Notes under the pieces: model-generated
Seen by the model: only the letters and a program-made list of their open reading frames with translations
Told to the model about the DNA's origin: nothing
The model's database searches: none
Assembly: GCF_029223285.1 (NCBI RefSeq)
Contig: NZ_JARHUJ010000011.1
Location: 186,001-250,000 of the forward strand
Source of the DNA: Paraflavitalea sp. CAU 1676
GTDB lineage: Bacteria > Bacteroidota > Bacteroidia > Chitinophagales > Chitinophagaceae
Length of the DNA stretch: 64,000 nt
Direction: 5' to 3'
Part shown: positions 1 to 64,000 of the stretch, in pieces
Numbering within the stretch: the stretch's first letter is position 1
Layout: each line of letters starts with the position of its first letter
Position numbers and translations under genes: made by a program

Positions 1-238
1 TAATTATGATGATAAGGCGGCAAGTTAAGAAAACTAAGTCAGGCTGTCACCGGTATGCGTATTGGCCACACCATACGCCGGCGCCTTTCACAACCTCCCT
101 ACGGTCCAAAAGTTGCCGGGAAAAGCCCGCTCAGCTTTCACCAAACCAATTTCCCGCCTCCAAAAGAGGTGGCCCGGTATTTACCGGCACTGGACGCTTG
201 CCCGACTTTGATTATATTTGAACACCATAAACCCTGTT
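1..238. other. Non-coding stretch at the left edge
   Basis: No convincing gene is visible here; the short open frames have unnatural composition. A small hairpin (GCGTAT at 57-62 with ATACGC at 73-78) and the -7 box for the next gene are the only structures seen. The upstream neighbour lies outside the window. Confidence 0.5.
213..220 (+). promoter_or_regulatory. Bacteroidota -7 box (TATATTTG)
   Basis: Exact match to TAnnTTTG 18 bp before the ATG at 239. A possible TTG start at 218 lies inside this box, which argues for the ATG. No clear -33 element. Confidence 0.5.
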
Positions 239-697
239 ATGAGAAAGAACCTGATCCTATACCTCTCAGCCACTATTCTTTTATTAGCGGCCATCTCCTG
301 TAAGAAAGATAAGGATACCGCTACCGGCGATCCCAAATTGCGCAGGATATGGCAGATAACCTCGGGCACCGTTTATTTGGACAGGGGCTGTACCGCCCCA
401 GCAGGCTTGGCCCTCGCTCTACTCGGCGTACATACTTTCGAGTTCCGCAACAACGGTAAGCTATATTATAAAAGCCCTTCTTCAAAAGATACGTCCGACT
501 ACCGGGTTTTAGCCAACGACACCACCCTGTTGCTCAACGCCTATCAATTTGGCATAAGAAGTAGCCTCACAGACACCTCTTACATCAGGAAACTGACCGA
601 CACAGAACTCATTTTCGTATCGAGGTTCAAAGCGCTGCAGGTGGATCCTGCTTTCAGTAACCATTGGGTATTGCAGGTCTTCAAAAAAGTGGAATAA
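239..697 (+). CDS. Putative lipoprotein of unknown function
   Basis: A 152-residue protein with a lipoprotein signal: a basic start (MRKN), a hydrophobic stretch, then AAISC with the lipidated Cys at 21, followed by a Lys/Asp-rich tether (KKDKD). The mature part begins with an IWQITSG-like strand and contains FEFRNNGKLYY, suggesting a small beta-rich, lipocalin-like fold, but I do not recognise a named family. The ATG at 239 is preferred because the next possible start upstream (TTG at 218) sits in the -7 box. It lies 42 bp before a secreted amidohydrolase in the same direction and may share its transcript. Confidence 0.7.
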   Translation: MRKNLILYLSATILLLAAISCKKDKDTATGDPKLRRIWQITSGTVYLDRGCTAPAGLALALLGVHTFEFRNNGKLYYKSPSSKDTSDYRVLANDTTLLLNAYQFGIRSSLTDTSYIRKLTDTELIFVSRFKALQVDPAFSNHWVLQVFKKVE

Positions 698-739
698 CAA
701 ACTCGCTTCAGTATTAACCAAAATAACTATTCACCAGCC

Positions 740-2140
740 ATGAGAAATTACTGCTTATTACCGATCCTCCTTATTACACTATTCGCCAAAGCCCAGGAAA
801 AGCGACTCGTATTGCACAAGGTCAATATTGTAGACGTAGAAAAAGGCAAGCTGCTCAAAGATCAAACGGTAGCCATTGCCGGCGACCGCATCACCGTTAT
901 CACAAAGGCAAACGCATTTAAACCCGCCACGAACGACAGCGTTGTTGACTGCCATGGGCAATACCTTATTCCCGGCCTGTGGGACATGCATACGCACGTG
1001 TGGGCGCCCGATTACTTCTTCTCCCTTTTTATCGGCAACGGCGTTACAGGCATACGCGGTATGTTTGAACAATCGGTAGCCGCACAATACTGGCAGAAAC
1101 GCGGCAATACCCCCGGCGATATATCGCCACGCGGCTATTATGCCGGACCCATTGTAGATGGTCCCAAACCCATCTGGCCCGGCAGTGTAGCCGTAACCGA
1201 TCCGGCACGCGGCCGCAAAGTGGTAGACTCCCTGAAGAACCAGGCGAAGGTCGATTTCATCAAAGTATACTCCCTGCTGGAGCGAGACGCTTACTTCGCC
1301 ATTGCCGACGAAGCAAAGAAACAAGGGATCGTATTTGCCGGCCACGTTCCTAATAAAGTAACAGTGCTGGAAGCTGCCAAAGCCGGTCAAAAGACCATGG
1401 AACACCTGTACGGCTTCCTGGAGCTCGCTTCCGACAGCAGCGAATATTACTATGGGCTCATTAATGGCACCATCAAGGATTCTAACTTCGCTACCCGCAA
1501 CGCGCGCCGTGAGCTGTTGCGCCGCACTTACAGTGAAAAAAAGCTGGCCTCCATCATCAAAGACCTCAAGCAATATGATGCCTGGATATGCCCTACCATG
1601 ACCGTGAACCGCGGCATTGCCTTCATCAACGATTCGGCCTTCCGGAAAGATGACCGCATGGTATACGTAGCCCCTATGATCAAAAACATGTGGGACCCTA
1701 AAAATGATTTCCGCCTTAGAACGGCTACCCCCGAATACTTCCGTGGCGAGCAGGTGGAATATGAAATGAAAAAGAAAATTGTCCGGGCCCTGCACCAGGG
1801 CGGCATCCCGTTGCTGGCCGGTACCGATACCCCTAACCCTTTTTGCTTCCCCGGCTTCTCGCTTCATGATGAACTGGAGATTTTCACCGAATGTGGCCTC
1901 AGCCCCCTCGAAGCCCTGCGAACTGCCACCCTCAACCCCGCCCGGTACTTCGGCATCGAAATGGACCTGGGAACGGTGGCAACCGGCAAGCTGGCCGACC
2001 TTGTACTATTGGAAGCCAATCCTTTAGAGAATATTAACAACACCCGGCAGGTGGGCGCCGTAGTGCTCAAAGGCCGGTTTCTGGGACCGGAAACGGTACT
2101 TGGGTTATGGGAAAAGGCACGTAAAATAGCCGGAAACTGA
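740..2140 (+). CDS. Secreted amidohydrolase family protein
   Basis: A 466-residue metal-dependent hydrolase of the amidohydrolase superfamily. The signal peptide (MRNYCLLPILLITLFAKAQ) sends it to the periplasm. Expected TIM-barrel metal ligands are present: H84 and H86 (DMHTH), K175 (FIKVYS, likely carbamylated), H202 (GHVPN), H222 (EHLYG) and D363 (GTDTP). The C-terminal strand region (GKLADLVLLEANPL) closes the usual urease-alpha-like composite domain. The nearest functional groups are imidazolonepropionase-like and Xaa-Pro-dipeptidase-like members, but the substrate cannot be read from sequence. A second, distinct secreted amidohydrolase lies at 6533-7810. Confidence 0.88.
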   Translation: MRNYCLLPILLITLFAKAQEKRLVLHKVNIVDVEKGKLLKDQTVAIAGDRITVITKANAFKPATNDSVVDCHGQYLIPGLWDMHTHVWAPDYFFSLFIGNGVTGIRGMFEQSVAAQYWQKRGNTPGDISPRGYYAGPIVDGPKPIWPGSVAVTDPARGRKVVDSLKNQAKVDFIKVYSLLERDAYFAIADEAKKQGIVFAGHVPNKVTVLEAAKAGQKTMEHLYGFLELASDSSEYYYGLINGTIKDSNFATRNARRELLRRTYSEKKLASIIKDLKQYDAWICPTMTVNRGIAFINDSAFRKDDRMVYVAPMIKNMWDPKNDFRLRTATPEYFRGEQVEYEMKKKIVRALHQGGIPLLAGTDTPNPFCFPGFSLHDELEIFTECGLSPLEALRTATLNPARYFGIEMDLGTVATGKLADLVLLEANPLENINNTRQVGAVVLKGRFLGPETVLGLWEKARKIAGN

Positions 2141-2158
2141 TTTCTGCCCGGGTTGAAG

Positions 2159-2166
2159 TACCTTTG
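2159..2166 (+). promoter_or_regulatory. rlmN -7 box (TACCTTTG)
   Basis: Exact TAnnTTTG match in the 31-bp gap between the amidohydrolase stop and the rlmN ATG, so rlmN probably has its own short-leader promoter. Confidence 0.55.
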
Positions 2167-2171
2167 CAGCG

Positions 2172-3224
2172 ATGAAAACGGCGAAGAAAAATATCCGGCA
2201 CCTCACGCCGGATGAATTGAACAGTTATTTTGAAACGTTGGGAGAAAAGAAGTTCCGGGCCAAACAGGTGTACGAATGGCTCTGGCTGAAGCAGGCTCAA
2301 TCCTTCGACGCCATGACCAACCTGAGCAAGGACCTCCGCGCTAAACTCGCCGATAATTTCACTTTACCTGCACTCGCTGTAGATGCAACTCAATACTCAG
2401 CTGATGGTACCGTAAAGTCGCGCTTTAAAACGCATGACGGACACCTGGTGGAAGGCGTACTCATCCCTACCGATGAACGCAAAACAGCCTGCGTTTCCTC
2501 CCAGATCGGCTGCTCACTCAGTTGTAAGTTCTGCGCCACCGGTTATATGGACCGCAAGCGCAACCTCGATTTCGATGAGATCTACGATGAAGTAGTGCTC
2601 ATCAATCAGCAGAGCGAACGTGTGTATGAAAAGAAACTCACCAACATCGTGTTCATGGGTATGGGTGAACCCCTGCTCAACTACCGCAATGTGATGAAGT
2701 CCATCGAGCGCATTACAGCACCTGATGGGTTGGGCATGAGCCCCCGCCGTATCACCGTATCAACGGCTGGTGTAGCCAAGCAGATCAAACAACTGGGCGA
2801 CGACAACGTACGTTTCAAACTCGCGCTTTCCCTGCACGCCGCCAACGATGTGAAGCGGAACGAGATCATGCCCATCAACGAAAGCAATAACCTGCAGGCG
2901 CTGATCGAGGCCCTGAACTATTTCTATAAGAAAACAGAGAACGAGATCACTTTTGAATATATACTGTTCAACAATTTCAACGATAGCCTGAAGGATGCCG
3001 ATGAGCTCATCAGGATCTATCGTCAGGTACCTGCCGACCTGGTCAATATCATCGAGTACAACCCGATCGATATGGCCACGTTCCGCAAGCCCGATGAACA
3101 GACGACGAATAATTTTATGCAATACCTGGAGAAACACCGGGTGAACGCCAGGCTGAGAAGAAGCCGTGGTAAAGACATTGATGCCGCCTGCGGTCAGCTG
3201 GCCAATAAGGAAGGCATACAGTAA
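2172..3224 (+). CDS. rlmN: 23S rRNA (adenine2503-C2)-methyltransferase / tRNA A37 methyltransferase RlmN
   Basis: A 350-residue radical-SAM enzyme that methylates C2 of A2503 in 23S rRNA and, in the family, A37 of some tRNAs. The [4Fe-4S] cluster motif CxxxCxxC is at C114, C118 and C121 (GCSLSCKFCATG). The SAM-binding MGMGEPLLN follows, and the C-terminal resolving Cys is at about 340 (DIDAACGQL). Its partner methyl-carrier Cys should lie near the end of the same domain, as in E. coli RlmN. Length and order are normal. It stands ahead of two rRNA/tRNA pseudouridine synthases, forming an RNA-modification neighbourhood. Confidence 0.96.
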   Translation: MKTAKKNIRHLTPDELNSYFETLGEKKFRAKQVYEWLWLKQAQSFDAMTNLSKDLRAKLADNFTLPALAVDATQYSADGTVKSRFKTHDGHLVEGVLIPTDERKTACVSSQIGCSLSCKFCATGYMDRKRNLDFDEIYDEVVLINQQSERVYEKKLTNIVFMGMGEPLLNYRNVMKSIERITAPDGLGMSPRRITVSTAGVAKQIKQLGDDNVRFKLALSLHAANDVKRNEIMPINESNNLQALIEALNYFYKKTENEITFEYILFNNFNDSLKDADELIRIYRQVPADLVNIIEYNPIDMATFRKPDEQTTNNFMQYLEKHRVNARLRRSRGKDIDAACGQLANKEGIQ

Positions 3225-3340
3225 ATAGAAAAAGCGATCCACCGTGTTAGGGTTGATGTATCATGAACCTTTCACCGGAGCCGCTTTCAACAAAGGCAAT
3301 TTTATTTTATCATACTGTTGTAAAACAGCAAACTACTTCC

Positions 3341-4876
3341 ATGAGCAAAAGCAAGGGTTCTGCCGGATTCGGCAAATTCATCCAACAAAAAGAGACCGGC
3401 GCTAAAAAGAAAGAGCGTATCCGCCAGGAGAAAAAAGCGGTCCGTAAGGAAACACAAGCCTTTTTCGAACAAAAGAAATCTGAGGCAAGGGCCCAACGTG
3501 AACAATACAGGGCACAGCGTGCAGACAGTGATCCACGCGCCCGTAAAGGCACCGGCGGCAAACGTACCGGAGAGCAAGGTAATGGCGATTGGGAAAGTGG
3601 CCGAACAGCGGGTACTGGCGGCGGCACCGGAAAGAGGCCGGCGAACAAGGGCTACAACCGCATGAGCTACATGGAAAGGAAGAAGAAGCAGGCCGGGAAA
3701 AAAGCCAATCCTGATTTTTCTGAGCAGAACGACAACCAGCCATTTGCCGATAAACGCAAACCAGCTTACCCTAAAGCAGCAGCTGGCGATGACCGCAAGG
3801 CAAAACCAGCCGGAAGCCGCTCCTTCGAAAGCAAAGGCGCATACGGCAAACCAGCTACCGACAAGAAGCCTTACCAAAAGTCATCCAGCGATAAAGCAGG
3901 TTTTTCCAAATCACCCGATTCAAAAATCAGTGGCTCGAAAAGCGGATATGCCAAGGAGGAGAAACCCTTTGGCAGGACAAAAAGTCCTTTTGCCGATAAA
4001 GGTGCCGCAGCCGCAACTGGTAAAGCAACAGGCAAAAATGCACCTGCTTTTTCCGCTCCAGCTGCCAGCAAAGTGACCGGCAAAAACACCGCCCCACCGG
4101 CAGCCGCCAAGGGCAAGGAAGCTAAAAATGTTATTCCCTTAAATAAATTCCTGGCCCATTCCGGCATTTCCAGCCGTCGCGAGGCTGCAGATATTGTGAA
4201 GTCGGGCCTGGTGGTCGTGAACGGAAAAGTTGTTACGGAACCTGGATTCAAAGTAACCGATAAGGATGAAATAACCGTGAATGGCAAGCCTATAGCGATT
4301 CGCCGTACCATGGTGTACATCCTCATCAACAAGCCCAAAGATTTTATTACCACCACCGACGATCCGCAAGGAAGAAAAACGGTGCTGGACCTTATACGGA
4401 ATGCTACTACCGAGCGCGTATACCCCGTTGGCCGTCTCGACCGCAACACCACGGGCGTTCTGCTGCTCACCAACGATGGCGACCTCGCCCAAAAACTGGC
4501 CCACCCCAGCTACCAGGTAAAGAAGATCTACGAAGTAAAACTCGACAAGCCGCTTGTGAGGAAAGATTTCGATGCCATCCTGCAAGGCATCGAACTGGAA
4601 GATGGTTTCGTTGCGCCCGATGTACTGGCCTATGCCGACCCGAAAGACAAGAGCGTGATCGGCATCGAGATCCACAGTGGCCGCAACCGCATTGTACGCC
4701 GCATTTTTGAACATATGGGATACGATGTACGCAACCTCGACCGGGTGATGTATGCCAATCTTACCAAGAAGAATGTAGAGCGCGGTAAATGGCGTTTCCT
4801 CAACGAGAAAGAAGTGCGCCTGTTGAAATACCTTAATGCTTCGTACACCAAAACCAAAACGCCGACCCGTGGTTAA
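3341..4876 (+). CDS. RluB/RsuA-family pseudouridine synthase with a long basic N-terminal extension
   Basis: A 511-residue protein. Residues 1 to about 260 are low complexity, rich in Lys, Gly, Ala, Ser and Pro (GKxA, KKKQAGKK type stretches), with no hydrophobic core, so probably disordered and RNA-binding. Then comes an S4 domain (LNKFLAHSGISSRREA) and an RsuA-type catalytic domain with GRLDRNTTGVLLL, the nucleophile being D367. The catalytic part resembles RluB, which acts on U2605 of 23S rRNA. I chose the ATG at 3341 (MSKSKGSAGF) over one at 3263, because the extra 26 residues look non-coding. It overlaps or nearly touches the next pseudouridine synthase. Confidence 0.9.
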   Translation: MSKSKGSAGFGKFIQQKETGAKKKERIRQEKKAVRKETQAFFEQKKSEARAQREQYRAQRADSDPRARKGTGGKRTGEQGNGDWESGRTAGTGGGTGKRPANKGYNRMSYMERKKKQAGKKANPDFSEQNDNQPFADKRKPAYPKAAAGDDRKAKPAGSRSFESKGAYGKPATDKKPYQKSSSDKAGFSKSPDSKISGSKSGYAKEEKPFGRTKSPFADKGAAAATGKATGKNAPAFSAPAASKVTGKNTAPPAAAKGKEAKNVIPLNKFLAHSGISSRREAADIVKSGLVVVNGKVVTEPGFKVTDKDEITVNGKPIAIRRTMVYILINKPKDFITTTDDPQGRKTVLDLIRNATTERVYPVGRLDRNTTGVLLLTNDGDLAQKLAHPSYQVKKIYEVKLDKPLVRKDFDAILQGIELEDGFVAPDVLAYADPKDKSVIGIEIHSGRNRIVRRIFEHMGYDVRNLDRVMYANLTKKNVERGKWRFLNEKEVRLLKYLNASYTKTKTPTRG

Positions 4877-5588
4877 GACATCGCCCGAAATACTGATCGA
4901 TAACGAACATTTTATCGTGCTCAACAAACCATCGGGCTTATTGAGCATACCCGACCGCGAAGGAAAAGATATCTCCCTAAAGCAGATGTTGCTGGAGAAA
5001 TTCGGACAGATATTTACCGTTCACCGCCTCGACCGCGATACTAGCGGCATCATTGTTTTTGCCAAAGATGAGGAAACCCACAAGTTCCTGTCGCAGGCTT
5101 TTGAGGAAAGAACGGTAGAGAAATATTATCTCGGCATCGTCAATGGTGTACCGCCCGAAAAGAAGAAGACCATCGATGCGCCAATCGCCGAAAACCAGGC
5201 CAGGCGCGGTGTGATGCTGATACACCAGCGTGGCAAACAATCCATTACGGATTACGAAGTGCTGGAGGAATTTGGGAAGTTCTCCCTGGTTCGTTTCCGC
5301 ATCCATACGGGCCGCACACACCAGATACGCGTGCACATGCAACACGCAGGTCACCCGATTGTGGTGGATCCACTATATGGGGATGCGGCGCCGATCCGGG
5401 TATCTTCCTTCAAGCGCAACTACAACCTGTCGCGCCAGGATGACGAAGAGCGCCCCATCCTGGGCAGGCTGGGCCTCCACGCGGAAAAGCTGCTCTTTAA
5501 GGATGCCCAGGGCAAATCGTATACCGTTGAAGCCCCGTTGCCGAAAGACATGCGCGCCTTGCTGCAGCAGCTGAGGAAGAAGAAATAG
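4836..5588 (+). CDS. RluA-family pseudouridine synthase
   Basis: A 250-residue RluA-type enzyme that isomerises uridine in rRNA or tRNA. Visible are the catalytic motif HRLDRDTSG (D66), the KPSGLLS motif near the N-terminus, and the C-terminal RTHQIRVHMQHAGHPIVVDPLYG block. There is no S4 domain, so it matches the short RluA/RluC-like catalytic unit; target site unknown. Start is uncertain: ATG 4836 overlaps the upstream gene by 41 bp, while GTG 4869 would overlap it by only 8 bp, an arrangement typical of translational coupling. Either way the two synthases are one operon. Confidence 0.93.
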   Translation: MLRTPKPKRRPVVKTSPEILIDNEHFIVLNKPSGLLSIPDREGKDISLKQMLLEKFGQIFTVHRLDRDTSGIIVFAKDEETHKFLSQAFEERTVEKYYLGIVNGVPPEKKKTIDAPIAENQARRGVMLIHQRGKQSITDYEVLEEFGKFSLVRFRIHTGRTHQIRVHMQHAGHPIVVDPLYGDAAPIRVSSFKRNYNLSRQDDEERPILGRLGLHAEKLLFKDAQGKSYTVEAPLPKDMRALLQQLRKKK

Positions 5589-5738
5589 ATCGGGCTTTGG
5601 GAAACCGGCTCACGGCCTGGATCGGTTACCGCCCGTTCGCCGAATCGGATACTGCCCTACGACCTGCTCAGCCCGCGCCCCTAAAGCCTCCCCTGCGCTC
5701 CCAGTGAACAGCCGTTTGCGTTATCCCTCAGAATTACC

Positions 5739-5746
5739 TATATTCG
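5739..5746 (+). promoter_or_regulatory. Possible promoter (TTTG 5714-5717, -7 box TATATTCG)
   Basis: One mismatch to TAnnTTTG, with TTTG 21 bp upstream. It could drive the lipoprotein gene at 5836. The hairpin at 5747-5776 starts directly after it. Confidence 0.35.
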
Positions 5747-5780
5747 GATAGTCTGCCAGGTCACTGGCAGACTATCTTTT
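5747..5780 (+). terminator. Perfect 13-bp hairpin followed by TTTT
   Basis: GATAGTCTGCCAG (5747-5759) pairs perfectly with CTGGCAGACTATC (5764-5776) around a 4-nt loop, followed by TTTT. It looks like a rho-independent terminator, 158 bp after the pseudouridine synthase stop and 56 bp before the next gene. Because a promoter-like -7 box abuts it, it may instead form the 5' end of the downstream mRNA. Confidence 0.6.
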
Positions 5781-5835
5781 AACCCCAAATGAAACCCGGA
5801 TAGCATTCGTTACTAAAACCCAACGCTCAACCGTT

Positions 5836-6459
5836 ATGAAAAAGCTACTGCTGCCCCTGCTGTGCCTGGCCATCGCATTTACCTCCTGCAAAAAAGAAAA
5901 AAGTATTGACAGCAGCGACCCCGGCGCACCAACCAGTGGCGGCGGAAATGGTGGCGGCAATGACGGTGGTAACAATGGCCCTGACGGAGGCCTGGAAGTG
6001 AAATTAAACGGGCAAACCATCACCTTCACCGTAGAATCGGCCACGCTTCTGCGCTCAACCCAAACCAACCAAAAAAGGCTTGATATCAACGGGCTCTCAA
6101 AAGATGGTACGAAAAAGATCATTCTTACCTTCGGTGAGGAGACAGCAGTCGGTAATGGCATGTCGGTGAAGACTTATAAGGTCAAATTGTTCAATGAAGA
6201 TGATCCTAACACGCCCGAGGACGAAAGCGATGATAGCATGGATGGGTTCATGACCTACGGCACTAAACTGGGCACCAACAGCTGGCTATTTGACGTGTAC
6301 TCGGAAAACGGCACCTTCACCATTACTGCCTGCAATGAAAGCGCCAAAAAAGTATCCGGGACTTTCAAGACCACTTTGTCTCAAATGGATGACCCCACCA
6401 AGAAATTAGAATTCACAGAAGGCAAATTCACGAACGTGGCTTACATGGTCCTGAATTGA
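5836..6459 (+). CDS. Putative lipoprotein with Gly/Asn-rich linker
   Basis: A 207-residue lipoprotein: signal MKKLLLPLLCLAIAF, lipobox FTSC (Cys at about 19), then a Lys-rich tether and a flexible Gly/Asn/Asp-rich linker at residues 35-52 (GGGNGGGNDGGNN) before a beta-rich domain. The domain (LEVKLNGQTITFTVESA...) resembles the small calycin-like or DUF-type domains common in Bacteroidota lipoproteins, with FTITACNESAKKVSGTF late in the protein. No specific function can be assigned. It is monocistronic and convergent with the amidohydrolase at 6533. Confidence 0.7.
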   Translation: MKKLLLPLLCLAIAFTSCKKEKSIDSSDPGAPTSGGGNGGGNDGGNNGPDGGLEVKLNGQTITFTVESATLLRSTQTNQKRLDINGLSKDGTKKIILTFGEETAVGNGMSVKTYKVKLFNEDDPNTPEDESDDSMDGFMTYGTKLGTNSWLFDVYSENGTFTITACNESAKKVSGTFKTTLSQMDDPTKKLEFTEGKFTNVAYMVLN

Positions 6460-6479
6460 TCAGCACTGCCTATAATTGT

Positions 6480-6512
6480 AAAGGGTGATCATCCAGATGG
6501 AGATCGCCCTTT
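6480..6512. terminator. Bidirectional terminator hairpin
   Basis: AAAGGGTGATC (6480-6490) pairs with GATCGCCCTTT (6502-6512), with one G-U pair. It lies between two convergent genes, and A- and T-rich flanks suit both directions. Confidence 0.7.
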
Positions 6513-6532
6513 ATTATTGTAGTAACCGGACG

Positions 6533-7810
6533 TTATTCATTTTTATAAACTACGCCGTCCTTCATCACAAACTTCATTTTACCCATGGCCTGCACATCTT
6601 TGATTGGATCCCCCTCAACGGCTACGATATCGGCCAGTTTACCTTTTTCGATACTACCGATCAGTTCGCTCATGCCCAGCAGGTCGGCCGCCGCTACAGT
6701 AGCAGACTGGATCGTTTCAATGACCGGCATACCGGCTTCGTTCATGTACACAAACTCTAGCCAGTTTTTGCCGTGCATGTAAACACCCGCATCGGTACCA
6801 AACGCGATCTTCACACCAGCCTTATACGCTTTGCCAAAGGTTGATTGTATTTTGGGGCCGATGGCAAGGGCTTTGGGCGTCACCAGGTCGGGATAATAGC
6901 CGGGCTTCTTCGCCGAATCACCTACCGATTTACCAGCAGTGATCGTGGGCACATAATACGTACCATTTTGTTTCATCAGACTCATCACTTCGTCGTCCAT
7001 ATAGGTACCATGCTCGATGCTGTTGACACCTGCCCGCACTGCACGCTTCATCGCTTCGGCGCCATGGCAGTGGGCGGCTATTTTGAACCCATAGTCTTTT
7101 GCGGTAGATACAATGGCCTTGATCTCTTCTTCGGTGAACTGAGGATTCTCGCCACTCTTGGCCACGCTGAGTACGCCACCTGAAGCAGTTATCTTAATGA
7201 GATCGGAACCATCTTTATAACGCTGGCGCACAGCCTGGCGGCATTCGTCGGGACCATTGGCTACACCAGCAGCGGGTCCGGGATCCCCCATGAGGTCTTT
7301 GCGGTAACCATTGGTGGGGTCAGCATGGCCGCCAGTGGTGGCGATCGATTTACCGGCTGTTACCATCCGCGGCCCTTCAATCATTTTTTTATTGATCGCA
7401 TTGCGCAGAGAGATGTTGACGCCCGTGCCACCCAGATCGCGCACCGTGGTAAAGCCGATAGCCAGTGTGCGTTTTGCATAGACCACCGATTGGAATGCGT
7501 AGTCAGACTGATTATAGGTAAACTTATTGAGGTACTGATTGGGATTGGTCTCATCTTCCAGGTGCACGTGGCAATCAATGAGGCCGGGCATCACGGTCTT
7601 TTCTTTCAGGTCGATCACTTTATCGGTACCGGCGGCTTTAAGGTAACCGGCCTGCACATCGGTGATCTTATTGCCTTCAACAATGATGGTGTATTGGCTT
7701 AGAACCTGTCCTTTGGTAGCATCGACAAGTTTACCGCAATGGAGCAGGGTACGTTGTGATAATAAGGTGATGGGGGCAGTTAAGGCCAGCAGCAGTAGTA
7801 GTTTTCTCAT
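6533..7810 (-). CDS. Secreted amidohydrolase (imidazolonepropionase/Xaa-Pro dipeptidase-like)
   Basis: A 425-residue amidohydrolase with signal peptide MRKLLLLLALTAPITLLSQ. Metal-site residues are all present: H81 and H83 (DCHVH), K206 (LIKITASGG), H247/H249 (AAHCHG), H267 (IEHGTY) and D340 (FGTDAG). The pattern is that of the family annotated as Xaa-Pro dipeptidases or imidazolonepropionase-like proteins, which hydrolyse cyclic amides or dipeptides in the periplasm; the substrate is not readable. It runs in the same direction as, and downstream of, the peroxiredoxin, but a strong terminator separates them. Confidence 0.9.
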   Translation of the reverse strand: MRKLLLLLALTAPITLLSQRTLLHCGKLVDATKGQVLSQYTIIVEGNKITDVQAGYLKAAGTDKVIDLKEKTVMPGLIDCHVHLEDETNPNQYLNKFTYNQSDYAFQSVVYAKRTLAIGFTTVRDLGGTGVNISLRNAINKKMIEGPRMVTAGKSIATTGGHADPTNGYRKDLMGDPGPAAGVANGPDECRQAVRQRYKDGSDLIKITASGGVLSVAKSGENPQFTEEEIKAIVSTAKDYGFKIAAHCHGAEAMKRAVRAGVNSIEHGTYMDDEVMSLMKQNGTYYVPTITAGKSVGDSAKKPGYYPDLVTPKALAIGPKIQSTFGKAYKAGVKIAFGTDAGVYMHGKNWLEFVYMNEAGMPVIETIQSATVAAADLLGMSELIGSIEKGKLADIVAVEGDPIKDVQAMGKMKFVMKDGVVYKNE

Positions 7811-7852
7811 AAACGAATTTGCAGTAAGATATTTTGAAATGGGCTAAAAACA

Positions 7853-7882
7853 AAAACCTTCCTACAGAAGTAGGAAGGTTTT
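7853..7882 (-). terminator. Peroxiredoxin terminator
   Basis: Perfect 13-bp stem AAAACCTTCCTAC (7853-7865) with GTAGGAAGGTTTT (7870-7882), loop AGAA; on the minus strand it ends in a T run. It lies 30 bp after the peroxiredoxin stop. Confidence 0.85.
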
Positions 7883-7911
7883 ATAACGATGTCAGCTATT
7901 ACAACTAAAAA

Positions 7912-8553
7912 CTATTTGTCGAGGTTTGGCTGCGGTGTGTAACGCAGGTAAGGCTTTACCACTTGTACGCCTTTAGGGAACTTCTTGATTGCATCTTCAG
8001 TAGATACTGCAGGTACCACGATCACATCTTCACCATGTTTCCAATCGGCAGGTGTAGCAACGCTGTAACCGGAAGTCAACTGGAGCGACTCGATCACGCG
8101 GAGTACTTCATGGAAGTTACGGCCGGTAGAAGCAGGGTAAGTGATGGTGAGCTTAACTTTCTTATCGGGTCCGATCACGAACAGTGAACGAACGGTGAAG
8201 GTTTCAGAAGCGTTGGGGTGGATCATGTCGTACAGGGTCGCTACATTGCGGTCTGTATCGGCGATGATGGGGAAACCAACGTTACAATTTTGCGTCTCGT
8301 TAATATCGTTAACCCAGCCTACGTGCTTATCCAGAGAATCAACACTTACAGCCAGTACTTTTACATTGCGTTTTTCAAACTCGCCCTGGAGCAAAGCGGT
8401 TTTACCCAGCTCGGTAGTACACACGGGGGTGTAATCTGCAGGGTGAGAGAACAGGATACCCCAGCTATTGCCGAGATATTCGTAGAAGTCGATATCGCCA
8501 GCAGTCGTTTTAGCCTGGAAATTTGGCGCGATGTCTCCTAGTCTTAAGCTCAT
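7912..8553 (-). CDS. 1-Cys (Prx6-type) peroxiredoxin
   Basis: A 213-residue thiol peroxidase that reduces H2O2 and alkyl hydroperoxides in the cytosol. The active site PADYTPVCTTELG places the peroxidatic Cys at 45 with the conserved Thr at 42. Length and C-terminal dimerisation domain (GYSVATPADWKHGEDVIVVP) match the Prx6/AhpC-TSA 1-Cys group. A second Cys (TQNCNVGF) is present but not at a known resolving position. It is monocistronic, with a terminator downstream. A partial inverted repeat CTACT(N5)AGTAG at 8611-8625 lies about where a -33 element or regulator would bind. Confidence 0.95.
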   Translation of the reverse strand: MSLRLGDIAPNFQAKTTAGDIDFYEYLGNSWGILFSHPADYTPVCTTELGKTALLQGEFEKRNVKVLAVSVDSLDKHVGWVNDINETQNCNVGFPIIADTDRNVATLYDMIHPNASETFTVRSLFVIGPDKKVKLTITYPASTGRNFHEVLRVIESLQLTSGYSVATPADWKHGEDVIVVPAVSTEDAIKKFPKGVQVVKPYLRYTPQPNLDK

Positions 8554-9136
8554 ATCAAAGAAATTTATGGTTAAAAAAATCCGCGAACGGATAACGAAGA
8601 TACAGATTCCCTACTCATGAAGTAGACTGTATTGTTAAATTTATCTTTTGGTTTGATTAATAACGTGTTGGAATTGTTTTTAACCCGGTTGCATTATTTT
8701 TTAGGGATAGGCCGGCAGTTAAGGTTTTGTACGACTGGCCAGGTGGACCTGGAGCAGGATCCTGATCTTGTACTGTGGGCCAGCACTAGGGTGGACCTGC
8801 CTGTTTTCCGTGCGAAATTGACCTGCGGATAGGCGGCAAACCCTCTTACAACCCACATGTCGGGTTACCGATATATAGGGCAAATGCAGATCGACATCAG
8901 GCAAGGTTGTCGGGATAGTTACTGGTTATACTCTAAAAGGCCTACTCGATAGTGTGCTTCATTGATGGTCCCGGGTACGATATCCAGTATAGCACACCCG
9001 AATAGTCAGTGAATGATCTATGAGCCATGGGCGAATTATCCCACAACAAGGGGCTCTATAGGTGCTCTGTAATTGCTCTGTAGATGCTCTGTAGGTGCTC
9101 TATAGTTTTTGCCACATTACGGTAATTTATAATGCA
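8554..9136. other. 583-bp intergenic region with tandem repeats
   Basis: No gene is supported. It holds the upstream region of the peroxiredoxin gene (right part of 8554-8640), a 6+2+6 inverted repeat CCAGGTGGACCTGG at 8739-8752, a second copy of GGTGGACCTG about 50 bp further on, and the 11-bp tandem repeat array at 9053-9107. Confidence 0.6.
9053..9107. repeat. Five tandem 11-bp repeats
   Basis: Five contiguous units of consensus GCTCTGTAGGT: GCTCTATAGGT, GCTCTGTAATT, GCTCTGTAGAT, GCTCTGTAGGT, GCTCTATAGTT. GCTCT and the TA at positions 7-8 are invariant. The array ends 29 bp from the dinB stop codon. The 11-bp period is about one helical turn, so all units face one side of the DNA. Confidence 0.85.
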
Positions 9137-10285
9137 TTATTTGCCGGTAGCCTTGGTGATGGCATACTTCCCGAAGCGGTTCTTGACGTCGTCGATTGCT
9201 TTGTAGAGGCCATTCTTTTTCTCGGTATCTGTAAACAGATTGGTTTGAACAGCTTCGTCGGTCAGTTCGCTGAGGCGTACGCCGAGCAGGCGCACGGGCT
9301 GACCCTTGCGCCAGAGTTTGTGGAAGAGTTCTTTGGCCTTGGGAATCAGTTCGTCGTCGTAGAAGGTATATGGAATGGTGGACTGCTTGGAAGTGGTTTC
9401 GAAATCGGGATAGCGTATTTTAACGGCAACACAACCGGCCGTTTTGTTTTCCTGCCGCAGTTCGTAGGCTACGCGTTCTGTCATGTGTACAAGTTCCACC
9501 ATCAATTGATCAACACCCTTAATGTTTTCTTCGAAGGTATTCTCGGTTGAAATGGATTTGGCTTCATGGTAAGGCGTCACTTCGCCATGATGGATGCCTT
9601 GCGACTTATTCCAGAGGTCGAAGCCATATTTTCCGAATCGCTTTTCGAGCAGTTCGGGCGCCTGCTCGCTGAGGTCGCGAATGGTGAAGATGCCCATCGA
9701 TTTGAGGACCTCATAGGTGGAGTCGCCCACACCGGGTATCTTGTTGACGGTGAGTGGTGCGAGGTATTCCTTTTCCTTGCCAAAGGGTATATGCAGATAA
9801 CCATTGGGCTTGGCCTGGTCGGTAGCGATCTTGGCCACCATTTTATTGGAAGCCATGGCGAAAGAGATGGGCAAGGCTGTTTTGTCGATGATCTCCTGTC
9901 GCAGGTCGATGGTCCACTGGTAGGGCTGGAAGTATTTTTCCATGCCGGTGAGGTCGAGGTAGAACTCGTCGATGGATGCTTTCTCGAACAGCGGGGCTTT
10001 GTCGGCTATAATATTGGTAACGATGCGGGAGTATTTGCTGTAATCGCTCCGGCTGTTGTTGGTGACGATGGCTTGCGGGCAAAGCTTTAGCGCCGTCTTC
10101 ATCGGCATGGCAGAGTGAATGCCAAACTTGCGGGCTTCGTAGCTGCAGGCGGCCACTACACCCCGCTCCCGGCCGCCCACCAGGAGGGGCTTGCCCTTGA
10201 GGGAGGGATTGTTGAGGCATTCGACCGACACGAAAAAGGCGTCGAGGTCGAAGTGGGCGATAATGCGTTGTTGAGTGGCCGCCAT
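9137..10285 (-). CDS. dinB: DNA polymerase IV (Y family)
   Basis: A 382-residue translesion polymerase. The palm-domain catalytic carboxylates are D13 (HFDLDAFFVSVE) and D106/E107 (ASIDEFYLDLTG); the helix-hairpin-helix KIPGVGDSTYEVLKSMG follows, then the little-finger domain. The C-terminus does not end in an obvious beta-clamp peptide, although QTNLF at about 354 is a plausible clamp-binding site. It performs error-prone bypass synthesis at damaged templates. It is monocistronic with a consensus -7 box 9 bp upstream of its ATG. No LexA-like palindrome was seen. Confidence 0.96.
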   Translation of the reverse strand: MAATQQRIIAHFDLDAFFVSVECLNNPSLKGKPLLVGGRERGVVAACSYEARKFGIHSAMPMKTALKLCPQAIVTNNSRSDYSKYSRIVTNIIADKAPLFEKASIDEFYLDLTGMEKYFQPYQWTIDLRQEIIDKTALPISFAMASNKMVAKIATDQAKPNGYLHIPFGKEKEYLAPLTVNKIPGVGDSTYEVLKSMGIFTIRDLSEQAPELLEKRFGKYGFDLWNKSQGIHHGEVTPYHEAKSISTENTFEENIKGVDQLMVELVHMTERVAYELRQENKTAGCVAVKIRYPDFETTSKQSTIPYTFYDDELIPKAKELFHKLWRKGQPVRLLGVRLSELTDEAVQTNLFTDTEKKNGLYKAIDDVKNRFGKYAITKATGK

Positions 10286-10293
10286 GGTAGCTG

Positions 10294-10301
10294 CAAAAAT
10301 A
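10294..10301 (-). promoter_or_regulatory. dinB -7 box (TATTTTTG)
   Basis: Exact TAnnTTTG match on the minus strand, 9 bp before the dinB ATG, implying a very short leader. Confidence 0.55.
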
Positions 10302-10413
10302 CAAAGAAGCGGGCTGGCGAGGAAAGCGAATCGAAGACAAAGAACAGGCGCCGCGGGTTGAGCTGTCCAGAAGGGGCGCCGGAACGATGAGCCTATTTAC
10401 TTATTTTTACCGC

Positions 10414-10998
10414 ATGGAGCAGGAACTGCAGATGCTACGCAAACAAATCTTTGCCTTACATCCTTTGTCGGAGGATGAGTGGAATGAATTTTCCGCCATC
10501 TGGCAGCCGGTGCAGTTCAAACGCAAGACCATTCTCACCACTGCCGGCGAAACAGAGCGTTATCTCTATTTCGTCGTGGAGGGCGTGCAACGCGCCTTCT
10601 ACATCGACGAGAAGCATCCCGAGGCGACCGTGGTTTTTAGTTATGCTCCTTCCTTCTCGGGCATCGTCGATTCTTTCCTGACGCAGCAGCCTTCGAAATA
10701 CTTTCTCGAAACACTCACCACCAGCAAAATGCTGCGCACCTCTTACCAGCAGGTGCAGGCCCTCATGGACAAGTACCATAATATTGAACGTTGGATACGG
10801 TTGTCGGTCTCGTACGTCATGATGGGATTGCTGGAGCGGCAGATCGAATTATTGAGTTACAGTGCTGAAGAGAAATTCCGCATCCTCCTGAAACGCAGTC
10901 CACACGTGCTGCAGCTGATCCCTCATAAATACCTCGCCTCTTACCTGGGCATCGACGCCAGTACATTCAGCAAACTGATGGCCAGCGTGCGGATATAA
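10414..10998 (+). CDS. Crp/Fnr-family transcriptional regulator
   Basis: A 194-residue protein with an N-terminal cyclic-nucleotide-binding beta-barrel (FKRKTILTTAGETERYLYFVVEGVQRAFY) and a C-terminal helix-turn-helix (IPHKYLASYLGIDASTFSKLMASV). It lacks the Cys cluster of FNR and shows no clear cAMP-binding RxS signature, as in many Bacteroidota homologues, so the ligand is unknown. ATG 10414 gives the family-like start MEQELQML; ATG 10387 would add nine residues and cannot be excluded. It is divergent from dinB. Confidence 0.88.
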   Translation: MEQELQMLRKQIFALHPLSEDEWNEFSAIWQPVQFKRKTILTTAGETERYLYFVVEGVQRAFYIDEKHPEATVVFSYAPSFSGIVDSFLTQQPSKYFLETLTTSKMLRTSYQQVQALMDKYHNIERWIRLSVSYVMMGLLERQIELLSYSAEEKFRILLKRSPHVLQLIPHKYLASYLGIDASTFSKLMASVRI

Positions 10999-11312
10999 GG
11001 ATGAAAGCGCGGAGGGAATGAGGGGAAAGCGTAGGAAGGCAACCTAAGGTTCGGTGGCGAGGCGGCGGAAGCACTCCGATGAAAGCACTTTAGCAAATGG
11101 ATGATCAGTAAGTGGAACTAAGGTTGCATTCGCGGAGAAATGAGGAGAGGCGTGAGGATTTAGCGGGCAGACGCAACGCCCTTCCTGGAAACAATGTCCT
11201 CAGCTTTCAGAGGCGGTTTGACCGTTCAACCACGTTCCTGTCCGTTTCGTTACATTTTAAATTTCCCTTAATTCAGGTTTTGATTAGCATTGACCTTTAA
11301 AACTTTGCCCCC
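10999..11312. other. 314-bp intergenic region
   Basis: No gene seen. It is purine-rich and contains imperfect direct repeats: GCGGAGGGAATGAGGGGA near 11010 against GCGGAGAAATGAGGAGA near 11132, and CTAAGGTT near 11044 and 11119. It also carries the upstream region of the outer-membrane gene at 11313. Confidence 0.45.
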
Positions 11313-12014
11313 ATGACCCGATTTTTTACCTGCTTTTGTGTTCTCCTCCTTTCATTTGGCGCTATGGCGCAATCCACCCATATTGGCGCTGAGGTCGCCT
11401 ATTCGGCTGACCTTTTCAAGCAAACAGATGCAGGCAGTCGCCTCTCTCAACCAGATGTTTCCAGCGCGTTGTGGGGCGTGAACATACGGCATGTATTGCA
11501 ACAGAAATTGTTTTTTGAAACAGGACTATATGCACGCGCTTACAAGGTAGGCATCGCTTTCGATGGCGAATACGGCACGCAATCCACTGATCGCAACGGT
11601 TATTTGCTTCCGCTTAGAGTAGGTTTGCGCCTGCCCCTGCTGAAAGGCGCTGTTGCGCTGTGTCCGGTTACCGGTATCACTTTCGGCGTTACCGATGAAA
11701 GCGAAGGCGGTATGATCGGAGAAGCCCAGGCCCTGGCTAAAGAGCCGATCACGTATTCCTACAACCTGCAGCACCCCTCGCAGGTATTTTCGCTCTTTCA
11801 GGCTGGCCTCGGTATCGACATTAAATTGTGGCCCAAAACGATCCTGCAACTGAGCAGCAACTACTATGGCGGATTGAGCAAAATGATGAAGCAAACCATT
11901 GAATACAAGCCCATGTCGAGCAGCAGCAGCGTTCCTGTGCAGGCCATCCAGGAGTCAAGGGGCAGTTTTTATACAGTAGGCATCGGGGTCAAGCGGGCCG
12001 TTACCTGGTTTTAA
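11313..12014 (+). CDS. Putative outer-membrane beta-barrel protein
   Basis: A 233-residue protein with signal peptide MTRFFTCFCVLLLSFGAMAQ and alternating hydrophobic strands ending in an aromatic residue (final ...TWF), as expected of a small 8-10-stranded barrel of the PorT or OmpW-like 'outer membrane protein beta-barrel domain' type. Features include NIRHVLQQKLFFETGLYAR and YLLPLRVGLRLPLLKG, typical of strand-turn-strand repeats. Function is unknown. A hairpin immediately follows the stop. Confidence 0.72.
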   Translation: MTRFFTCFCVLLLSFGAMAQSTHIGAEVAYSADLFKQTDAGSRLSQPDVSSALWGVNIRHVLQQKLFFETGLYARAYKVGIAFDGEYGTQSTDRNGYLLPLRVGLRLPLLKGAVALCPVTGITFGVTDESEGGMIGEAQALAKEPITYSYNLQHPSQVFSLFQAGLGIDIKLWPKTILQLSSNYYGGLSKMMKQTIEYKPMSSSSSVPVQAIQESRGSFYTVGIGVKRAVTWF

Positions 12015-12016
12015 AG

Positions 12017-12038
12017 AATCTTGGCGCAGACCAAGATT
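12017..12038 (+). terminator. Hairpin after the outer-membrane gene
   Basis: AATCTTGG (12017-12024) pairs with CCAAGATT (12031-12038), loop of 6 nt, starting 3 bp after the stop. There is no real T run, so the terminator call is moderate. Confidence 0.45.
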
Positions 12039-12056
12039 TACTAACAAACAGCCCGG

Positions 12057-12064
12057 TAGCTTTG
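12057..12064 (+). promoter_or_regulatory. -7 box (TAGCTTTG) of the DinB-fold gene
   Basis: Exact TAnnTTTG match 20 bp before the ATG at 12084, after the preceding hairpin. Confidence 0.55.
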
Positions 12065-12083
12065 TACCATCAAATCAACGCAC

Positions 12084-12689
12084 ATGAACCCAATACAAAG
12101 CTCGAAGTTACTGGACCAACTTTCGGCAGATACCAAGCAAGTCATCCTCACCTTACATTATTTGTTGCAGACAGACCCGGGTATCCTGTTGCAGCAACCC
12201 GCTGCCGGCAAGTGGAGCGTGGCCCAGGTGGTTGAACACCTCAACTCCTATGGCCGCTATTATCTGCCACTCATTCAGCAAGCGCTCCAAACCCAATCGA
12301 ATAAACCTTCGCCCCTCTTCAAAACAGGTTGGCTGGGCAATTATTTCACGAAGTCGATGCTGCCCAAAGAAGATGGACGTATTCCCAATAAAATGAAGGC
12401 TCCTAAAGATCACCGCCCGTCGCCCCATGTCGACAGTCTGGCTACTTTGAAGACCTTTCTTGAACAGGAGAAATTACTACTGGAATTATTACACCAGGCG
12501 CGCGCCAACAACCTAAATAAGATCAGGATACCTATTTCCATTGCGAAGTTCATCACGATCAACCTGGGCGATACGTTCCGTTTCCTCATTGCTCACCACC
12601 AACGGCATTTTGTACAGATCGCCAATACCATCGAAGCTGTAAAGGGAAATCAAGGCTACACGTTTGCCAATGGTGTTGTGCCTTCCTGA
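12084..12689 (+). CDS. DinB-fold (DinB/YfiT-like) putative metalloenzyme
   Basis: A 201-residue four-helix-bundle protein of the DinB_2/YfiT superfamily (unrelated to polymerase IV). The N-terminal WSVAQVVEHLNSYGRYY and the late AHHQRHFVQI supply the His triad that binds Zn or Ni in characterised members; some of these are thiol-dependent S-transferases, including bacillithiol transferases. A bacillithiol biosynthesis gene (bshA) is present at 58754, so a thiol-transferase role is possible, but this is inference only. Cytoplasmic, monocistronic, convergent with the serine hydrolase. Confidence 0.82.
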   Translation: MNPIQSSKLLDQLSADTKQVILTLHYLLQTDPGILLQQPAAGKWSVAQVVEHLNSYGRYYLPLIQQALQTQSNKPSPLFKTGWLGNYFTKSMLPKEDGRIPNKMKAPKDHRPSPHVDSLATLKTFLEQEKLLLELLHQARANNLNKIRIPISIAKFITINLGDTFRFLIAHHQRHFVQIANTIEAVKGNQGYTFANGVVPS

Positions 12690-12701
12690 ATACAAAGCAA
12701 A

Positions 12702-12740
12702 AGCGTCGTGTCGGTACCCGCAGGCCACTGACACAACGCT
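12702..12740. terminator. Convergent terminator hairpin
   Basis: AGCGTCGTGTC (12702-12712) pairs with GACACAACGCT (12730-12740) with one mismatch. It lies between the convergent DinB-fold and serine hydrolase genes, and is A-rich upstream, as needed for the minus strand. Confidence 0.6.
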
Positions 12741-12786
12741 CCTAAAAAGTTTATAGCAGGTGTAAGCCGTATGCAACCACCGGGTA

Positions 12787-13956
12787 TCAATGATCGTAGT
12801 AGCTAAGCCACTTAAGGGGCGACCAGGTATCCCCTATCGTCGTTTCGAGGATCTTGCCCGCAGCACCTTCAAAATTATCGCTATTACTTAACAGGATAAC
12901 CGAAATCCCTTTTTCGGGATAACTTACGCAGTAATTCTGCCATCCCTCGGAATGTCCGCCATGAAAAAATGCTTTTCCATGAGGCGTCTTGATCAACCCC
13001 CATCCCAGTCCCCACGACAGGTCAATGCTCCTGAATTCGCTTTTATCGGTGAGGCTATCCCGCAACGGTCCAAAGCCCCGCTTGCTGGTAACACGGATCT
13101 GAGGCGACAACATCTGTGCATAGAGGGCAGACGAAAGTCCTTTTTTGCCGAGCACATCAGCTACAAACAATCCGTAATCGCCAGCGGTTGTCACCATTGA
13201 CCCTGCTCCCCTCGCACTGGTTCGTTTCTCAGCACCGATCACTTTTCCATCCTTGTCGTGCCCAACTGCATAATCGGCCTCAAATTCTTTCTGCCACACC
13301 ATCGCGGTATGCTTCATACCCAGCGGCTCATAAATATATTCGCTGCACAAGGCCTGCAGGCCCTTTCCCGTGTGTTCCTCTACTATAAACCCCAGCAGGT
13401 TCATGCCTTCGTTGGAATAATACATCGCTTTGCCCGGCTTATTGATCAGCGTAAGCGTGGTACTGTCGCCGTAGAAATAACGCAATACAGGCAACCCGGA
13501 TGAATGGCTCAGCAGCATGCGCGCCGTGACCTTATTGAATTCGGGTTGTTTCTCCAGATCTTTCCATTTGGGATATTCGCCAATAGGTTGTTTAAGATAC
13601 GTGTAAACAGGTTTATCCAGCTCAAACACACCTTTATCGACCAGCTTCAGGAACAAATAAGTAAACAGGGGCTTGGTGAGCGAAGCTGCATAAGAAACGG
13701 TGTTGTCGGTAAACGGCTCACCGGTTTGCTGGTTCTTTACACCAAAATAATTGCGGTAAATGATCACATTGTTCTTCACTACCACCATCGACAGACCGGT
13801 GAGCTTCTGTGCATCTGCGATGGCTTTGATCTTTTTCGTGAGCTCTTCGGTACTGGTTGTTTTACGTCCATTCAACATGGGTACGGGTTCGGTAACGGGA
13901 GCTGATCCTGTTGTTGCCGTAGCAAGGGTGAGCAACAAGATGGCTAAGGATTTCAT
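12787..13956 (-). CDS. Secreted serine hydrolase of the beta-lactamase/class C family
   Basis: A 389-residue serine hydrolase with signal peptide MKSLAILLLTLATATTGSA. The catalytic SxxK is at S92-K95 (AASLTKP), the tyrosine motif YSN follows (YYSNEGMN), and HGG near the C-terminus (FFHGGHSEGW) replaces the KTG triad, as in EstB/ClbP-like members. Such proteins are esterases, D-amino acid peptidases or penicillin-binding-like enzymes; resistance cannot be inferred. An ATG 51 bp upstream would destroy the signal peptide, so 13956 is chosen. Confidence 0.9.
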   Translation of the reverse strand: MKSLAILLLTLATATTGSAPVTEPVPMLNGRKTTSTEELTKKIKAIADAQKLTGLSMVVVKNNVIIYRNYFGVKNQQTGEPFTDNTVSYAASLTKPLFTYLFLKLVDKGVFELDKPVYTYLKQPIGEYPKWKDLEKQPEFNKVTARMLLSHSSGLPVLRYFYGDSTTLTLINKPGKAMYYSNEGMNLLGFIVEEHTGKGLQALCSEYIYEPLGMKHTAMVWQKEFEADYAVGHDKDGKVIGAEKRTSARGAGSMVTTAGDYGLFVADVLGKKGLSSALYAQMLSPQIRVTSKRGFGPLRDSLTDKSEFRSIDLSWGLGWGLIKTPHGKAFFHGGHSEGWQNYCVSYPEKGISVILLSNSDNFEGAAGKILETTIGDTWSPLKWLSYYDH

Positions 13957-14025
13957 AATTAAGTATTTGTTCTTAAGGTTTAAAAAGCGTGCCACAATGA
14001 TCCACAATTGAAATTGAAGCGGTTA

Positions 14026-14033
14026 CAAATGTA
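14026..14033 (-). promoter_or_regulatory. Serine hydrolase -7 box (TACATTTG)
   Basis: Exact TAnnTTTG match on the minus strand, about 70 bp before the ATG. Confidence 0.5.
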
Positions 14034-14128
14034 ATTCATAATAAGTGTACGATTACGAACAGTCGCTGTTCTGTTTCGGCACATATCATTGTTGCATGTA
14101 TGAAGTTGTTGTTTACGGAATAAAAAAT

Positions 14129-14177
14129 CCCTGCTCCCGTTTTGCCGTCGCGTTGAGCGAAGACACCAGGAGCAGGG
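14129..14177 (-). terminator. TonB-receptor terminator
   Basis: CCCTGCTCC (14129-14137) pairs with GGAGCAGGG (14169-14177); read on the minus strand it is followed by ATTTTTTA. It lies 42 bp after the receptor stop. Confidence 0.7.
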
Positions 14178-14218
14178 TATAAAGGATGGGCGAAAAGAAT
14201 TTCCTGTGCTTTTATCTT

Positions 14219-16600
14219 TTATTGCATTCTACGGCTTTCACTATCGATCGCGTTCTTCCTGTTGGCGTTGGCCTTTACATTTTTATTACCAAAGCGATAC
14301 GTGAAGGTGGCTTTCACAAAGCGGGTCTCGGGTTTTGCATAGTTCACCGATTGCACACCGAACGACGACACGTTGAATCTTGAATTGAAAGTATTGAACG
14401 GATCGCTGACATTGACAGTCAACGTGCCTTTCCCCTGCAACATCGTCTTCGAAGCGCCGATCGACGAATTAAACCTTGATTTATATGTTACCACTCCCAA
14501 TGCCATGGGCGAGAAGTACATGCCAGATACCTGTACTTTGAATCCTTTTGGTAGCAGGATGGTATGATCGCTGCTGATGAAGGCAGTGACCTGCGCATTG
14601 TTGAGATCGGAACCGGCGGGCGCATTGAATGCAGCGTATGAGATCACAAGACTGTTGTTGGTGATCCACTTGTTTTGGAAGATTGCCTTGGAATGAGATA
14701 TGTTGGCTTCATAATAGTCCGCATTGCTGAGGTTGTCGTAGGTGCTGATGACAGCCGGCGATGCGGTGTCTTTGCGGTAGATATCGGCCAGCACGTCGTT
14801 GTACCGTACATAGGTGAGGGAAGTGAACAATTCATTGTTCCAGGAATAGGACAGTTCAAAATTGTGCTGTATGCCCGGCTTGAGGTAAGGATTGCCCTGT
14901 GAATAGCTGTACTGGCTCTTGTAAATGATAAAGGGATTCACAATATCGTATTTGTAACGCTCGATGCTTTTGCGGTAGGAGAAAGCTAACAGGTTATTTT
15001 CTGAAGCCTGGTATTGAATACCTGCATTGGGAAAAATGTTGAGGTAGTTGTTGGCATTGACCTGCTGCGTAGTGACGGAATTACCTTCGGTATGGGTTTG
15101 TTCGGCCCGGACTCCCAGCATCACGGAGAACTTTTTGAACTGCCTGTTTACATTTGCATAGGCAGCGTACACATGCTCCTGGTAAATGAAGTGGTTGGTT
15201 TTACCATTGTCTTTTACCCATGTACCGTTGTCGTCTTTTTGCCACTGGGCATCATTGTCGGTTGTGGCCGCCGACACTTTCGCGCCCGCCTCGAAGCTGC
15301 CTTTGGTAATGGGTTGTGTATAATCCACAGCAAAGGATTTGATATCGTTGTTGGCGGGTGCATTGGCCTGGAGCTGGTTTACGGCATACTCCTTACCGAG
15401 GGGGGTGAAATAGCGGGTGGTGAAGCGATCATTCCATTTTTTATCGTAGCTGAAGTAATCGGCATTGAACCTCAGCTCCCTGCCTGCTGAATCGAGGATG
15501 GTCTTATAGTAAAGATTGACGGAAGGAATGAGGTAACGGACGCTTCCAGCGGCAGTTACGGTAGAGAACGAATCCTGTTTAGTGCCTGCATAATTCGCCA
15601 ACGAACGGGTATCGTTGCTCTTTTCAATATTGTTGGCCATTCCCTTTACCAGGATGCCGAATACATTTCTTTTGTTGATCTCGTAATCCAACCCAAGTTT
15701 GAGGCTGTGGTTGCGGAGCAGGCTGTTGCCTTCCGTTTCATCAGCAATTTGTTTGCCTTCGTTCAGGTACCGGGTGAAGTTGCTTTTGCTGTATTGCTGG
15801 TTGTTGAGGTAATCGTAACCGCCGTACACATTGAGCCTTTTACTGCGGTGGTTGAGCGTGAGTCCGGTGTTGAAGGAGCCGTAAGTGCCTGCACGTCCGC
15901 TGAGCGTGGCGGTGCCATTGGTGCCCAGTTTGGTATTCTTCGCCATGATGATGTTGATGATGGCGCCTCCCTGTGCTTCGTATTTGGCCGAAGGGTTAGC
16001 AATCAGTTCTATGCGGTCGATGCCATTGGCGGTCATCGCGCTCAGCATATTTTTGAGGTCTTCGCCGCTGAGGTTCGAGTAACGGCCATCGATCAATACC
16101 ACGATCTTTTTGCCTTTCAATTGTAAACCACTGCCCAGTTCTACCACGCCGGGGGCACGCAACAATACTTCCCAGGCGGTTCCGCCAGCGGCAATCGGGC
16201 TGCCTGCGATATTGACGATCATTCTATCAACCTTCTGCACGATGAAGGGCTTGCTGGCGGTTACCGTTACCACTTTAAGATCTTTCTGATCGAGCACGAG
16301 GCGGGTAAGGTATTGATTGCCGGGCTGCACACCGGTAAGGGTGATCGTTTTGTACCCGATGTATGCTATCTTGAGCGTATAAGCGCCGGCGGAGCGGTCT
16401 TTGAAACGGAAATTACCTTTGTTGTCGGTGGTGGTGGTAGCCACGGGTTGGTCTTGCTGGAGCAAGGCCACCGATGCCTGTGGCAGGGGCTGCGTACTAA
16501 GACTGTCCGTAACGGTACCGGTAATATCCTGTGCAGTGGCGAAGCCTACTATAAAGAAGCTGATCAGAAAGGCAGTGGTGAAGATAATGATGCGGCTCAT
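14219..16600 (-). CDS. TonB-dependent receptor-like outer-membrane protein
   Basis: A 793-residue protein: signal peptide (MSRIIIFTTAFLISFFIVGFA), a carboxypeptidase-regulatory-like beta-sandwich at about 25-105 (GTVTDSLSTQPLPQASVALL ... GYKTITLTGV), a plug domain at about 110-220 (VVLIDGRYSNLSGEDLKNML; EAQGGAIINIIM), and an 'outer membrane beta-barrel family' barrel to the C-terminus. This is the PF14905-type group, smaller than SusC and without an adjacent SusD. Transported ligand unknown. It is divergent from a LytS/LytTR pair, which may control it. Confidence 0.9.
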   Translation of the reverse strand: MSRIIIFTTAFLISFFIVGFATAQDITGTVTDSLSTQPLPQASVALLQQDQPVATTTTDNKGNFRFKDRSAGAYTLKIAYIGYKTITLTGVQPGNQYLTRLVLDQKDLKVVTVTASKPFIVQKVDRMIVNIAGSPIAAGGTAWEVLLRAPGVVELGSGLQLKGKKIVVLIDGRYSNLSGEDLKNMLSAMTANGIDRIELIANPSAKYEAQGGAIINIIMAKNTKLGTNGTATLSGRAGTYGSFNTGLTLNHRSKRLNVYGGYDYLNNQQYSKSNFTRYLNEGKQIADETEGNSLLRNHSLKLGLDYEINKRNVFGILVKGMANNIEKSNDTRSLANYAGTKQDSFSTVTAAGSVRYLIPSVNLYYKTILDSAGRELRFNADYFSYDKKWNDRFTTRYFTPLGKEYAVNQLQANAPANNDIKSFAVDYTQPITKGSFEAGAKVSAATTDNDAQWQKDDNGTWVKDNGKTNHFIYQEHVYAAYANVNRQFKKFSVMLGVRAEQTHTEGNSVTTQQVNANNYLNIFPNAGIQYQASENNLLAFSYRKSIERYKYDIVNPFIIYKSQYSYSQGNPYLKPGIQHNFELSYSWNNELFTSLTYVRYNDVLADIYRKDTASPAVISTYDNLSNADYYEANISHSKAIFQNKWITNNSLVISYAAFNAPAGSDLNNAQVTAFISSDHTILLPKGFKVQVSGMYFSPMALGVVTYKSRFNSSIGASKTMLQGKGTLTVNVSDPFNTFNSRFNVSSFGVQSVNYAKPETRFVKATFTYRFGNKNVKANANRKNAIDSESRRMQ

Positions 16601-16631
16601 ATGAAGGGTGTGTGTTTGTTTGTTGATGACA

Positions 16632-16639
16632 CAAACCTA
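16632..16639 (-). promoter_or_regulatory. TonB-receptor -7 box (TAGGTTTG)
   Basis: Exact TAnnTTTG match on the minus strand, 31 bp before the receptor ATG. Confidence 0.55.
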
Positions 16640-16785
16640 TCACCTGAAACCAAGGGAGAAATGGTCGTTTCGGCAAAGAGGGATGGTTGTGCGACGTAAT
16701 CGGAAGGGCGAAATTTCGTCGAAGAAAAGGCCGGTTACATCGAAGGAGCTGCCGGAGAACTCCTAACCTGTTTATTCTTGTACTC

Positions 16786-17895
16786 ATGTTAAAACGACTA
16801 CCACCAGGCTTGCGCCAGCTCAACACCTTTCCCTTCTATTATGAAGTATCGGTATGGCTGATCTGCGTTTGCACTTATAAATACAGTTACCTGTTGGATG
16901 TATCTGACCTGCCCAATCCGCAGTTCGATAATTTCCCCCATCCCCAACTGATCCTTTTCGCCATAGGGCTATCGCTGTACACCATTCCTTTCTACCGGTG
17001 GCTGGTGCCCACGTTGCTGAAAAAGAAGAAAAACGGCTGGCTGCCGGTGGCCATCATCCTCTATTTCGGGCTGGTGTGCAAGGTGAGCAACTGGATCGTA
17101 TCGAACATTTTCTATTACCTCACCCCGGCTTCTCCCCTCAAGGATTTTTACGCGAAATGTGTTACGCTTACCACCGGGCTGCTGCGCCGCCCATTCGGCT
17201 GGACACCCAATACCCTGTTTGCCGACATCATCGTATTCCTTTCGGTAGCCTTCATATGGTATGCTTTCGAGAACGAACGCAAAAAGCACCTGCTGGAGAA
17301 AGACAACCTCGTACTGCAGCTGGATGCCCTGAAGGCCCAGCTGCATCCGCATTTCCTCTTCAATACGCTCAACAATATTTACGGCATGAGCCTTACCGGC
17401 AATAAGGAAACGCCTTCGTTCATTCTGCGCCTGTCGGACATGATGCGTTTCATTTTGTACGACTGCCAGCGCAACCTGGTATCGCTCGAAAAAGACCTGG
17501 AGTTCCTGGAGAATTACCTCGAGATGGAAAAGCAGCGCTACCCCGCCGCAAATATTCAATTCACCATCAGTGGTGAGGCGCTGGGTAAGCAGATTGCGCC
17601 ACTGTTATTCATCCAGTTCGTTGAAAACAGTTTCAAACACGGCGCGCACCGGCTCAACGATACCGGCTTTATCCACGGGTCGCTGCGCGTGGAAGGCAAC
17701 AGCCTGCACTTTGTGTTGCGGAATGACGTATTTGCGATCGCCACCCCTGCCAGTGCTTCTCCCTACGGCGGGGTAGGCATCGAAAATGTACGAAAACGGC
17801 TGGCGCTGTACTATCCACACCAGCATACGCTTTCGATCAACAAGACCCACGAAGTTTTTGAAGTACAATTGTCCATAACCGCCTTATCTTCATAA
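16786..17895 (+). CDS. LytS-type sensor histidine kinase
   Basis: A 369-residue membrane kinase. Three to four hydrophobic helices span about residues 18-150 (for example LPVAIILYFGLVCKVSNWIV); then a coiled linker, and a His_kinase domain (PF06580 type) with LHPHFLFNTLNNIYG (phospho-His at about 189) and a GHKL ATPase region (FVENSFKHG; GGVGIENVRKRL). It phosphorylates the response regulator 2 bp downstream. The ATG at 16786 is preferred over one at 16687, whose extra residues are Arg-rich and not membrane-like. A weak -7 box TATTCTTG precedes at 16773. Confidence 0.93.
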   Translation: MLKRLPPGLRQLNTFPFYYEVSVWLICVCTYKYSYLLDVSDLPNPQFDNFPHPQLILFAIGLSLYTIPFYRWLVPTLLKKKKNGWLPVAIILYFGLVCKVSNWIVSNIFYYLTPASPLKDFYAKCVTLTTGLLRRPFGWTPNTLFADIIVFLSVAFIWYAFENERKKHLLEKDNLVLQLDALKAQLHPHFLFNTLNNIYGMSLTGNKETPSFILRLSDMMRFILYDCQRNLVSLEKDLEFLENYLEMEKQRYPAANIQFTISGEALGKQIAPLLFIQFVENSFKHGAHRLNDTGFIHGSLRVEGNSLHFVLRNDVFAIATPASASPYGGVGIENVRKRLALYYPHQHTLSINKTHEVFEVQLSITALSS

Positions 17896-17897
17896 CC

Positions 17898-18617
17898 ATG
17901 ACGGCCCCTGCACCCGTAATCCGCTGCCTCATCGCCGATGATGAACTGATTGCTCACCAGATCCTGGAACAATATATCGTTCAAACGCCCGGACTGCTGC
18001 TGGTAGCCAAATGCCGCAATGCGCTGGAGGCTTTCGCGAAACTGGAGCAGCATGCCATCGACCTCATTTTCCTCGATATCGAAATGCCCCTGGTGAACGG
18101 CATCACCTTTCTCAAAACCCTCACCAATCCGCCCCGGGTTATCTTCACTACCGCGTATGCCAACTACGCGCTCGAAGGGTACGACCTTAATGTAACCGAT
18201 TATTTACTGAAGCCCTTTTCGTACGAGCGCTTTGTAAAAGCGGTTGAGAAGGTACAACAACTGATGCCCGCCGCACCGGCTGCGGAGGCTGAAGCGGATG
18301 GCGTCAACTACCTGCTGGTGAAGGAAAAAGACGGACTGATGAAGATCGCCTACGACGACATCCTGCACATCGAAGCTTCGCGCGATTATATGAAGGTCCA
18401 TACCGTATCGGGACACCACCTCATTCACCAGACAATGAAGAAGCTGGAGGAGCTGCTCCCCGCCGACCGGTTCATCCGCACGCACAAATCCTTTATCGTG
18501 GCTTTGCGCCAGATCAAATTACTGAAACCCGATGCGGTGGTGCTGATGAACAGATCGGAGATACCGGTGAGCGTGAATTATGCGGATACCGTGAAGGAGA
18601 AATTTGCCCGTTCGTAG
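17898..18617 (+). CDS. LytTR-family response regulator
   Basis: A 239-residue regulator: receiver domain with acidic pocket DDE (14-16), phospho-acceptor D60 (LIFLDIEMP), conserved Thr (FTTAY) and Lys (LLKPFSYERF), then a LytTR DNA-binding domain at about 137-237 (DILHIEASRDYMKVHT; FIRTHKSFIV). The gene follows the sensor kinase by 2 bp. Target genes are unknown, but the divergent TonB-dependent receptor and the small T9SS protein downstream are natural candidates. Confidence 0.94.
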   Translation: MTAPAPVIRCLIADDELIAHQILEQYIVQTPGLLLVAKCRNALEAFAKLEQHAIDLIFLDIEMPLVNGITFLKTLTNPPRVIFTTAYANYALEGYDLNVTDYLLKPFSYERFVKAVEKVQQLMPAAPAAEAEADGVNYLLVKEKDGLMKIAYDDILHIEASRDYMKVHTVSGHHLIHQTMKKLEELLPADRFIRTHKSFIVALRQIKLLKPDAVVLMNRSEIPVSVNYADTVKEKFARS

Positions 18618-18775
18618 ACTTAACGGTTAATTCTGTACGGCACGGTTTTTATACTATAGATTTAACAAGCCTTATTCGGAAAAAAAATACTAAATTAACA
18701 GTCTGCTTTATCTCTCTTTACGCGACCCTTTCGTAAGGATATTTTGAACCACCGTACATCTTAATATCGTTTACT

Positions 18776-19153
18776 ATGCGGATCATGTTTTTGTGTTTTA
18801 TTGGAATGATGAGCCTGGGGCGCGTATTCAGTCAGGACCTTCTTCAGCCAGAACCGGCTGACCAATCGGTGAGCCAGAAAACTTCTTCCCGCCAGGGGAA
18901 AGAGATCAGGATCTATCCCAATCCAGTGAATGAAAATCAATTCAAGATCAACCTGGGGAAGCGCTATACCGGCGCTATCGAGATCGCTATTTTCAGCAGT
19001 ACCGGCACCATGGTACACCAGGGGCGCCAAACGACCACCGGCGACCAGGTGATCCCGGTCGTAATGCCGCACAAGCTACCCGGCGGTGTATACACGCTGC
19101 ATGTGGTGATGGGCGATGCGGTGAAGAAAGCGCGACTGGTGGCTTCCGAATAA
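18776..19153 (+). CDS. Small protein consisting mainly of a type IX secretion sorting domain
   Basis: A 125-residue protein: signal peptide (MRIMFLCFIGMMSLGRVFS), a short Ser/Gln/Pro-rich linker, then a type A T9SS C-terminal domain filling residues 43-125 (IYPNPVNENQFKINL ... LPGGVYTLHVVMGD ... KKARLVASE). There is no cargo domain. In the family this domain targets a passenger through the T9SS and is cleaved or used for surface attachment; here the domain seems to be nearly the whole product. It lies 158 bp after the LytTR regulator. Confidence 0.85.
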   Translation: MRIMFLCFIGMMSLGRVFSQDLLQPEPADQSVSQKTSSRQGKEIRIYPNPVNENQFKINLGKRYTGAIEIAIFSSTGTMVHQGRQTTTGDQVIPVVMPHKLPGGVYTLHVVMGDAVKKARLVASE

Positions 19154-19226
19154 GGAATGAATTTGCGGGAAGGCGACCTGCCTTCTCCTGTTACCGCGCT
19201 AACCAGCTTGCTACAGTTGGGCAGCT

Positions 19227-19742
19227 TTACCTGAATATATCGAGCAGTCCGTCGGGCAATTCCACGAGCACCTGCTTTTTATGCTGGTCTATCTTCTGCA
19301 GGGTTTCCTGATGTATCGGTATGAGTGCTTCTTTGCCATCGAGGTCGATGCGGCAAAGGACCTGGTGAGGCTGTTCGATGACTTCGAGTATCTCGCCGAT
19401 GTCGGTGCCATTATCGATGATGTGAAAGCCAAGAAGGGATATGGGGGCCGATTTACCGGCATATTGATGGAAGGCTGCTTCTTCGAGCCATACCTGTTTT
19501 TGAACCAGCTTCTGCGCCGCTTCTTTGGTGTCGATATTTTCCAGCTTGATGTAAAGCTCCTGATCGGTCTTTGCGCGGGCCGATTCGATGAAGTAGGGCA
19601 AAAGTTCTTCCTTCCTGTCTTCGAGGTACAGTGTTTCGAGCCCTTTGAGGGCTGTTTTTTTGCCGAGTTCGTGGCGGAGGATAAGTTCGCCGCCCACGCC
19701 AAATGTGGCTACCAGTTTGCCGATGCTGCAGTAATTGATCAT
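19227..19742 (-). CDS. rimM: Ribosome maturation factor RimM
   Basis: A 171-residue 30S-assembly factor that binds ribosomal protein S19. The N-terminal RimM barrel (IGKLVATFGVGGELILRHELGKK) and the C-terminal PRC-barrel (LLGFHIIDNGTDIGEILEVIEQP ... ALIPIHQETLQKID) are both present. The canonical GxxGxxGEL motif is slightly altered. It follows rpsP in the same direction, but a strong terminator lies between, so it may depend on readthrough or its own promoter. In many bacteria trmD follows; here it is 16 kb away. Confidence 0.93.
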   Translation of the reverse strand: MINYCSIGKLVATFGVGGELILRHELGKKTALKGLETLYLEDRKEELLPYFIESARAKTDQELYIKLENIDTKEAAQKLVQKQVWLEEAAFHQYAGKSAPISLLGFHIIDNGTDIGEILEVIEQPHQVLCRIDLDGKEALIPIHQETLQKIDQHKKQVLVELPDGLLDIFR

Positions 19743-19773
19743 ATAACGGTTGAATACAAGGGATACCAGAAAA

Positions 19774-19806
19774 AAATCCCGACGACAAAGATAGTCATCG
19801 GGATTT
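19774..19806 (-). terminator. rpsP terminator / attenuator before rimM
   Basis: AAATCCCGA (19774-19782) pairs with TCGGGATTT (19798-19806) with an inner GAC/GTC extension; on the minus strand a run of seven T follows. It sits 30 bp after the rpsP stop and 32 bp before the rimM ATG. Confidence 0.8.
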
Positions 19807-19835
19807 AATGAGTTTGGCTTTAGCTATACTGCCGC

Positions 19836-20273
19836 TTAGGAGGCTTCTCCCTCGCTTCTCCTTCTGATAGGAGCGCCAACACCACCACGGCGGACTCTTC
19901 TGTCCTTAGCGTTTGCTTCCTGGCGTTTCTTCACCTGTACCTCATGCTCTGAGTGCCAGGTTTGGAACTTCACCATTGCAGCAGCCTCGTCGAAGAGACC
20001 CAGTTTAACACCGCGCAATAAGTGTTTCAGATACAGAACTCCCTTGAACGACAAAATTCTGCGTACAGTGTCTGTGGGCTGAGCGCCTTTATGCAGCCAA
20101 TCGAGGGCTTTCTGGCGGTCGAGCTGAATGGAAGCCGGAACTGTAAGCGGATTGTACGTACCTAATTTCTGGATAAATTTTCCATCTCTGGGAGAGCGGG
20201 CATCTGCCACTACGATGAAATAAAATGGTCTTTTTTTAGACCCGTGACGTTGCAGTCTGATTTTAACTGGCAT
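19836..20273 (-). CDS. rpsP: 30S ribosomal protein S16
   Basis: A 145-residue ribosomal protein. The N-terminal 80 residues are the conserved S16 fold ([46 protein letters not shown]). The C-terminal extension of about 60 residues, rich in Lys and Arg ([20 protein letters not shown]), is longer than in E. coli (82 residues) but common in Bacteroidota. It has the best promoter in the window. Confidence 0.97.
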
Positions 20274-20333
20274 TTTAAATAGACATTTAAATGCGTGAAC
20301 AAATAGGGTTACTTTCTACTTTTTCAAGGAGTG

Positions 20334-20364
20334 CAAAGATAGCAATCCCCTTGATTTTTTCAAA
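20334..20364 (-). promoter_or_regulatory. rpsP promoter (TTTG -N19- TATCTTTG)
   Basis: Minus-strand -33 TTTG (20361-20364) and -7 TATCTTTG (20334-20341) with exactly 19 bp between them, a textbook Bacteroidota promoter; leader of about 55 nt to the rpsP ATG. Confidence 0.85.
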
Positions 20365-20477
20365 TATAATAATTCGTTGGAAAACGGAGCTCACTTCCTC
20401 AAAAATTAAAATTAAAAAAATATTAAGCGCCTCTCAGCACAGCTTATTGGAAGTTTTGCAAGATTTCCGGGCGACTA

Positions 20478-21797
20478 TTACCTTCTTCCTAATCCCATGC
20501 GGCCCATGGGCATTTTATTCATCATCTTCATCATCTCCTTCATCTGCTCGAACTGCTTGAGGAAGGCGTTCAATTCCGTGAGGTCTTTACCGGCTCCTTT
20601 GGCGATACGCGCCTTGCGGCCGGGGCTGATAATATCGGGATTGGCGCGTTCCTGGGGCGTCATGGAGTTGATCAGGGCTTCGATGCCTTTGAACGAATCG
20701 TCGCTGATGTCGATGTCCTTTACAGCCTTTCCTACACCGGGTATCATACCCAGCAGATCTTTGATGTTACCCATCTTCTTGATCTGGTCGAGCTGCTGCT
20801 TAAAGTCTTCAAAATCAAACTGGTTCTTACGGATCTTCTTTTCCAGCTTCTTCGCCTGCACCTCGTCGAACTGAGCCTGGGCCTTTTCCACGAGGGTGGT
20901 GATATCACCCATGCCGAGTATACGCTGGGCCATCCGCTCGGGGTAAAACACGTCGAGCGTGTCCATCTTTTCGCCGCTACTCACAAACTTGATCGGCTTG
21001 TTGACGGTGTATTTGATGGAGAGGGCGGCACCACCGCGGGTATCACCATCAAGCTTCGTGAGTACCACCCCCGAAAAATCGAGGCGGTCGTTGAAGGCTT
21101 TGGCGGTGTTGACGGCGTCCTGGCCGGTCATGGAGTCCACCACGAAAAGGATCTCGTTGGGGTTCACGGCGGCCTTGATATTGGCTACTTCGGTCATCAT
21201 CGCCTCGTCGACGGCCAAACGGCCGGCAGTATCGATGATGAGTACGTTCTTATTCTTGCTTTTGGCTTCTTTGATGGCGTTGGTGGCGATGGCTACCGCA
21301 TCCTTATTGTCAGGCTCGCTGTATACATCGATGCCGATCTGGCCACCCAATACCTTCAACTGGTCGATCGCGGCCGGACGGTAGATATCGGCGGCTACCA
21401 GCATGGGGGAAAGTCCCTTCTTGGTTTTGAGGAAATTGGCCAGTTTGCCCGAAAAGGTGGTTTTACCCGAACCCTGCAGGCCTGCGATGAGGATGACGGC
21501 GGGATTGCCTTTGGTATTGAACGTGCTTTCTGTGCCTCCCATCAGCTCTACGAGCTCGTCCTTGACGATCTTGACCATCAACTGGCCGGGGCTTACGGCG
21601 GTGATCACTTTCTGACCGAGGGCGGTTTCCCGGATCTTATCGGTAAAGTCTTTGGCGATCTTATAGTTTACGTCGGCATCTACCAATGCGCGGCGGATGT
21701 CTTTTACAGTAGCAGCAATATTGAGTTCGGTAATCCTGCCTTCCCCTTTTATCTGTTTAAAGGCGGATTCCAACTTCTCCGATAAAGACTCGAACAT
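20478..21797 (-). CDS. ffh: Signal recognition particle protein Ffh
   Basis: A 439-residue SRP GTPase that binds signal sequences and 4.5S RNA and delivers nascent membrane proteins to FtsY. N domain, then G domain with P-loop GLQGSGKTT (106-114), DTAGR, TKLDGD; M domain rich in Met near the C-terminus (KEMMKMMNKMPMGRMG). Ends are normal. It is followed by rpsP in the same direction, the classic ffh-rpsP-rimM order. Its promoter and leader carry a perfect 18-bp hairpin. Confidence 0.97.
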   Translation of the reverse strand: MFESLSEKLESAFKQIKGEGRITELNIAATVKDIRRALVDADVNYKIAKDFTDKIRETALGQKVITAVSPGQLMVKIVKDELVELMGGTESTFNTKGNPAVILIAGLQGSGKTTFSGKLANFLKTKKGLSPMLVAADIYRPAAIDQLKVLGGQIGIDVYSEPDNKDAVAIATNAIKEAKSKNKNVLIIDTAGRLAVDEAMMTEVANIKAAVNPNEILFVVDSMTGQDAVNTAKAFNDRLDFSGVVLTKLDGDTRGGAALSIKYTVNKPIKFVSSGEKMDTLDVFYPERMAQRILGMGDITTLVEKAQAQFDEVQAKKLEKKIRKNQFDFEDFKQQLDQIKKMGNIKDLLGMIPGVGKAVKDIDISDDSFKGIEALINSMTPQERANPDIISPGRKARIAKGAGKDLTELNAFLKQFEQMKEMMKMMNKMPMGRMGLGRR

Positions 21798-21851
21798 ATT
21801 GAACGGTGTTTAAAATGAACCAATTACCGGGAACCGGGGTAATGCTATAAA

Positions 21852-21890
21852 GTTCAAAGGTGAATGTAATTGTTACATTCACCTTTGAAC
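21852..21890. other. Perfect 18-bp hairpin between rpoD and ffh
   Basis: GTTCAAAGGTGAATGTAA (21852-21869) pairs perfectly with TTACATTCACCTTTGAAC (21873-21890) around a 3-nt loop. It could terminate rpoD, but it has only a short T run (CTTT) on the minus strand and lies 71 bp downstream of the stop. Because it begins where ffh transcription is predicted to start, a 5' leader structure is equally plausible. Confidence 0.7.
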
Positions 21891-21896
21891 GGACTG

Positions 21897-21904
21897 CAAA
21901 TTTA
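21897..21904 (-). promoter_or_regulatory. Predicted ffh -7 box (TAAATTTG)
   Basis: Exact TAnnTTTG match on the minus strand, 100 bp before the ffh ATG. Transcription would start near 21890, the edge of the 18-bp hairpin. No good -33 element. Confidence 0.5.
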
Positions 21905-21961
21905 CAGTAGAAATAGCTATTAAAGTGTAAAGTTTTCTTTGGGTAATGCTACATTTTAAGG

Positions 21962-22831
21962 TTAAACGCCCAAATAACCGCGCAATTCCCTGGAACGGGA
22001 GTTGGTACGGAGCTTGGTGATGGCTTTGTCTTTAATCTGACGAACGCGTTCGCGGGTGAGGTTGAACTTCTCTCCGATGTCTTCGAGGCTCATGGGATGG
22101 TCGACCCCGATGCCGAAGAAGTAACAGATCACTTCTTTCTGCCTTTCGGTGAGCATCTTCATAGAGCGTTCAATTTCCTGTTTCAGCGATTCGTTGTGCT
22201 CGATCTGCAGGTTGGCCCTTTCGGCATTCGGATTCTCCAGCACGTCTACGAGGGTATTGTCTTCCCCTTCGGACAGTGGCGTATCCATGCTTACGTGGCG
22301 GGCTGCAATGCCCAGCGTAGCTGACACTTCTTCAGTTTCCAGTTCAAGCAGTTCCGCCAATTCTTCAGGTGAGGGTTCCCGTTCATACTCCTGTTCCAGT
22401 TGGGAGAATGCCTTCTGGATCTTGTTGGTGAGACCAACTTTGTTGAGTGGCAGGCGTACAATGCGGGATTGCTCGGCCAGGGCCTGCAATATGCTTTGAC
22501 GGATCCACCAAACTGCGTAGGAGATAAATTTGAAACCGCGGGTTTCATCGAAGCGTTGAGCGGCTTTGATGAGGCCCAGGTTGCCCTCATTGATGAGGTC
22601 TGGCAGGGAGAGTCCCTGATTCTGATACTGCTTTGCGACCGAAACTACGAAGCGCAGGTTTGCTTTGGTAAGCTTGTCGAGCGCGGATTGATCGCCTTGT
22701 TTGATTCGGCGTGCCAACCGCACTTCCTCTTCGGGGCTGATCAATTCGACTTTACCAATTTCCTGCAGGTACTTTTCAAGGCTCTGAGATTCACGATTCG
22801 TGATCGATTTCGTGATCTTGAGTTGACGCAT
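21962..22831 (-). CDS. rpoD: Primary sigma factor RpoD/SigA (Bacteroidota short form)
   Basis: A 289-residue sigma-70. It lacks region 1.1, as is normal for Bacteroidota. Region 1.2 ([15 protein letters not shown]), region 2 ([35 protein letters not shown]), region 3, and region 4 with its HTH ([23 protein letters not shown]) are clear. This sigma recognises TTTG/TAnnTTTG promoters in the phylum, matching the boxes found throughout the window. MRQLKITKS at 22831 is the usual start; an ATG two codons upstream is also possible. Confidence 0.97.
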
Positions 22832-23149
22832 ACTCATAGGTAGGTCATTTAAAGGGTTTTTAAGGTTTAAAGGCTACGTACTAGATACGTGAAAAAACGC
22901 TGTACGGGTTATTTTCTTGCATCCGGACTGCCGACTTATAAAAGTTGGCCTTCAGCAATTTAATGATTTCCGGCCCGGAAACCAAATTATTCACATTTAA
23001 ATTGCTGGTTGTCAGTAGCTTTAAAGTTTTTCGGGTTATATATGACTTTCCCTACCTTTAACGGGGTTTGCAACAAAAAAATTTTGGGGGTTGCATTATT
23101 TTTCTATTATTGCGCATTGGTATTATAAAAAGATCAATACAAGGAGTAG
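22832..23149. other. rpoD leader and divergent promoter region
   Basis: No gene. It contains an 8-bp hairpin (GCCGACTT 22930-22937 with AAGTTGGC 22942-22949, one G-U pair), a short repeat ACGTA/TACGT at 22876-22890, and the promoter for the START-like gene. Confidence 0.5.
23083..23112 (+). promoter_or_regulatory. Promoter of START-like gene (TTTG -N18- TATTATTG)
   Basis: TTTG at 23083-23086 and TATTATTG at 23105-23112, one mismatch in the -7 box, spacer 18 bp, leader about 30 nt. Confidence 0.55.
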
Positions 23150-23530
23150 ATGAGTAAGAAACAACAATTTACGTTAGAGTATCCGTTAAGATGTTCTCCT
23201 TCCATTTTATATGAATTCCTTAGTACGGCCGCCGGTTTGCAGGAGTGGTTTGCTGATAAAGTGGATGAACGGGATAATGTTTTCAGTTTTTCCTGGAATG
23301 GGACAACCGACAGAGCTGAAGTAACTGAAAGTGAACCAGAAAAATTCATACGATTCCATTGGTTACATGCACCAACTGATGAATATTTTGAGTTCCGGAT
23401 CGAAAAATCAGAAGTTACCAACCAGACGATACTTGTTATCAGGGATTTTGCAGAAAAAGCAGAAGTAAAAGATCAAAGCCAACTGTGGGGTTATCAGGTT
23501 AAGGACCTGTTTCACCGCCTGGGTAACTAA
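23150..23530 (+). CDS. START-like (SRPBCC) domain protein
   Basis: A 126-residue single-domain protein of the SRPBCC helix-grip superfamily, START-like group found in Bacteroidota (start MSKKQQFTLEYPLRCSPSIL, WFADKV, FSWNGTTDRAEVTE). The fold forms a hydrophobic pocket; no ligand or enzymatic function is established for this group. It faces the hypothetical gene at 23531 tail to tail with no gap. Confidence 0.85.
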   Translation: MSKKQQFTLEYPLRCSPSILYEFLSTAAGLQEWFADKVDERDNVFSFSWNGTTDRAEVTESEPEKFIRFHWLHAPTDEYFEFRIEKSEVTNQTILVIRDFAEKAEVKDQSQLWGYQVKDLFHRLGN

Positions 23531-24142
23531 TCAGTGGCCCATCGCCTGCAATAACACCTGGTACAACTGCATAAGTTTCGCATTGGCATGTTCCCATTGC
23601 TCCAAAGGAATTTTAGCGGATAGCTTACAGAAATTACTACTCGATAGCAATTCTTCTATCGAGTATTCATCCAACTGATGAAGCGGCATGTAATTGCTTT
23701 CCTCAAAATGATGTTGCCATTCATCGGCTGCGATGCACAGGTAAAATCCATGCTGTTTCAACAATGGTAAATTATCACGGAGGGTGCGCTCATATCGCTC
23801 TTTGTAGCTGCCCTTAAGCTGCAGCGTAAGACTGAAAAAATGGCCCCACCAGAAGAAAGTGCGGATAGACCAGGTATCTTCTTTACCGAATACGCGCGGA
23901 AAATCGAGCATCACCCAGGGCAATCCTTCATATTTTTCTCCTTTTGATATTTTGGGCGAAGAAGCTGCCGCGGCTTCCGGCAACGGATGACGCAGCTGTT
24001 CATGCAGCGATCTCATGACGGGAATCTGCTGCCCCATCAGCGCTACTACTTTATCGATGATGATATTCTTTGTTAAAAGCCATGCTGCGTTCTGTATCAG
24101 GGTTGATTCCTCTGCTGAAAGCTGTATTTTTGCCGCGTTCAT
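23531..24142 (-). CDS. Conserved hypothetical protein
   Basis: A 203-residue soluble protein with no signal peptide or membrane segment. It looks largely alpha-helical (for example LIQNAAWLLTKNIIIDKVVALMG; LEQWEHANAKLMQLYQVLLQAM), with an aromatic central part (TFFWWGHFFSLTLQLKG, DEWQHHFEESNY). The pattern of conserved Trp and His in the middle suggests a folded domain, but I do not recognise a family. It is divergent from the LptF/G-type permease. Confidence 0.6.
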   Translation of the reverse strand: MNAAKIQLSAEESTLIQNAAWLLTKNIIIDKVVALMGQQIPVMRSLHEQLRHPLPEAAAASSPKISKGEKYEGLPWVMLDFPRVFGKEDTWSIRTFFWWGHFFSLTLQLKGSYKERYERTLRDNLPLLKQHGFYLCIAADEWQHHFEESNYMPLHQLDEYSIEELLSSSNFCKLSAKIPLEQWEHANAKLMQLYQVLLQAMGH

Positions 24143-24247
24143 TGAATAAAGTTAATCAACCGTTCCGGGTTTTGTGGCTAGCGGAAGGGCATGTGCAACA
24201 GTAGTTGCCCCACGAGGTGATCGAATGAACGTTCAGGGAATACCTGC

Positions 24248-25792
24248 ATGCCTGGCCGGAACAAGAAAAGTGAAACCAACATAGTGATCAAAAAACTGGA
24301 TATACTGGTCCTGAAGGCGTTTATAGGGCCCTTCATTGCCACATTTTTCCTCACCTTGTTTGTATTGATCCTGCAGTTCTTCTGGCTGTGGATCGACGAT
24401 TTTGTGGGCAAGGGAATCGATGGCATGACCATCGTTCGCCTGATCATTTACCTGAGCGCGACGCTGGTGCCCCTGGCACTCCCCCTCGCCGTGCTGCTTT
24501 CTTCTATCATGACCTTTGGCAACCTGGGCGAAACCTTCGAGCTGGTGGCCATCAAATCGGCCGGTATCGGCTTGCTGCGTTTCATGCGTTCGCTGCTGGT
24601 GACCACCTTACTGCTAGCCGTGCTCGCTTTCTACTTCAACAACAACGTGATCCCCGTTGCCAACCTGAAAATGAAAACCCTTCAGTACGACCTGGTGAAC
24701 CAAAAGCCGGCTTTCGATCTGAAGGAGGGTACCTTCTACAACATGATCCCCGGTTACTCCATCAAGGTAGCTAAAAAGGTCAACGACTCTGTACTCAACG
24801 ATATTATCATCTTCGAGACCAGCCCCAATGTGCAGGACAATATGATCTCGGCCAGGCGGGGTGTGATGCGCATGTCGGACGATAAGCGTTACCTCGAATT
24901 CACCCTGCAGGATGGCTGGCGTTATGAGGAAGAAGGGGAAAGGACCGGTGTCAATAGCCGCTTCTACCGGCTGGGTTTCAAGGAATATAAAAAAGTACTC
25001 GACCTCAGCGCCCTGATGCGGAATTTCACGTCGGATAGTGTGTATAAGGACCGCGCCGAAATGCTCACCATCCTGCAGCTTAACCGGTCCATCGACTCCG
25101 TACAAAAGATGCTCAACCAGTTCCATGAGCGCCATAAAGCCGAAATGAAGGCCTACCTGCCTTTTATGCAGTATATGGACAGTGGATGGGCGAAGGTGAG
25201 GGTGCCGGCTTTGAAGAAGGACACACCTTTCATCAAAACCCTGCCCGACAGTGCCCGCGTGAGCGTCATTGACCAAAGTATTTCTTTCACGAGCTCACTG
25301 AAATCGACGCTCGACGGCGCCGCCACAGATTACGAGAACAGGCGCAAGGAATTGCGCATTCACCTCATGACCTGGCACGAAAAATTCACCATGTCGATCG
25401 CTGTACTGGTGCTGTTCCTGATCGGTGCTCCTCTCGGATCGATCGTCCGGAAAGGAGGTATCGGTACGCCCGTGGTATTTGCGGTGATCTTCTTCGTGGT
25501 ATTCTTCCTGCTGAATAATTTCGGCAAGAAGTTCGTTAAGGAGGACGTGTTGCAGCCTATTGCCGGCATGTGGCTGGCCACGATCGTGCTGCTGCCCATT
25601 GGCTTCTTCCTCATTTACAAAGCACTCCATGACTCTCAACTGTTCAATAAAGAATTCTACTACCGCTTCTTCCGTAAGCTGAGGAAGAAAAAGGCTGCGG
25701 CGAAAGAACCTGACGAGTTACCAACGGAGCTGGAAGCGGAGATCTCCGGCGAAGACCTGACGATCAAGAAAGATCAGCCGGCTGAAGGCTGA
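24248..25792 (+). CDS. LptF/LptG-family (YjgP/YjgQ) permease
   Basis: A 514-residue inner-membrane protein of the lipopolysaccharide-export permease family. Three N-terminal transmembrane helices (FIGPFIATFFLTLFVLILQF; LVPLALPLAVLLSSIMTFG; LLVTTLLLAVLAFYF), a large periplasmic beta-jellyroll domain, and three C-terminal helices. With LptB and LptC it extracts LPS from the inner membrane. Bacteroidota often encode several paralogues, so F versus G cannot be decided. The middle carries a longer, charged insertion (DSVQKMLNQFHERHKAEMKA) than in E. coli. Its 3' end overlaps the convergent next gene by 19 bp. Confidence 0.88.
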   Translation: MPGRNKKSETNIVIKKLDILVLKAFIGPFIATFFLTLFVLILQFFWLWIDDFVGKGIDGMTIVRLIIYLSATLVPLALPLAVLLSSIMTFGNLGETFELVAIKSAGIGLLRFMRSLLVTTLLLAVLAFYFNNNVIPVANLKMKTLQYDLVNQKPAFDLKEGTFYNMIPGYSIKVAKKVNDSVLNDIIIFETSPNVQDNMISARRGVMRMSDDKRYLEFTLQDGWRYEEEGERTGVNSRFYRLGFKEYKKVLDLSALMRNFTSDSVYKDRAEMLTILQLNRSIDSVQKMLNQFHERHKAEMKAYLPFMQYMDSGWAKVRVPALKKDTPFIKTLPDSARVSVIDQSISFTSSLKSTLDGAATDYENRRKELRIHLMTWHEKFTMSIAVLVLFLIGAPLGSIVRKGGIGTPVVFAVIFFVVFFLLNNFGKKFVKEDVLQPIAGMWLATIVLLPIGFFLIYKALHDSQLFNKEFYYRFFRKLRKKKAAAKEPDELPTELEAEISGEDLTIKKDQPAEG

Positions 25793-26490
25793 TCAACCAC
25801 CGGTTGGTAGGGCTGTTCGATGTAACCTTTTGAAGGTACCTTGAGGATATCCTGGTCGATCTGCTTTTTGCTGATCGAGGTAGCAGTATAAGTAATCTTT
25901 CCCTTTTTGTATTCGTACGTATATTTCAGCACCAGTCCGGGTATGCAGGCAAAGACGGGCTCTACGAGCGCGGGTTCCGTACGCTGTATCTGGCGGGTAA
26001 ACCACGCGGTGATGATCTTTCCGTCGGCAAGTGTGATCACCGCTTTGTTGCAGGCATAGCCGGATACGAAGGCGGTATCGTCGGCCAGTTTACAGCTGGC
26101 TTGTCCGTATTTCGCGTTGTATTGTTTCCACTGTTCTGCATTGAGGTACACCTTGTTCTTGTTCTTCCCCGACTCCTTGACGATGGCTGCAGTACGCTCT
26201 TCGTTGCCGGGAGGCAGCATAAAGATGCTTTGCATGCGCATGAGGCTTACCAGTCGCAGGCGTACGAGGCCATTGCTGATGAACAGGGTCTTGGTGCCGC
26301 CATTGTAGGCTTCACCAATGCCAACGCTTCTTTTCCTGGATTTGCTGAGTTCGATCGTGTAAGTGACGGTAAGGTCATCGACCGATTTAAGCGGTACCAG
26401 CTCTTTGGGCGGGGCAGTTTGGGGCGCCTGCGTCAGTGACATGGTGACGAAAGCGATTGCTACGGTATAAAAGAGGTTCGTGCGTGACAT
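25774..26490 (-). CDS. GLPGLI-like secreted protein
   Basis: A 238-residue protein with signal peptide (MSRTNLFYTVAIAFVTMSLTQ). The domain runs VDDLTVTYTIELSK, then an AWFT segment and CIPGLVLKYTYEY at about 190; these resemble the AWYT and GLPGLIL signatures of the Bacteroidota GLPGLI family (TIGR01200), though more diverged. Function unknown in the family. It is convergent with the LPS permease and lies downstream of the ECF sigma/anti-sigma pair in the same direction, so it may belong to that operon. Confidence 0.6.
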   Translation of the reverse strand: MSRTNLFYTVAIAFVTMSLTQAPQTAPPKELVPLKSVDDLTVTYTIELSKSRKRSVGIGEAYNGGTKTLFISNGLVRLRLVSLMRMQSIFMLPPGNEERTAAIVKESGKNKNKVYLNAEQWKQYNAKYGQASCKLADDTAFVSGYACNKAVITLADGKIITAWFTRQIQRTEPALVEPVFACIPGLVLKYTYEYKKGKITYTATSISKKQIDQDILKVPSKGYIEQPYQPVVDQPSAG

Positions 26491-26523
26491 GGTCTTCGGG
26501 TGGAATGAAAGGTCATTCCCAGG

Positions 26524-27498
26524 TTAATAATTAAAAATGAATTCAGCCAGGTCTATCGGATCCAGGGGGTTCTGCCGTCTGCTCCTGTCGAACTGGTGTT
26601 CGTCGGCCAGCTTCCACTTTTCCAATCTTTCCATTTCCTTCCTTGCCCGGCGCGTTGGTGTACCTTTCGATCTTCGCTGGTACATTTTGCGCAGGTTATT
26701 CATCATGTTCTCCGAGATCGTAAAATAGCTGTATTGATCAAGCCTTACCATCTTTTCGCCCTCTTCCTCTTCAGTGAGGAAGGAAGGCAATTCCTTGTAC
26801 TGATAGCTGGCCAGGGTGACGATAAAATCATTATCGATGAGGCCGATACCCTCATCGCCAATTAAGAACGTATTACTGCTGAAATAATTTTCTGTGTGGA
26901 CATTATCATAGGCCTGATACCGGGCCATATCGGCCGGCGGCTGCGGGGATGGCGCCGGCGTTGCGGGCACCTGGGGCGCGGGGACTTCTTGTACCGGCTG
27001 CTGTTGTGTCGTAGACGTTTCAGTCACAACCGGTTGGCTCCTGTTCAACCGGTATATTCCCCACCCCGCTATGAGCAGCAGGCAGGCCGCCGCTGCGATC
27101 CTGAACCAGAGAAAGGCCTTGCGCTTTCCGCCCACCGTTTCTTCGATCCCTGGTAACAGGCTTTCGTGGGGTGTGGATGGTTCGATCGGTTCCTGATGGA
27201 CAACAGTCGCCGCTTCGCGCAGTATTTGCTCAAAGGCCCCGGCAGGGGGCGCCTGCTCATGCGACTGCAAGCCGGCCAGCATCGGTGTATGTACCGTTGC
27301 CTGCAATATGGCCGCCGGCAGCCAGGCTGGTGGCTGCTGTTCGAACTCTTGTAAAGGCTGCCAGGCACCCAGCCATTGAACGTCAGGATCGGGCGCAGCT
27401 TCCTGCTCCAGCCTCGCCAGCAAGCGCTGGAAGGCGGCAGCCGGGGGCTGTACCTCATAGTCGCGCAGGCGACTTAGTATAGTGATCCTGTTATCCAT
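26524..27498 (-). CDS. Putative anti-sigma-factor-like membrane protein
   Basis: A 324-residue single-pass protein. The cytoplasmic N-terminal 125 residues contain repeats of the type PPAxAFxxIL (YEVQPPAAAFQRLLARL, EQAPPAGAFEQILREA and a weaker QQPPAWLPAAILQ). One transmembrane helix at about 128-147 (FRIAAAACLLLIAGWGIYRL), a Pro/Gln/Thr-rich linker, and a periplasmic C-terminal domain follow. The gene overlaps the ECF sigma gene by 8 bp, and position plus topology suggest it binds that sigma. The zinc-binding HxxxCxxC motif of many anti-sigmas is absent, so this is inference. Confidence 0.65.
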   Translation of the reverse strand: MDNRITILSRLRDYEVQPPAAAFQRLLARLEQEAAPDPDVQWLGAWQPLQEFEQQPPAWLPAAILQATVHTPMLAGLQSHEQAPPAGAFEQILREAATVVHQEPIEPSTPHESLLPGIEETVGGKRKAFLWFRIAAAACLLLIAGWGIYRLNRSQPVVTETSTTQQQPVQEVPAPQVPATPAPSPQPPADMARYQAYDNVHTENYFSSNTFLIGDEGIGLIDNDFIVTLASYQYKELPSFLTEEEEGEKMVRLDQYSYFTISENMMNNLRKMYQRRSKGTPTRRARKEMERLEKWKLADEHQFDRSRRQNPLDPIDLAEFIFNY

Positions 27499-28039
27499 TG
27501 GTTTCCTTGAATAATTTCTGCAGATAAACCCTGGCCCTGAACAATTGCGAACGGCTACCCTCTTCCGATATATCCAGCATTTCTCCGATCTCTTTATGGT
27601 TGTACCCTTCTACGAGGTACAGATTGATGACCGTACGGTAGCCATCGGGCATGGTGCCGATCATCTTCATCAGTTCATCGTTCGTGAGCTTGTCATAGCC
27701 GCTCAGCCCATCAGCAGCCAGTTCTATTTCGTCGCTGATAGCAGTAAGTACTATTTTCTTCTTTTTGATGAAATCAATACAGGTGCCAACAAAGATCCTG
27801 CGGGCCCATCCCTCGAAGGAACCATCGCCCCTGAACCCCGACAGGTGCCTGTAGAGTTTTACGAAACCTTCCTGGAAGCAATCGTTGGCATCATTGGCAT
27901 TGCCGGCATAACGCAGACAGAGGCTGTACATCCGCCCGGCGATATGATCGTAGAGTTGCTGAAAGGCTTTGTTGTCGCCATTAGCAGCTTGTTGGGTTAA
28001 GACCTCAAAATGAGGAGGGGCGTTGCGTACAGGTTCCAT
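27491..28039 (-). CDS. RNA polymerase ECF sigma factor
   Basis: A 182-residue sigma-70 family factor: region 2 (AFQQLYDHIAGRMYSLCLRY; DCFQEGFVKLYRHL; FEGWARRIFVGTCIDF) and region 4 (DGYRTVINLYLVEGYNHKEIGEMLDISEEGSRSQLFRARVYLQKL). It is of the Bacteroidota ECF type. The 8-bp overlap with the membrane protein downstream indicates translational coupling with an anti-sigma. A possible -7 sequence GATATTTG lies about 8 bp before the start. Confidence 0.93.
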   Translation of the reverse strand: MEPVRNAPPHFEVLTQQAANGDNKAFQQLYDHIAGRMYSLCLRYAGNANDANDCFQEGFVKLYRHLSGFRGDGSFEGWARRIFVGTCIDFIKKKKIVLTAISDEIELAADGLSGYDKLTNDELMKMIGTMPDGYRTVINLYLVEGYNHKEIGEMLDISEEGSRSQLFRARVYLQKLFKETNG

Positions 28040-28448
28040 CCAACAAATATCAGGTTTTTCCCTATTCCCGGCGATGCCCCACTATGTTAATCACTGTTTG
28101 TGGGTAATTCAAAAAAAGTGACTTTTTTTTCCCGGCGGCGAAACGTTTGGAAATGAAGTCCGGTCTAAACATTGGAATCAGTGCTGAAACCGGATTATAG
28201 TTTGTTGATCAAACCCTTACACTTTAGTGCTTACCTCCCCCACATCCTTTGGGAAGTTCATGTTTGGCAGCGGTCGGATGCTGGCTGTATCTGGGTAGAA
28301 CGAAAGTCCGTACCCCGAACAGTAACACAGACAATGATTAACAGGTGGTGGTTTTCCCTTAAACGTTTAGTTCTCTGGGGTGAATTTGTATGCCGGCCGG
28401 CGGGCGGAGTGGTTTTTTCCCGTTGCCGGCATCTTTTCACTCCGGATA

Positions 28449-28464
28449 CTACATGATAATGTAG
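28449..28464. promoter_or_regulatory. Putative operator, copy 1 (CTACATGATAATGTAG)
   Basis: Perfect 6-bp inverted repeat (CTACAT/ATGTAG) around GATA. Its centre lies 34 bp from the centre of the -7 box at 28487-28494. A second copy with identical spacing is at 29158. Confidence 0.7.
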
Positions 28465-28486
28465 CGGATATCGTATTTTAGGATAC

Positions 28487-28494
28487 TACCTTTA
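28487..28494 (+). promoter_or_regulatory. -7 box of the NarL-type regulator (TACCTTTA)
   Basis: One mismatch to TAnnTTTG; 8 bp before the ATG. A weakened box with an upstream operator is what an activator-dependent promoter would look like. Confidence 0.5.
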
Positions 28495-28502
28495 ACAAGC
28501 TA

Positions 28503-29138
28503 ATGGCAATCAAGATCCTACTATACGACGACAATGAAGCGCTGCGGCAAAGCATGGAAACCCTGCTGAGTGAAGAGCCCGACCTGGAGTTCATGGCCGG
28601 TATTCCCAATGCAGAGACCGTAGAAACAGATGTGCGGCAACTGGAGCCGGATGTGATACTGATGGACATAGATATGCCTGGTGTAAATGGCGTAGAGGCC
28701 GTGCGGCGCATCCGCAAATTTGCCGGCGAGCTGCCCATCATCATGCTGACCGTTTTCGACGACAATGAAAATATCTTCCGCGCCATTTGTGCCGGCGCCA
28801 GTGGTTATATCCTCAAAAGATACGCTTCGCTCGAAGTGCCCGCAGCCGTACGCAATGTACTGTCGGGCGGCGCTCCCATGACGGGTACAGTAGCCCGCAA
28901 AGTATTGTTGATGATCCCTCCGGCCCACAATCCCGACCAGGAAAAGACCGACCTTTCCGAAAAAGAGATCAGCATCCTGCAACTGCTGGTACAGGGTTTC
29001 AGCTACAAGATGATCGCTGCCCAGCTAAAGATCAGCCACGATACGGTGCGCTTCTACATCAAAAAGATCTACGACAAACTTCATGTACATTCCGCTACCG
29101 AAGCGGTTTCCAAAGCCATTAAAGACGGACTGGTATAA
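28503..29138 (+). CDS. Orphan NarL/LuxR-type response regulator
   Basis: A 211-residue regulator: receiver with acidic pair D9-D10, phospho-acceptor D55 (VILMDIDMPG), T83 (MLTVFDDNE) and K105 (YILKRYA); then a LuxR/GerE helix-turn-helix at about 145-205 (LSEKEISILQLLVQGFSYKMIAAQL ... DTVRFYIKKIYDKL). No histidine kinase is adjacent. The same inverted repeat stands before this gene and before the next, so it is probably autoregulatory and controls the secreted-protein pair at 29223-31411. Confidence 0.93.
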   Translation: MAIKILLYDDNEALRQSMETLLSEEPDLEFMAGIPNAETVETDVRQLEPDVILMDIDMPGVNGVEAVRRIRKFAGELPIIMLTVFDDNENIFRAICAGASGYILKRYASLEVPAAVRNVLSGGAPMTGTVARKVLLMIPPAHNPDQEKTDLSEKEISILQLLVQGFSYKMIAAQLKISHDTVRFYIKKIYDKLHVHSATEAVSKAIKDGLV

Positions 29139-29155
29139 AAAGCTACAACGCTTTC

Positions 29156-29175
29156 CACTACATGATGATGTAGTG
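29156..29175. promoter_or_regulatory. Putative operator, copy 2 (CTACATGATGATGTAG)
   Basis: An 8-bp inverted repeat (CACTACAT/ATGTAGTG) with the same GAT core as the copy at 28449. Its centre is again 34 bp from the centre of the downstream -7 box, i.e. close to -41 from the predicted start of transcription. Confidence 0.75.
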
Positions 29176-29195
29176 TATGCCTTGATGGTACTGTT

Positions 29196-29203
29196 TAGTT
29201 TTG
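29196..29203 (+). promoter_or_regulatory. -7 box (TAGTTTTG) of the VGIG secreted-protein operon
   Basis: Exact TAnnTTTG match 19 bp before the ATG at 29223 and 34 bp (centre to centre) from operator copy 2. Confidence 0.65.
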
Positions 29204-29222
29204 GTACAAACAGTAACCACTC

Positions 29223-29867
29223 ATGAAACAACTATCCATCCTGCTGCTATTAGTAATCTCTTTTACCACCCATGCTCAAAATGTCGGCATCGGCGTACCC
29301 GCGCCCCTCTATAAACTCGACGTGTACAGTCCCGTTGGCCCGGTGGCGCGATTCACCGGCTCTTCGGCCATGTACATGACCCTGTACGAAAGCAATTTTT
29401 ACCGGGGCTATTTAGGCTCCTGGGCGGGGTCGGCCGAGGATGTAGACTTTGGTACCGGTGGCGGCAATACTACCGGCAGCGTTCACCTTACAATACAAGG
29501 TATTCCCAAGCTTTCCGTTACTGCCAGTGGTTCCGTCGATGTGCAGAACGAACTCACCCGCAGCTCCAAAACAGGCAACGCCAACCTTTTGCCGATCGCC
29601 TATGGCAATATCAGCGCTGCAGGCTTCGTCCAGGCTAGTAGCGGCAATGTTTCGGTGAGCCACACTATTACCGGCTTTTATGACATCACGATCACCGGCG
29701 AAAACTACCAGTTTCAACAATACATTACCGTGGTGACGCCCATCGGCAGCACTACACCCGTTATATCCACCACTGGCAGTGGTGCCGGCAGGCTGCAGGT
29801 ATTCCTGTATAGCATAACTGGTGCTGATATCGATGGCAATTTTCATTTCGTGATCTATAAACCATAA
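29223..29867 (+). CDS. Secreted 'VGIG...KLDV' protein (tail-fibre-like)
   Basis: A 214-residue protein with signal peptide MKQLSILLLLVISFTTHAQ. The mature N-terminus NVGIGVPAPLYKLDVYSP is the hallmark of a group of Bacteroidota secreted, often tail-fibre- or adhesin-like proteins (consensus VGIGTTNPTxKLDV). Gly/Thr/Ser-rich beta structure follows, and the protein ends in a compact IYKP. Function is not known; a surface or extracellular filament role is inference. It is 6 bp from the next gene, so the two are one operon. Confidence 0.75.
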   Translation: MKQLSILLLLVISFTTHAQNVGIGVPAPLYKLDVYSPVGPVARFTGSSAMYMTLYESNFYRGYLGSWAGSAEDVDFGTGGGNTTGSVHLTIQGIPKLSVTASGSVDVQNELTRSSKTGNANLLPIAYGNISAAGFVQASSGNVSVSHTITGFYDITITGENYQFQQYITVVTPIGSTTPVISTTGSGAGRLQVFLYSITGADIDGNFHFVIYKP

Positions 29868-29872
29868 CTCCA

Positions 29873-31411
29873 ATGCCATCCACTTTGAGAAAATTATTCT
29901 TTGCGGTACTGCCGGCAGTTAGCTGCTGCTTACCAGCCATGACGCAGGTGTATGTGCAATCCGGGGCCGATATTCGCATTCAATCAGGCGTTGAATTTGT
30001 TGTTCAGGGAGATATCAGTCTTGAGGCAGGCAGCGTATTGATCAACGCCGGCACGATCCTGCTGGGCAATAGTGCGGGGTATAGCGCCAACTTCACCGAC
30101 CAAACCATTACTCCCTACCAATATGGTACCGGGAGGATCGTCTTCAACAGTAGCATGCCACAAACGATCCAAACGCTGAATGTTTTCGGAAGCCTGGAAA
30201 TGAGCGGATATGACCTGCAATTCGCGAGTTCGGTATCTGCCCTCAAGTGGTACCTCAACCAGGGCAGGATCCGCACGCTCACGCACTCCGCTGTAGTGAC
30301 CGGTATGGATGAGCTGGCAATCGAAGCATCTCCTTCGAATGTTAATTATAGCCAATGCTGGATCAATGGCAGTATAAGGCGTTTCATTAACCCGGCATTG
30401 ACCAATAAATACACATTTCCCCTGGGGCTTTCTTCTGGCGTGTATCTCGCCGAAATGGACAACCTGATGGCCAATCCACTCAACAACATCAGCTATATCG
30501 ACGCATCTTTTCAACCCAAACTGGGTACCGATGCGGGACTGGTTGTAACCGAAGCAGGCGCCTCCTATACCGGCATTCATAACGCAGGCATCTGGCACCT
30601 GAGCCCGAATGGAACACCCACTACCGGCCAATACGACCTGCGTGTATACATAAATGGCTTTACAGGCTTAAGCGACAACCTGTTCACCATCCTGCGCAGA
30701 CCCGAAGCCTCTTCCAATGGCGCCGACTGGTCGGTGCCAACCGGTAGTCATGTAAATGCTACTGGAGGATTGGGCCGGCTCGTAGCACATGGCTATGCAC
30801 AACGCAACAAGCTGAGTACCTTCAGCGAATTCGGCATTGGCCTGCTGGCAACGACCTTACCGGTGAGCCTGACGCAGTTTAACCTGAAGCGCCATACTGA
30901 CACGCAGGTATTGGTGGGATGGCAAACCCAAACGGAGCACAATAATCAGGGCTTTTACGTTGAAAGAAGGCTGGACACAGAAACGGACTTCACCAATAAA
31001 GGATTTGTTGCCTCCAAAGCAGCTAATGGTAACAGTGTGATGCCCATCGACTATTCCTTCACCGACAACAACAACTATCCTGGCATCGCCTATTACCGGC
31101 TGAAACAGGTAGACCTCGATGATCGTGCTTATTATTCCATGATCAAAGCGATCAAAGGCGGCGCCGGTGTGAACGTATTGATATGGCCCAACCCCAGCGA
31201 AGGACAGTTTAGCATTCGCCTGGAGGGCATCAACGACCCTAAAGAAGCCCTTATTACCGACCTGAGCGGTAAGCTTGTTCAAAAGTTTAGCATCAGAGGC
31301 ACACAAGCGGTAAACATTCATAACCTGCCGGCCGGCACCTATGTCCTTACAATTCCCCATGCGTTTGGAATGGGCCAGGCATTTAAGGAAAAAGTAATGG
31401 TAGTGCGGTAG
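29873..31411 (+). CDS. T9SS-secreted protein with C-terminal sorting domain
   Basis: A 512-residue protein: signal peptide (MPSTLRKLFFAVLPAVSCCLP), a beta-helix-like N-terminal region (VQSGADIRIQSGVEFVVQGDISLEAGSVLINAG), a middle domain, then a type-A T9SS sorting domain from about 440 (IWPNPSEGQFSIRLEG ... NLPAGTYVLTI). It should be exported by PorKLMN/SprA machinery and attached to or released from the surface. The function of the middle part is unrecognised. It is the second gene of the operon under operator copy 2; the CDF transporter follows after 9 bp. Confidence 0.85.
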   Translation: MPSTLRKLFFAVLPAVSCCLPAMTQVYVQSGADIRIQSGVEFVVQGDISLEAGSVLINAGTILLGNSAGYSANFTDQTITPYQYGTGRIVFNSSMPQTIQTLNVFGSLEMSGYDLQFASSVSALKWYLNQGRIRTLTHSAVVTGMDELAIEASPSNVNYSQCWINGSIRRFINPALTNKYTFPLGLSSGVYLAEMDNLMANPLNNISYIDASFQPKLGTDAGLVVTEAGASYTGIHNAGIWHLSPNGTPTTGQYDLRVYINGFTGLSDNLFTILRRPEASSNGADWSVPTGSHVNATGGLGRLVAHGYAQRNKLSTFSEFGIGLLATTLPVSLTQFNLKRHTDTQVLVGWQTQTEHNNQGFYVERRLDTETDFTNKGFVASKAANGNSVMPIDYSFTDNNNYPGIAYYRLKQVDLDDRAYYSMIKAIKGGAGVNVLIWPNPSEGQFSIRLEGINDPKEALITDLSGKLVQKFSIRGTQAVNIHNLPAGTYVLTIPHAFGMGQAFKEKVMVVR

Positions 31412-31420
31412 GCGGCACAA

Positions 31421-32452
31421 TTGAATAAATTCTACTTTTACGGCAAATTGGCCGAAGTGGAAACAGGAAGGGAAAATCTTCGCATACAGAAATGGGTAGT
31501 ATCGATAGGCGTGTGCCTGTTCCTTATCAAGATCGTTGCTTATTTTCTGACGCGCTCGGTAGCGATATTGACGGACGCTTTGGAAAGCACCGTCAATGTC
31601 ATTGCCGGCTTTATTGGTCTATATAGTTTGTTTGTGGCTGCCAAGCCACGCGATGAGAACCATCCTTATGGACATGGGAAGGCCGAGTTCCTGTCGGCCG
31701 CCGTAGAAGGCACTTTGATCGGAGTGGCGGGCTTGTTCATCATCTATGAAGCGATCGACAACCTGCTGCATCCACGCGAATTGCAAAAACTCGACTACGG
31801 TATCATACTGGTAGCCTTTACCGCCCTGGTGAATTTTGCCATGGGTTATTACAGCGTGCGCCAGGGAAAGAAAAACAATTCACTGGCCCTTGTTGCGAGC
31901 GGCAAACATTTACAATCCGACACTTACTCAACCCTTGGCATCATCGTTGGCCTTGCTTTGATCTATGTGACGCACATTCAATGGATCGACGGGGTGGTTG
32001 CTATCTTGTTTGGTGTGCTCCTCATCATCACCGGCTACCGCATTTTGCGCAGCTCTATTGCCGGCATCATGGACGAGGCCGACCGGGATCTATTGCTGAA
32101 AATGGTTGACCTGCTCAACAAGCACCGCCGCGAGAACTGGATCGACCTGCACAACCTGCGCGTGATCAAATACGGCGGCCAGCTGCATGTAGATTGTCAC
32201 CTTACCGTGCCCTGGTATTTCAATGTGCATGAAGCACATCGCGAGATCGATGAGCTATCCAGCCTCATACGCAACGAATTTGGCTCCACGCTCGAATTGT
32301 TCGTACACTCCGACGGCTGCCTCGATTTCTCCTGCCGCATTTGCACCAAGAAGGATTGTACGGTTCGCCAGCAGCCTTTTGTTAAGCAGGTGCCCTGGAC
32401 GCTGGAAAACCTGGCCCAGAACAAGAAGCACCAGTTAAATCCCGGCGTGTGA
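31421..32452 (+). CDS. Cation diffusion facilitator (CDF) family transporter with C-terminal Cys cluster
   Basis: A 343-residue membrane protein, proton/divalent-metal antiporter. Six transmembrane helices; metal site residues D52 (LTDALES), H81-x3-H85 (HPYGHGKAEF), H163 and D167 (KHLQSD). The cytoplasmic C-terminal domain ends with a Cys cluster at C300, C305, C308 and C313 (CLDFSCRICTKKDC), probably a metal-binding extension. The start appears to be TTG at 31421, 9 bp after the preceding stop, so translation is likely coupled to the secreted protein. Confidence 0.9.
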   Translation: MNKFYFYGKLAEVETGRENLRIQKWVVSIGVCLFLIKIVAYFLTRSVAILTDALESTVNVIAGFIGLYSLFVAAKPRDENHPYGHGKAEFLSAAVEGTLIGVAGLFIIYEAIDNLLHPRELQKLDYGIILVAFTALVNFAMGYYSVRQGKKNNSLALVASGKHLQSDTYSTLGIIVGLALIYVTHIQWIDGVVAILFGVLLIITGYRILRSSIAGIMDEADRDLLLKMVDLLNKHRRENWIDLHNLRVIKYGGQLHVDCHLTVPWYFNVHEAHREIDELSSLIRNEFGSTLELFVHSDGCLDFSCRICTKKDCTVRQQPFVKQVPWTLENLAQNKKHQLNPGV

Positions 32453-32540
32453 AGGGGGGAGACGAGCCCGGCCGAGTTCCGGAAAACGGCCTATATTCGC
32501 TTCCCAATGACCTATTTCAGTTAAACATAAATCTGTCAAT

Positions 32541-33914
32541 ATGCAAGCCTGGAAAGACTATCAGGAGAAAAACAAGGAGAAATTCCTTAACGAGTTGCTT
32601 GAACTGTTGCGCATTCCGTCTATCAGTTCCAACAGCTCCAACAAGGAGGATATGAAGCTGTGTGCGGAAGCAGTGAAGCAGCGGTTGCTGGATGCCGGTG
32701 CAGCGACTGCGGCGGTGTACGAAACAGACGGACATCCGGTAGTATATGCAGAAAAGATCATTGACCCCAAGAAACCAACGGTACTGGTATACGGTCATTA
32801 CGATGTACAACCACCCGATCCGCTGAACCTTTGGCACAGTGGCCCTTTTGACCCCGTGATCAAGGATGGCAAAATATATGCCCGTGGCTCGGCCGATGAC
32901 AAGGGGCAGTTCTATATGCACGTAAAGGCATTGGAGATTTTAACCAGGACCAATTCGCAGGCTACCAATATCAAATTCCTGATCGAAGGCGAAGAAGAAG
33001 TTGGCTCGCCCAACCTCGGCAAATTTGTGGCTGCCCATAAAGACCTGTTGAAGTGTGATGTGATCCTCATCAGCGACTCGTCCATGATCAGCATGGAAAA
33101 CCCTTCCATCGATATCGGCGTGCGCGGCCTGGCCTATATCCAGGTGGAAGTGACCGCGGCCAACCGCGACCTGCACTCTGGAGTTTACGGCGGTGCAGTA
33201 GCCAACCCCATTACGATACTGGCAAAGATGATCGCATCATGCCACGATGAGAACAACCATATCACCATTCCCGGTTTTTACAACGATGTGGTAGAGGCGG
33301 GTCAGGAAGAACGCAACCTGATGGCACAGGCTCCCTATGATGAGGAAGAATACAAAAACGACCTCGGTGTAAAGGAACTGTGGGGTGAGAAAGGTTTTAC
33401 GACCAACGAACGCACCGGTATCCGCCCAACGATCGAGCTCAATGGCATCTGGGGTGGTTATACCGGCGAAGGCGCCAAGACCGTATTGCCATCTAAAGCA
33501 TACGCGAAGATCTCGGCCAGACTGGTACCCAATCAATCTTCGGAAAACATCACTGCCCTGTTGCTCGATTATTTCCGCAAAATTGCTCCTGCCTCCGTAA
33601 CGGTTGAAGCAGAGAACCTGCATGGTGGTGAACCTTATATGACGCCGATCGATTCGCTGGCTTACCAGGCTGCTGCCAAAGCCATCGAAACTACTTTCAA
33701 TAAGAAACCTGTTCCCGTACGCGGTGGCGGCAGTATTCCTATTTGCACTACCCTCGAACGCGAACTGGGGGTGAAGATCGTATTTATGGGATTTGGGCTG
33801 GACAGCGACAACCTGCACTCGCCCAATGAGAAGTTTGACCTGGTCAATTTCTACAAGGGCATCGAAACGATCCCTTATTTCCACCAGTATTTTGCGGAAT
33901 TCAATAAGGCCTGA
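32541..33914 (+). CDS. M20-family dipeptidase
   Basis: A 457-residue zinc peptidase. Metal and catalytic residues: H86 and D88 (YGHYDVQ), D119 (GSADDKGQ), E152/E153 (EGEEEVGS), with a dimerisation lid domain between about 200 and 390. This is the dipeptidase subgroup (carnosinase-like/PepV-related), cleaving dipeptides or small peptides in the cytosol. A possible -7 box TATATTCG lies at 32492. A strong terminator follows. Confidence 0.93.
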   Translation: MQAWKDYQEKNKEKFLNELLELLRIPSISSNSSNKEDMKLCAEAVKQRLLDAGAATAAVYETDGHPVVYAEKIIDPKKPTVLVYGHYDVQPPDPLNLWHSGPFDPVIKDGKIYARGSADDKGQFYMHVKALEILTRTNSQATNIKFLIEGEEEVGSPNLGKFVAAHKDLLKCDVILISDSSMISMENPSIDIGVRGLAYIQVEVTAANRDLHSGVYGGAVANPITILAKMIASCHDENNHITIPGFYNDVVEAGQEERNLMAQAPYDEEEYKNDLGVKELWGEKGFTTNERTGIRPTIELNGIWGGYTGEGAKTVLPSKAYAKISARLVPNQSSENITALLLDYFRKIAPASVTVEAENLHGGEPYMTPIDSLAYQAAAKAIETTFNKKPVPVRGGGSIPICTTLERELGVKIVFMGFGLDSDNLHSPNEKFDLVNFYKGIETIPYFHQYFAEFNKA

Positions 33915-33932
33915 TCGGCTTAAATATCATCA

Positions 33933-33962
33933 TCCCGGAGGCAGAACCTCCGGGATTTTTTA
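33933..33962 (+). terminator. Strong rho-independent terminator
   Basis: ATCCCGGAGG pairs perfectly with CCTCCGGGAT around CAGAA, followed by six T. It lies 18 bp after the dipeptidase stop. Confidence 0.92.
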
Positions 33963-33972
33963 ATTTTACACC

Positions 33973-34368
33973 ATGGGTACCGAAAAAGAAAAACTGAGGA
34001 TCGATAAATACCTGTGGGCCATTCGCCTGTTCAAAACGAGGGCGCTGGCTGCGGCTGCCTGCGATGCGGGAAAGGTTAAGCTGAATGATATGCCGGTAAA
34101 GCCATCGAAAACGGTTACGGTAGGCGACGAATACCATGTAAAGACCGAAGCGCGCCGCTGGCGGGTGAAAGTTGCTGCCTTATTGCATAACCGCGTGGCT
34201 TACTCAGAGGCCATCAAGTATTATACTGATATTACTCCTCCCGAAGAGCTGGAACGTCTGGAATTCCAGGCAGCGAGTTTCCATACCGGCAAGCGCCTCA
34301 GCAAGATTGGCCGTCCTACCAAAAAGCAGCGGCGCGAACTGGGCGATTTCTTCGAAGATGGTGAATAA
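33973..34368 (+). CDS. S4-domain RNA-binding protein (Hsp15/HslR-like)
   Basis: A 131-residue protein with an N-terminal S4 domain (LRIDKYLWAIRLFKTRALAAAACDAGKV), the layout of heat-shock protein 15, which binds stalled 50S subunits carrying nascent chains and helps recycle them. The C-terminus is basic (KRLSKIGRPTKKQRRELGDF). The promoter is uncertain: a near -7 box is only 4 bp before the ATG. Convergent with DUF5723. Confidence 0.88.
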   Translation: MGTEKEKLRIDKYLWAIRLFKTRALAAAACDAGKVKLNDMPVKPSKTVTVGDEYHVKTEARRWRVKVAALLHNRVAYSEAIKYYTDITPPEELERLEFQAASFHTGKRLSKIGRPTKKQRRELGDFFEDGE

Positions 34369-34371
34369 AAA

Positions 34372-34402
34372 AAAGCCCGCCGGATCTGCAACCGGGGGCT
34401 TT
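34372..34402. terminator. Convergent terminator
   Basis: AAGCCC-CCGG pairs with CCGG-GGGCTT with one bulged G (34372-34383 with 34392-34402); preceded by A-rich and followed by T-rich sequence. Confidence 0.65.
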
Positions 34403-34429
34403 GTCTTACCTATACCTTTGATCAGAAAA

Positions 34430-35926
34430 CTATTGATTGGCGGCTTCGGCTGGCTTCTCTGCTACTTTCTTCTTTCCCGATTTATCCTTGTGCAGGATAC
34501 CGAAGCGGATACCGATATGCGCATCTGCCTGTTTTGATTCACCCAGCAGGGCGGTGATCACGCTGCCCGAACCAAGAAACACTGGTCCGAAACGGAGCGA
34601 TAAACCCGCATTGAACTTCGTGAGCTCATTGTAATTGAGCGGCAGGAAGGCGCTGAACAGCCTTGTTTCGTAACGCGGTGTAAGCGTGAATGTATTGCGG
34701 TACTGACTATTGTAAGGTTTGCTATCGCTATTGATCAGCGAGAACTGGCCAGCCAGACTGATATAAAACTTTTTGTGCAGGTTGTAGTCCACATCCAGTT
34801 GAATGGTAGTGGGCAAGGCTACTTTGTAATCACCTTCTGTGCTGCCGGCAACCGCTGTAAAGTATTGCGGGCGGTTGTCGAAAAATTGCTTGTAATCATC
34901 GAGGTCAACATCTTTCAGCTCGGACAGGTAAAAGCGTTCAACGCCGGTAACACCCAGGTCATAGGCACCGCTGCGGCTGAGGTCGCGCTTGTATTTGATA
35001 GCGCCGATGTCGAGTAAGGCAAGGCCTACGCGCAACTTGTATTTATTCTCATTACGCTTCCAATCGTATTTATCGCCAGACCTGTACTTTGCCTGGTCGG
35101 GACGGAATTCGTACACGAAACCGATGTCTACACCAAAACCTTTGCTATCGAAAGTGGTGAGGTCATCGGCCTCAAAATTATCGAAGCTGGCGCCGCCGAA
35201 ACCGATACCAATGCGGCCGGTTGTATTGGAGAGATAGCCTTTCTCCGACACTTTATCTTCATTGATCGTTGTACTGAGCTGTTTCAATTGCAGGTAAGTA
35301 TTACCTACGCCGGCGAGGTATTTAAGGGTAACACCGCCTTTGAGAAAATGCTTCTCCTTATCGAGGATTACCTGCCCTACGCTGGCACCAAACTCGGTCC
35401 ACGCATTCATATTCACCACCATGTTCTTCGCCGACGTGATGGTGTAAGGCAGTTCGTCGCCGTTGGCGTAACCATCGATCACCTGCTGCAGCAGCGTACC
35501 GTCAACATCCTGTACGTTGGCCATCACCCGGCTGCGGGTGGTGAGCGCGATCGAGGTTTTGGGTGATACATTGAACATGAAAGAGGGGCCGATCAATCCA
35601 ACGCTCATAATACCGTTGGTAGGGCCTGCATTCTTACCATATAACTGGTTTTCGAGACTGTCTGCATTAAAGGATTCACTGAGATTCTTCAGTTTGAAAG
35701 AGGCCTGGTTATTACCGCCCAGCACACTCACCGAAACGAGGTTCACATCCCACCTGTAGCGGCTATCGGCGATATTGGCCGGGTTGAAGAATACACCGTT
35801 GACGCCGGTATAATTGCCGGTACGATAACCTGTGTAATCCTGGGAATAACCAACCAATGCACTGCACAAAAAAGAAGGGACGATCAATCTACGCAATAGG
35901 GTTTGTCCGTTTAATTGCTTAAACAT
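34430..35926 (-). CDS. DUF5723 family outer-membrane-like protein
   Basis: A 498-residue protein with signal peptide (LIVPSFLCSALVGYS) and QDYTGYRTGNYTGVNGVFFNPANIADSRYRWDV, a signature of the Bacteroidota DUF5723 family. The rest is alternating beta structure (SLRFGPVFLGSGSVI), consistent with a large outer-membrane barrel. No function is established. It ends in a Lys-rich tail (DKSGKKKVAEKPAE). Divergent from trmD. Confidence 0.85.
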   Translation of the reverse strand: MFKQLNGQTLLRRLIVPSFLCSALVGYSQDYTGYRTGNYTGVNGVFFNPANIADSRYRWDVNLVSVSVLGGNNQASFKLKNLSESFNADSLENQLYGKNAGPTNGIMSVGLIGPSFMFNVSPKTSIALTTRSRVMANVQDVDGTLLQQVIDGYANGDELPYTITSAKNMVVNMNAWTEFGASVGQVILDKEKHFLKGGVTLKYLAGVGNTYLQLKQLSTTINEDKVSEKGYLSNTTGRIGIGFGGASFDNFEADDLTTFDSKGFGVDIGFVYEFRPDQAKYRSGDKYDWKRNENKYKLRVGLALLDIGAIKYKRDLSRSGAYDLGVTGVERFYLSELKDVDLDDYKQFFDNRPQYFTAVAGSTEGDYKVALPTTIQLDVDYNLHKKFYISLAGQFSLINSDSKPYNSQYRNTFTLTPRYETRLFSAFLPLNYNELTKFNAGLSLRFGPVFLGSGSVITALLGESKQADAHIGIRFGILHKDKSGKKKVAEKPAEAANQ

Positions 35927-36220
35927 GCGTTAAAGAGGGGTTTAGGGGTTAAGGGTCACAGACATCCAACCGATGTTCCATGCCTTAAACGCAAAAGCAC
36001 CGGGAATATTTGATGCCTGCAAAAGGGAAATTTCGAAATACAGATTGGTTATCATGCGATCACAACCGCATTGCAGGGAGATTTGGTATTGGTCACCAAA
36101 GAATCTACTGGTTAATGCAGCATCACCCTGGCCGGTTTTTACCTACCGGCCCCGTCCCGCTTAGTACCGCCCTTCCCTTCCCGGTCTCCTCCGGCGGGCT
36201 GGTTTACGGTCGCTCTTGTT
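35927..36220. other. Upstream region of trmD and DUF5723
   Basis: No gene. A 7-bp hairpin GGCCGGT (36130-36136) with ACCGGCC (36145-36151) lies here, and the trmD -7 box is at the right end. Confidence 0.5.
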
Positions 36221-36228
36221 TATCTTTG
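36221..36228 (+). promoter_or_regulatory. trmD -7 box (TATCTTTG)
   Basis: Exact TAnnTTTG match 4 bp before the trmD ATG at 36233, so the mRNA may have almost no leader. Confidence 0.6.
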
Positions 36229-36232
36229 CGCC

Positions 36233-36910
36233 ATGCGCATCGATATTATCTCTGTTTTACCCGAATTATTGGAAAGTCCGCTATCCCACTCAATCATGAA
36301 AAGGGCCCGCGACAAGGGGCTGCTGACCATTCAGGTGCATCACCTGCGTCAATGGGCGATAAATGACTATGGCCAGATCGACGACTACCAGTATGGCGGC
36401 GGCGCCGGCATGGTCATGATGCCCGAACCTCTGGCAAATGCCATCGAAGCATTATCGAAAGAAACGAAATACGACGAGGTCATTTATATGACGCCTGATG
36501 GTGAAGATTTTTCACAAGGCACGGCCAACCAATTGTCGATGAAGCAGAACCTGCTCATTATTTGCGGACACTACAAAGGCATCGACCAACGCATCCGCGA
36601 TCATTTTGTAACGAAAGAGATCACGATCGGCAGTTATGTGCTTAGCGGCGGAGAACTGGCGGCGGCGGTAGTGGTAGATGCTATTGGCAGATTGTTGCCA
36701 GGGGTGCTCAACGATGAAACCTCGGCCCTGTTCGACTCCTTCCAGGACAATTTATTAGCTCCCCCCGTTTATACCAGGCCGGCAGATTTCAGGGGCTGGA
36801 AAGTGCCCGATATTTTACTGAGCGGTGATCTGAAAAAGATTGAAGAATGGCGATATGACCAGGCAGTGCAACGCACCACCGAGAGGAAACCGGACCTGCT
36901 GAAAGATTAA
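36233..36910 (+). CDS. trmD: tRNA (guanine37-N1)-methyltransferase TrmD
   Basis: A 225-residue SPOUT methyltransferase that makes m1G37 in tRNAs reading CNN codons and prevents frameshifting. Start [21 protein letters not shown]; the knotted SAM site ([15 protein letters not shown] ... [20 protein letters not shown]) is intact, and the catalytic Asp lies in this region. Normally it follows rpsP-rimM; here it is alone with its own promoter. A 9-bp inverted repeat with a 40-nt loop (TTCCAGCAC 36920 / GTGCTGGAA 36969) follows. Confidence 0.96.
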
Positions 36911-37506
36911 GAACGATACTTCCAGCACGGGCTGCCGGATCCATACCGTAGTACAGGGCCCATTCAGGGTGCTGGAAGGTCGACTCATCAAACGAGACGT
37001 GATAACTACCACGATGCAACTACGTACACCAAAGCATAAAATACGAGTTGCATAAGCAGGTTGATCAGGATTGTCTTTTTCATAGAGACGGATTTTGGTT
37101 GTATCAGTAATTGCATGCTTCATGCCAAAAGCTTGTTATCCACATCGCAAAACTACCCAGGGCTTAACGGGTATCTACCAGCACCCATCTATATACTGCT
37201 TTTTCACCTGATTACAGTTCTACAATTAACCGCATACCATCCATTTTAATGACGTAGCCAGCCTCCTAAAAAAGCAGGCAGGTACCACAAAAAAATAGCC
37301 CGGATAGACATCCAGGCAATTTATAATCCAATATCCTATGAAAAACCGAGGGTAGGTACGACAAATCGTATACCACCCGGATTCAAATTCAAATTTGCCA
37401 ATAAATACAAATCAGGCTGCGGAATTGCGGATTATGTTCCGCAAAACGGCTATACTGGCCGGTCTTTTGATCGCGATTTGCCCCACAGATACATTATACA
37501 TTCTCG
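36911..37506. other. 596-bp intergenic region
   Basis: No clear gene. It holds the trmD 3' inverted repeat (36920-36977), a possible tiny ORF on the minus strand (37006-37083), a repeated ATTCAAATTCAAATTTG stretch near 37381, and a 7-bp hairpin (TGCGGAA 37418-37424 with TTCCGCA 37437-37443) that could be the GH31 terminator. Confidence 0.5.
37006..37083 (-). CDS. Possible 25-residue hydrophobic peptide
   Basis: ATG-initiated on the minus strand: MKKTILINLLMQLVF followed by YALVYVVASW and a stop. It looks like a short transmembrane or signal-like peptide, which is common for tiny membrane proteins, but it has no strong ribosome site and could be chance. No homologue known to me. Confidence 0.2.
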   Translation of the reverse strand: MKKTILINLLMQLVFYALVYVVASW

Positions 37507-39960
37507 TTATTTAACCAGTTCTATACGCAGTGGCTTGCCGCTGAACTCGATCTCTGCCGCGATAAACTGGCCGCTAACGAGACTGATCTTTTTGGCAGTA
37601 GCAGCGGTCGCCGCCTTTCCACCCACCCGTATATTGGGATAACCACCGGTAGCCGGTATCATCAGGGTGAATTTCCTTACCTGCTTACGTTTATACAAAG
37701 CCTCGTTATTGGTCTTTACTTCTATCGATATGGAACTACCCTGCGGCTGGGCGCTAAAGGTGATCAACTCATAATCGGCTTTTTCGAGTGTACGCGTACT
37801 GGTCCCGTCATCGTCGAAAAACACATAAGAAGAGGCAGCCTCAGACGGATAATACAACAGGCCCAGCTCCTTGGAATTATAGCTCTCTGTCGATTTGATC
37901 GAGTCGGCTTGCCAAACAGGAATGAAGCCACCTGCCCGCGCAAACACCGGTATTCTTGACAGATCAGCCGGCTGGTTCACATATTGCTTTCCATTTTGCA
38001 CGCTGTTGTCGTAAAAATTGTACCATTTACCTTCGGGCAGGTACACCATCCTGGCGGTAGCGCCCTGGCTGGTCACCGGGGCTATCAATAAATTGTCGCC
38101 CCAGAGGTATTCTTCGTCTGCCTTCAGCGCTTCGGGATCTGCAAAATTGTAATAATACACTGGTCGCATAAGCGGCTTACCCAGTACCGACTGTTCATAA
38201 CTCAGGGAATAATTGTAAGGCAGTAACTGGTAACGCAGGTTGATGTAATTGCGCACGTTGTTGCGGGTAGCCTGATCCCACAAGGCTGGTTCGGATGGAA
38301 TGTCTTTGACAGTTTTATCATAATCCCCCAAGGCTGTTCCATGCGGCCTGAATACCGGTGTAAAGGCAGCGAACTGCAACCAGCGGGTGTACAGCTCCGC
38401 ATCGGCCTGATCGGCCATGGCAAAACCACCTGCGTCGGAATGTACATAGGGCATGCCGCTGGCACTCATACCCAGCAATACCGGGAATTGTGATTTAAGA
38501 CCGCTCCAGTTGCGGGCCACATCCCCTGTCCAGGGAAATACACTATAACGCTGGCTGCCGGCAAAGCCGGCCCTGTTGAGGTGGAACAATCGAACGGAGG
38601 AATAGTCATCCTTGTATTTTTCGAACAGCATTTTGCTCCAATAGTGCCCATACACATTGTGCACTTCATCGGCCCCCATGGGTCGGTTAACACCATAATC
38701 CTTGAGGTTATGCATCACCCCAATTGGATGTTTTTCGGGTTCGCCCAGATCGGACCACCATCCGGTAACCCCGTTGGATACCTGCTTTTTGTAGAATTTC
38801 CAGATCCAGTCCTGCGCAGGCTTACGGAACACATCCAGCAAACCACCGTTTCCGAAATAAAGCTCTGTAAAATCGTAGGGCTTGCCGGCTGCATCGGTAG
38901 CAAGGAAGGGGGTGGCTTCGGTATAGGTCTTTGATGAGCGCAAAATATAAGGCTCGGTGATCAATACCGACTTCAGGTTATTGTTGAGGCGGAAACTTTC
39001 AAGCATTAGCTTGGGATTGGGCCATTTGGTGGTATTCGTCCAATCGAGATTGCCGAGGCCGCCTTTGATTTCATCTCCAAACCAGAAAAGGTCGAATATG
39101 AGGCCATCCATCGGGAACTTCTGTTCTTTCATTTTGCCCACCACCTCTTTCACCTGCGCTTCGCTGCGATAACCAAACCGCGACACGAAGTTGCCGAGAG
39201 CCCAGCGGGGCGGCAGGGGCTGGCGGCCGGTGATGGCTGTATAGTTCTGCAGCATTTCATCCATGTTCTTACCAAACACCACATAGAAGGTAAGTTCTCC
39301 ACTCACGAAGCCGGCTTCCAATACCGCCTTATCAGTAAGGCCGATATCAAAATACCCTTTCGACGGATTATCGAAGAACAGGGCATAACCGGCCGAAGAC
39401 AACAGCACAGGCACCGAGAAGTTCAGGTTATCGGCGCCGAGGCCATAGCCATAAGCTGCTATATTGTATAAGTTGAACCGGTATCCGCGACGATCCATTG
39501 GCAGGGCACGCTCGCCACCGCCAAAGAATTTTTCCTGATCGGTCAGTTGAAACCGGAATCCATTGTAATCGCCCTGCGTGAACCACGAAGCTGATTTAAC
39601 GCGCACTTCCTTGCCGGCCTTGAAATAGAGTTTATCGCGTTGAATAACCACGCTGGTGTTGTTTTCCCAGTCGATGGTTTGTGATGTGGCGACGGTTACT
39701 TTGGTATTGATGGCTGGCGGTTTGGCGATCACGGCATCGGACACCTGTTCGCCGCGTGTATAACCCGTGGGCCGGTAAGTAGCCTTGATGACCGGAAAGG
39801 TATATGACTGAAAGGTCCACTCGCCCTCTTTGGCTTTGTATACCACCTCATCGGCCTTGCCATTAAAAGGATCCTTTCCAACAGTATTGACGATCACTTT
39901 TTGTGCCTGTGTGGCTGTTACCAGCAGGAAGAGCAGTACAGCGATCGTGGTTTTTCGCAT
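37507..39960 (-). CDS. Secreted glycoside hydrolase family 31 protein
   Basis: An 817-residue enzyme with signal peptide MRKTTIAVLLFLLVTATQAQ. Domains: N-terminal beta-sandwich, (beta/alpha)8 catalytic barrel, and C-terminal beta domains of the DUF5110 type. The nucleophile is D404 (GWWSDLGEPE) and the acid/base D509 (HSDAGGFA). The GEPE nucleophile context resembles oligosaccharide 4-alpha-glucosyltransferases/alpha-glucosidases of the CjAgd31B kind more than alpha-xylosidases. The substrate is probably an alpha-1,4-glucan. An in-frame ATG 33 bp further upstream adds a non-signal stretch and is not preferred. Confidence 0.92.
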   Translation of the reverse strand: MRKTTIAVLLFLLVTATQAQKVIVNTVGKDPFNGKADEVVYKAKEGEWTFQSYTFPVIKATYRPTGYTRGEQVSDAVIAKPPAINTKVTVATSQTIDWENNTSVVIQRDKLYFKAGKEVRVKSASWFTQGDYNGFRFQLTDQEKFFGGGERALPMDRRGYRFNLYNIAAYGYGLGADNLNFSVPVLLSSAGYALFFDNPSKGYFDIGLTDKAVLEAGFVSGELTFYVVFGKNMDEMLQNYTAITGRQPLPPRWALGNFVSRFGYRSEAQVKEVVGKMKEQKFPMDGLIFDLFWFGDEIKGGLGNLDWTNTTKWPNPKLMLESFRLNNNLKSVLITEPYILRSSKTYTEATPFLATDAAGKPYDFTELYFGNGGLLDVFRKPAQDWIWKFYKKQVSNGVTGWWSDLGEPEKHPIGVMHNLKDYGVNRPMGADEVHNVYGHYWSKMLFEKYKDDYSSVRLFHLNRAGFAGSQRYSVFPWTGDVARNWSGLKSQFPVLLGMSASGMPYVHSDAGGFAMADQADAELYTRWLQFAAFTPVFRPHGTALGDYDKTVKDIPSEPALWDQATRNNVRNYINLRYQLLPYNYSLSYEQSVLGKPLMRPVYYYNFADPEALKADEEYLWGDNLLIAPVTSQGATARMVYLPEGKWYNFYDNSVQNGKQYVNQPADLSRIPVFARAGGFIPVWQADSIKSTESYNSKELGLLYYPSEAASSYVFFDDDGTSTRTLEKADYELITFSAQPQGSSISIEVKTNNEALYKRKQVRKFTLMIPATGGYPNIRVGGKAATAATAKKISLVSGQFIAAEIEFSGKPLRIELVK

Positions 39961-40004
39961 TATTTGCATTTCTGATTTGTATATGTGGGTCAATTTATAA
40001 AAAC

Positions 40005-40039
40005 AACGGGTGCCGTCAAAAAAATTGACGGCACCCGTT
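40005..40039 (-). terminator. LolA-like gene terminator
   Basis: Perfect 15-bp stem AACGGGTGCCGTCAA (40005-40019) with TTGACGGCACCCGTT (40025-40039), loop of five A; minus-strand T run GTTTTTA follows. Confidence 0.88.
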
Positions 40040-40061
40040 TGTTAAAGTGAGTGAAAGCCGC

Positions 40062-40787
40062 TTAGGGCTTGTCGAATATTTTTGGATCGATCTCTTTATT
40101 CACTTCTACTTTCTTTACAGTCGATGTAAGAACCATGCCATTGGGCAACTCGATAGAAAAGTTATTGGGTACGAGCATGCCGAAATCGGTTTTCTTATAA
40201 TCGCTGAAATTGACAGCCTGTTCAATCGGGTTTCCGCCAATGGACATTTTAGCAACCGTGCGTACAATGAAATAACTTGTTGGATCGACAAAGTGAGTAA
40301 AGCTTGTACCGTCTTTGCCGGTGAGCACTATTTTGTAGGCTTTCTTCCCGTTCACTTCTTCCTGTCCGGCCAGTTCGGCAGTAAAACCGTTGGCAGCGTA
40401 GTTATACAAAGAACCACCCGGTTCCAGCTGTACCTGGCCAGACTTCACCTGATCAGCAGGCATGGGCTCTGCAGTTACCACTCCGGCCAGCGGGTTGACA
40501 GTCCAGCCCCCTTTGTCGGATGTAACGCAATTGATGATCTTTTGTCCGTTGTAGTTGACCTCGCTGATATATCCTTTTTTATACAAGGTCGTCGTTACCG
40601 TGGGTGCGGGCGTACCCATAATGTCCATTTCTGACTCGACGACCAGCGATTTCAGGCCGGCGATCTTTTCTTTACCGCCGATGGCCTCAAGGTGCTTATT
40701 GATGATCTCATCGGCAGTTTGAGCCTGTACAGCAACACTCAGGGATAAGGCCGCTATCGCGGCAACAGGCATGCGCAAGAATTTCAT
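40062..40787 (-). CDS. LolA-like outer-membrane lipoprotein-sorting protein
   Basis: A 241-residue periplasmic protein with signal peptide (MKFLRMPVAAIAALSLSVAVQA). Begins QTADEIINKHLEAIGGKEKIAGLKSL, a pattern of Bacteroidota 'outer membrane lipoprotein-sorting protein' (LolA/LolB-type half-barrel) and zinc-dependent-protease-N-terminal-like proteins. A long upstream in-frame extension was rejected because the signal peptide begins at 40787. A role in lipoprotein or hydrophobic ligand transfer is possible but unproven. Confidence 0.7.
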   Translation of the reverse strand: MKFLRMPVAAIAALSLSVAVQAQTADEIINKHLEAIGGKEKIAGLKSLVVESEMDIMGTPAPTVTTTLYKKGYISEVNYNGQKIINCVTSDKGGWTVNPLAGVVTAEPMPADQVKSGQVQLEPGGSLYNYAANGFTAELAGQEEVNGKKAYKIVLTGKDGTSFTHFVDPTSYFIVRTVAKMSIGGNPIEQAVNFSDYKKTDFGMLVPNNFSIELPNGMVLTSTVKKVEVNKEIDPKIFDKP

Positions 40788-41025
40788 GGTATTTATTTTT
40801 AATTTGATAATAAACATGGAACCAATTTGAAGGGACACGGAAGACGGGTGGCGGCCATGGAGCAAAACAGGCCGGGCCCAGTCGCAATGTTAGACGTAAA
40901 AAGGCAGATTATATTACAATTCGCGCGCCATTTTGTGCGGCATATGCGCACATTAGCCTCAGTTTCACCATGCTACCGGGTAAAGTCAGGCAATATAAGC
41001 GGTCTTTTTCCAGATCAAATGGTCC

Positions 41026-41033
41026 TATATTTA
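41026..41033 (+). promoter_or_regulatory. Possible adenine deaminase -7 box (TATATTTA)
   Basis: One mismatch to TAnnTTTG, 18 bp before the ATG at 41052. T-rich sequence lies about 19 bp upstream. Confidence 0.35.
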
Positions 41034-41051
41034 CGATCAAACCAGGTATCT

Positions 41052-42719
41052 ATGACGAACTTTTCAATTACCGGCTTCCTGGCCGATGTATGGCAGCAAA
41101 AGGTATATCCGGCTTCTATCCGGGTGGAAGCCGGCATTATCCGGTCTATCGATCCACTGCCGGCGGGGGCTGCCGTGAGCGAACAGTTCATTTTACCGGG
41201 CTTTATAGACAGCCATGTTCATATTGAAAGTTCCATGCTGGTGCCGGCAGAATTTGCCCGCCTGGCGGTGGTACATGGTACTGTGGCGACAGTGAGCGAC
41301 CCCCATGAAATTGCCAATGTGTGCGGACTGGCCGGTGTGCAGTATATGATCGACAATGGCAATACCACACCCTTCAAATTTTACTTTGGCGCACCCAGCT
41401 GCGTTCCGGCCACTATATTCGAAACTGCCGGCGCAACCCTCGATGTGGATGACGTAGAGGCTTTGTTGCAAATGGACGAGGTGAAGTACCTGAGCGAAAT
41501 GATGAATTTTCCGGGAGTGCTGTTCAAAGACCCTGTTGTGATGGCCAAAATAGCGGCAGCCCGGCGCCTGGGCAAACCTATCGACGGGCATGCGCCCGGT
41601 CTGCGCGGTGAACAGGCCAAACAATACATCGAGGCCGGCATCTCAACCGACCATGAATGTTTTACCGAGGCCGAGGCGCTCGACAAACTGCATTACGGTA
41701 TGAAGATCCTCATCCGCGAAGGCAGTGCTGCCAGGAATTTCGAAGCCCTCATAGGTTTGTTGCACGACCATCCGGAACAGATCATGTTTTGCAGCGACGA
41801 TAAACATCCCGACAGCCTGGTGGAGGGCCATATAGATCAACTTTGCGCGCGCGCCGTTGCCAAAGGGATCGATCTATTCAAAGTATTGCAGGCAGCCTGC
41901 GTGAACCCCGTACTGCACTATCACCTCGATGTAGGCTTATTGCGGGTGGGCGATCGCGCCGATTTTATCCTGGTCAAGGATGTACAACAATTTACGGTGA
42001 AGGCCACTTTCATCGATGGTATAGAAGTGACCAAACCTGAAGTGATGCAGCAATGGAACGCTGCCCACAAAACCAACAGTCGACAGGCGCCGGTCAATAA
42101 TTTCCATGGCAGTCCCATAAAGCCCGAAGATCTCCGCGCCGCTGCGAACGAACAGCCAACTGTTCCGGTTATTGAAGCGCTCGACGGTCAATTGATCACC
42201 AACCGCCTTGATGTGCCTGCAAGTTGGCTAACGACACAACACGCAGATTGGTTGACCAGTAATACCGACCGGGATATATTGAAGATAGCGGTGGTAAACC
42301 GGTACCACCCTGCTCCACCAGCCATTGGTTTTATCAAAAACTTCGGATTGAAGGCGGGCGCCCTGGCCTCGAGCGTGGCGCACGACTCGCATAATATTGT
42401 AGCCGTTGGTGCAGATGATGAAAGCCTGTGCCAGGCGATCAACCTGGTCATCGCCCGGCAGGGAGGTGTTAGCTGTTGTAAAGGTGATGCAAATGCTTCT
42501 TCACTCGTAGTAGGGCTACCGGTGGGCGGGCTCATGAGCGATGAAGATGGTTATGCCGTTGCCCGCTCCTATACAGCCATCGACGCCATGGCCAAAGAGC
42601 TGGGCTCCACGTTGTCGGCTCCATTCATGACACTTTCCTTTATGGCACTATTGGTAATCCCACACTTAAAGCTGAGCGACCTGGGCATGTTTGACGGAGA
42701 TCAATTTGCCTTGCTCTGA
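41052..42719 (+). CDS. ade: Adenine deaminase
   Basis: A 555-residue amidohydrolase that deaminates adenine to hypoxanthine for purine salvage. Start MTNFSITGFLADVWQQKVYP; metal-ligand motif DSHVHIES (H55, H57), VSDPHEIANV, GHAPGL and DHECF follow; the C-terminal KAGALASSVAHDSHNIVAVG and DEDGYAVARS are typical of the bacterial two-domain Ade. Longer upstream in-frame starts give a low-complexity N-terminus and are not used. It has no other purine gene nearby apart from upp 10 kb away. Confidence 0.95.
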   Translation: MTNFSITGFLADVWQQKVYPASIRVEAGIIRSIDPLPAGAAVSEQFILPGFIDSHVHIESSMLVPAEFARLAVVHGTVATVSDPHEIANVCGLAGVQYMIDNGNTTPFKFYFGAPSCVPATIFETAGATLDVDDVEALLQMDEVKYLSEMMNFPGVLFKDPVVMAKIAAARRLGKPIDGHAPGLRGEQAKQYIEAGISTDHECFTEAEALDKLHYGMKILIREGSAARNFEALIGLLHDHPEQIMFCSDDKHPDSLVEGHIDQLCARAVAKGIDLFKVLQAACVNPVLHYHLDVGLLRVGDRADFILVKDVQQFTVKATFIDGIEVTKPEVMQQWNAAHKTNSRQAPVNNFHGSPIKPEDLRAAANEQPTVPVIEALDGQLITNRLDVPASWLTTQHADWLTSNTDRDILKIAVVNRYHPAPPAIGFIKNFGLKAGALASSVAHDSHNIVAVGADDESLCQAINLVIARQGGVSCCKGDANASSLVVGLPVGGLMSDEDGYAVARSYTAIDAMAKELGSTLSAPFMTLSFMALLVIPHLKLSDLGMFDGDQFALL

Positions 42720-43146
42720 ATAAAACGGACCCCGGGGTCCTGCCTATTTTTGTACTGTTGATCCCGCTCAACATTCCAACCTACCATTGGCCGGGGAAGG
42801 CTGTACCTACTTTGGGGGACAAAATTGGTAGACTTTTCATCCGGCGCGCATTTCGCCATGGCGCCACAATAAGACAATACGAAAAACCAGCGTCAGGCGA
42901 ATGGGTATTTTTCTTCTGCATGCAGGGTGTATTCAACGCCGGTGCGTACAGAAAATCACTTAGGTTGCTAAATTCCTATTCCTTGACATTTGTTATAAGC
43001 ATAGTTTTTATATCTTTAGTAACAGTTACGGCTATCTATACTGAAACCCACCATTCCAATACAATACCTCTGAATGATTGACCGGTCGTATCCGCCCATG
43101 TCATGAAGGCCTGTTTGTGAACCCCCGACTAAACCCGAACTATTGT
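42720..43146. other. 427-bp intergenic region
   Basis: A perfect 14-bp palindrome GGACCCCGGGGTCC (42727-42740) is followed 4 bp later by an exact -7 box TATTTTTG (42745-42752) that drives no recognisable gene. An open frame follows (42758-43081) whose only hydrophobic part is near its end; it is not convincing. The promoter for the Crp/Fnr gene is at 42989-43018. Confidence 0.45.
42989..43018 (+). promoter_or_regulatory. Crp/Fnr promoter (TTTG -N18- TATCTTTA)
   Basis: -33 TTTG and one-mismatch -7 box with an 18-bp spacer; leader about 120 nt with GTAAC/GTTAC near 43020. Confidence 0.5.
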
Positions 43147-43770
43147 ATGTCATTTAACCAACAGACTGCAGGTGAGCCAGGTATTGTTATTCAAGATGCT
43201 CCACTGGTATTTTTTGCAAATGCCGTTCATCCGTTAAGCGATGAAGCAAGAGAGTATGCCAACAGCAAATGTTTTTCCTACAAAGTAAAGAAAGGAGAAT
43301 TCCTGGTGAGATCGGGCGAGTTGTGCGCTTACATCTACTTCATTCAAAAGGGTATCCTGCGCGGCTATGTACAGGACGGCAAAAAAGAGATCACTACCTG
43401 GATCACTGCCGAAAATGAGCTGGCTACTTCCATAACCAGTTTTCATACCCAGCAAAGATCATTCGAGAATATTCAAGCCATCGAGGAGAGCGAGCTCACC
43501 GGGCTGCATTTCGATGACCTGCAATACCTCTACAACAACCATCCGGAAGTGAATATTGCCGGACGCCTGTTGCTGGAGAAGTACTATCGTGATGCAGAGG
43601 AAAGGGCTTACATAGCCCGCCTTACGGAAGCTACCTCCAAATACCAACGCTTCATTGCGACCAAAAGTTTCATGCTCAACAGGGTACCGCTCAAGTTCAT
43701 CGCTTCTTACCTGGGCATGACGCTCGAAACACTCAGCCGCATCAGGAGTAAGCTTTCTCACGCCAAATAG
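43147..43770 (+). CDS. Crp/Fnr-family transcriptional regulator
   Basis: A 207-residue regulator: cNMP-binding-like barrel (VKKGEFLVRSGELCAYIYFIQKGILRGY) and C-terminal HTH (VPLKFIASYLGMTLETLSRIRSKL). The effector is unknown. ATG 43147 (MSFNQQTAG) is used; an in-frame start at 43078 would add 23 residues of unlikely composition. It is followed at 120 bp by the LiaF-like gene, which has its own promoter. Confidence 0.88.
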   Translation: MSFNQQTAGEPGIVIQDAPLVFFANAVHPLSDEAREYANSKCFSYKVKKGEFLVRSGELCAYIYFIQKGILRGYVQDGKKEITTWITAENELATSITSFHTQQRSFENIQAIEESELTGLHFDDLQYLYNNHPEVNIAGRLLLEKYYRDAEERAYIARLTEATSKYQRFIATKSFMLNRVPLKFIASYLGMTLETLSRIRSKLSHAK

Positions 43771-43867
43771 TCTCCGACGCTTCCGGATTCCCCGAGAAAA
43801 TACCTGTATTCACCGGTAAAAGGCCCGGCATAACCCATTGGTTATTGCAAATGGAATTTTATGCCTA

Positions 43868-43875
43868 TAGTTTTG
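43868..43875 (+). promoter_or_regulatory. LiaF-like gene -7 box (TAGTTTTG)
   Basis: Exact TAnnTTTG match 15 bp before the ATG at 43891. Confidence 0.55.
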
Positions 43876-43890
43876 TGAAAAATACAGGAT

Positions 43891-44670
43891 ATGCAAAACC
43901 AGGATTTCCAGGACACCACCACCGACAAGCCCAGGCGTCGCCGGAAAGATAAAAATATACTGGCCGGCCTCGTGTTACTCCTGGCAGGCACCGTGTTAAT
44001 GATCAGGCAAGTGGAAGCCGACCTGATACCCAAATGGGTATTTACCTGGCCGATGATCCTGATCGTGGTGGGTTTCTTTATCGGACTTCAAACCCGTTTC
44101 CGTGACTTCGGCTGGCTGATCCTGATGGGCATCGGCACCTTCTTTCTATCGGATAATATTTTCCCCGACCATGATGCCAGCCGGTTCATCATACCCGTAG
44201 TAGTTTTTGGCGTGGGACTTATCTTACTTTTATCGCCGGGCAGAAAGAAGAACCGCCGTATTGAAGAAAAGACCTACTACGGTGATCCAGCCACACCAAT
44301 CGAAGAAACGTATGACTACAGTGCTACGGCTACATCCGACGCACTGAATGTTGTTTCCATATTCGGCAACGTGAAAAAAGTGATGTATACCAAAGACCTC
44401 AAGGGCGGTGAGATCGTTTCGATCTTCGGCGGCGCCGAGATCAATTTAACGCAGGCCGATTTCAAAGGCCCTATCGTGATCGAAGTAGTGCAGGTATTTG
44501 GCGGCACCAAACTGATCGTGCCTCCTCACTGGTCTATCCGCTCGGAAGCGGTAGCCATCTTTGGGGGTATTGAAGACAAACGCCCCCCGCAACCTACCAC
44601 CAGTTCCGACAAAGTGCTGATACTACAAGGTACGGCCCTCTTTGCCGGCATCGAGATCAGGAGCTTTTAA
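43891..44670 (+). CDS. LiaF/DUF5668-like membrane protein
   Basis: A 259-residue membrane protein. Four hydrophobic segments at about 25-120 (ILAGLVLLLAGTVLMI, WVFTWPMILIVVGFFIGL, WLILMGIGTFFLS, FIIPVVVFGVGLILLL) form the LiaF transmembrane module. A C-terminal cell-wall-active-antibiotics-response-like beta domain follows, with repeated VxVSIFGG/VFGG turns (NVVSIFGNVKK, IVSIFGGAEIN, VVQVFGGTKL, AVAIFGGIED). In Firmicutes LiaF restrains a two-component system; here a LytS/LytTR pair lies two genes downstream, so an analogous sensing role is possible. Confidence 0.82.
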   Translation: MQNQDFQDTTTDKPRRRRKDKNILAGLVLLLAGTVLMIRQVEADLIPKWVFTWPMILIVVGFFIGLQTRFRDFGWLILMGIGTFFLSDNIFPDHDASRFIIPVVVFGVGLILLLSPGRKKNRRIEEKTYYGDPATPIEETYDYSATATSDALNVVSIFGNVKKVMYTKDLKGGEIVSIFGGAEINLTQADFKGPIVIEVVQVFGGTKLIVPPHWSIRSEAVAIFGGIEDKRPPQPTTSSDKVLILQGTALFAGIEIRSF

Positions 44671-44708
44671 CGTACGCCATTCAATCCTTTCCTTTCAAAA
44701 TTGTTGCT

Positions 44709-45068
44709 ATGAGTTGGTTTCTGTGCAAAATCGTATACCAGATCATTTGCGGAGAAGGAGAACATACTCCTCAGTTCGATGAACAGCTAAGGCTTATCCA
44801 GGCCGATGACGAGAGCACGGCTTTTGCCAAAGCTCAAACGATCGGCGATCTCGAGCAGGAAATGTTCTTCAATCAGCAACAGAAGATGGTGCAATGGAAA
44901 TTCATCAACGTAAGCGAACTGTACAGAATCTCGGCCCTGATAGACGGCGCCGAACTGTATTCCAGGGTGCAGGAAGCTGATAATGCCGGCGTCTACATCG
45001 AGCTGGTCCACAAAAAAGCTGCCCATATCCGTGATAATATCACACACCGGTTTCTTGAGTTATTTTAG
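44709..45068 (+). CDS. DUF4288 domain-containing protein
   Basis: A 119-residue soluble protein matching the DUF4288 pattern: start MSWFLCKIVYQIICGEGEHTPQFDEQLRLIQADDESTAFAKA, WKFINVSELY, and a charged ending. No biochemical function is established for DUF4288. It is 38 bp after the LiaF-like gene in the same direction, and 62 bp before the LytS gene, so the four genes may be co-transcribed. Confidence 0.8.
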   Translation: MSWFLCKIVYQIICGEGEHTPQFDEQLRLIQADDESTAFAKAQTIGDLEQEMFFNQQQKMVQWKFINVSELYRISALIDGAELYSRVQEADNAGVYIELVHKKAAHIRDNITHRFLELF

Positions 45069-45130
45069 CTTACATAAACCAATTCATTCACGGCATCAAA
45101 ACCATTAGCCACCCATTTAAGCATAGCACC

Positions 45131-46168
45131 TTGTCAATTACTCCGTTGGGAACATACCGAAACAAACTCATCTTTGCCAGCTGCTGGCTGGTATGGACGG
45201 CCATGCATGTAGCCATGCTGCGGTATTGGAATTTGCCCTGGCCCCTGTCGGCAACTGATGCGGTGCTCACCAATCTGCTGCTCGCCGCCATGTGCTGGCT
45301 GGTAAGCAACAACCTCCGGTATTACCGTCCGCAAAAAGGAAAATACATTTACATATTGATCCTTTGTGCCGCCCTGAGCGGCATATGGATCGCGCTCGTA
45401 AAGCTGGCCATGTTTCAGCTGTATAGCGAAGACATCGTATACCTCTCCTTTCTGCAGGCCTCGCTGCCTGTTCGTTTCTTTATTTCGCTGCTGGCTACAG
45501 GCTGTGTGGCCCTTATCAGTGAGTTGTGGTATGCGCAGGAAGAACAAAAGGAAACGTCACAAAGAAGTACGGCAGCCGCTCAACTGGCCAAAGATGCCGA
45601 ACTGTATAAATTACGGCAACAGCTTCAGCCTCACTTCCTCTTCAATAGCCTGAACTCCATCAGCGCCCTGGTAACGAGCCGTCCCGATCAGGCCAGGAAA
45701 ATGATCCAGCAGTTGTCCGACTTTCTACGGGGTACGCTTCGAAAAGAAGAAAACCAATGGACCACGCTGGAAGAAGAATTGCAGCACCTCGAATTGTACC
45801 TGGAGATAGAGAAGGTCCGCTTTGGACACCGGCTGCATACGCTGGTTGAATTCGACGAAGCGGCGGCGGCTTATAAAATTCCCCATATGCTGCTGCAACC
45901 GGTAGTGGAGAATGCCATCAAGTTTGGCTTATACGATACCACGGGTCAGGTGACCATCAGCATTAAAGCCAGTGCCGATAGTGAATACCTGCAGGTGGCG
46001 GTACAAAACCCTTTCGATCCCGAAACCTCGACCCCAAAACCAGGTACAGGTTTTGGATTAAGCTCGGTACAACGAAGATTGTATCTCCTGTTTGCCAGGG
46101 CCGACTTATTGAATACATCCGTGGCAGACTCCTTGTTTACCACCCTCATTAAAATACCCCGCTTATGA
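45131..46168 (+). CDS. LytS-type sensor histidine kinase
   Basis: A 345-residue kinase: four transmembrane segments in the first 132 residues (LIFASCWLVWTAMHVAML; VLTNLLLAAMCWLV; ILILCAALSGIWIALV; FFISLLATGCVALIS), a coiled region and a His_kinase domain with LQPHFLFNSLNSIS (H168), then the GHKL ATPase (VVENAIKFGL, GTGFGLSSVQRRL). The start appears to be TTG at 45131; no ATG fits the first helix. Its stop overlaps the regulator start as ATGA. Confidence 0.92.
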   Translation: MSITPLGTYRNKLIFASCWLVWTAMHVAMLRYWNLPWPLSATDAVLTNLLLAAMCWLVSNNLRYYRPQKGKYIYILILCAALSGIWIALVKLAMFQLYSEDIVYLSFLQASLPVRFFISLLATGCVALISELWYAQEEQKETSQRSTAAAQLAKDAELYKLRQQLQPHFLFNSLNSISALVTSRPDQARKMIQQLSDFLRGTLRKEENQWTTLEEELQHLELYLEIEKVRFGHRLHTLVEFDEAAAAYKIPHMLLQPVVENAIKFGLYDTTGQVTISIKASADSEYLQVAVQNPFDPETSTPKPGTGFGLSSVQRRLYLLFARADLLNTSVADSLFTTLIKIPRL

Positions 46169-46899
46169 TCAAGGCGCTCATAATAGACGACGAACCACTA
46201 GCCCGGTCGATCATTGTTGAATACCTGCAGCAGCATCCCGGAATCGTTGTGGCACAAGAATGCGGCGATGGCTTTGAAGGTGTTAAAGCCATACAGCAAC
46301 ACCAACCGCAACTGATATTCCTCGATATCCAGATGCCGAAGATCAATGGCTTTGAAATGCTGGAACTGGTGGAACAGCCACCGGCAATTATATTCACTAC
46401 TGCCTTCGACGAATATGCGATCAGGGCTTTTGAAAGTCATGCGGTCGACTACTTACTGAAGCCTTTTAGCCAGGAACGGTTTGACAAGGCATTGCAAAAG
46501 TGGCTTGATCAGCGGCAACCTGTATCCTCGCCTGCTCCGCTACTCGAGACTGCCTCGCTGGCTCCCCAGCAAAACCAGCGCATTGTTGTAAAAACGGGCG
46601 GCAGGATCAGGATCATCCCCATCGAAGACGTGCATTACCTGGAGGCTGCCGATGATTATGTGAAGATCCATACGACGGATGGAACTTTCCTGAAGAATAA
46701 AACAATGGCTCATTTTGAGCAGATACTGGATGCCGCACAATTCGTACGAACACACCGGTCTTATATCGTCAACGTACAGTGCATCACCCGGCTCGATCCG
46801 CATGAAAAAGAAAGCTGGCTCGCTTTGCTCACAACAGGTGCCCGGATACCTGTAAGCAAAACAGGACATGCGAAACTTAAGGGCGTGTTGGGAATTTAG
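46165..46899 (+). CDS. LytTR-family response regulator
   Basis: A 244-residue regulator: receiver with DDE at 8-10, phospho-acceptor D54 (IFLDIQMPK), Thr/Lys switches (FTTAFDEY, LLKPFSQERF) and a C-terminal LytTR domain (IIPIEDVHYLEAADDYVKIHT; FVRTHRSYIV). ATG overlaps the kinase stop (ATGA), so the pair is translationally coupled. A weak hairpin GGAGACT (46920) / AGTCTCC (46946) follows. Confidence 0.94.
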   Translation: MIKALIIDDEPLARSIIVEYLQQHPGIVVAQECGDGFEGVKAIQQHQPQLIFLDIQMPKINGFEMLELVEQPPAIIFTTAFDEYAIRAFESHAVDYLLKPFSQERFDKALQKWLDQRQPVSSPAPLLETASLAPQQNQRIVVKTGGRIRIIPIEDVHYLEAADDYVKIHTTDGTFLKNKTMAHFEQILDAAQFVRTHRSYIVNVQCITRLDPHEKESWLALLTTGARIPVSKTGHAKLKGVLGI

Positions 46900-47639
46900 T
46901 GTGGCAAAAGCCTGGCGGGGGAGACTACGTTTCCATAGGCAGCGCAGTCTCCGGCAAATCAAGTGCAAGGATAGGTATAATGGTTAATGGAATTTGATCG
47001 CCAAATTACATTTCCCACCAGGCAGTATCTTACTGCAGGGCAAAAGCAGTTCTTATTTTTTTGGCTGCGGGTAAACGGACAGGGGAGAAAAACGGGAGCC
47101 GGCATCGATGCAACTGTGCTGATCGACCCTCTCCTCAAAGAAGGTCCAACACAGACTACATCGTTAGTGCAGGGTTGACGCGGAATAAAGGGTCCTCAAT
47201 TGCAAAAAGGATTTTTTTACTCATCAACCCACTTCACCACCGGCTACCCGGTTAAACAGCTACCTGGGAAAAAGACCCGATCGGAGTGTAATTAATTTTT
47301 CAGACACAGGAACAACAACCGTCGACCGGCATTCAACTTCCCCAAGGGTAATCGTGTGTCGCCCGAAGCGATCAATAAAATACAGAGCCCAACCTCAACA
47401 TTCGAAACTTTATTACGTGCATGAACTCCAGATTAATAAGGTCCGGTTTCTGCAAACCCATTCACACTATCCTATCCCGAACCTGGCGGCAGCCATCGCA
47501 CTAGCGGGCAATGACACTACCGATTGCAACAGCAGTATGCTGTGTGCTGATGGCATAACAAATATACCTTACCACCACTGGCCGATGTTTTAGCTATAGG
47601 GATTCTTTTTTCCATAAATGACCACAAAGTCAAAATAAA
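46900..47639. other. 740-bp intergenic region without a recognisable gene
   Basis: Short open frames on the plus strand (46987-47178, 47354-47593) show no family-like features. A 7-bp inverted repeat (GGAGACT 46920-46926, AGTCTCC 46946-46952) may terminate the LytTR gene. The rest shows nothing I can name, and it is the largest unexplained stretch in the window. Confidence 0.5.
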
Positions 47640-48617
47640 TCAGTGGTTCCTGAAATACTTCGGAGGATGTCCATAATACTTTTTGAAAGCCGTTGAAAAA
47701 TTAGCAAAGCTTTGGTAACCAGTCATAGCAGCCACCTGTTCTATCGACGTATCCGTTTCCTGCAACAGCACGCAGGCTTGCTCCATTCTGATCTCCCACA
47801 GGAAGTTGTACATCTTAATACCGAACAGTGTTTGAAAGCGCCTTTTCATCGTTCTCAACGTTATTCCATACGTACCAGCCAGTTGTTCCAGGTCGACCGG
47901 CTTGTCCATATTGGCAATGAGGTACCGCTTTAATTCATACAGGCTCTCTACTTCACGGTTGGTAAAGCGGATCGCCTTCTTTACAGGATGCATGCCTGTT
48001 TCGTGCAACACCAGTAACAACAGTTCATTGACGAGCGCATCATAATGCATCTTTCGCAGATCGCCGGTATAAGGTGAGTAAAGAAGTTCATGAATACATT
48101 GCATCATGTGGCGCGTGGCAATCTGGTTAACCTTGCACAAGCGGCTGACAACAGGATTTCTGGTCTTCCCCAGCCAATCGGCCAGGTGTGCAAAACCGGT
48201 TGCATAAGTTTGCAGGTATTGCGGAGAGAAATGTATTTCGATGGATGAATACAATTTGTCTTTAAAACTGATGCGCTCTTCCGTACCTGGCAGGGACAGA
48301 AAATTGTATCCACGTTCATGCACAGGAGTAGTAAGTCCGCCGGGATCATAAAAAGAAAAACTGTTGTGCAGAATAAATTGAAGCTTATAGACTGGTTCTG
48401 TATGCAGTATGGTGAGGCGGTCGCCCCGCTTGATGTGGAAATTATTATACCAAACAGCATATTGGTTGCCAGGGGTTTCCTGCAAAAGCAGATCGCCAAA
48501 TGCACCCGACGCCGTAAGAGAACGCGCCTCAGGTATCTTGAACTCCCACAATCCTACGGGTTCGGCATCGGACAAAGCAATACGCCCTTCACTTTCTGAA
48601 AGGACTTGAACACTCAT
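47640..48617 (-). CDS. AraC-family regulator (PchR-like)
   Basis: A 325-residue regulator: an N-terminal effector domain with LLLQETPGNQYAVWYNNFHIKRGD and a C-terminal AraC double HTH (LEQLAGTYGITLRTMKRRFQTLFG; IEQVAAMTGYQSFANFSTAFKKYYGHPPKYFR). The layout is that of PchR/YbtA-type AraC regulators that respond to iron-siderophore status. The divergent gene at 49007 is a siderophore-type GNAT protein. No consensus -7 box was seen for this gene. Confidence 0.88.
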   Translation of the reverse strand: MSVQVLSESEGRIALSDAEPVGLWEFKIPEARSLTASGAFGDLLLQETPGNQYAVWYNNFHIKRGDRLTILHTEPVYKLQFILHNSFSFYDPGGLTTPVHERGYNFLSLPGTEERISFKDKLYSSIEIHFSPQYLQTYATGFAHLADWLGKTRNPVVSRLCKVNQIATRHMMQCIHELLYSPYTGDLRKMHYDALVNELLLLVLHETGMHPVKKAIRFTNREVESLYELKRYLIANMDKPVDLEQLAGTYGITLRTMKRRFQTLFGIKMYNFLWEIRMEQACVLLQETDTSIEQVAAMTGYQSFANFSTAFKKYYGHPPKYFRNH

Positions 48618-49006
48618 AAAGACAGGTTTAATGGCTAAATGCCGCTACAATTTCGGTTATCCATCTAATTATTCACTTTTTGCCATGCATTTTTATTTCA
48701 GCTGCCGTATAACCGTTAGTATTCCTCACAATTAAGACCTTCTGTAAGGGTTTACTTGTATAGTCACCTACACGTTAGAAAGTATTTTGGTAAAATTGAG
48801 TGGATAATAACTGGCAGGGTCCTAAAAAAGAAGCAAATTCCTCTTTCGTTTACGGCCGCGTAAAGAGCACCGGATCGCATTACTGGCCGATCATGACTAG
48901 CAACCAACAATTCACTTCCCTGTAGCAAGATCATCTAACTCCCGTAACCCTTTCAAAAGAACATTACTGGTCAAGGCTCTGGTATACATTATTAAAACCA
49001 AATGTA
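48618..49006. other. 389-bp divergent regulatory region
   Basis: No gene. It is AT-rich and must contain the promoters of both the AraC-type regulator and the GNAT gene; no exact -7 box was found and no clear operator could be assigned. Confidence 0.4.
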
Positions 49007-49693
49007 ATGTCCGCCAGTTTAATACCTACTAACGTAGCATTCAGAGACCTGGCAGGTCCAATCGATGACACTGTCAAAGAGTCCCATATGACTATCGCGC
49101 GCAAATTGCCGTGTAAACCTGTTTCTTATGATTCGGTACAGAACATTGTTTATACCAAACAGTTCGCTACCGACCAGGCCATCATTTCCCTGCGCCTGCT
49201 CAACCTTTCTACCGACCTGCCAGTGATCTATCACTGGCTTCCGTGGGAGTATACACGTCATTTGAAGAAGGAAGCCCACGTTACGCACCTGCAGGAGATC
49301 TACAGCCGCATTGCAGGATCGGGTACTGCCCAATCCTTTATGTTGTTGTTGAACAATGCTACTTTAGCACAGGCTGATCTTTACCAGGCTGCTGCCGACG
49401 ATATCAGCCTGCAATACACGGCCAGCCAAGGCGATTATAAATTGCAGCTGCTCATCAAACCCGAAAGATTACTGGCCGGCCCCCAATGGTCGTATGCGTT
49501 GGAAACCATGATGGAATTCCTCTTTTCTTTCCGTGAAGTAAAACGCCTGGTGATGTTGCTCGACGAGCATGAGCTGTTGAACAGTAAGATCGGGAAACGC
49601 GGTTTCATTTTTCATAAAAAGATCACTACCCGGCAAAAGAATTCGTGCTTATACCTATGCAGCCGGGAACAGTTTTACCAATCGCAGGCATAA
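49007..49693 (+). CDS. Siderophore-type GNAT acetyltransferase-like protein (AlcB/IucB/RhbD family)
   Basis: A 228-residue protein. From about residue 60 it follows the Acetyltransf_8/AlcB pattern: a W-rich start (YHWLPWEYT), SFMLLLNNATLAQADLYQA (cf. the fxYxElYxaxxD motif), GDYKLQLLIKPERLLAGP (cf. the GDxGLHLLIG motif) and EFLFSFREVKRLVMLLDEHELLNSKIGKRGF, then KNSCLYLC. The conserved His of the GDxGxH motif is replaced by Gln (LQLLI), so activity is doubtful. Family members acylate hydroxylamines in siderophore synthesis. No siderophore synthetase is nearby. Confidence 0.7.
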   Translation: MSASLIPTNVAFRDLAGPIDDTVKESHMTIARKLPCKPVSYDSVQNIVYTKQFATDQAIISLRLLNLSTDLPVIYHWLPWEYTRHLKKEAHVTHLQEIYSRIAGSGTAQSFMLLLNNATLAQADLYQAAADDISLQYTASQGDYKLQLLIKPERLLAGPQWSYALETMMEFLFSFREVKRLVMLLDEHELLNSKIGKRGFIFHKKITTRQKNSCLYLCSREQFYQSQA

Positions 49694-49764
49694 ACAGTTG
49701 TATATGCCAGCATCGCACCATCAACGACATACTGCCGATGGGCGGTGCACAACACCAACTGGCC

Positions 49765-51495
49765 TTACCAGCCCGCAGTACATTTGGTAAACGCCTCCTG
49801 AATTTTCTGTTGCGCCTGCGCGATGGCCTTAGCTGTTTTTTTATCGTTGCTCTGCACCGGAATATCCTCCATGGCACCAATGGCGGCCACGTACCAATCG
49901 CGCCACACTTCGAGGATATGTTTCTCTGTGGCGGCATCGCCTCCTTTTTCAATATTCGCTTTACCCAACGCACATTCCGTTTGTAACCGCACCAGCGCAT
50001 TACCGGTTATATCATTGATCAGCGCTATGGCTGTTTTGCCATCGGCGTCGCTCAGGAGATAGGCGGTGGCGAGCGCACTTACCCCGACATGTTTCATCTC
50101 TTCTGCCGACACCATTTCCAACCGGTCGCCATCCGTGTGATAATACACATCGGTAAAATGCCACATCAGCAACCCGGGTATCTTAGCCTGTAAAAAGGGG
50201 GTGTGATCACTGCCTCCTTCGAAGGGGTTGGTATTGACTACCCAGCCGGTGGCTTTCGACTCCTGCAAGCAGCGGTTCAGCAGCAGATCATTGAAGTAGT
50301 GAGGAAACATATCAGATTCTTTCAACGGCGAGCCACCCCATTCGCTGTGCTTGTCGTTGCCACGTGTCCAGATAGCCGAAGGATCGGGCATCTTTTCAAT
50401 GAGGAAGCTGCCGCCTGTCTTTTGAACGTCTTCACCCACCATATCGAGGCTCAGCCCCCATTTAATGCCTTTGGCGCGCAGCGTATCGTCTTTGATGTAG
50501 CGGTTGGTAGAAATGATCTCATCGCCCCACAGAAATGTAATGGTACGTTGAGGATTGATCTTGCCGGCCTTGAGTAAGGCAGCGGTTACCCGCGCCATTT
50601 CGGCCAGCGTGCCTACTCCGGTTGCATTGTCGTTGGCCCCCGGCTCCTGGACATGCGCACTGAACACAAAACGCTCGGCCGGCTTTAGGGTGCCACGAAC
50701 GTTGGCCACCAGGGTCAGTTCTTCCGAAGCGTATGCCCTGGCTGCTGTAACCACCCGCAGCTTAACCAGTCCTTTGGCGAGCGCTTCCTTCAACCGCTTG
50801 CGTGCTGCGGTCGACAGGAGTATCCCCCATTTACGTTTTGTAGAATCGGGCTCGTACCGGATGCCCTGGAATTGTATGGAGTTGACGTGCTTTTCGGGCT
50901 GCGTGTACCCTGGCAGGGAATAAGCAAGTGCGCCGAGGGCACCAACCTTCATCGCTTTCGTATAGGCGGCGCCAATACCCCCATCGGCCATCAGGATCTT
51001 GCCGGTAAAGTCTTTTCCTTCCAGGTCTTTGTCGGTCGCTTTGCCGATATCGACCAGTTCGCCTGTTACGCCCGCTGCACCGGTGGATGCTGAATTGATG
51101 GCCAGCATATTGCGGTTGGTGACAAACTCCAGCAAGGGCTTACTTTCTCCATCTATGAACAATTGGGCATTGACTGGCTCCCAGGTAGGCCGCTGCATGG
51201 GTCGCTTTTCGATGCGGTAGGTGAGTACTGCATCCGTTTCGCCAGTCGTTTCGCGCACATACCCTGCCTGCTGCAGGATCTTCTCCACATGAAAGATGCT
51301 TTCATTAAATCCGGTATTGCCGGCTATGCGCCAACGCTGCTCCACAAATGCAACGGTTTGATAAGCATTATCGGCGACAAATGTTTTTCTAAGCTGTGTG
51401 AAGTATTCTTTCTCCCGGGGAGATGCTTTTTGGGCCTGTGCTCCGGAACAAAGGATCAGCAATGGTAACGCCAGGGTTGTAATCAGATTTTTCAT
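49765..51495 (-). CDS. Secreted M28-family metallopeptidase
   Basis: A 576-residue protein with signal peptide (MKNLITTLALPLLILCSGAQA). A PA-like domain occupies about 140-240, then an M28 zinc-peptidase core: H in FSAHVQEPGANDNATG with the bridging Asp in ANDN, GDE (WGDEIISTN), and the terminal SDH (GGSDHTPF). In many M28 enzymes the base-ligand pair is EE; here it reads DE. The substrate is unknown, but an aminopeptidase-like activity is expected. Start 51495 is chosen to give the signal peptide; ATG 51504 is also possible. Confidence 0.85.
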   Translation of the reverse strand: MKNLITTLALPLLILCSGAQAQKASPREKEYFTQLRKTFVADNAYQTVAFVEQRWRIAGNTGFNESIFHVEKILQQAGYVRETTGETDAVLTYRIEKRPMQRPTWEPVNAQLFIDGESKPLLEFVTNRNMLAINSASTGAAGVTGELVDIGKATDKDLEGKDFTGKILMADGGIGAAYTKAMKVGALGALAYSLPGYTQPEKHVNSIQFQGIRYEPDSTKRKWGILLSTAARKRLKEALAKGLVKLRVVTAARAYASEELTLVANVRGTLKPAERFVFSAHVQEPGANDNATGVGTLAEMARVTAALLKAGKINPQRTITFLWGDEIISTNRYIKDDTLRAKGIKWGLSLDMVGEDVQKTGGSFLIEKMPDPSAIWTRGNDKHSEWGGSPLKESDMFPHYFNDLLLNRCLQESKATGWVVNTNPFEGGSDHTPFLQAKIPGLLMWHFTDVYYHTDGDRLEMVSAEEMKHVGVSALATAYLLSDADGKTAIALINDITGNALVRLQTECALGKANIEKGGDAATEKHILEVWRDWYVAAIGAMEDIPVQSNDKKTAKAIAQAQQKIQEAFTKCTAGW

Positions 51496-51533
51496 TCTAC
51501 GCATGGGATAGTAGTTACAATATACGAAAAGCA

Positions 51534-51558
51534 ATTGGGCAGCGTTCAGCTGCCCAAT
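51534..51558 (-). terminator. anmK terminator
   Basis: Perfect 10-bp stem ATTGGGCAGC (51534-51543) with GCTGCCCAAT (51549-51558), loop GTTCA, followed on the minus strand by TGCTTTTC. It is 35 bp after the anmK stop. Confidence 0.75.
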
Positions 51559-51593
51559 CTATATTAACAGGTTTCGATCGATGAACGATGGTA

Positions 51594-52718
51594 TCAGGCT
51601 TCCTGACCTATCCATACAGCGCCACCGATACTGTTGCGACGCGACCCGGTAACGGAGGCGAGTACGTTGTTCTCCTCGCGCCACCGCAATACACCGATGA
51701 GTGCCATGACGATTGCCTCTTTGAAATCGGCCAGCTGTTTGTCGGGCACCACCACTTCGATCCCATCTTCTGCGAGCAATTCCGTCAACCGCCCGATGAG
51801 GAAGGTGTTGTGCGCGCCTCCACCGGTTACCAGCAGTTTACGGCTGCCGGCTGATGCCTCCTGCCCCTGGTTATTCACCACGGGAGAGAGGGCTTTTTTG
51901 ATCTGCAGGGCAATATGTTCTATGTACGTACGCAGGCTATCCTGTATCCACGATTCCTTTTTGCCAAAGCGGAAGCCGGTCACCAACGGGAATACGACAT
52001 CGGTACCAAAATCATTGGCCAGCGATTTGGGACCGGTGAGCTGATAATACTCTAATGCGTTGAGCGTATTCAGTAATTCGGGCTGCAGGGTACCGGTGGC
52101 CGCCAGCTGTCCGCCGTCGTCATAATTTTTGCCTGCCTTGTTGGCCAGCATGTTGAGTACCCGGTTGGCCGGACACACATCGAAGGCAATATAGTCGGCC
52201 GTGAGGTTACACGATACGTTGGCAATGCCGCCGATATTGAGGAACAGGGGGTAATCTTTCAGCAGGAGTTTTTCGCCGATGGGCACAATCGGTGCGCCGT
52301 GCCCCCCCAGGGCGAGGTCCATGGCACGCAGATCGCTCACTACGTTGATGCCGGTGGTGGCGGCGATGGCAGCGCCGTCGCCCAGCTGGGCCGTCATTTG
52401 CTGACCGGGCACGTGAAAGGTCGTATGTCCGTGCGAGGCAATGAGTTGAACTTTGTATTCGAGGCCGTTCTCTTCGATAAACGAATTGACCAGTTGCCCG
52501 GTATAATGGCCATACGCGGTGTGCAGTAACTGATAGTCGAGCGCATTGAGCATTGTGGCCTTCTTCAATTTCTCGACCCACTCGGGGCTATAGGCGTAGC
52601 AGGCGGTGGCCTTGATCTCATAGCTCCAGTTGCCCGACTGCTCGTGCAATTCCACAAAAGCGATGTCCAAACCATCCAGCGAACTGCCACTCATGAGCCC
52701 GATTACACGATATACCAT
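51594..52718 (-). CDS. anmK: Anhydro-N-acetylmuramic acid kinase
   Basis: A 374-residue kinase that converts 1,6-anhydro-MurNAc to MurNAc-6-phosphate during peptidoglycan recycling. MSGSSLDGLDIAFVEL, ASHGHTTFHVPG, QLGDGAAIAATTGINVVSD, GGIANVS and the GGGAHNTFL near the C-terminus are conserved AnmK features. Length is normal. It is monocistronic with its own terminator. Confidence 0.96.
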   Translation of the reverse strand: MVYRVIGLMSGSSLDGLDIAFVELHEQSGNWSYEIKATACYAYSPEWVEKLKKATMLNALDYQLLHTAYGHYTGQLVNSFIEENGLEYKVQLIASHGHTTFHVPGQQMTAQLGDGAAIAATTGINVVSDLRAMDLALGGHGAPIVPIGEKLLLKDYPLFLNIGGIANVSCNLTADYIAFDVCPANRVLNMLANKAGKNYDDGGQLAATGTLQPELLNTLNALEYYQLTGPKSLANDFGTDVVFPLVTGFRFGKKESWIQDSLRTYIEHIALQIKKALSPVVNNQGQEASAGSRKLLVTGGGAHNTFLIGRLTELLAEDGIEVVVPDKQLADFKEAIVMALIGVLRWREENNVLASVTGSRRNSIGGAVWIGQEA

Positions 52719-52752
52719 AATTTTATTATTTCTGATTTCAGAACGTAGGTTT

Positions 52753-52760
52753 TAGTTTTG
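52753..52760 (+). promoter_or_regulatory. upp -7 box (TAGTTTTG)
   Basis: Exact TAnnTTTG match 45 bp before the upp ATG at 52806. Confidence 0.55.
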
Positions 52761-52805
52761 TCCACCAAATGTCAGGCTTCGCCATCAAAATCCAAAACTT
52801 AAAGC

Positions 52806-53456
52806 ATGGTAATCAATTTAAGCGACCAATGTTCCCTGGTATCTCAATGGATCAGTGAGCTGCGCGACGTGCAGGTGCAAACCGACAGGATGCGCTTTCG
52901 CCGCAACCTGGAGCGCATTGGTGAGATCGCCGCCTATGAGATCAGCAAAGTGCTGGATTATGAGGAAAAAGAGATCCAAACGCCGCTGGGCATATCGCAA
53001 TGCGATGTGATCCGGGAGCAACCGGTATTGGCCACCATCCTGCGGGCCGGCCTTCCCCTGCACCAAGGTTTGTTGAACTATTTCGACAAAGCCGATAATG
53101 CTTTCATTTCTGCCTATCGCAAACACAACCGGGACGGCTCATTTGAGATAAGTTTGGAATACGTATCCTGCCCCGAACTGGAGAACAGGGTGGTGATCAT
53201 TTCCGATCCGATGCTGGCCACCGGCTCTTCGCTGGTCAAGACCATTCAATACCTGCGGGAAGAAGGGCACCCCCGTGAGATCCATATCGTAGTGGCCATC
53301 GCCTGTACCGTGGGCATCGAATACGTACAGCGGAGCGAGCCCAACGTCAAATTATGGTGCGGCGCTATCGACGAGGAACTTACCGCCAAGGGGTACATTG
53401 TGCCCGGTTTGGGCGACGCAGGCGACCTTTCGTTCGGCACAAAAGTCCAAATGTAA
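52806..53456 (+). CDS. upp: Uracil phosphoribosyltransferase
   Basis: A 216-residue pyrimidine-salvage enzyme: uracil + PRPP to UMP + PPi. The PRPP loop IISDPMLATGSS (131-142) and the C-terminal uracil site GYIVPGLGDAGDLSFGT are intact, and length is normal. Divergent from anmK; PorP/SprF follows after 60 bp. Confidence 0.95.
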   Translation: MVINLSDQCSLVSQWISELRDVQVQTDRMRFRRNLERIGEIAAYEISKVLDYEEKEIQTPLGISQCDVIREQPVLATILRAGLPLHQGLLNYFDKADNAFISAYRKHNRDGSFEISLEYVSCPELENRVVIISDPMLATGSSLVKTIQYLREEGHPREIHIVVAIACTVGIEYVQRSEPNVKLWCGAIDEELTAKGYIVPGLGDAGDLSFGTKVQM

Positions 53457-53516
53457 ATTTTCATTGCTGGTTCCCTCTTTTTGTCGTATTTTGTATTTAC
53501 TTAGTAAGTACCAACT

Positions 53517-54548
53517 ATGCGGATGAGGATCTTTACAATACTGACGGCTTTATGCCTGATGCTGAATACAGTTTCTGTTACAGCCCAGGACCCTAACTTT
53601 TCCCAGTTCTTCGTATCGCCGCTCACCCTCAACCCTGCCCTCACCGGCAAATTCAATGGTACGTTCCGTGTAGCAGGTAATTATCGTGATCAGTGGCCTG
53701 CCATCAGCAATGCCTTCATTACCTCTACTGCTTCTTTCGACCTTCCCATTCTTACCGGACGCATTTCCGAACTCGATACCTGGGGTGTAGGTGTTATGGC
53801 GATGACCGACAGAACGGCCAATGGCATCCTCACCACCAATAGCATCGCCGTTACTACCGCTTACCATAAAGGACTGGATGAAGATGGCCTGCACCAGATC
53901 GGCATCGGTTTCCAGGGCACGTATACCAATAAAAGGCTCGATGGCACTAAACTGAATTTCCAGAATGAGCTGGATGATTTTGGCGGATGGACCAACCCCA
54001 GTGGTGAATCCGTGGATGAACAGGTGCTCAATGTCAAGTATTTCGACTTCAGCCTCGGCGCCCTGTATAACGGTTCTACCGATGGCTACAACAACTTCTA
54101 CCTGGGTGTTTCGGCCTACCACGTCAATAAGCCACAGGAAACCTTCACAGGTATATACTACACGCTCAATCCCCGGCTCACGGTGCATGCTGGTGGCGCC
54201 ATTCCCCTCGGCGACCGCAGTAAAACGGTCTACCTCAGTTCACTTTTCAGCCGCCAGGCGGCCGCCAACAATATTGTTTTGGGAGGTGCTGTCGGATTCA
54301 ATGTCAACGGCGATGAAGAAAATCCCACCAATTTCTATGCTGGGCTATGGACCCGCTTCAACAATGTTAATGATGCGGTGATTCCCTATGTAGGTCTCGA
54401 GTTTGGCGGCTTCCGTTTGGGTGCCTCTTACGACGTAAATATTTCAAGTCTTAAAACAGCTTCCCAAAGCCGTGGCGGTATTGAAATTTCCCTCATCTAT
54501 ATCAACCGCCCGCCAGGTAATAAAGGCATACCCTGCCCGAGATTCTAG
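53517..54548 (+). CDS. PorP/SprF family T9SS outer-membrane protein
   Basis: A 343-residue outer-membrane beta-barrel protein with signal peptide MRMRIFTILTALCLMLNTVSVTA. It begins QDPNFSQFFVSPLTLNPALTGKF, the hallmark of the PorP/SprF family, which takes part in T9SS-linked secretion and adhesin export. No SprE or PorE/PorK/L/M genes lie nearby, so it is likely one of several paralogues serving a specific cargo. Its -7 box may be TATTTTG at 53487. Confidence 0.92.
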   Translation: MRMRIFTILTALCLMLNTVSVTAQDPNFSQFFVSPLTLNPALTGKFNGTFRVAGNYRDQWPAISNAFITSTASFDLPILTGRISELDTWGVGVMAMTDRTANGILTTNSIAVTTAYHKGLDEDGLHQIGIGFQGTYTNKRLDGTKLNFQNELDDFGGWTNPSGESVDEQVLNVKYFDFSLGALYNGSTDGYNNFYLGVSAYHVNKPQETFTGIYYTLNPRLTVHAGGAIPLGDRSKTVYLSSLFSRQAAANNIVLGGAVGFNVNGDEENPTNFYAGLWTRFNNVNDAVIPYVGLEFGGFRLGASYDVNISSLKTASQSRGGIEISLIYINRPPGNKGIPCPRF

Positions 54549-54560
54549 CTTTTACCCAGA

Positions 54561-55187
54561 TCATTTCTCTTTCTTCACCAACCCGATCTTTTTACCACTC
54601 ACATAAGGATTGTCCCGGATGATGAACCGGTAAGGCAAGGCCGCATCGTCGCCTGCATAATCTACCCCGATCCTGGGCGTCGCGAGCAGGTCGGCTTTCT
54701 TCACCAGGTAGCCATCGTCGGCGATAAATAATTCATCCCTCAGCAGGCTGAGCCCTGTATGCCGGGTATGGAAACCGAAAGCTTTACCGACATTGCCGGG
54801 CCCTTTCGTGAGCGTAAAATCCAATTGCTTCTTACCGGTTCGCTCCAGCATAATGTCAATTCCCTCCAGCGGTTCTGCAGCCCGCACAAGAATAGCGTGG
54901 GGTATGCCTTGTTGATTGGTGACCACATTGAACATCTGGTGTATGCCATAACACAGGTACACGTACGCGGTACCTCCGGCACCATACATCACTTCAGTAC
55001 GGTTGGTACGGCGGCCACCCCAGGCATGAGAAGCGCGGTCTATTTCTCCGGCATAGGCTTCCGTTTCGACTATACGGCCAGCTGTGAGCCTTTGACCGAA
55101 CTTTGTAACCAGGACTTTTCCCAACAGCTCTTTCGAGATCTTCAGTACATCGGACCGGTCATAAAAATCCTGTTCCAGTTTTTTCAT
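54561..55187 (-). CDS. DNA-3-methyladenine glycosylase (MPG/AAG family)
   Basis: A 208-residue base-excision enzyme that removes alkylated purines such as 3-methyladenine. Features: AGRIVETEAYAGEIDRASHAWGGRRTNRT (the active-site Glu lies in VETEAY), YVYLCYGIHQMFNVVTN and GPGNVGKAFGF. These match the AAG/MPG fold. MKKLEQDFYDRSDVL at 55187 is the preferred start; an in-frame ATG 39 bp upstream adds a non-conserved stretch. Confidence 0.93.
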   Translation of the reverse strand: MKKLEQDFYDRSDVLKISKELLGKVLVTKFGQRLTAGRIVETEAYAGEIDRASHAWGGRRTNRTEVMYGAGGTAYVYLCYGIHQMFNVVTNQQGIPHAILVRAAEPLEGIDIMLERTGKKQLDFTLTKGPGNVGKAFGFHTRHTGLSLLRDELFIADDGYLVKKADLLATPRIGVDYAGDDAALPYRFIIRDNPYVSGKKIGLVKKEK

Positions 55188-55202
55188 GAGTAATGCAATA
55201 GA

Positions 55203-55210
55203 TATATTTG
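55203..55210 (+). promoter_or_regulatory. -7 box (TATATTTG) for the EI24 gene
   Basis: Exact TAnnTTTG match on the plus strand, 71 bp before the predicted TTG start. Confidence 0.45.
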
Positions 55211-55266
55211 TTAAGTTTGACTGCACAAGCTTTTCCTTATCCTGTGAGTCACTGCCCCGGGCACCT

Positions 55267-55274
55267 CAAATTTA
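55267..55274 (-). promoter_or_regulatory. -7 box (TAAATTTG) for the glycosylase gene
   Basis: Exact TAnnTTTG match on the minus strand, 80 bp before the glycosylase ATG. With the box at 55203 it makes overlapping divergent promoters. Confidence 0.5.
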
Positions 55275-55280
55275 TTAAAC

Positions 55281-56042
55281 TTGCTGAAAGAAATAGTTAT
55301 AGCGATACAGTCCTATTCAAGGGCTCACAGGTTCATTGCAAAACACAACCTGTGGAAGTGGATCATTATTCCGGGTATCTTTTACATGATCCTGTTCATG
55401 CTGGGCATGTATTTCTTCTGGACCTCCTCGGGTGCGGCGGTTACCTACGTTAGTCATACCGCCGGCATCGACCGGTGGCTGCATCGCCAGAGCAGCGGTT
55501 TCCTGAGTTTTATTTTCATACTGGGCGAGATCATGGTAAGGCTCATTCTCGTGTTGTTCTATTTCTCCCTGTTCAAATACCTGTTCCTGATACTGGGCTC
55601 TCCCCTGTTTGCGTACCTGAGCGAAAAGACCGAAGCGATCCTTTCCGGAAAGGACTATCCCTTCAGCTTCCAGCAATTGCTGAAGGATATGCTGCGCGGT
55701 ATTAAGCTGGCTTTGCGCAACACCCTGTGGCAAACGGTTTACCTGTTCTTTTTGTTCGTGGCCTCCTTCGTGCCCGTTATCGGCTGGGTTACCCCGGTCA
55801 TTGTGTTGCTGGTGGAATGCTATTTTTATGGATTTTCGATGCTGGATTACAGTTGCGAGCGCCACAAGCTATCGCCCACCGCGAGCATCGAGTTCATTGG
55901 TAAACACAAAGGGCTCGCCATTGGCAACGGTATCGTTTTTTACCTGATGCACCTGGTGCCTTTTGTAGGATGGGTGCTGGCCCCCGCCTATGCCGTCATT
56001 GCAGCAACGATCAGCTTGTATTACCAAAACAAAGAAGTGTAA
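55281..56042 (+). CDS. EI24/CysZ-like membrane protein
   Basis: A 253-residue membrane protein of the EI24/CysZ family: membrane-entry segments at about 30-50 (IIIPGIFYMILFMLGMYFFW), 80-100, 155-190 and 225-250, and NTLWQTVYLFFLFVASFVPVIG. CysZ transports sulfate in other bacteria; for this family in Bacteroidota the substrate is unproven. The start appears to be TTG at 55281; there is no ATG before the first helix. The next gene follows after 15 bp. Confidence 0.82.
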   Translation: MLKEIVIAIQSYSRAHRFIAKHNLWKWIIIPGIFYMILFMLGMYFFWTSSGAAVTYVSHTAGIDRWLHRQSSGFLSFIFILGEIMVRLILVLFYFSLFKYLFLILGSPLFAYLSEKTEAILSGKDYPFSFQQLLKDMLRGIKLALRNTLWQTVYLFFLFVASFVPVIGWVTPVIVLLVECYFYGFSMLDYSCERHKLSPTASIEFIGKHKGLAIGNGIVFYLMHLVPFVGWVLAPAYAVIAATISLYYQNKEV

Positions 56043-56057
56043 GGCACTTACCCAATC

Positions 56058-56768
56058 ATGACTTCACCCAAAGTATTTCTGATACCCTGTTTCCTGCACG
56101 AAACAGCTACACAAACCATTCCTGCCTACGTACTGGAGGCTGTAAAGGAATGCCAGGTATTCTTTGTAGAGAACGAGCGTAGCGCCCGCCGCTACCTGAA
56201 AGTATTGTGGAAAGAGATGGTGATCGACGATTACCAGTGGATCACGATCCACAAAGCGGAAGAAGCGGTACGTGCGCAGTTTCGTCAGCACCTCAAAGCC
56301 GGCAAAAATATCGGCATCATCAGCGAGGCCGGTTGCCCGGGCGTGGCCGATCCCGGGCAGATACTGGCCGGCGTTGCTCATGAAATGAATGCCCAGGTAA
56401 AACCGCTCACCGGCCCCAGTGCCCTGTTGCTGGCCCTGATGGCCAGTGGCATGAACGGACAGCAATTCCAGTTTGTGGGTTACCTGCCCATCGATACCGG
56501 ACACCGCATCAAAACCATCCGTGACCTCGAATCTGAATCGGCGCGCAAACAATGCACGCAACTGTTCATTGAAACGCCTTACCGCAACAACCAGCTGCTG
56601 GAAGCTTTGCTAAAGGCCTGCCTGCCCACCACCAGGTTGTGCGTGGCTGCCGACCTTACCGCCGATACAGAGTTTATCCAAACTAAAAGCATCGCCGAGT
56701 GGAATAAGGAACTACCCAACCTGCACAAGCGGCCTACGGTATTTTGTTTACTGGCTGCGGGGAAGTAG
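56058..56768 (+). CDS. SAM-dependent methyltransferase (RsmI/tetrapyrrole methylase family)
   Basis: A 236-residue methyltransferase of the tetrapyrrole-methylase fold, in the RsmI/YraL-like branch. Motifs: VFFVENERSARRYLK, GIISEAGCPGVADPG and TGPSALLLALMASGMNGQQFQFVGYLP. RsmI methylates the 2'-OH of C1402 in 16S rRNA; this Bacteroidota branch is shorter and not characterised to my knowledge. Second gene of the EI24 operon. Confidence 0.85.
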   Translation: MTSPKVFLIPCFLHETATQTIPAYVLEAVKECQVFFVENERSARRYLKVLWKEMVIDDYQWITIHKAEEAVRAQFRQHLKAGKNIGIISEAGCPGVADPGQILAGVAHEMNAQVKPLTGPSALLLALMASGMNGQQFQFVGYLPIDTGHRIKTIRDLESESARKQCTQLFIETPYRNNQLLEALLKACLPTTRLCVAADLTADTEFIQTKSIAEWNKELPNLHKRPTVFCLLAAGK

Positions 56769-56837
56769 CCTGCCACTGGTATCAACTAACATGTTTTGAA
56801 AAAGTGATCCTATTCGTTGCCCGAAGCGCAACAAAAA

Positions 56838-56856
56838 GCCCGGCACAGGGCCGGGC
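56838..56856 (-). terminator. Terminator of the 57310 gene
   Basis: GCCCGGC (56838-56844) pairs with GCCGGGC (56850-56856); the minus strand continues TTTTTG. It lies 65 bp after the stop of the minus-strand gene and faces the RsmI-like gene. Confidence 0.78.
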
Positions 56857-56920
56857 GATAAAGCGATATGGCAGGTATAAGATCCGGGAACATACTGGCC
56901 AGCAGCCCCGAAGCTTAGCT

Positions 56921-57310
56921 CTATTTATTTTTTGGACTGATGATCGTTTCTCCGTTGGTATCCCTCACCTGGTAAACGCTGTCTACAATGAACTTTTGCA
57001 TACCGCGCCAGGGTAATGCCCCAAAGTAACTCTTGTAGTGTAACTCCACATCCCGGCCCGAATTCTCCATCAGTGTTTTCGCGACCGACTCGCTCACCAC
57101 GCTAAACTCAAATTCATTACTCTGGATATTGGCCTTGAAACCACTCTGAATGATCTTTCCTTCGTAGGTCTTGAATACATAGCCTTTCAATTGAAAGGTG
57201 TTGAGTACACCGGCCTTGGTACCTTCGGCAAACACCCAGTAAAAACGGAAATACGCAAAGCCGATCAGTATCAGCAGCAGTGAAATAATGATGTAGTGCT
57301 TAACTTTCAT
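56921..57310 (-). CDS. Hypothetical membrane-anchored protein
   Basis: A 129-residue protein with one N-terminal transmembrane segment (YIIISLLLILIGFAYFRFYWVF) followed by a periplasmic domain with GVLNTFQLKGYVFKTYEGKIIQSGFKANIQSNEFEFSVV, conserved in many Bacteroidota proteins of unknown function. It begins 1 bp from the stop of the M28 peptidase gene, so the two form a translationally coupled operon. Confidence 0.75.
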   Translation of the reverse strand: MKVKHYIIISLLLILIGFAYFRFYWVFAEGTKAGVLNTFQLKGYVFKTYEGKIIQSGFKANIQSNEFEFSVVSESVAKTLMENSGRDVELHYKSYFGALPWRGMQKFIVDSVYQVRDTNGETIISPKNK

Positions 57311-57311
57311 A

Positions 57312-58679
57312 TTATAATCCGTATTTATCAACAAGATAAATCAATGCCGCCATATTGACCGCGCCCAGCTCCAACTCTCTTTTGTTGACGGCTTCAAAAA
57401 CATCGCTCCGCGCATGGTGGATATCGAAATACCGCTGAGAGTCTGGCTCCAGTCCCGCCAATGGTGTTTTGAAGAGCTGATTGAGCGGACCGATATCGGC
57501 GCCACCATAGCCGGCTTCCAATTCAAAGACACCGTAGGGTTCAAACAACGGTGTCCATGTACGAATTTTGGCAAGTTGCTCTGGCGTTGCAGTGATCCCG
57601 AAACCGCGGGGTGTAAACCCACCTTCGTCGCTTTCCATCGCAAAATAATGCTGTTCGCCTTTTGCTTTTGCTTCCTGGGCGTATTTGGTGCCACCGCGGA
57701 GGCCATTCTCTTCATTGGCAAACAACACCACCCGGATAGTACGTTTGGGTTTATAACCAATGGCCTTGAGCGCCCTCAATACTTCGATGGACTGCACACA
57801 ACCGGCACCGTCATCATGCGCACCTTCGGCAGGATCCCAGGAGTCGAGGTGGCCACCAATGGTAATGATCTGCTCGGGAAATTCGCTGCCTTTCCATTCG
57901 CCGATCACGTTATGACCGATCGTATCGGGCAACATGTTGGCCAGCGTTTTCAAATATACAGTAGCGCTTTTATTGCTGTTGAGGAGGGCTGCCAGTTTAT
58001 CGGCATCCTGCAGGCCTACTGCCGCCGCCGGTATTTTAGGAAATGAATCATTGTATACGGTGCTGCCGGTGTGCGGGTTGTTGTCGGCCGCATTGCTCAT
58101 GGAGCGTACCAATACTGCTACGGCGCCGTATTTGGCGGCCCGGCTGGGCCCCATGCCGCGGTATTTGCCGGCATCACCATAAGCATTAAAGGTCTTGACA
58201 AATTTGTTGTTGAACTTATAGTTGTAGAAGACGATCTTCCCTTTTACTTCATCCTTGCGCTGTTCCAGTTCATCGAAAGAATTGATCAGGACAACCGGCG
58301 CTTTAACACCTTTGGCACCTGTACCTACTGAGTTACCCAATGCCAGCACATCGAGTGGCGTGTTCTTTGGTTGGCCGGCGATATAGGCTTCATCCTTTCC
58401 GCCGCGTACCCAATGAGGCACCATACATTCCTGTAACCAAACCTTTTCGGCGCCCGATTGTTCCAGGGTCTTTTTGCCCCAGGCCTCGGCCTTGTACATG
58501 GCGGGCGAGCCCGACAGGCGGGCGCCCACCTGCTTGGTAAGTACACGCAGGTTTTCATAAGCTTTTCCATTAACCAGTATTTCATCGGCTATGGCCCTGA
58601 TCAGCAGTGAGTCGTTCTGCCGGGCCAGGGCAGGCAGGGTGAGTACAAGAAAACATGCAGTGAACATTCTGCGCATCAT
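57312..58679 (-). CDS. Secreted M28-family metallopeptidase with PA domain
   Basis: A 455-residue peptidase with signal peptide (MMRRMFTACFLVLTLPALA). PA domain at about 120-220; catalytic domain with GGHLDSWDPAEGAHDDGAG (zinc ligands H and D), LFANEENG (EE pair) and the late DIHHARSDVFEAV ending. This matches the aminopeptidase/carboxypeptidase-Q-like M28 subgroup, with intact residues (contrast the variant copy at 49765). Exported to the periplasm or surface. Operon with the small membrane protein. Start is the first or third ATG. Confidence 0.92.
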   Translation of the reverse strand: MMRRMFTACFLVLTLPALARQNDSLLIRAIADEILVNGKAYENLRVLTKQVGARLSGSPAMYKAEAWGKKTLEQSGAEKVWLQECMVPHWVRGGKDEAYIAGQPKNTPLDVLALGNSVGTGAKGVKAPVVLINSFDELEQRKDEVKGKIVFYNYKFNNKFVKTFNAYGDAGKYRGMGPSRAAKYGAVAVLVRSMSNAADNNPHTGSTVYNDSFPKIPAAAVGLQDADKLAALLNSNKSATVYLKTLANMLPDTIGHNVIGEWKGSEFPEQIITIGGHLDSWDPAEGAHDDGAGCVQSIEVLRALKAIGYKPKRTIRVVLFANEENGLRGGTKYAQEAKAKGEQHYFAMESDEGGFTPRGFGITATPEQLAKIRTWTPLFEPYGVFELEAGYGGADIGPLNQLFKTPLAGLEPDSQRYFDIHHARSDVFEAVNKRELELGAVNMAALIYLVDKYGL

Positions 58680-58753
58680 AGGTGTTATTTTCGGCTAAAG
58701 TTAATTCCAAACTAATTCATTTACCTTCACATCTTCAAATATTAAAGCAGCGT

Positions 58754-59872
58754 ATGCGTATTGGAATTGTTTGTTATCCAACGTTCGGCGGAAGTGGCGT
58801 ATTGGCGACAGAATTGGGGAAAGCTCTGGCAGATAAGGGTCATCAGGTGCACTTTATTACCTATCAGCAACCCGTGCGTTTAAGCGAGTTCCATGCAAAC
58901 ATCTTTTATCACGAAGTAAGAGTTCCTCACTATCCTTTATTCGATTATCCTCCTTACGAAACAGCATTGGCCAGCACCATGGTCGATGTGATCGTCAACA
59001 GCAATATCGACCTGCTGCATGTGCATTATGCGATACCGCACGCCTCGGCGGCATATATGGCCAAAATGATCCTGGAGAAGCAGGGCAAGAAGATCCCGGT
59101 GATCACGACCTTACACGGTACCGATATTACCCTGGTGGGCAAGGACAAGACCTTTGCACCGGTGGTTACTTTTTCTATCAATGAAAGCGACGCCATCACG
59201 GCAGTATCCAACAACCTCCGTGATGAAACCTATAAGAACTTCCGCATTGAAAAGGAGATCGAAGTGATCCAGAACTTTGTGGATGTAAAACGATTCAATA
59301 AAAAACCCATCGATGCCTTTCGCCGGGTGATCGCTCCCAATGGTGAGAAGATATTGCTGCATGCCTCCAACTTCCGTAAGGTAAAGCGGGTACAGGATGT
59401 GGTTCAGATCTTTGCCGAAACGGTGCGCGAAGTGCCCAGCAAACTCCTGTTTGTAGGCGACGGTCCCGAGCGTCCCGCTGCAGAAAGTATGTGCCGCGAC
59501 CTGGGCATTTGCGATGAAACCCGTTTTGTGGGCAAGCAGGAGCAGATGGAGGATATCCTGGCGATTGCCGACCTTTTCCTACTCACTTCCGATTACGAGA
59601 GCTTTGGATTGGCGGCCCTGGAAGCCATGGCGGCAGGCGTACCGGTGATCTCTACCAATGCCGGTGGTTTGCCCGAGATCAACAAACACGGTGAAACGGG
59701 CTATTTAGCGAATGTGGGAGATGTAACGACCATGGGGCGTTATGCCATTTCCCTGCTGTCGGACGCGGCGAAGCTGGAACAGTTCAAACTCAATGCGGCC
59801 GCCCATGCGCGCCTTTTCGACATCGATAATATTGTACCCCAATACGAAGAACTTTACAATAGATTCCTCTAA
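58754..59872 (+). CDS. bshA: N-acetyl-alpha-D-glucosaminyl L-malate synthase BshA
   Basis: A 372-residue GT4-family glycosyltransferase, the first step of bacillithiol synthesis: UDP-GlcNAc + L-malate to GlcNAc-malate. Start MRIGIVCYPTFGGSGVLATELG, HVHYAIPHASAAYMAK, TLHGTDITLVG and the GT4 loop SDYESFGLAALEAMAAGVPVISTNAGG are all conserved in BshA. An in-frame ATG 72 bp upstream is not used, as it lacks similarity. bshB and bshC are not in the window. Confidence 0.95.
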   Translation: MRIGIVCYPTFGGSGVLATELGKALADKGHQVHFITYQQPVRLSEFHANIFYHEVRVPHYPLFDYPPYETALASTMVDVIVNSNIDLLHVHYAIPHASAAYMAKMILEKQGKKIPVITTLHGTDITLVGKDKTFAPVVTFSINESDAITAVSNNLRDETYKNFRIEKEIEVIQNFVDVKRFNKKPIDAFRRVIAPNGEKILLHASNFRKVKRVQDVVQIFAETVREVPSKLLFVGDGPERPAAESMCRDLGICDETRFVGKQEQMEDILAIADLFLLTSDYESFGLAALEAMAAGVPVISTNAGGLPEINKHGETGYLANVGDVTTMGRYAISLLSDAAKLEQFKLNAAAHARLFDIDNIVPQYEELYNRFL

Positions 59873-59881
59873 CATACTGGT

Positions 59882-59897
59882 TACCGCAAGGGCGGTA
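59882..59897 (+). other. Short hairpin after bshA
   Basis: TACCGC (59882-59887) pairs with GCGGTA (59892-59897), loop AAGG. It is the first of two adjacent hairpins after the stop. Confidence 0.4.
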
Positions 59898-59905
59898 TTG
59901 CTGCA

Positions 59906-59928
59906 GCGGCATCCCGGACGGATGCCGC
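59906..59928 (+). terminator. bshA terminator hairpin
   Basis: Perfect 9-bp stem GCGGCATCC (59906-59914) with GGATGCCGC (59920-59928), loop CGGAC, 33 bp after the stop. No T run. Confidence 0.5.
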
Positions 59929-60235
59929 CAGGGACATTGTTCCTATCTGGATTGTACCTCGTTCGGTATTTGTTCGGTATTCGCTTAGGAAAGTGCGCTT
60001 TAACAGCGAATGAAATACGAAGGAGAACCTAACGAAATCCAAAGAAAAATATAGGGAGGACCGGCGTTGGCAATAAGAAGATACGGCTGAAAGTAAGTGG
60101 ACAGCCAGCTTGTTGCACCTGTAACGAATTGTTAAAATGCCACGGAAAGTCACTGAATGCCACGGAAAGCCACGGTTTGTACGACAGCCAGATCTAAAAG
60201 CTGCCCTGTCCCGTAACTTTAGGTAAATCATTTGT

Positions 60236-60895
60236 ATGGCACGGCTTACCTCCCCTCCTCCATTTACCGGTACCGTGGGACCGGTGACCATCTATAAACG
60301 GTACGATGAATACTTCATGCGGTCCCGCAGTTCGCTCACTGCCGAGCGGGTGAAGACTGACCCCGCCTTCCGAAAAACGATGCAGTATGCCAACCTGATG
60401 GGTATGGCTTCGCCCATTGCATCAACCATTTATGCATTGTTGCCGAAGCATCGCCAAAAACATGAACTCTTCCGCAAACTCGTGGGCGAAGTAACCACCT
60501 GGCTTAAATACCATTGGAGCAAGGACGACATCATTGACTACCTCTCGAAGCAATATGCAGGTAAGCAGCAGCAGCCCGTGGAGGGTGCTGTAACCCGCCT
60601 GCGCGTGGATTACCGGGCTCGCCGGGCGGCGTTAAATAGAAACCTCCGCCGCCAGGGACACGATGATGGATCGGTACACGAAGCGACCAGCCTGGCGCGG
60701 TCCCGGTCGTTTGAAGAGCAATTACGACGCAGTAGGCGGAAGCGCACCGGCACCTCCGAATCGACCGCACGGCCACGCGCCCCTTCATTTGAGTTACGCC
60801 TTTGGCGCAAGCGTGATAGGCTCTTCCGCCAGCAGTACTTTCAAACATTCAAGGAGTTTGATTGGAGTAAGCCTCTGGTAGAAGAGACCAGCTGA
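60236..60895 (+). CDS. Conserved hypothetical protein (FTGTVGPVTIYKR family)
   Basis: A 219-residue soluble protein. The N-terminus (PPPFTGTVGPVTIYKRYDEYFMRSRSS) and TDPAFRKTMQYANLMGMASPI form a pattern seen in many uncharacterised Bacteroidota proteins. After about 120 the protein is Arg-rich (RRAALNRNLRRQGH, RRSRRKRTG) with a low-complexity middle, then LRLWRKRDRLFRQQYFQTF. No function is known; nucleic-acid binding is an inference from charge only. Confidence 0.6.
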   Translation: MARLTSPPPFTGTVGPVTIYKRYDEYFMRSRSSLTAERVKTDPAFRKTMQYANLMGMASPIASTIYALLPKHRQKHELFRKLVGEVTTWLKYHWSKDDIIDYLSKQYAGKQQQPVEGAVTRLRVDYRARRAALNRNLRRQGHDDGSVHEATSLARSRSFEEQLRRSRRKRTGTSESTARPRAPSFELRLWRKRDRLFRQQYFQTFKEFDWSKPLVEETS

Positions 60896-60985
60896 TGCAT
60901 CGGTACTTGAAAGAAAGAGTTGTGTGCTGGCGTACGGTGAGCAATAAGCCCCAATAGATATGCCCTTGTTGGCCAACCATAAAAA

Positions 60986-61009
60986 GAGCCGGCAATTCAT
61001 CGCCGGCTC
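60986..61009 (-). terminator. EnvC-like gene terminator
   Basis: GAGCCGGC (60986-60993) pairs with GCCGGCTC (61002-61009); the minus strand continues TTTTTATGG. It lies 33 bp after the stop. Confidence 0.85.
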
Positions 61010-61042
61010 CCAATCATATCAAGCGCTTCTTATGTTCTGCGA

Positions 61043-62407
61043 TTAACGCCGCCTGATCCAAGGCTCGGGATCGAGGTTCCGGGTATCCTGCATCAATACG
61101 AATTCGATCTCTCCATTGCCTTCTCCATTGGTAGAGGCCTTGCCCAGTACCTGGCCGGCTTTTACATGCTGGTTCCTGGAAACCGACACACCGTTGAGGT
61201 TACTGTAGGTAGTGAAATATTTACCATGGCGAACGAACACCGCACTGGAGCCATCTACTTCAAACACGGAAATCACTTCTCCATCAAATACAGCTTTTAC
61301 AGGAGCGCCTTCTTCGGTCTCTAGTGTGAGCCCAGGGTTGTTACCGGTTACGCCGATCTCAGGCACTTTATAGGGTCCGAAGTGAATCTTGATCTGTCCT
61401 TTGTCAACAGGCCAGGGCAGTTTACCGCGGTTCTTCTCAAAATTATCAGAGAGCAATACGCCTTCGGGCGTAGCTTCAAATACACTCTTGGGTTTGGCCA
61501 CGGCCGGCTTGGGAGCTGTGGTGGTTGCTGCCGTTGTATTGGGATTGGGCGTAGCCGCTTTTTCAGAAGCAGATGATTTTTCAGCTGCAGCCCTTTCGGC
61601 CGCCGCCGCCTTTTCCGCTGCCGCTCTCTTGGCCGCCAGCGCTGCTTCTTCTTTCTCCCGGCGTTTCGCTTCGGCCCTTGCTTTTTCAGCTTCGCGGCGA
61701 ATGGCCGCCATGATACCGTCGCGCAGTTTTTTATCGGCGCGCTGTTTGTCGCTCAGCTCCTTGTTCAGTTCCCGCTCGCGCGCCTTCAGCTTCGATACGA
61801 TCTCATCTTTTTCTTTGCGCTCTTCTACCAACACCACCTTTTCCTTCTCCTGCACATGCAAGGCATCATTTTTTTGCTTTTGCGAAGACTCCAGCCCTAC
61901 GATCTTGCCTTGCAATAACAGCTGGGTACTCTTGATGGAGGTTGCCTGCTGCTCGCGATATTGCCTGTAAGATTTCAGGTATTCTATGCGTTTCAGCGCG
62001 TCGTTGAAATTGGAAGCCGAGAAGATGAAATTGAGGAAATCGTAGTTGCTGCGGTTCTTGTAGGCATACACCACGCTTTTTTCGTATTGGAACTTGAGGG
62101 TATCCAATTCCTGCTTCAGCCGGCCGATCTCATTGCGCGACTGACTGATATTGCTCTGGATCGCATCGATCTGGTCATTGATGTTATTGATGGCCTGCTC
62201 GCGCAGACGTAATTTCTTCGTGATCATGGAAAGTTGTCCCAGGCCCGCTTTCTTGTTTTTCTTGGTATCGTTGAGCGATTGTCGCAGCTCATCTATTTCC
62301 CGTTGAATATCAGCCTGTTTCTTTTTCAGGTCATCACTACTGTTTTGAGCCAGGAGGGTACCGGAAAAGCTGATCACCAGCAAGCAGGAAAATAGTTTTT
62401 TGAGCAT
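61043..62407 (-). CDS. EnvC-like murein hydrolase activator (degenerate M23)
   Basis: A 454-residue exported protein: signal (MLKKLFSCLLVISFSGTLLA), a long coiled coil at about 24-110 and 165-270 (Lys/Glu/Ala-rich), a Pro/Thr/Ala-rich linker, then a LytM/M23-like domain at about 340-454 (GAPVKAVFDGEVISVFEVDG; FVRHGKYFTTYSNLNGVSV). The zinc-binding residues of active M23 peptidases (HxxxD near the start of the domain, the His of YxHL, HxH) look absent, as in EnvC, which activates amidases AmiA/B. Operon order ispF-dut-DUF4292-this gene is common in the group. Confidence 0.88.
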   Translation of the reverse strand: MLKKLFSCLLVISFSGTLLAQNSSDDLKKKQADIQREIDELRQSLNDTKKNKKAGLGQLSMITKKLRLREQAINNINDQIDAIQSNISQSRNEIGRLKQELDTLKFQYEKSVVYAYKNRSNYDFLNFIFSASNFNDALKRIEYLKSYRQYREQQATSIKSTQLLLQGKIVGLESSQKQKNDALHVQEKEKVVLVEERKEKDEIVSKLKARERELNKELSDKQRADKKLRDGIMAAIRREAEKARAEAKRREKEEAALAAKRAAAEKAAAAERAAAEKSSASEKAATPNPNTTAATTTAPKPAVAKPKSVFEATPEGVLLSDNFEKNRGKLPWPVDKGQIKIHFGPYKVPEIGVTGNNPGLTLETEEGAPVKAVFDGEVISVFEVDGSSAVFVRHGKYFTTYSNLNGVSVSRNQHVKAGQVLGKASTNGEGNGEIEFVLMQDTRNLDPEPWIRRR

Positions 62408-62504
62408 GACAGATCCATTTACAAGTTAAAAAAGCGGTTATACCAGGGTGCAATCTATACAGCACAACGTTCGGCACTATCAAAAGATTGCCCTACTATA
62501 ACGA

Positions 62505-63338
62505 TTATTGACGCTTATAATTTTTCGGAATGGTGAAAGGAAAGCTTAATTGTTCGTTAATAAAGTCGAATTGTTTGAACTGCAACTCGATCTCCAGCTT
62601 AGACTTCTCCGATACCACGATCTTACGGTATTTGGCAAAATTGATCCCATTCTTCAGTTCATAGTCACCATAGGTGATATCGCAGGTGCGGGCCCGGTTC
62701 ATATCCACATCGTCCAGTTTGCTGTGCTGGGGGGAATAATCTCCCCTATTCACCGTCAGAAAATGTTTGAAGAGGGTACCCAGGCTCATGAGGGAGATCG
62801 CCTTTTCTTCGTTCTTGTACGACACGATATTGCTGTCGAGATAGATGGGGTTGCCCAGCAGGATGTCTTGCAACTCATTAAAAGAGAAGGGAATTTTAGT
62901 CACTTCCTGAAGATATTCAATAGACCTCAGCTGCACCATCTTATCCATTTTGTACAGGACCTTTACGCTATCCTTCGTTACCATAGCCCGCAATGCTTCG
63001 CCCAGGATGGTGGTAACGTTGATCCAGATAGCACTGTCTTTCTGGAGCCGTACGTTGGCGGTAAAATCGGGTTTCTTGCCATCGGCCCCTTTATACTCCA
63101 CTTTCACTTTGGCCGTCATGGCGCGGAAATCCGTGATGCGGGTGTTTTGAACAGATTGAAATACCTGTTGAATGTATTTCGTTGAATCGGCTTTGCGGTC
63201 AACCTCGGGCACTACTACCACCACGGTTGTATCCTTTTTGGTGATCGCAGTCTGGATCTTTCTGGTAGAACGGCAGCTGCTAACCTGTATGCCGACGATC
63301 AGTACAGCAATGAACCCTAACCATTTGAAATATGTCAT
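62505..63338 (-). CDS. DUF4292 lipoprotein
   Basis: A 277-residue lipoprotein: signal MTYFKWLGFIAVLIVG, lipobox VSSC (Cys22), then DUF4292, a LolA/LolB-like fold (TDFRAMTAKVKVEYKGADGKK; SIEYLQEVTKIPFSFNELQDILLGNPI). In Bacteroidota this protein stands next to EnvC-like and dUTPase genes and is thought to act in the cell envelope; its biochemical role is not established. Start 63338 is chosen over a non-conserved in-frame start at 63425. Confidence 0.85.
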   Translation of the reverse strand: MTYFKWLGFIAVLIVGIQVSSCRSTRKIQTAITKKDTTVVVVVPEVDRKADSTKYIQQVFQSVQNTRITDFRAMTAKVKVEYKGADGKKPDFTANVRLQKDSAIWINVTTILGEALRAMVTKDSVKVLYKMDKMVQLRSIEYLQEVTKIPFSFNELQDILLGNPIYLDSNIVSYKNEEKAISLMSLGTLFKHFLTVNRGDYSPQHSKLDDVDMNRARTCDITYGDYELKNGINFAKYRKIVVSEKSKLEIELQFKQFDFINEQLSFPFTIPKNYKRQ

Positions 63339-63375
63339 AAATGAAAATATGTAATACTGAATGCTACTGGCTGAA

Positions 63376-63819
63376 TCAGGATTTGCCGGTGTGACCAAAG
63401 CCGCCCTCATTGCGCTGGGTGGCACCGATGGCTGCTACTGGTTCCCAGGCAACCTGGCCGACGCTGTGAACCACCATCTGGGCAATACGGTCGCCGTGCT
63501 GGATGGTTTGTGTCTCCTGCGACAGGTTAATAAGGATCACCTTCACCTCTCCGCGATAATCGGCATCGATGGTGCCGGGTGTGTTCAGGCAGGTAAGTCC
63601 CTGCTTAATGGCCAGGCCGCTGCGGGGCCGCACCTGGGCTTCGTAGCCATCGGGCAATTCCATGAACAGACCGGTGGGTATCAGGGCGCGCTCGAGCGAT
63701 TTAAGCACAACGGGTGCCTCGAGGTTAGCGCGCAGATCCATACCTGCCGATCCGGCGGTACTATACTCGGGCAATGGATTGGATGATTGATTGATGACCT
63801 TTACTTGAATTTTTGACAT
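63376..63819 (-). CDS. dut: dUTP diphosphatase
   Basis: A 147-residue homotrimeric dUTPase that hydrolyses dUTP to dUMP and PPi, preventing uracil incorporation. Motifs 1-5 are all readable: [30 protein letters not shown] (catalytic Asp), GDRIAQMV, and the flexible C-terminal [13 protein letters not shown] at 63819. It sits between ispF and the DUF4292 gene with short gaps (18 and 37 bp). Confidence 0.97.
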
Positions 63820-63837
63820 GGCGCAAAGGTAACGGAT

Positions 63838-64000
63838 TTACAATTTTTGGAGCAGCACATTGGCATAAGCCACCAGTCCTTCTTCGCGGCCCACGAATCC
63901 CATGGTCTCGGTGGTCGTGGCTTTTACCGATACATCGTCGATCGTTATTTCGAGTATCTCAGCGATCAGTTTCCGCATTTCGGGTGAGTGTTTCTTGATC
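63838..64000 (-). CDS. ispF: IspF (2-C-methyl-D-erythritol 2,4-cyclodiphosphate synthase), 3' end
   Basis: Only the last 54 codons are in the window; the gene runs off the right edge. The translated C-terminus ([20 protein letters not shown] followed by [11 protein letters not shown]) is the highly conserved IspF ending: KATTTE..GF.GR.EG, active-site T and the trimer contacts. IspF forms MEcPP in the MEP isoprenoid pathway. It could also be the end of a bifunctional IspDF, which cannot be told here. Gap to dut is 18 bp. Confidence 0.9.

Follow-up and report, generated by a model that had tools for sequence, protein, structure and literature searches.

A conserved pair of probable operators around a NarL-type response regulator gene in Paraflavitalea and other Chitinophagaceae

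Results and discussion

A palindrome, CTACATnATnATGTAG, occurs twice in the window (the whole 64,000-nucleotide stretch of DNA from Paraflavitalea sp. CAU 1676 that was analysed), in copies 709 bp apart, once before the gene of a NarL-type response regulator and once before two genes for presumably secreted proteins. Judged by comparison with related sequences, this appears to be a real, conserved operator pair of a regulator of a known kind, and both palindromes are very probably binding sites of that regulator itself. The preferred reading, which we regard as probable, is that of an autoregulated NarL-type class II activator which uses both palindromes as its sites, serves a small envelope regulon and has its kinase encoded elsewhere. 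The overlap of the operator with a stop codon in relatives is apparently unusual, and the parting of sensor and regulator seems traceable. To our knowledge, few DNA targets are known for NarL-type regulators in Bacteroidota. The following features of the window are referred to below:

26524-27498, minus strand: 324-aa protein with no match in Pfam, in the upstream position that the kinase has in relatives
27491-28039, minus strand: ECF sigma factor, likewise upstream where relatives keep the kinase
28449-28464, plus strand: putative operator 1, CTACATGATAATGTAG, before the regulator gene; bases 6-8 correspond to the kinase stop codon in relatives
28487-28494, plus strand: the regulator promoter's -7 box, TACCTTTA, at 22 bp from the end of operator 1
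28503-29138, plus strand: NarL/FixJ-type response regulator of 211 aa, receiver and GerE helix-turn-helix (HTH) domains, with the stretch DTVRFYIKKIYDKL
29158-29173, plus strand: putative operator 2, CTACATGATGATGTAG, before the secreted-protein genes
29196-29203, plus strand: the target promoter's -7 box, TAGTTTTG, at 22 bp from the end of operator 2
29223-29867, plus strand: target gene 1, 214-aa protein with a signal-peptide-like start (by eye), lacking a Pfam match; its place and order are shared by G002, G003 and G004
29873-31411, plus strand: target gene 2, 512-aa protein with a Por_Secre_tail (type IX secretion sorting domain, PF18962, above cut-off); same place in G002 to G004

Promoter geometry and relation to known regulators

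Both 16-mers lie where the initial annotation had placed them (28449-28464 and 29158-29173), and at each of them exactly 22 bp separate the end of the operator from a -7 box of the form TAnnTTTR, so that the centre of the repeat is, as had been claimed, 34 bp upstream of the centre of the box. That the window holds no other copy could also be confirmed, since a scan allowing up to two mismatches returned just these two matches against 0.13 expected, and none of 100 shuffles gave two. The annotation had further put the site near -41, the class II position. Here the class II geometry is retained but the exact value is not: as the sigma-A -7 box of a flavobacterium spans -12 to -5 (PMC9723704), the operator centre would fall at about -42.5 with the 22-bp spacing, and at about -43.5 with a spacing of 23 bp, relative to the predicted start. 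Both values agree with the geometry of class II promoters, in which the operator centre lies near -41.5 or -42.5 in a fixed phase.

With a receiver domain (PF00072, 82.4 bits) and a GerE HTH domain (PF00196, 63.6 bits), both above cut-off, the regulator has the domain layout of the NarL/FixJ class. Its nearest solved relatives by sequence are VraR, NarL, DevR, ChrA and DesR; VraR, NarL, DevR/DosR and DesR likewise combine a receiver with a GerE HTH and match over nearly the full length. A palindromic site and, in relatives of the window's regulator, a HisKA_3-type kinase next door are also shared with NarL/FixJ systems, whereas the promoter with which the regulator would work is the TAnnTTTG promoter of Bacteroidota. 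The palindrome is consistent with phosphorylation-dependent binding of a dimer. The NarL site is a pair of TACYYMT heptamers in a 7-2-7 arrangement spanning 16 bp; as the half-site here is CTACAT and the span from TAC to GTA is 14 bp, the regulator was not filed as NarL itself. The lux box is an inverted repeat centred near -42.5 as well and shares the class II geometry, but it is 20 bp long and of another sequence, and LuxR binds a ligand and lacks a receiver domain. Two-component control tied to type IX secretion in Bacteroidota is also represented by PorY-PorX-SigP of Porphyromonas; PorX is a response regulator of another type than the NarL-type. The motif was not found in the literature searched, with most subscription papers outside its reach, and among the papers listed on Bacteroidetes LuxR-type regulators, Chitinophagaceae LuxR/OmpA, TAnnTTTG promoters with response regulators, NarL class II sites and TPR-HisKA3 systems none deals with this system, judged by the start of its abstract.

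Distribution of the palindrome in the genome and in relatives

In the window's genome (G000; 8.84 Mb in 23 contigs), CTACATnATnATGTAG occurs three times exactly, versus no match of the reversed control pattern, so that a random genome-wide occurrence, which the annotation had named as a possible refutation, does not apply. The third site (G000:C12:216964) precedes an OmpA-family gene and has its -7 box, TAGGTTTG, again at a distance of 22 bp. The pair in the window is hence not the complete set of putative operators, as at least this one unlinked site exists. Weaker matches were not accepted as extra regulon members: with up to two mismatches the genome-wide count is at background (22 versus 43 in the control), and the genome's two one-mismatch sites were not counted because no -7 box at the spacing could be seen by eye. 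A scan for the composite of operator and promoter in five genomes, with up to three mismatches, gave 27 matches versus six in all for the control. Fourteen of them have three mismatches, and four of these are palindromes already counted, in the opposite reading; the ten left were rejected in view of the six control matches.

Orthologues of the regulator (E <= 1e-70) are present in 19 of 394 Chitinophagaceae genomes, and 18 of the loci have readable upstream DNA, the locus of G067 (L119) starting at a contig end. Conservation before orthologous regulators was found throughout, as all 18 carry the palindrome upstream of the regulator with at most one mismatch (11 exact, seven with one). Its first base lies 49-75 bp before the start codon, except for one at 180 bp. 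No such palindrome precedes the gene of a regulator paralogue in G002 with 57% identity. For the downstream copy the best match in the stretch 560-1400 bp past the regulator's start codon was taken; it has at most one mismatch in 15 of 19 loci and three or fewer in 18 of 19. Only L114 falls outside this limit, and in its genome, G118, an exact site lies about 3 kb downstream. A TAnnTTT box, with a background frequency of 0.0015 per base (seven loci, both strands), follows at 22 or 23 bp in 13/18 upstream and 16/18 downstream sites. It is absent at 21-23 bp from four upstream sites (L110, L112, L116, L118) and from two of the 18 downstream sites (L110, L118). In G000, G002, G003 and G004 each of the 11 exact palindromes is followed by the box after 22 or 23 bp, G001 has a palindrome with one mismatch, and among the other 35 relatives scanned there is one exact palindrome (G005), without the box.

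The exact operator-promoter composite was found in 12 of the 394 family genomes, namely in 11 of the 19 with the regulator versus one of the 375 others, for which the Fisher value of 1.2e-15 is indicative only because the genomes share ancestry and are not independent. Indeed, much of the conservation is that of one inherited locus. The one composite-bearing genome without an orthologue is G077, where the site precedes another NarL-type regulator, with a TVRFY helix. Among GTDB contigs, 27 stretches contain the composite (34 matches), of which 23 are titled Bacteroidota and four are titled as other phyla, perhaps by chance or through misplaced contigs. A full-length homologue of the regulator is contained in 14 of the 27. 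Carriers include Niastella, Longitalea and Ferruginibacter, as well as Lutibacter and Saprospiraceae with more distant regulators. In Lutibacter and relatives (L094, L098, L100, L101, L106) the palindrome is separated from a TAnnTTT box by 23 bp; on one side of it is a conserved small protein and on the other a putative divergent kinase-like frame, which in L094, L098 and L106 is followed by a TVR[FY]H regulator.

Predicted regulon

The Por_Secre_tail domain is also found in the G003 copy of target gene 2. Orthologues of the OmpA-family protein of G000:C12 with at least 63% identity are present in seven of the ten genomes searched. The gene is unlinked in G000 and G003, with an exact site in each, and an exact site also precedes the orthologue of G144. 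In G120 and G001 the orthologue is next to the regulator, with sites of two and three mismatches, respectively, whereas no site lies directly before the orthologues of G242 and G391, though they are situated just after the regulator region. G002, G004 and G180 have OmpA homologues with 39-41% identity only. In G003 and G004 further exact sites lie before a protein that matches collagen weakly (below cut-off) and before two NHL-repeat proteins (above cut-off), one of which also has a TIG domain; a two-mismatch site in G004 precedes a protein without Pfam match. Judged by their starts, the proteins of this putative regulon all look exported.

Kinase genes and the stop codon overlap

The common layout in relatives is kinase, operator, regulator, operator and envelope gene. 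In 14 of 19 genomes the kinase frame runs directly into operator 1, and in 13 of these 14 readable pairs the TGA stop codon of the kinase coincides with operator bases 6-8, which is why the kinases end in -xT. The fourteenth (G391) reads the operator in another frame, with its last three bases as the stop. Three further loci from GTDB (L084, L104, L095) share this layout, and there too the stop occupies bases 6-8; in two loci with other long upstream frames (L247, L099) it precedes the operator by 5-9 bases. Both copies of the module kinase that were scanned have the architecture TPR-HisKA_3-HATPase, and the kinase of G118 is split over two frames in its record. In the gene cluster 3' of the regulator, Ferruginibacter and Niastella populi encode a protein of the thiol-activated cytolysin family (PF01289; L104:3752-5527, L085:4784-6508), near OmpA-like, CARDB or DUF3108-like proteins.

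A HisKA_3-type kinase as genomic partner thus stands beside the operator in 14 of 19 genomes and elsewhere in G000, G002, G003 and G004; G067 could not be read in this respect because of its contig ends. In the four, the place upstream of the regulator is taken by an ECF sigma factor together with a protein of about 300 aa, and the operator has been kept. The flanks of the kinase-less locus, which we take to be genes for an LptG-like permease and an M20-like peptidase, also lie beside kinase-keeping copies of the module in Ferruginibacter, judged by the printed protein starts. Each of the four genomes has a full-length kinase of the module type elsewhere (in G000 at G000:C7:89496-91706, corresponding to L154:4497-6710) in the same surroundings, preceded by two genes that are presumably gapA and pgk; no response regulator was seen beside these kinases. 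G002 has one more such kinase, which adjoins the 57%-identical regulator paralogue. In a quick tree (SH-aLRT 88) the unlinked kinases fall together with the kinases of G180 (57% identity) and G187 (47%), both of which sit directly before their regulators. The regulator, which had been called an orphan, is therefore one by position but not overall. The ends of the unlinked kinases (EPTEL, QFV, PSLL, FEPA) do not show the -xT.

G001, the fifth member of the genus, keeps a pair. As both members of that pair fall together with their counterparts in G120 and G242, the simplest story would be a split in the ancestor of G000, G002, G003 and G004. G226 and G242 have a second such kinase, respectively without a regulator found in the stretch and beside a 42%-identical regulator; a duplication of the kinase that preceded its loss from the locus is therefore also possible. 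In G003 and G004 a short sigma-factor-like frame (by eye; L165:8823-9266, L166:10904-11332) ends just before operator 1; such a frame was not seen in the window or in G002.

Mode of control

In the proposed mechanism a dimer of the regulator, presumably phosphorylated, would occupy CTACATnATnATGTAG centred at about -42.5 or -43.5, with its downstream half next to the -33 region, and would recruit RNA polymerase with sigma-A as a class II activator does. Positive autoregulation would then result from site 1, site 2 would switch on the secreted-protein genes (29223-31411) and the unlinked site would do the same for the OmpA-family gene of G000:C12. The signal would most likely come from the TPR-HisKA_3 kinase that lies upstream in relatives and in the window's genome on contig C7. 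Conservation strongly supports what had been proposed on the palindrome as operator, on autoregulation and on control of 29223-31411, and it argues strongly for binding by the regulator, whereas the positive sign of control is deduced from geometry. The dimer, its phosphorylation, the transcription starts and the partnership with the kinase are presumed.

A TTG follows flush after three of the 18 upstream and 12 of the 18 downstream sites, and the low number at the former looks as if the regulator promoter needed help. Class II activation and positive autoregulation are indicated by several features together, namely the fixed phase, the place beside -33, the 15 upstream sites without TTG and the presence of a copy before both regulator and cargo. 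How much a -33 TTG counts in this phylum is uncertain (PMC7366714), which weakens the TTG argument, and a very small share of our confidence was moved from activation to repression. Indeed, a protein bound at -42 could repress too. The same regulator on the same operators would then block sigma region 4 near -33, regulate its own gene negatively and keep the secreted-protein genes repressed until a signal arrives. The operator abuts the -33 position, and those downstream promoters that have the flush TTG might work without an activator; the lack of it at most upstream sites, with the uncertainty just named, speaks against this, as does the spacing of 22 or 23 bp. A fixed phase of that sort is a habit of class II activators, and we regard repression as rather unlikely.

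Apart from the sign of control, the palindromes might serve another regulator, for example another NarL-type regulator of this genome, and the present gene might be a mere target. Candidates exist, as about two dozen NarL-type regulators were counted in the genome by inspection, but the site precedes the orthologues of the window's regulator in 18 of 18 readable loci and not the 57% paralogue, no exact or one-mismatch site lies near the remaining regulators of the genome, some of these have different conserved palindromes of their own, and the composite co-occurs with the window's regulator, which makes this explanation quite improbable. Still less credit is given to an RNA or DNA structure (terminator, attenuator or remnant of a mobile element): the two copies are nearly identical, and in relatives operator 1 coincides with the 3' end of the kinase gene, a conceivable place for a terminator. 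Yet by eye a T-run was not seen directly after either copy, the short stem is A+T-rich, and copies keep a fixed phase to the -7 box, with boxes after the unlinked ones too. A chance likeness of two promoters, for which nothing but the shortness of the motif speaks, is hardly credible given 0.13 matches expected in the window, no control match genome-wide, 18/18 conservation and the composite in 11/19 versus 1/375 genomes.

Related modules and the recognition helix

In this case regulator, operator, promoter geometry, probable kinase and regulon have all been proposed from sequence alone. The stop codon overlap together with the unlinking would be a clean case of regulatory rewiring, in which the pair came apart and the operator and at least one target site were kept. 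A rule for finding operators in the family is also suggested, namely to search where the kinase gene ends, at a distance of 22-23 bp ahead of TAnnTTTG.

A broader reading, to which we give as much credence as doubt, is that Chitinophagaceae have sensor-regulator-cargo modules with the operator inside the last codons and the stop of the sensor gene, so that sensor end, operator and recognition helix would coevolve. Within the clade of these modules F in TVR-F-H would pair with CTACAT, and S with an ACAT-ATGT core and other flanks; paralogous modules would have other palindromes at a similar promoter place, at least one of them doubled before regulator and cargo; and when the sensor leaves, the operator would stay and the sensor end would drift. 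If this is true, such modules would offer a natural series in which to read the DNA recognition code of NarL-type regulators and to follow a regulon that survives the loss of linkage.

Four other NarL-type families were read in G000 to G004, one of them also in three more genomes. In the family of L203 and L232-L238 (G000:C1:999996) the palindrome CTACCACAAAGTGGTAT occurs before the regulator and again downstream, where it lies about 22 bp before a TACCTTTG box in G000 to G004. The TVRSHI regulators L199 and L228-L231 (G000:C20:429270) are preceded by ACATAATTATGTGATTG (GGTTG in G000), and in this family, by eye, the palindrome contains the TAA stop of the frame upstream. Two further families have conserved but less clear repeats. 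That paralogous families have palindromes of their own suggests that the layout may be older than the window's system. We do not extend this layout to every NarL-type regulator of the genome, as a clear own palindrome was seen by eye in only a few of 24.

The pairing of F at TVR-F-H with CTACAT held in 19/19 cases versus 0/30 others, in a set partly chosen by the motif. A second set of 30 loci, chosen by HTH similarity, had 27 usable ones (L280, L289 and L292 were left out), of which eight have the F-type helix. Two of these, L268 and L269, already known, have an exact site, L285 has a site with two mismatches before the gene and one with one mismatch after it, and L276 has the variant CTGCAT..ATGCAG with three mismatches. 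No CTACAT site is near the remaining four, L286, L294, L295 and L296 (TV[RK]FH, outside the class), with at least three mismatches on either side, so that the site cannot be predicted from the helix residue alone. The rule was consequently dropped for the phylum and kept for the Chitinophagaceae clade only. The S-type regulator L274 has a site with two mismatches. Two TVRSHI regulators, L270 and L283, have ACATAATTATGTGATTG-like palindromes before them too.
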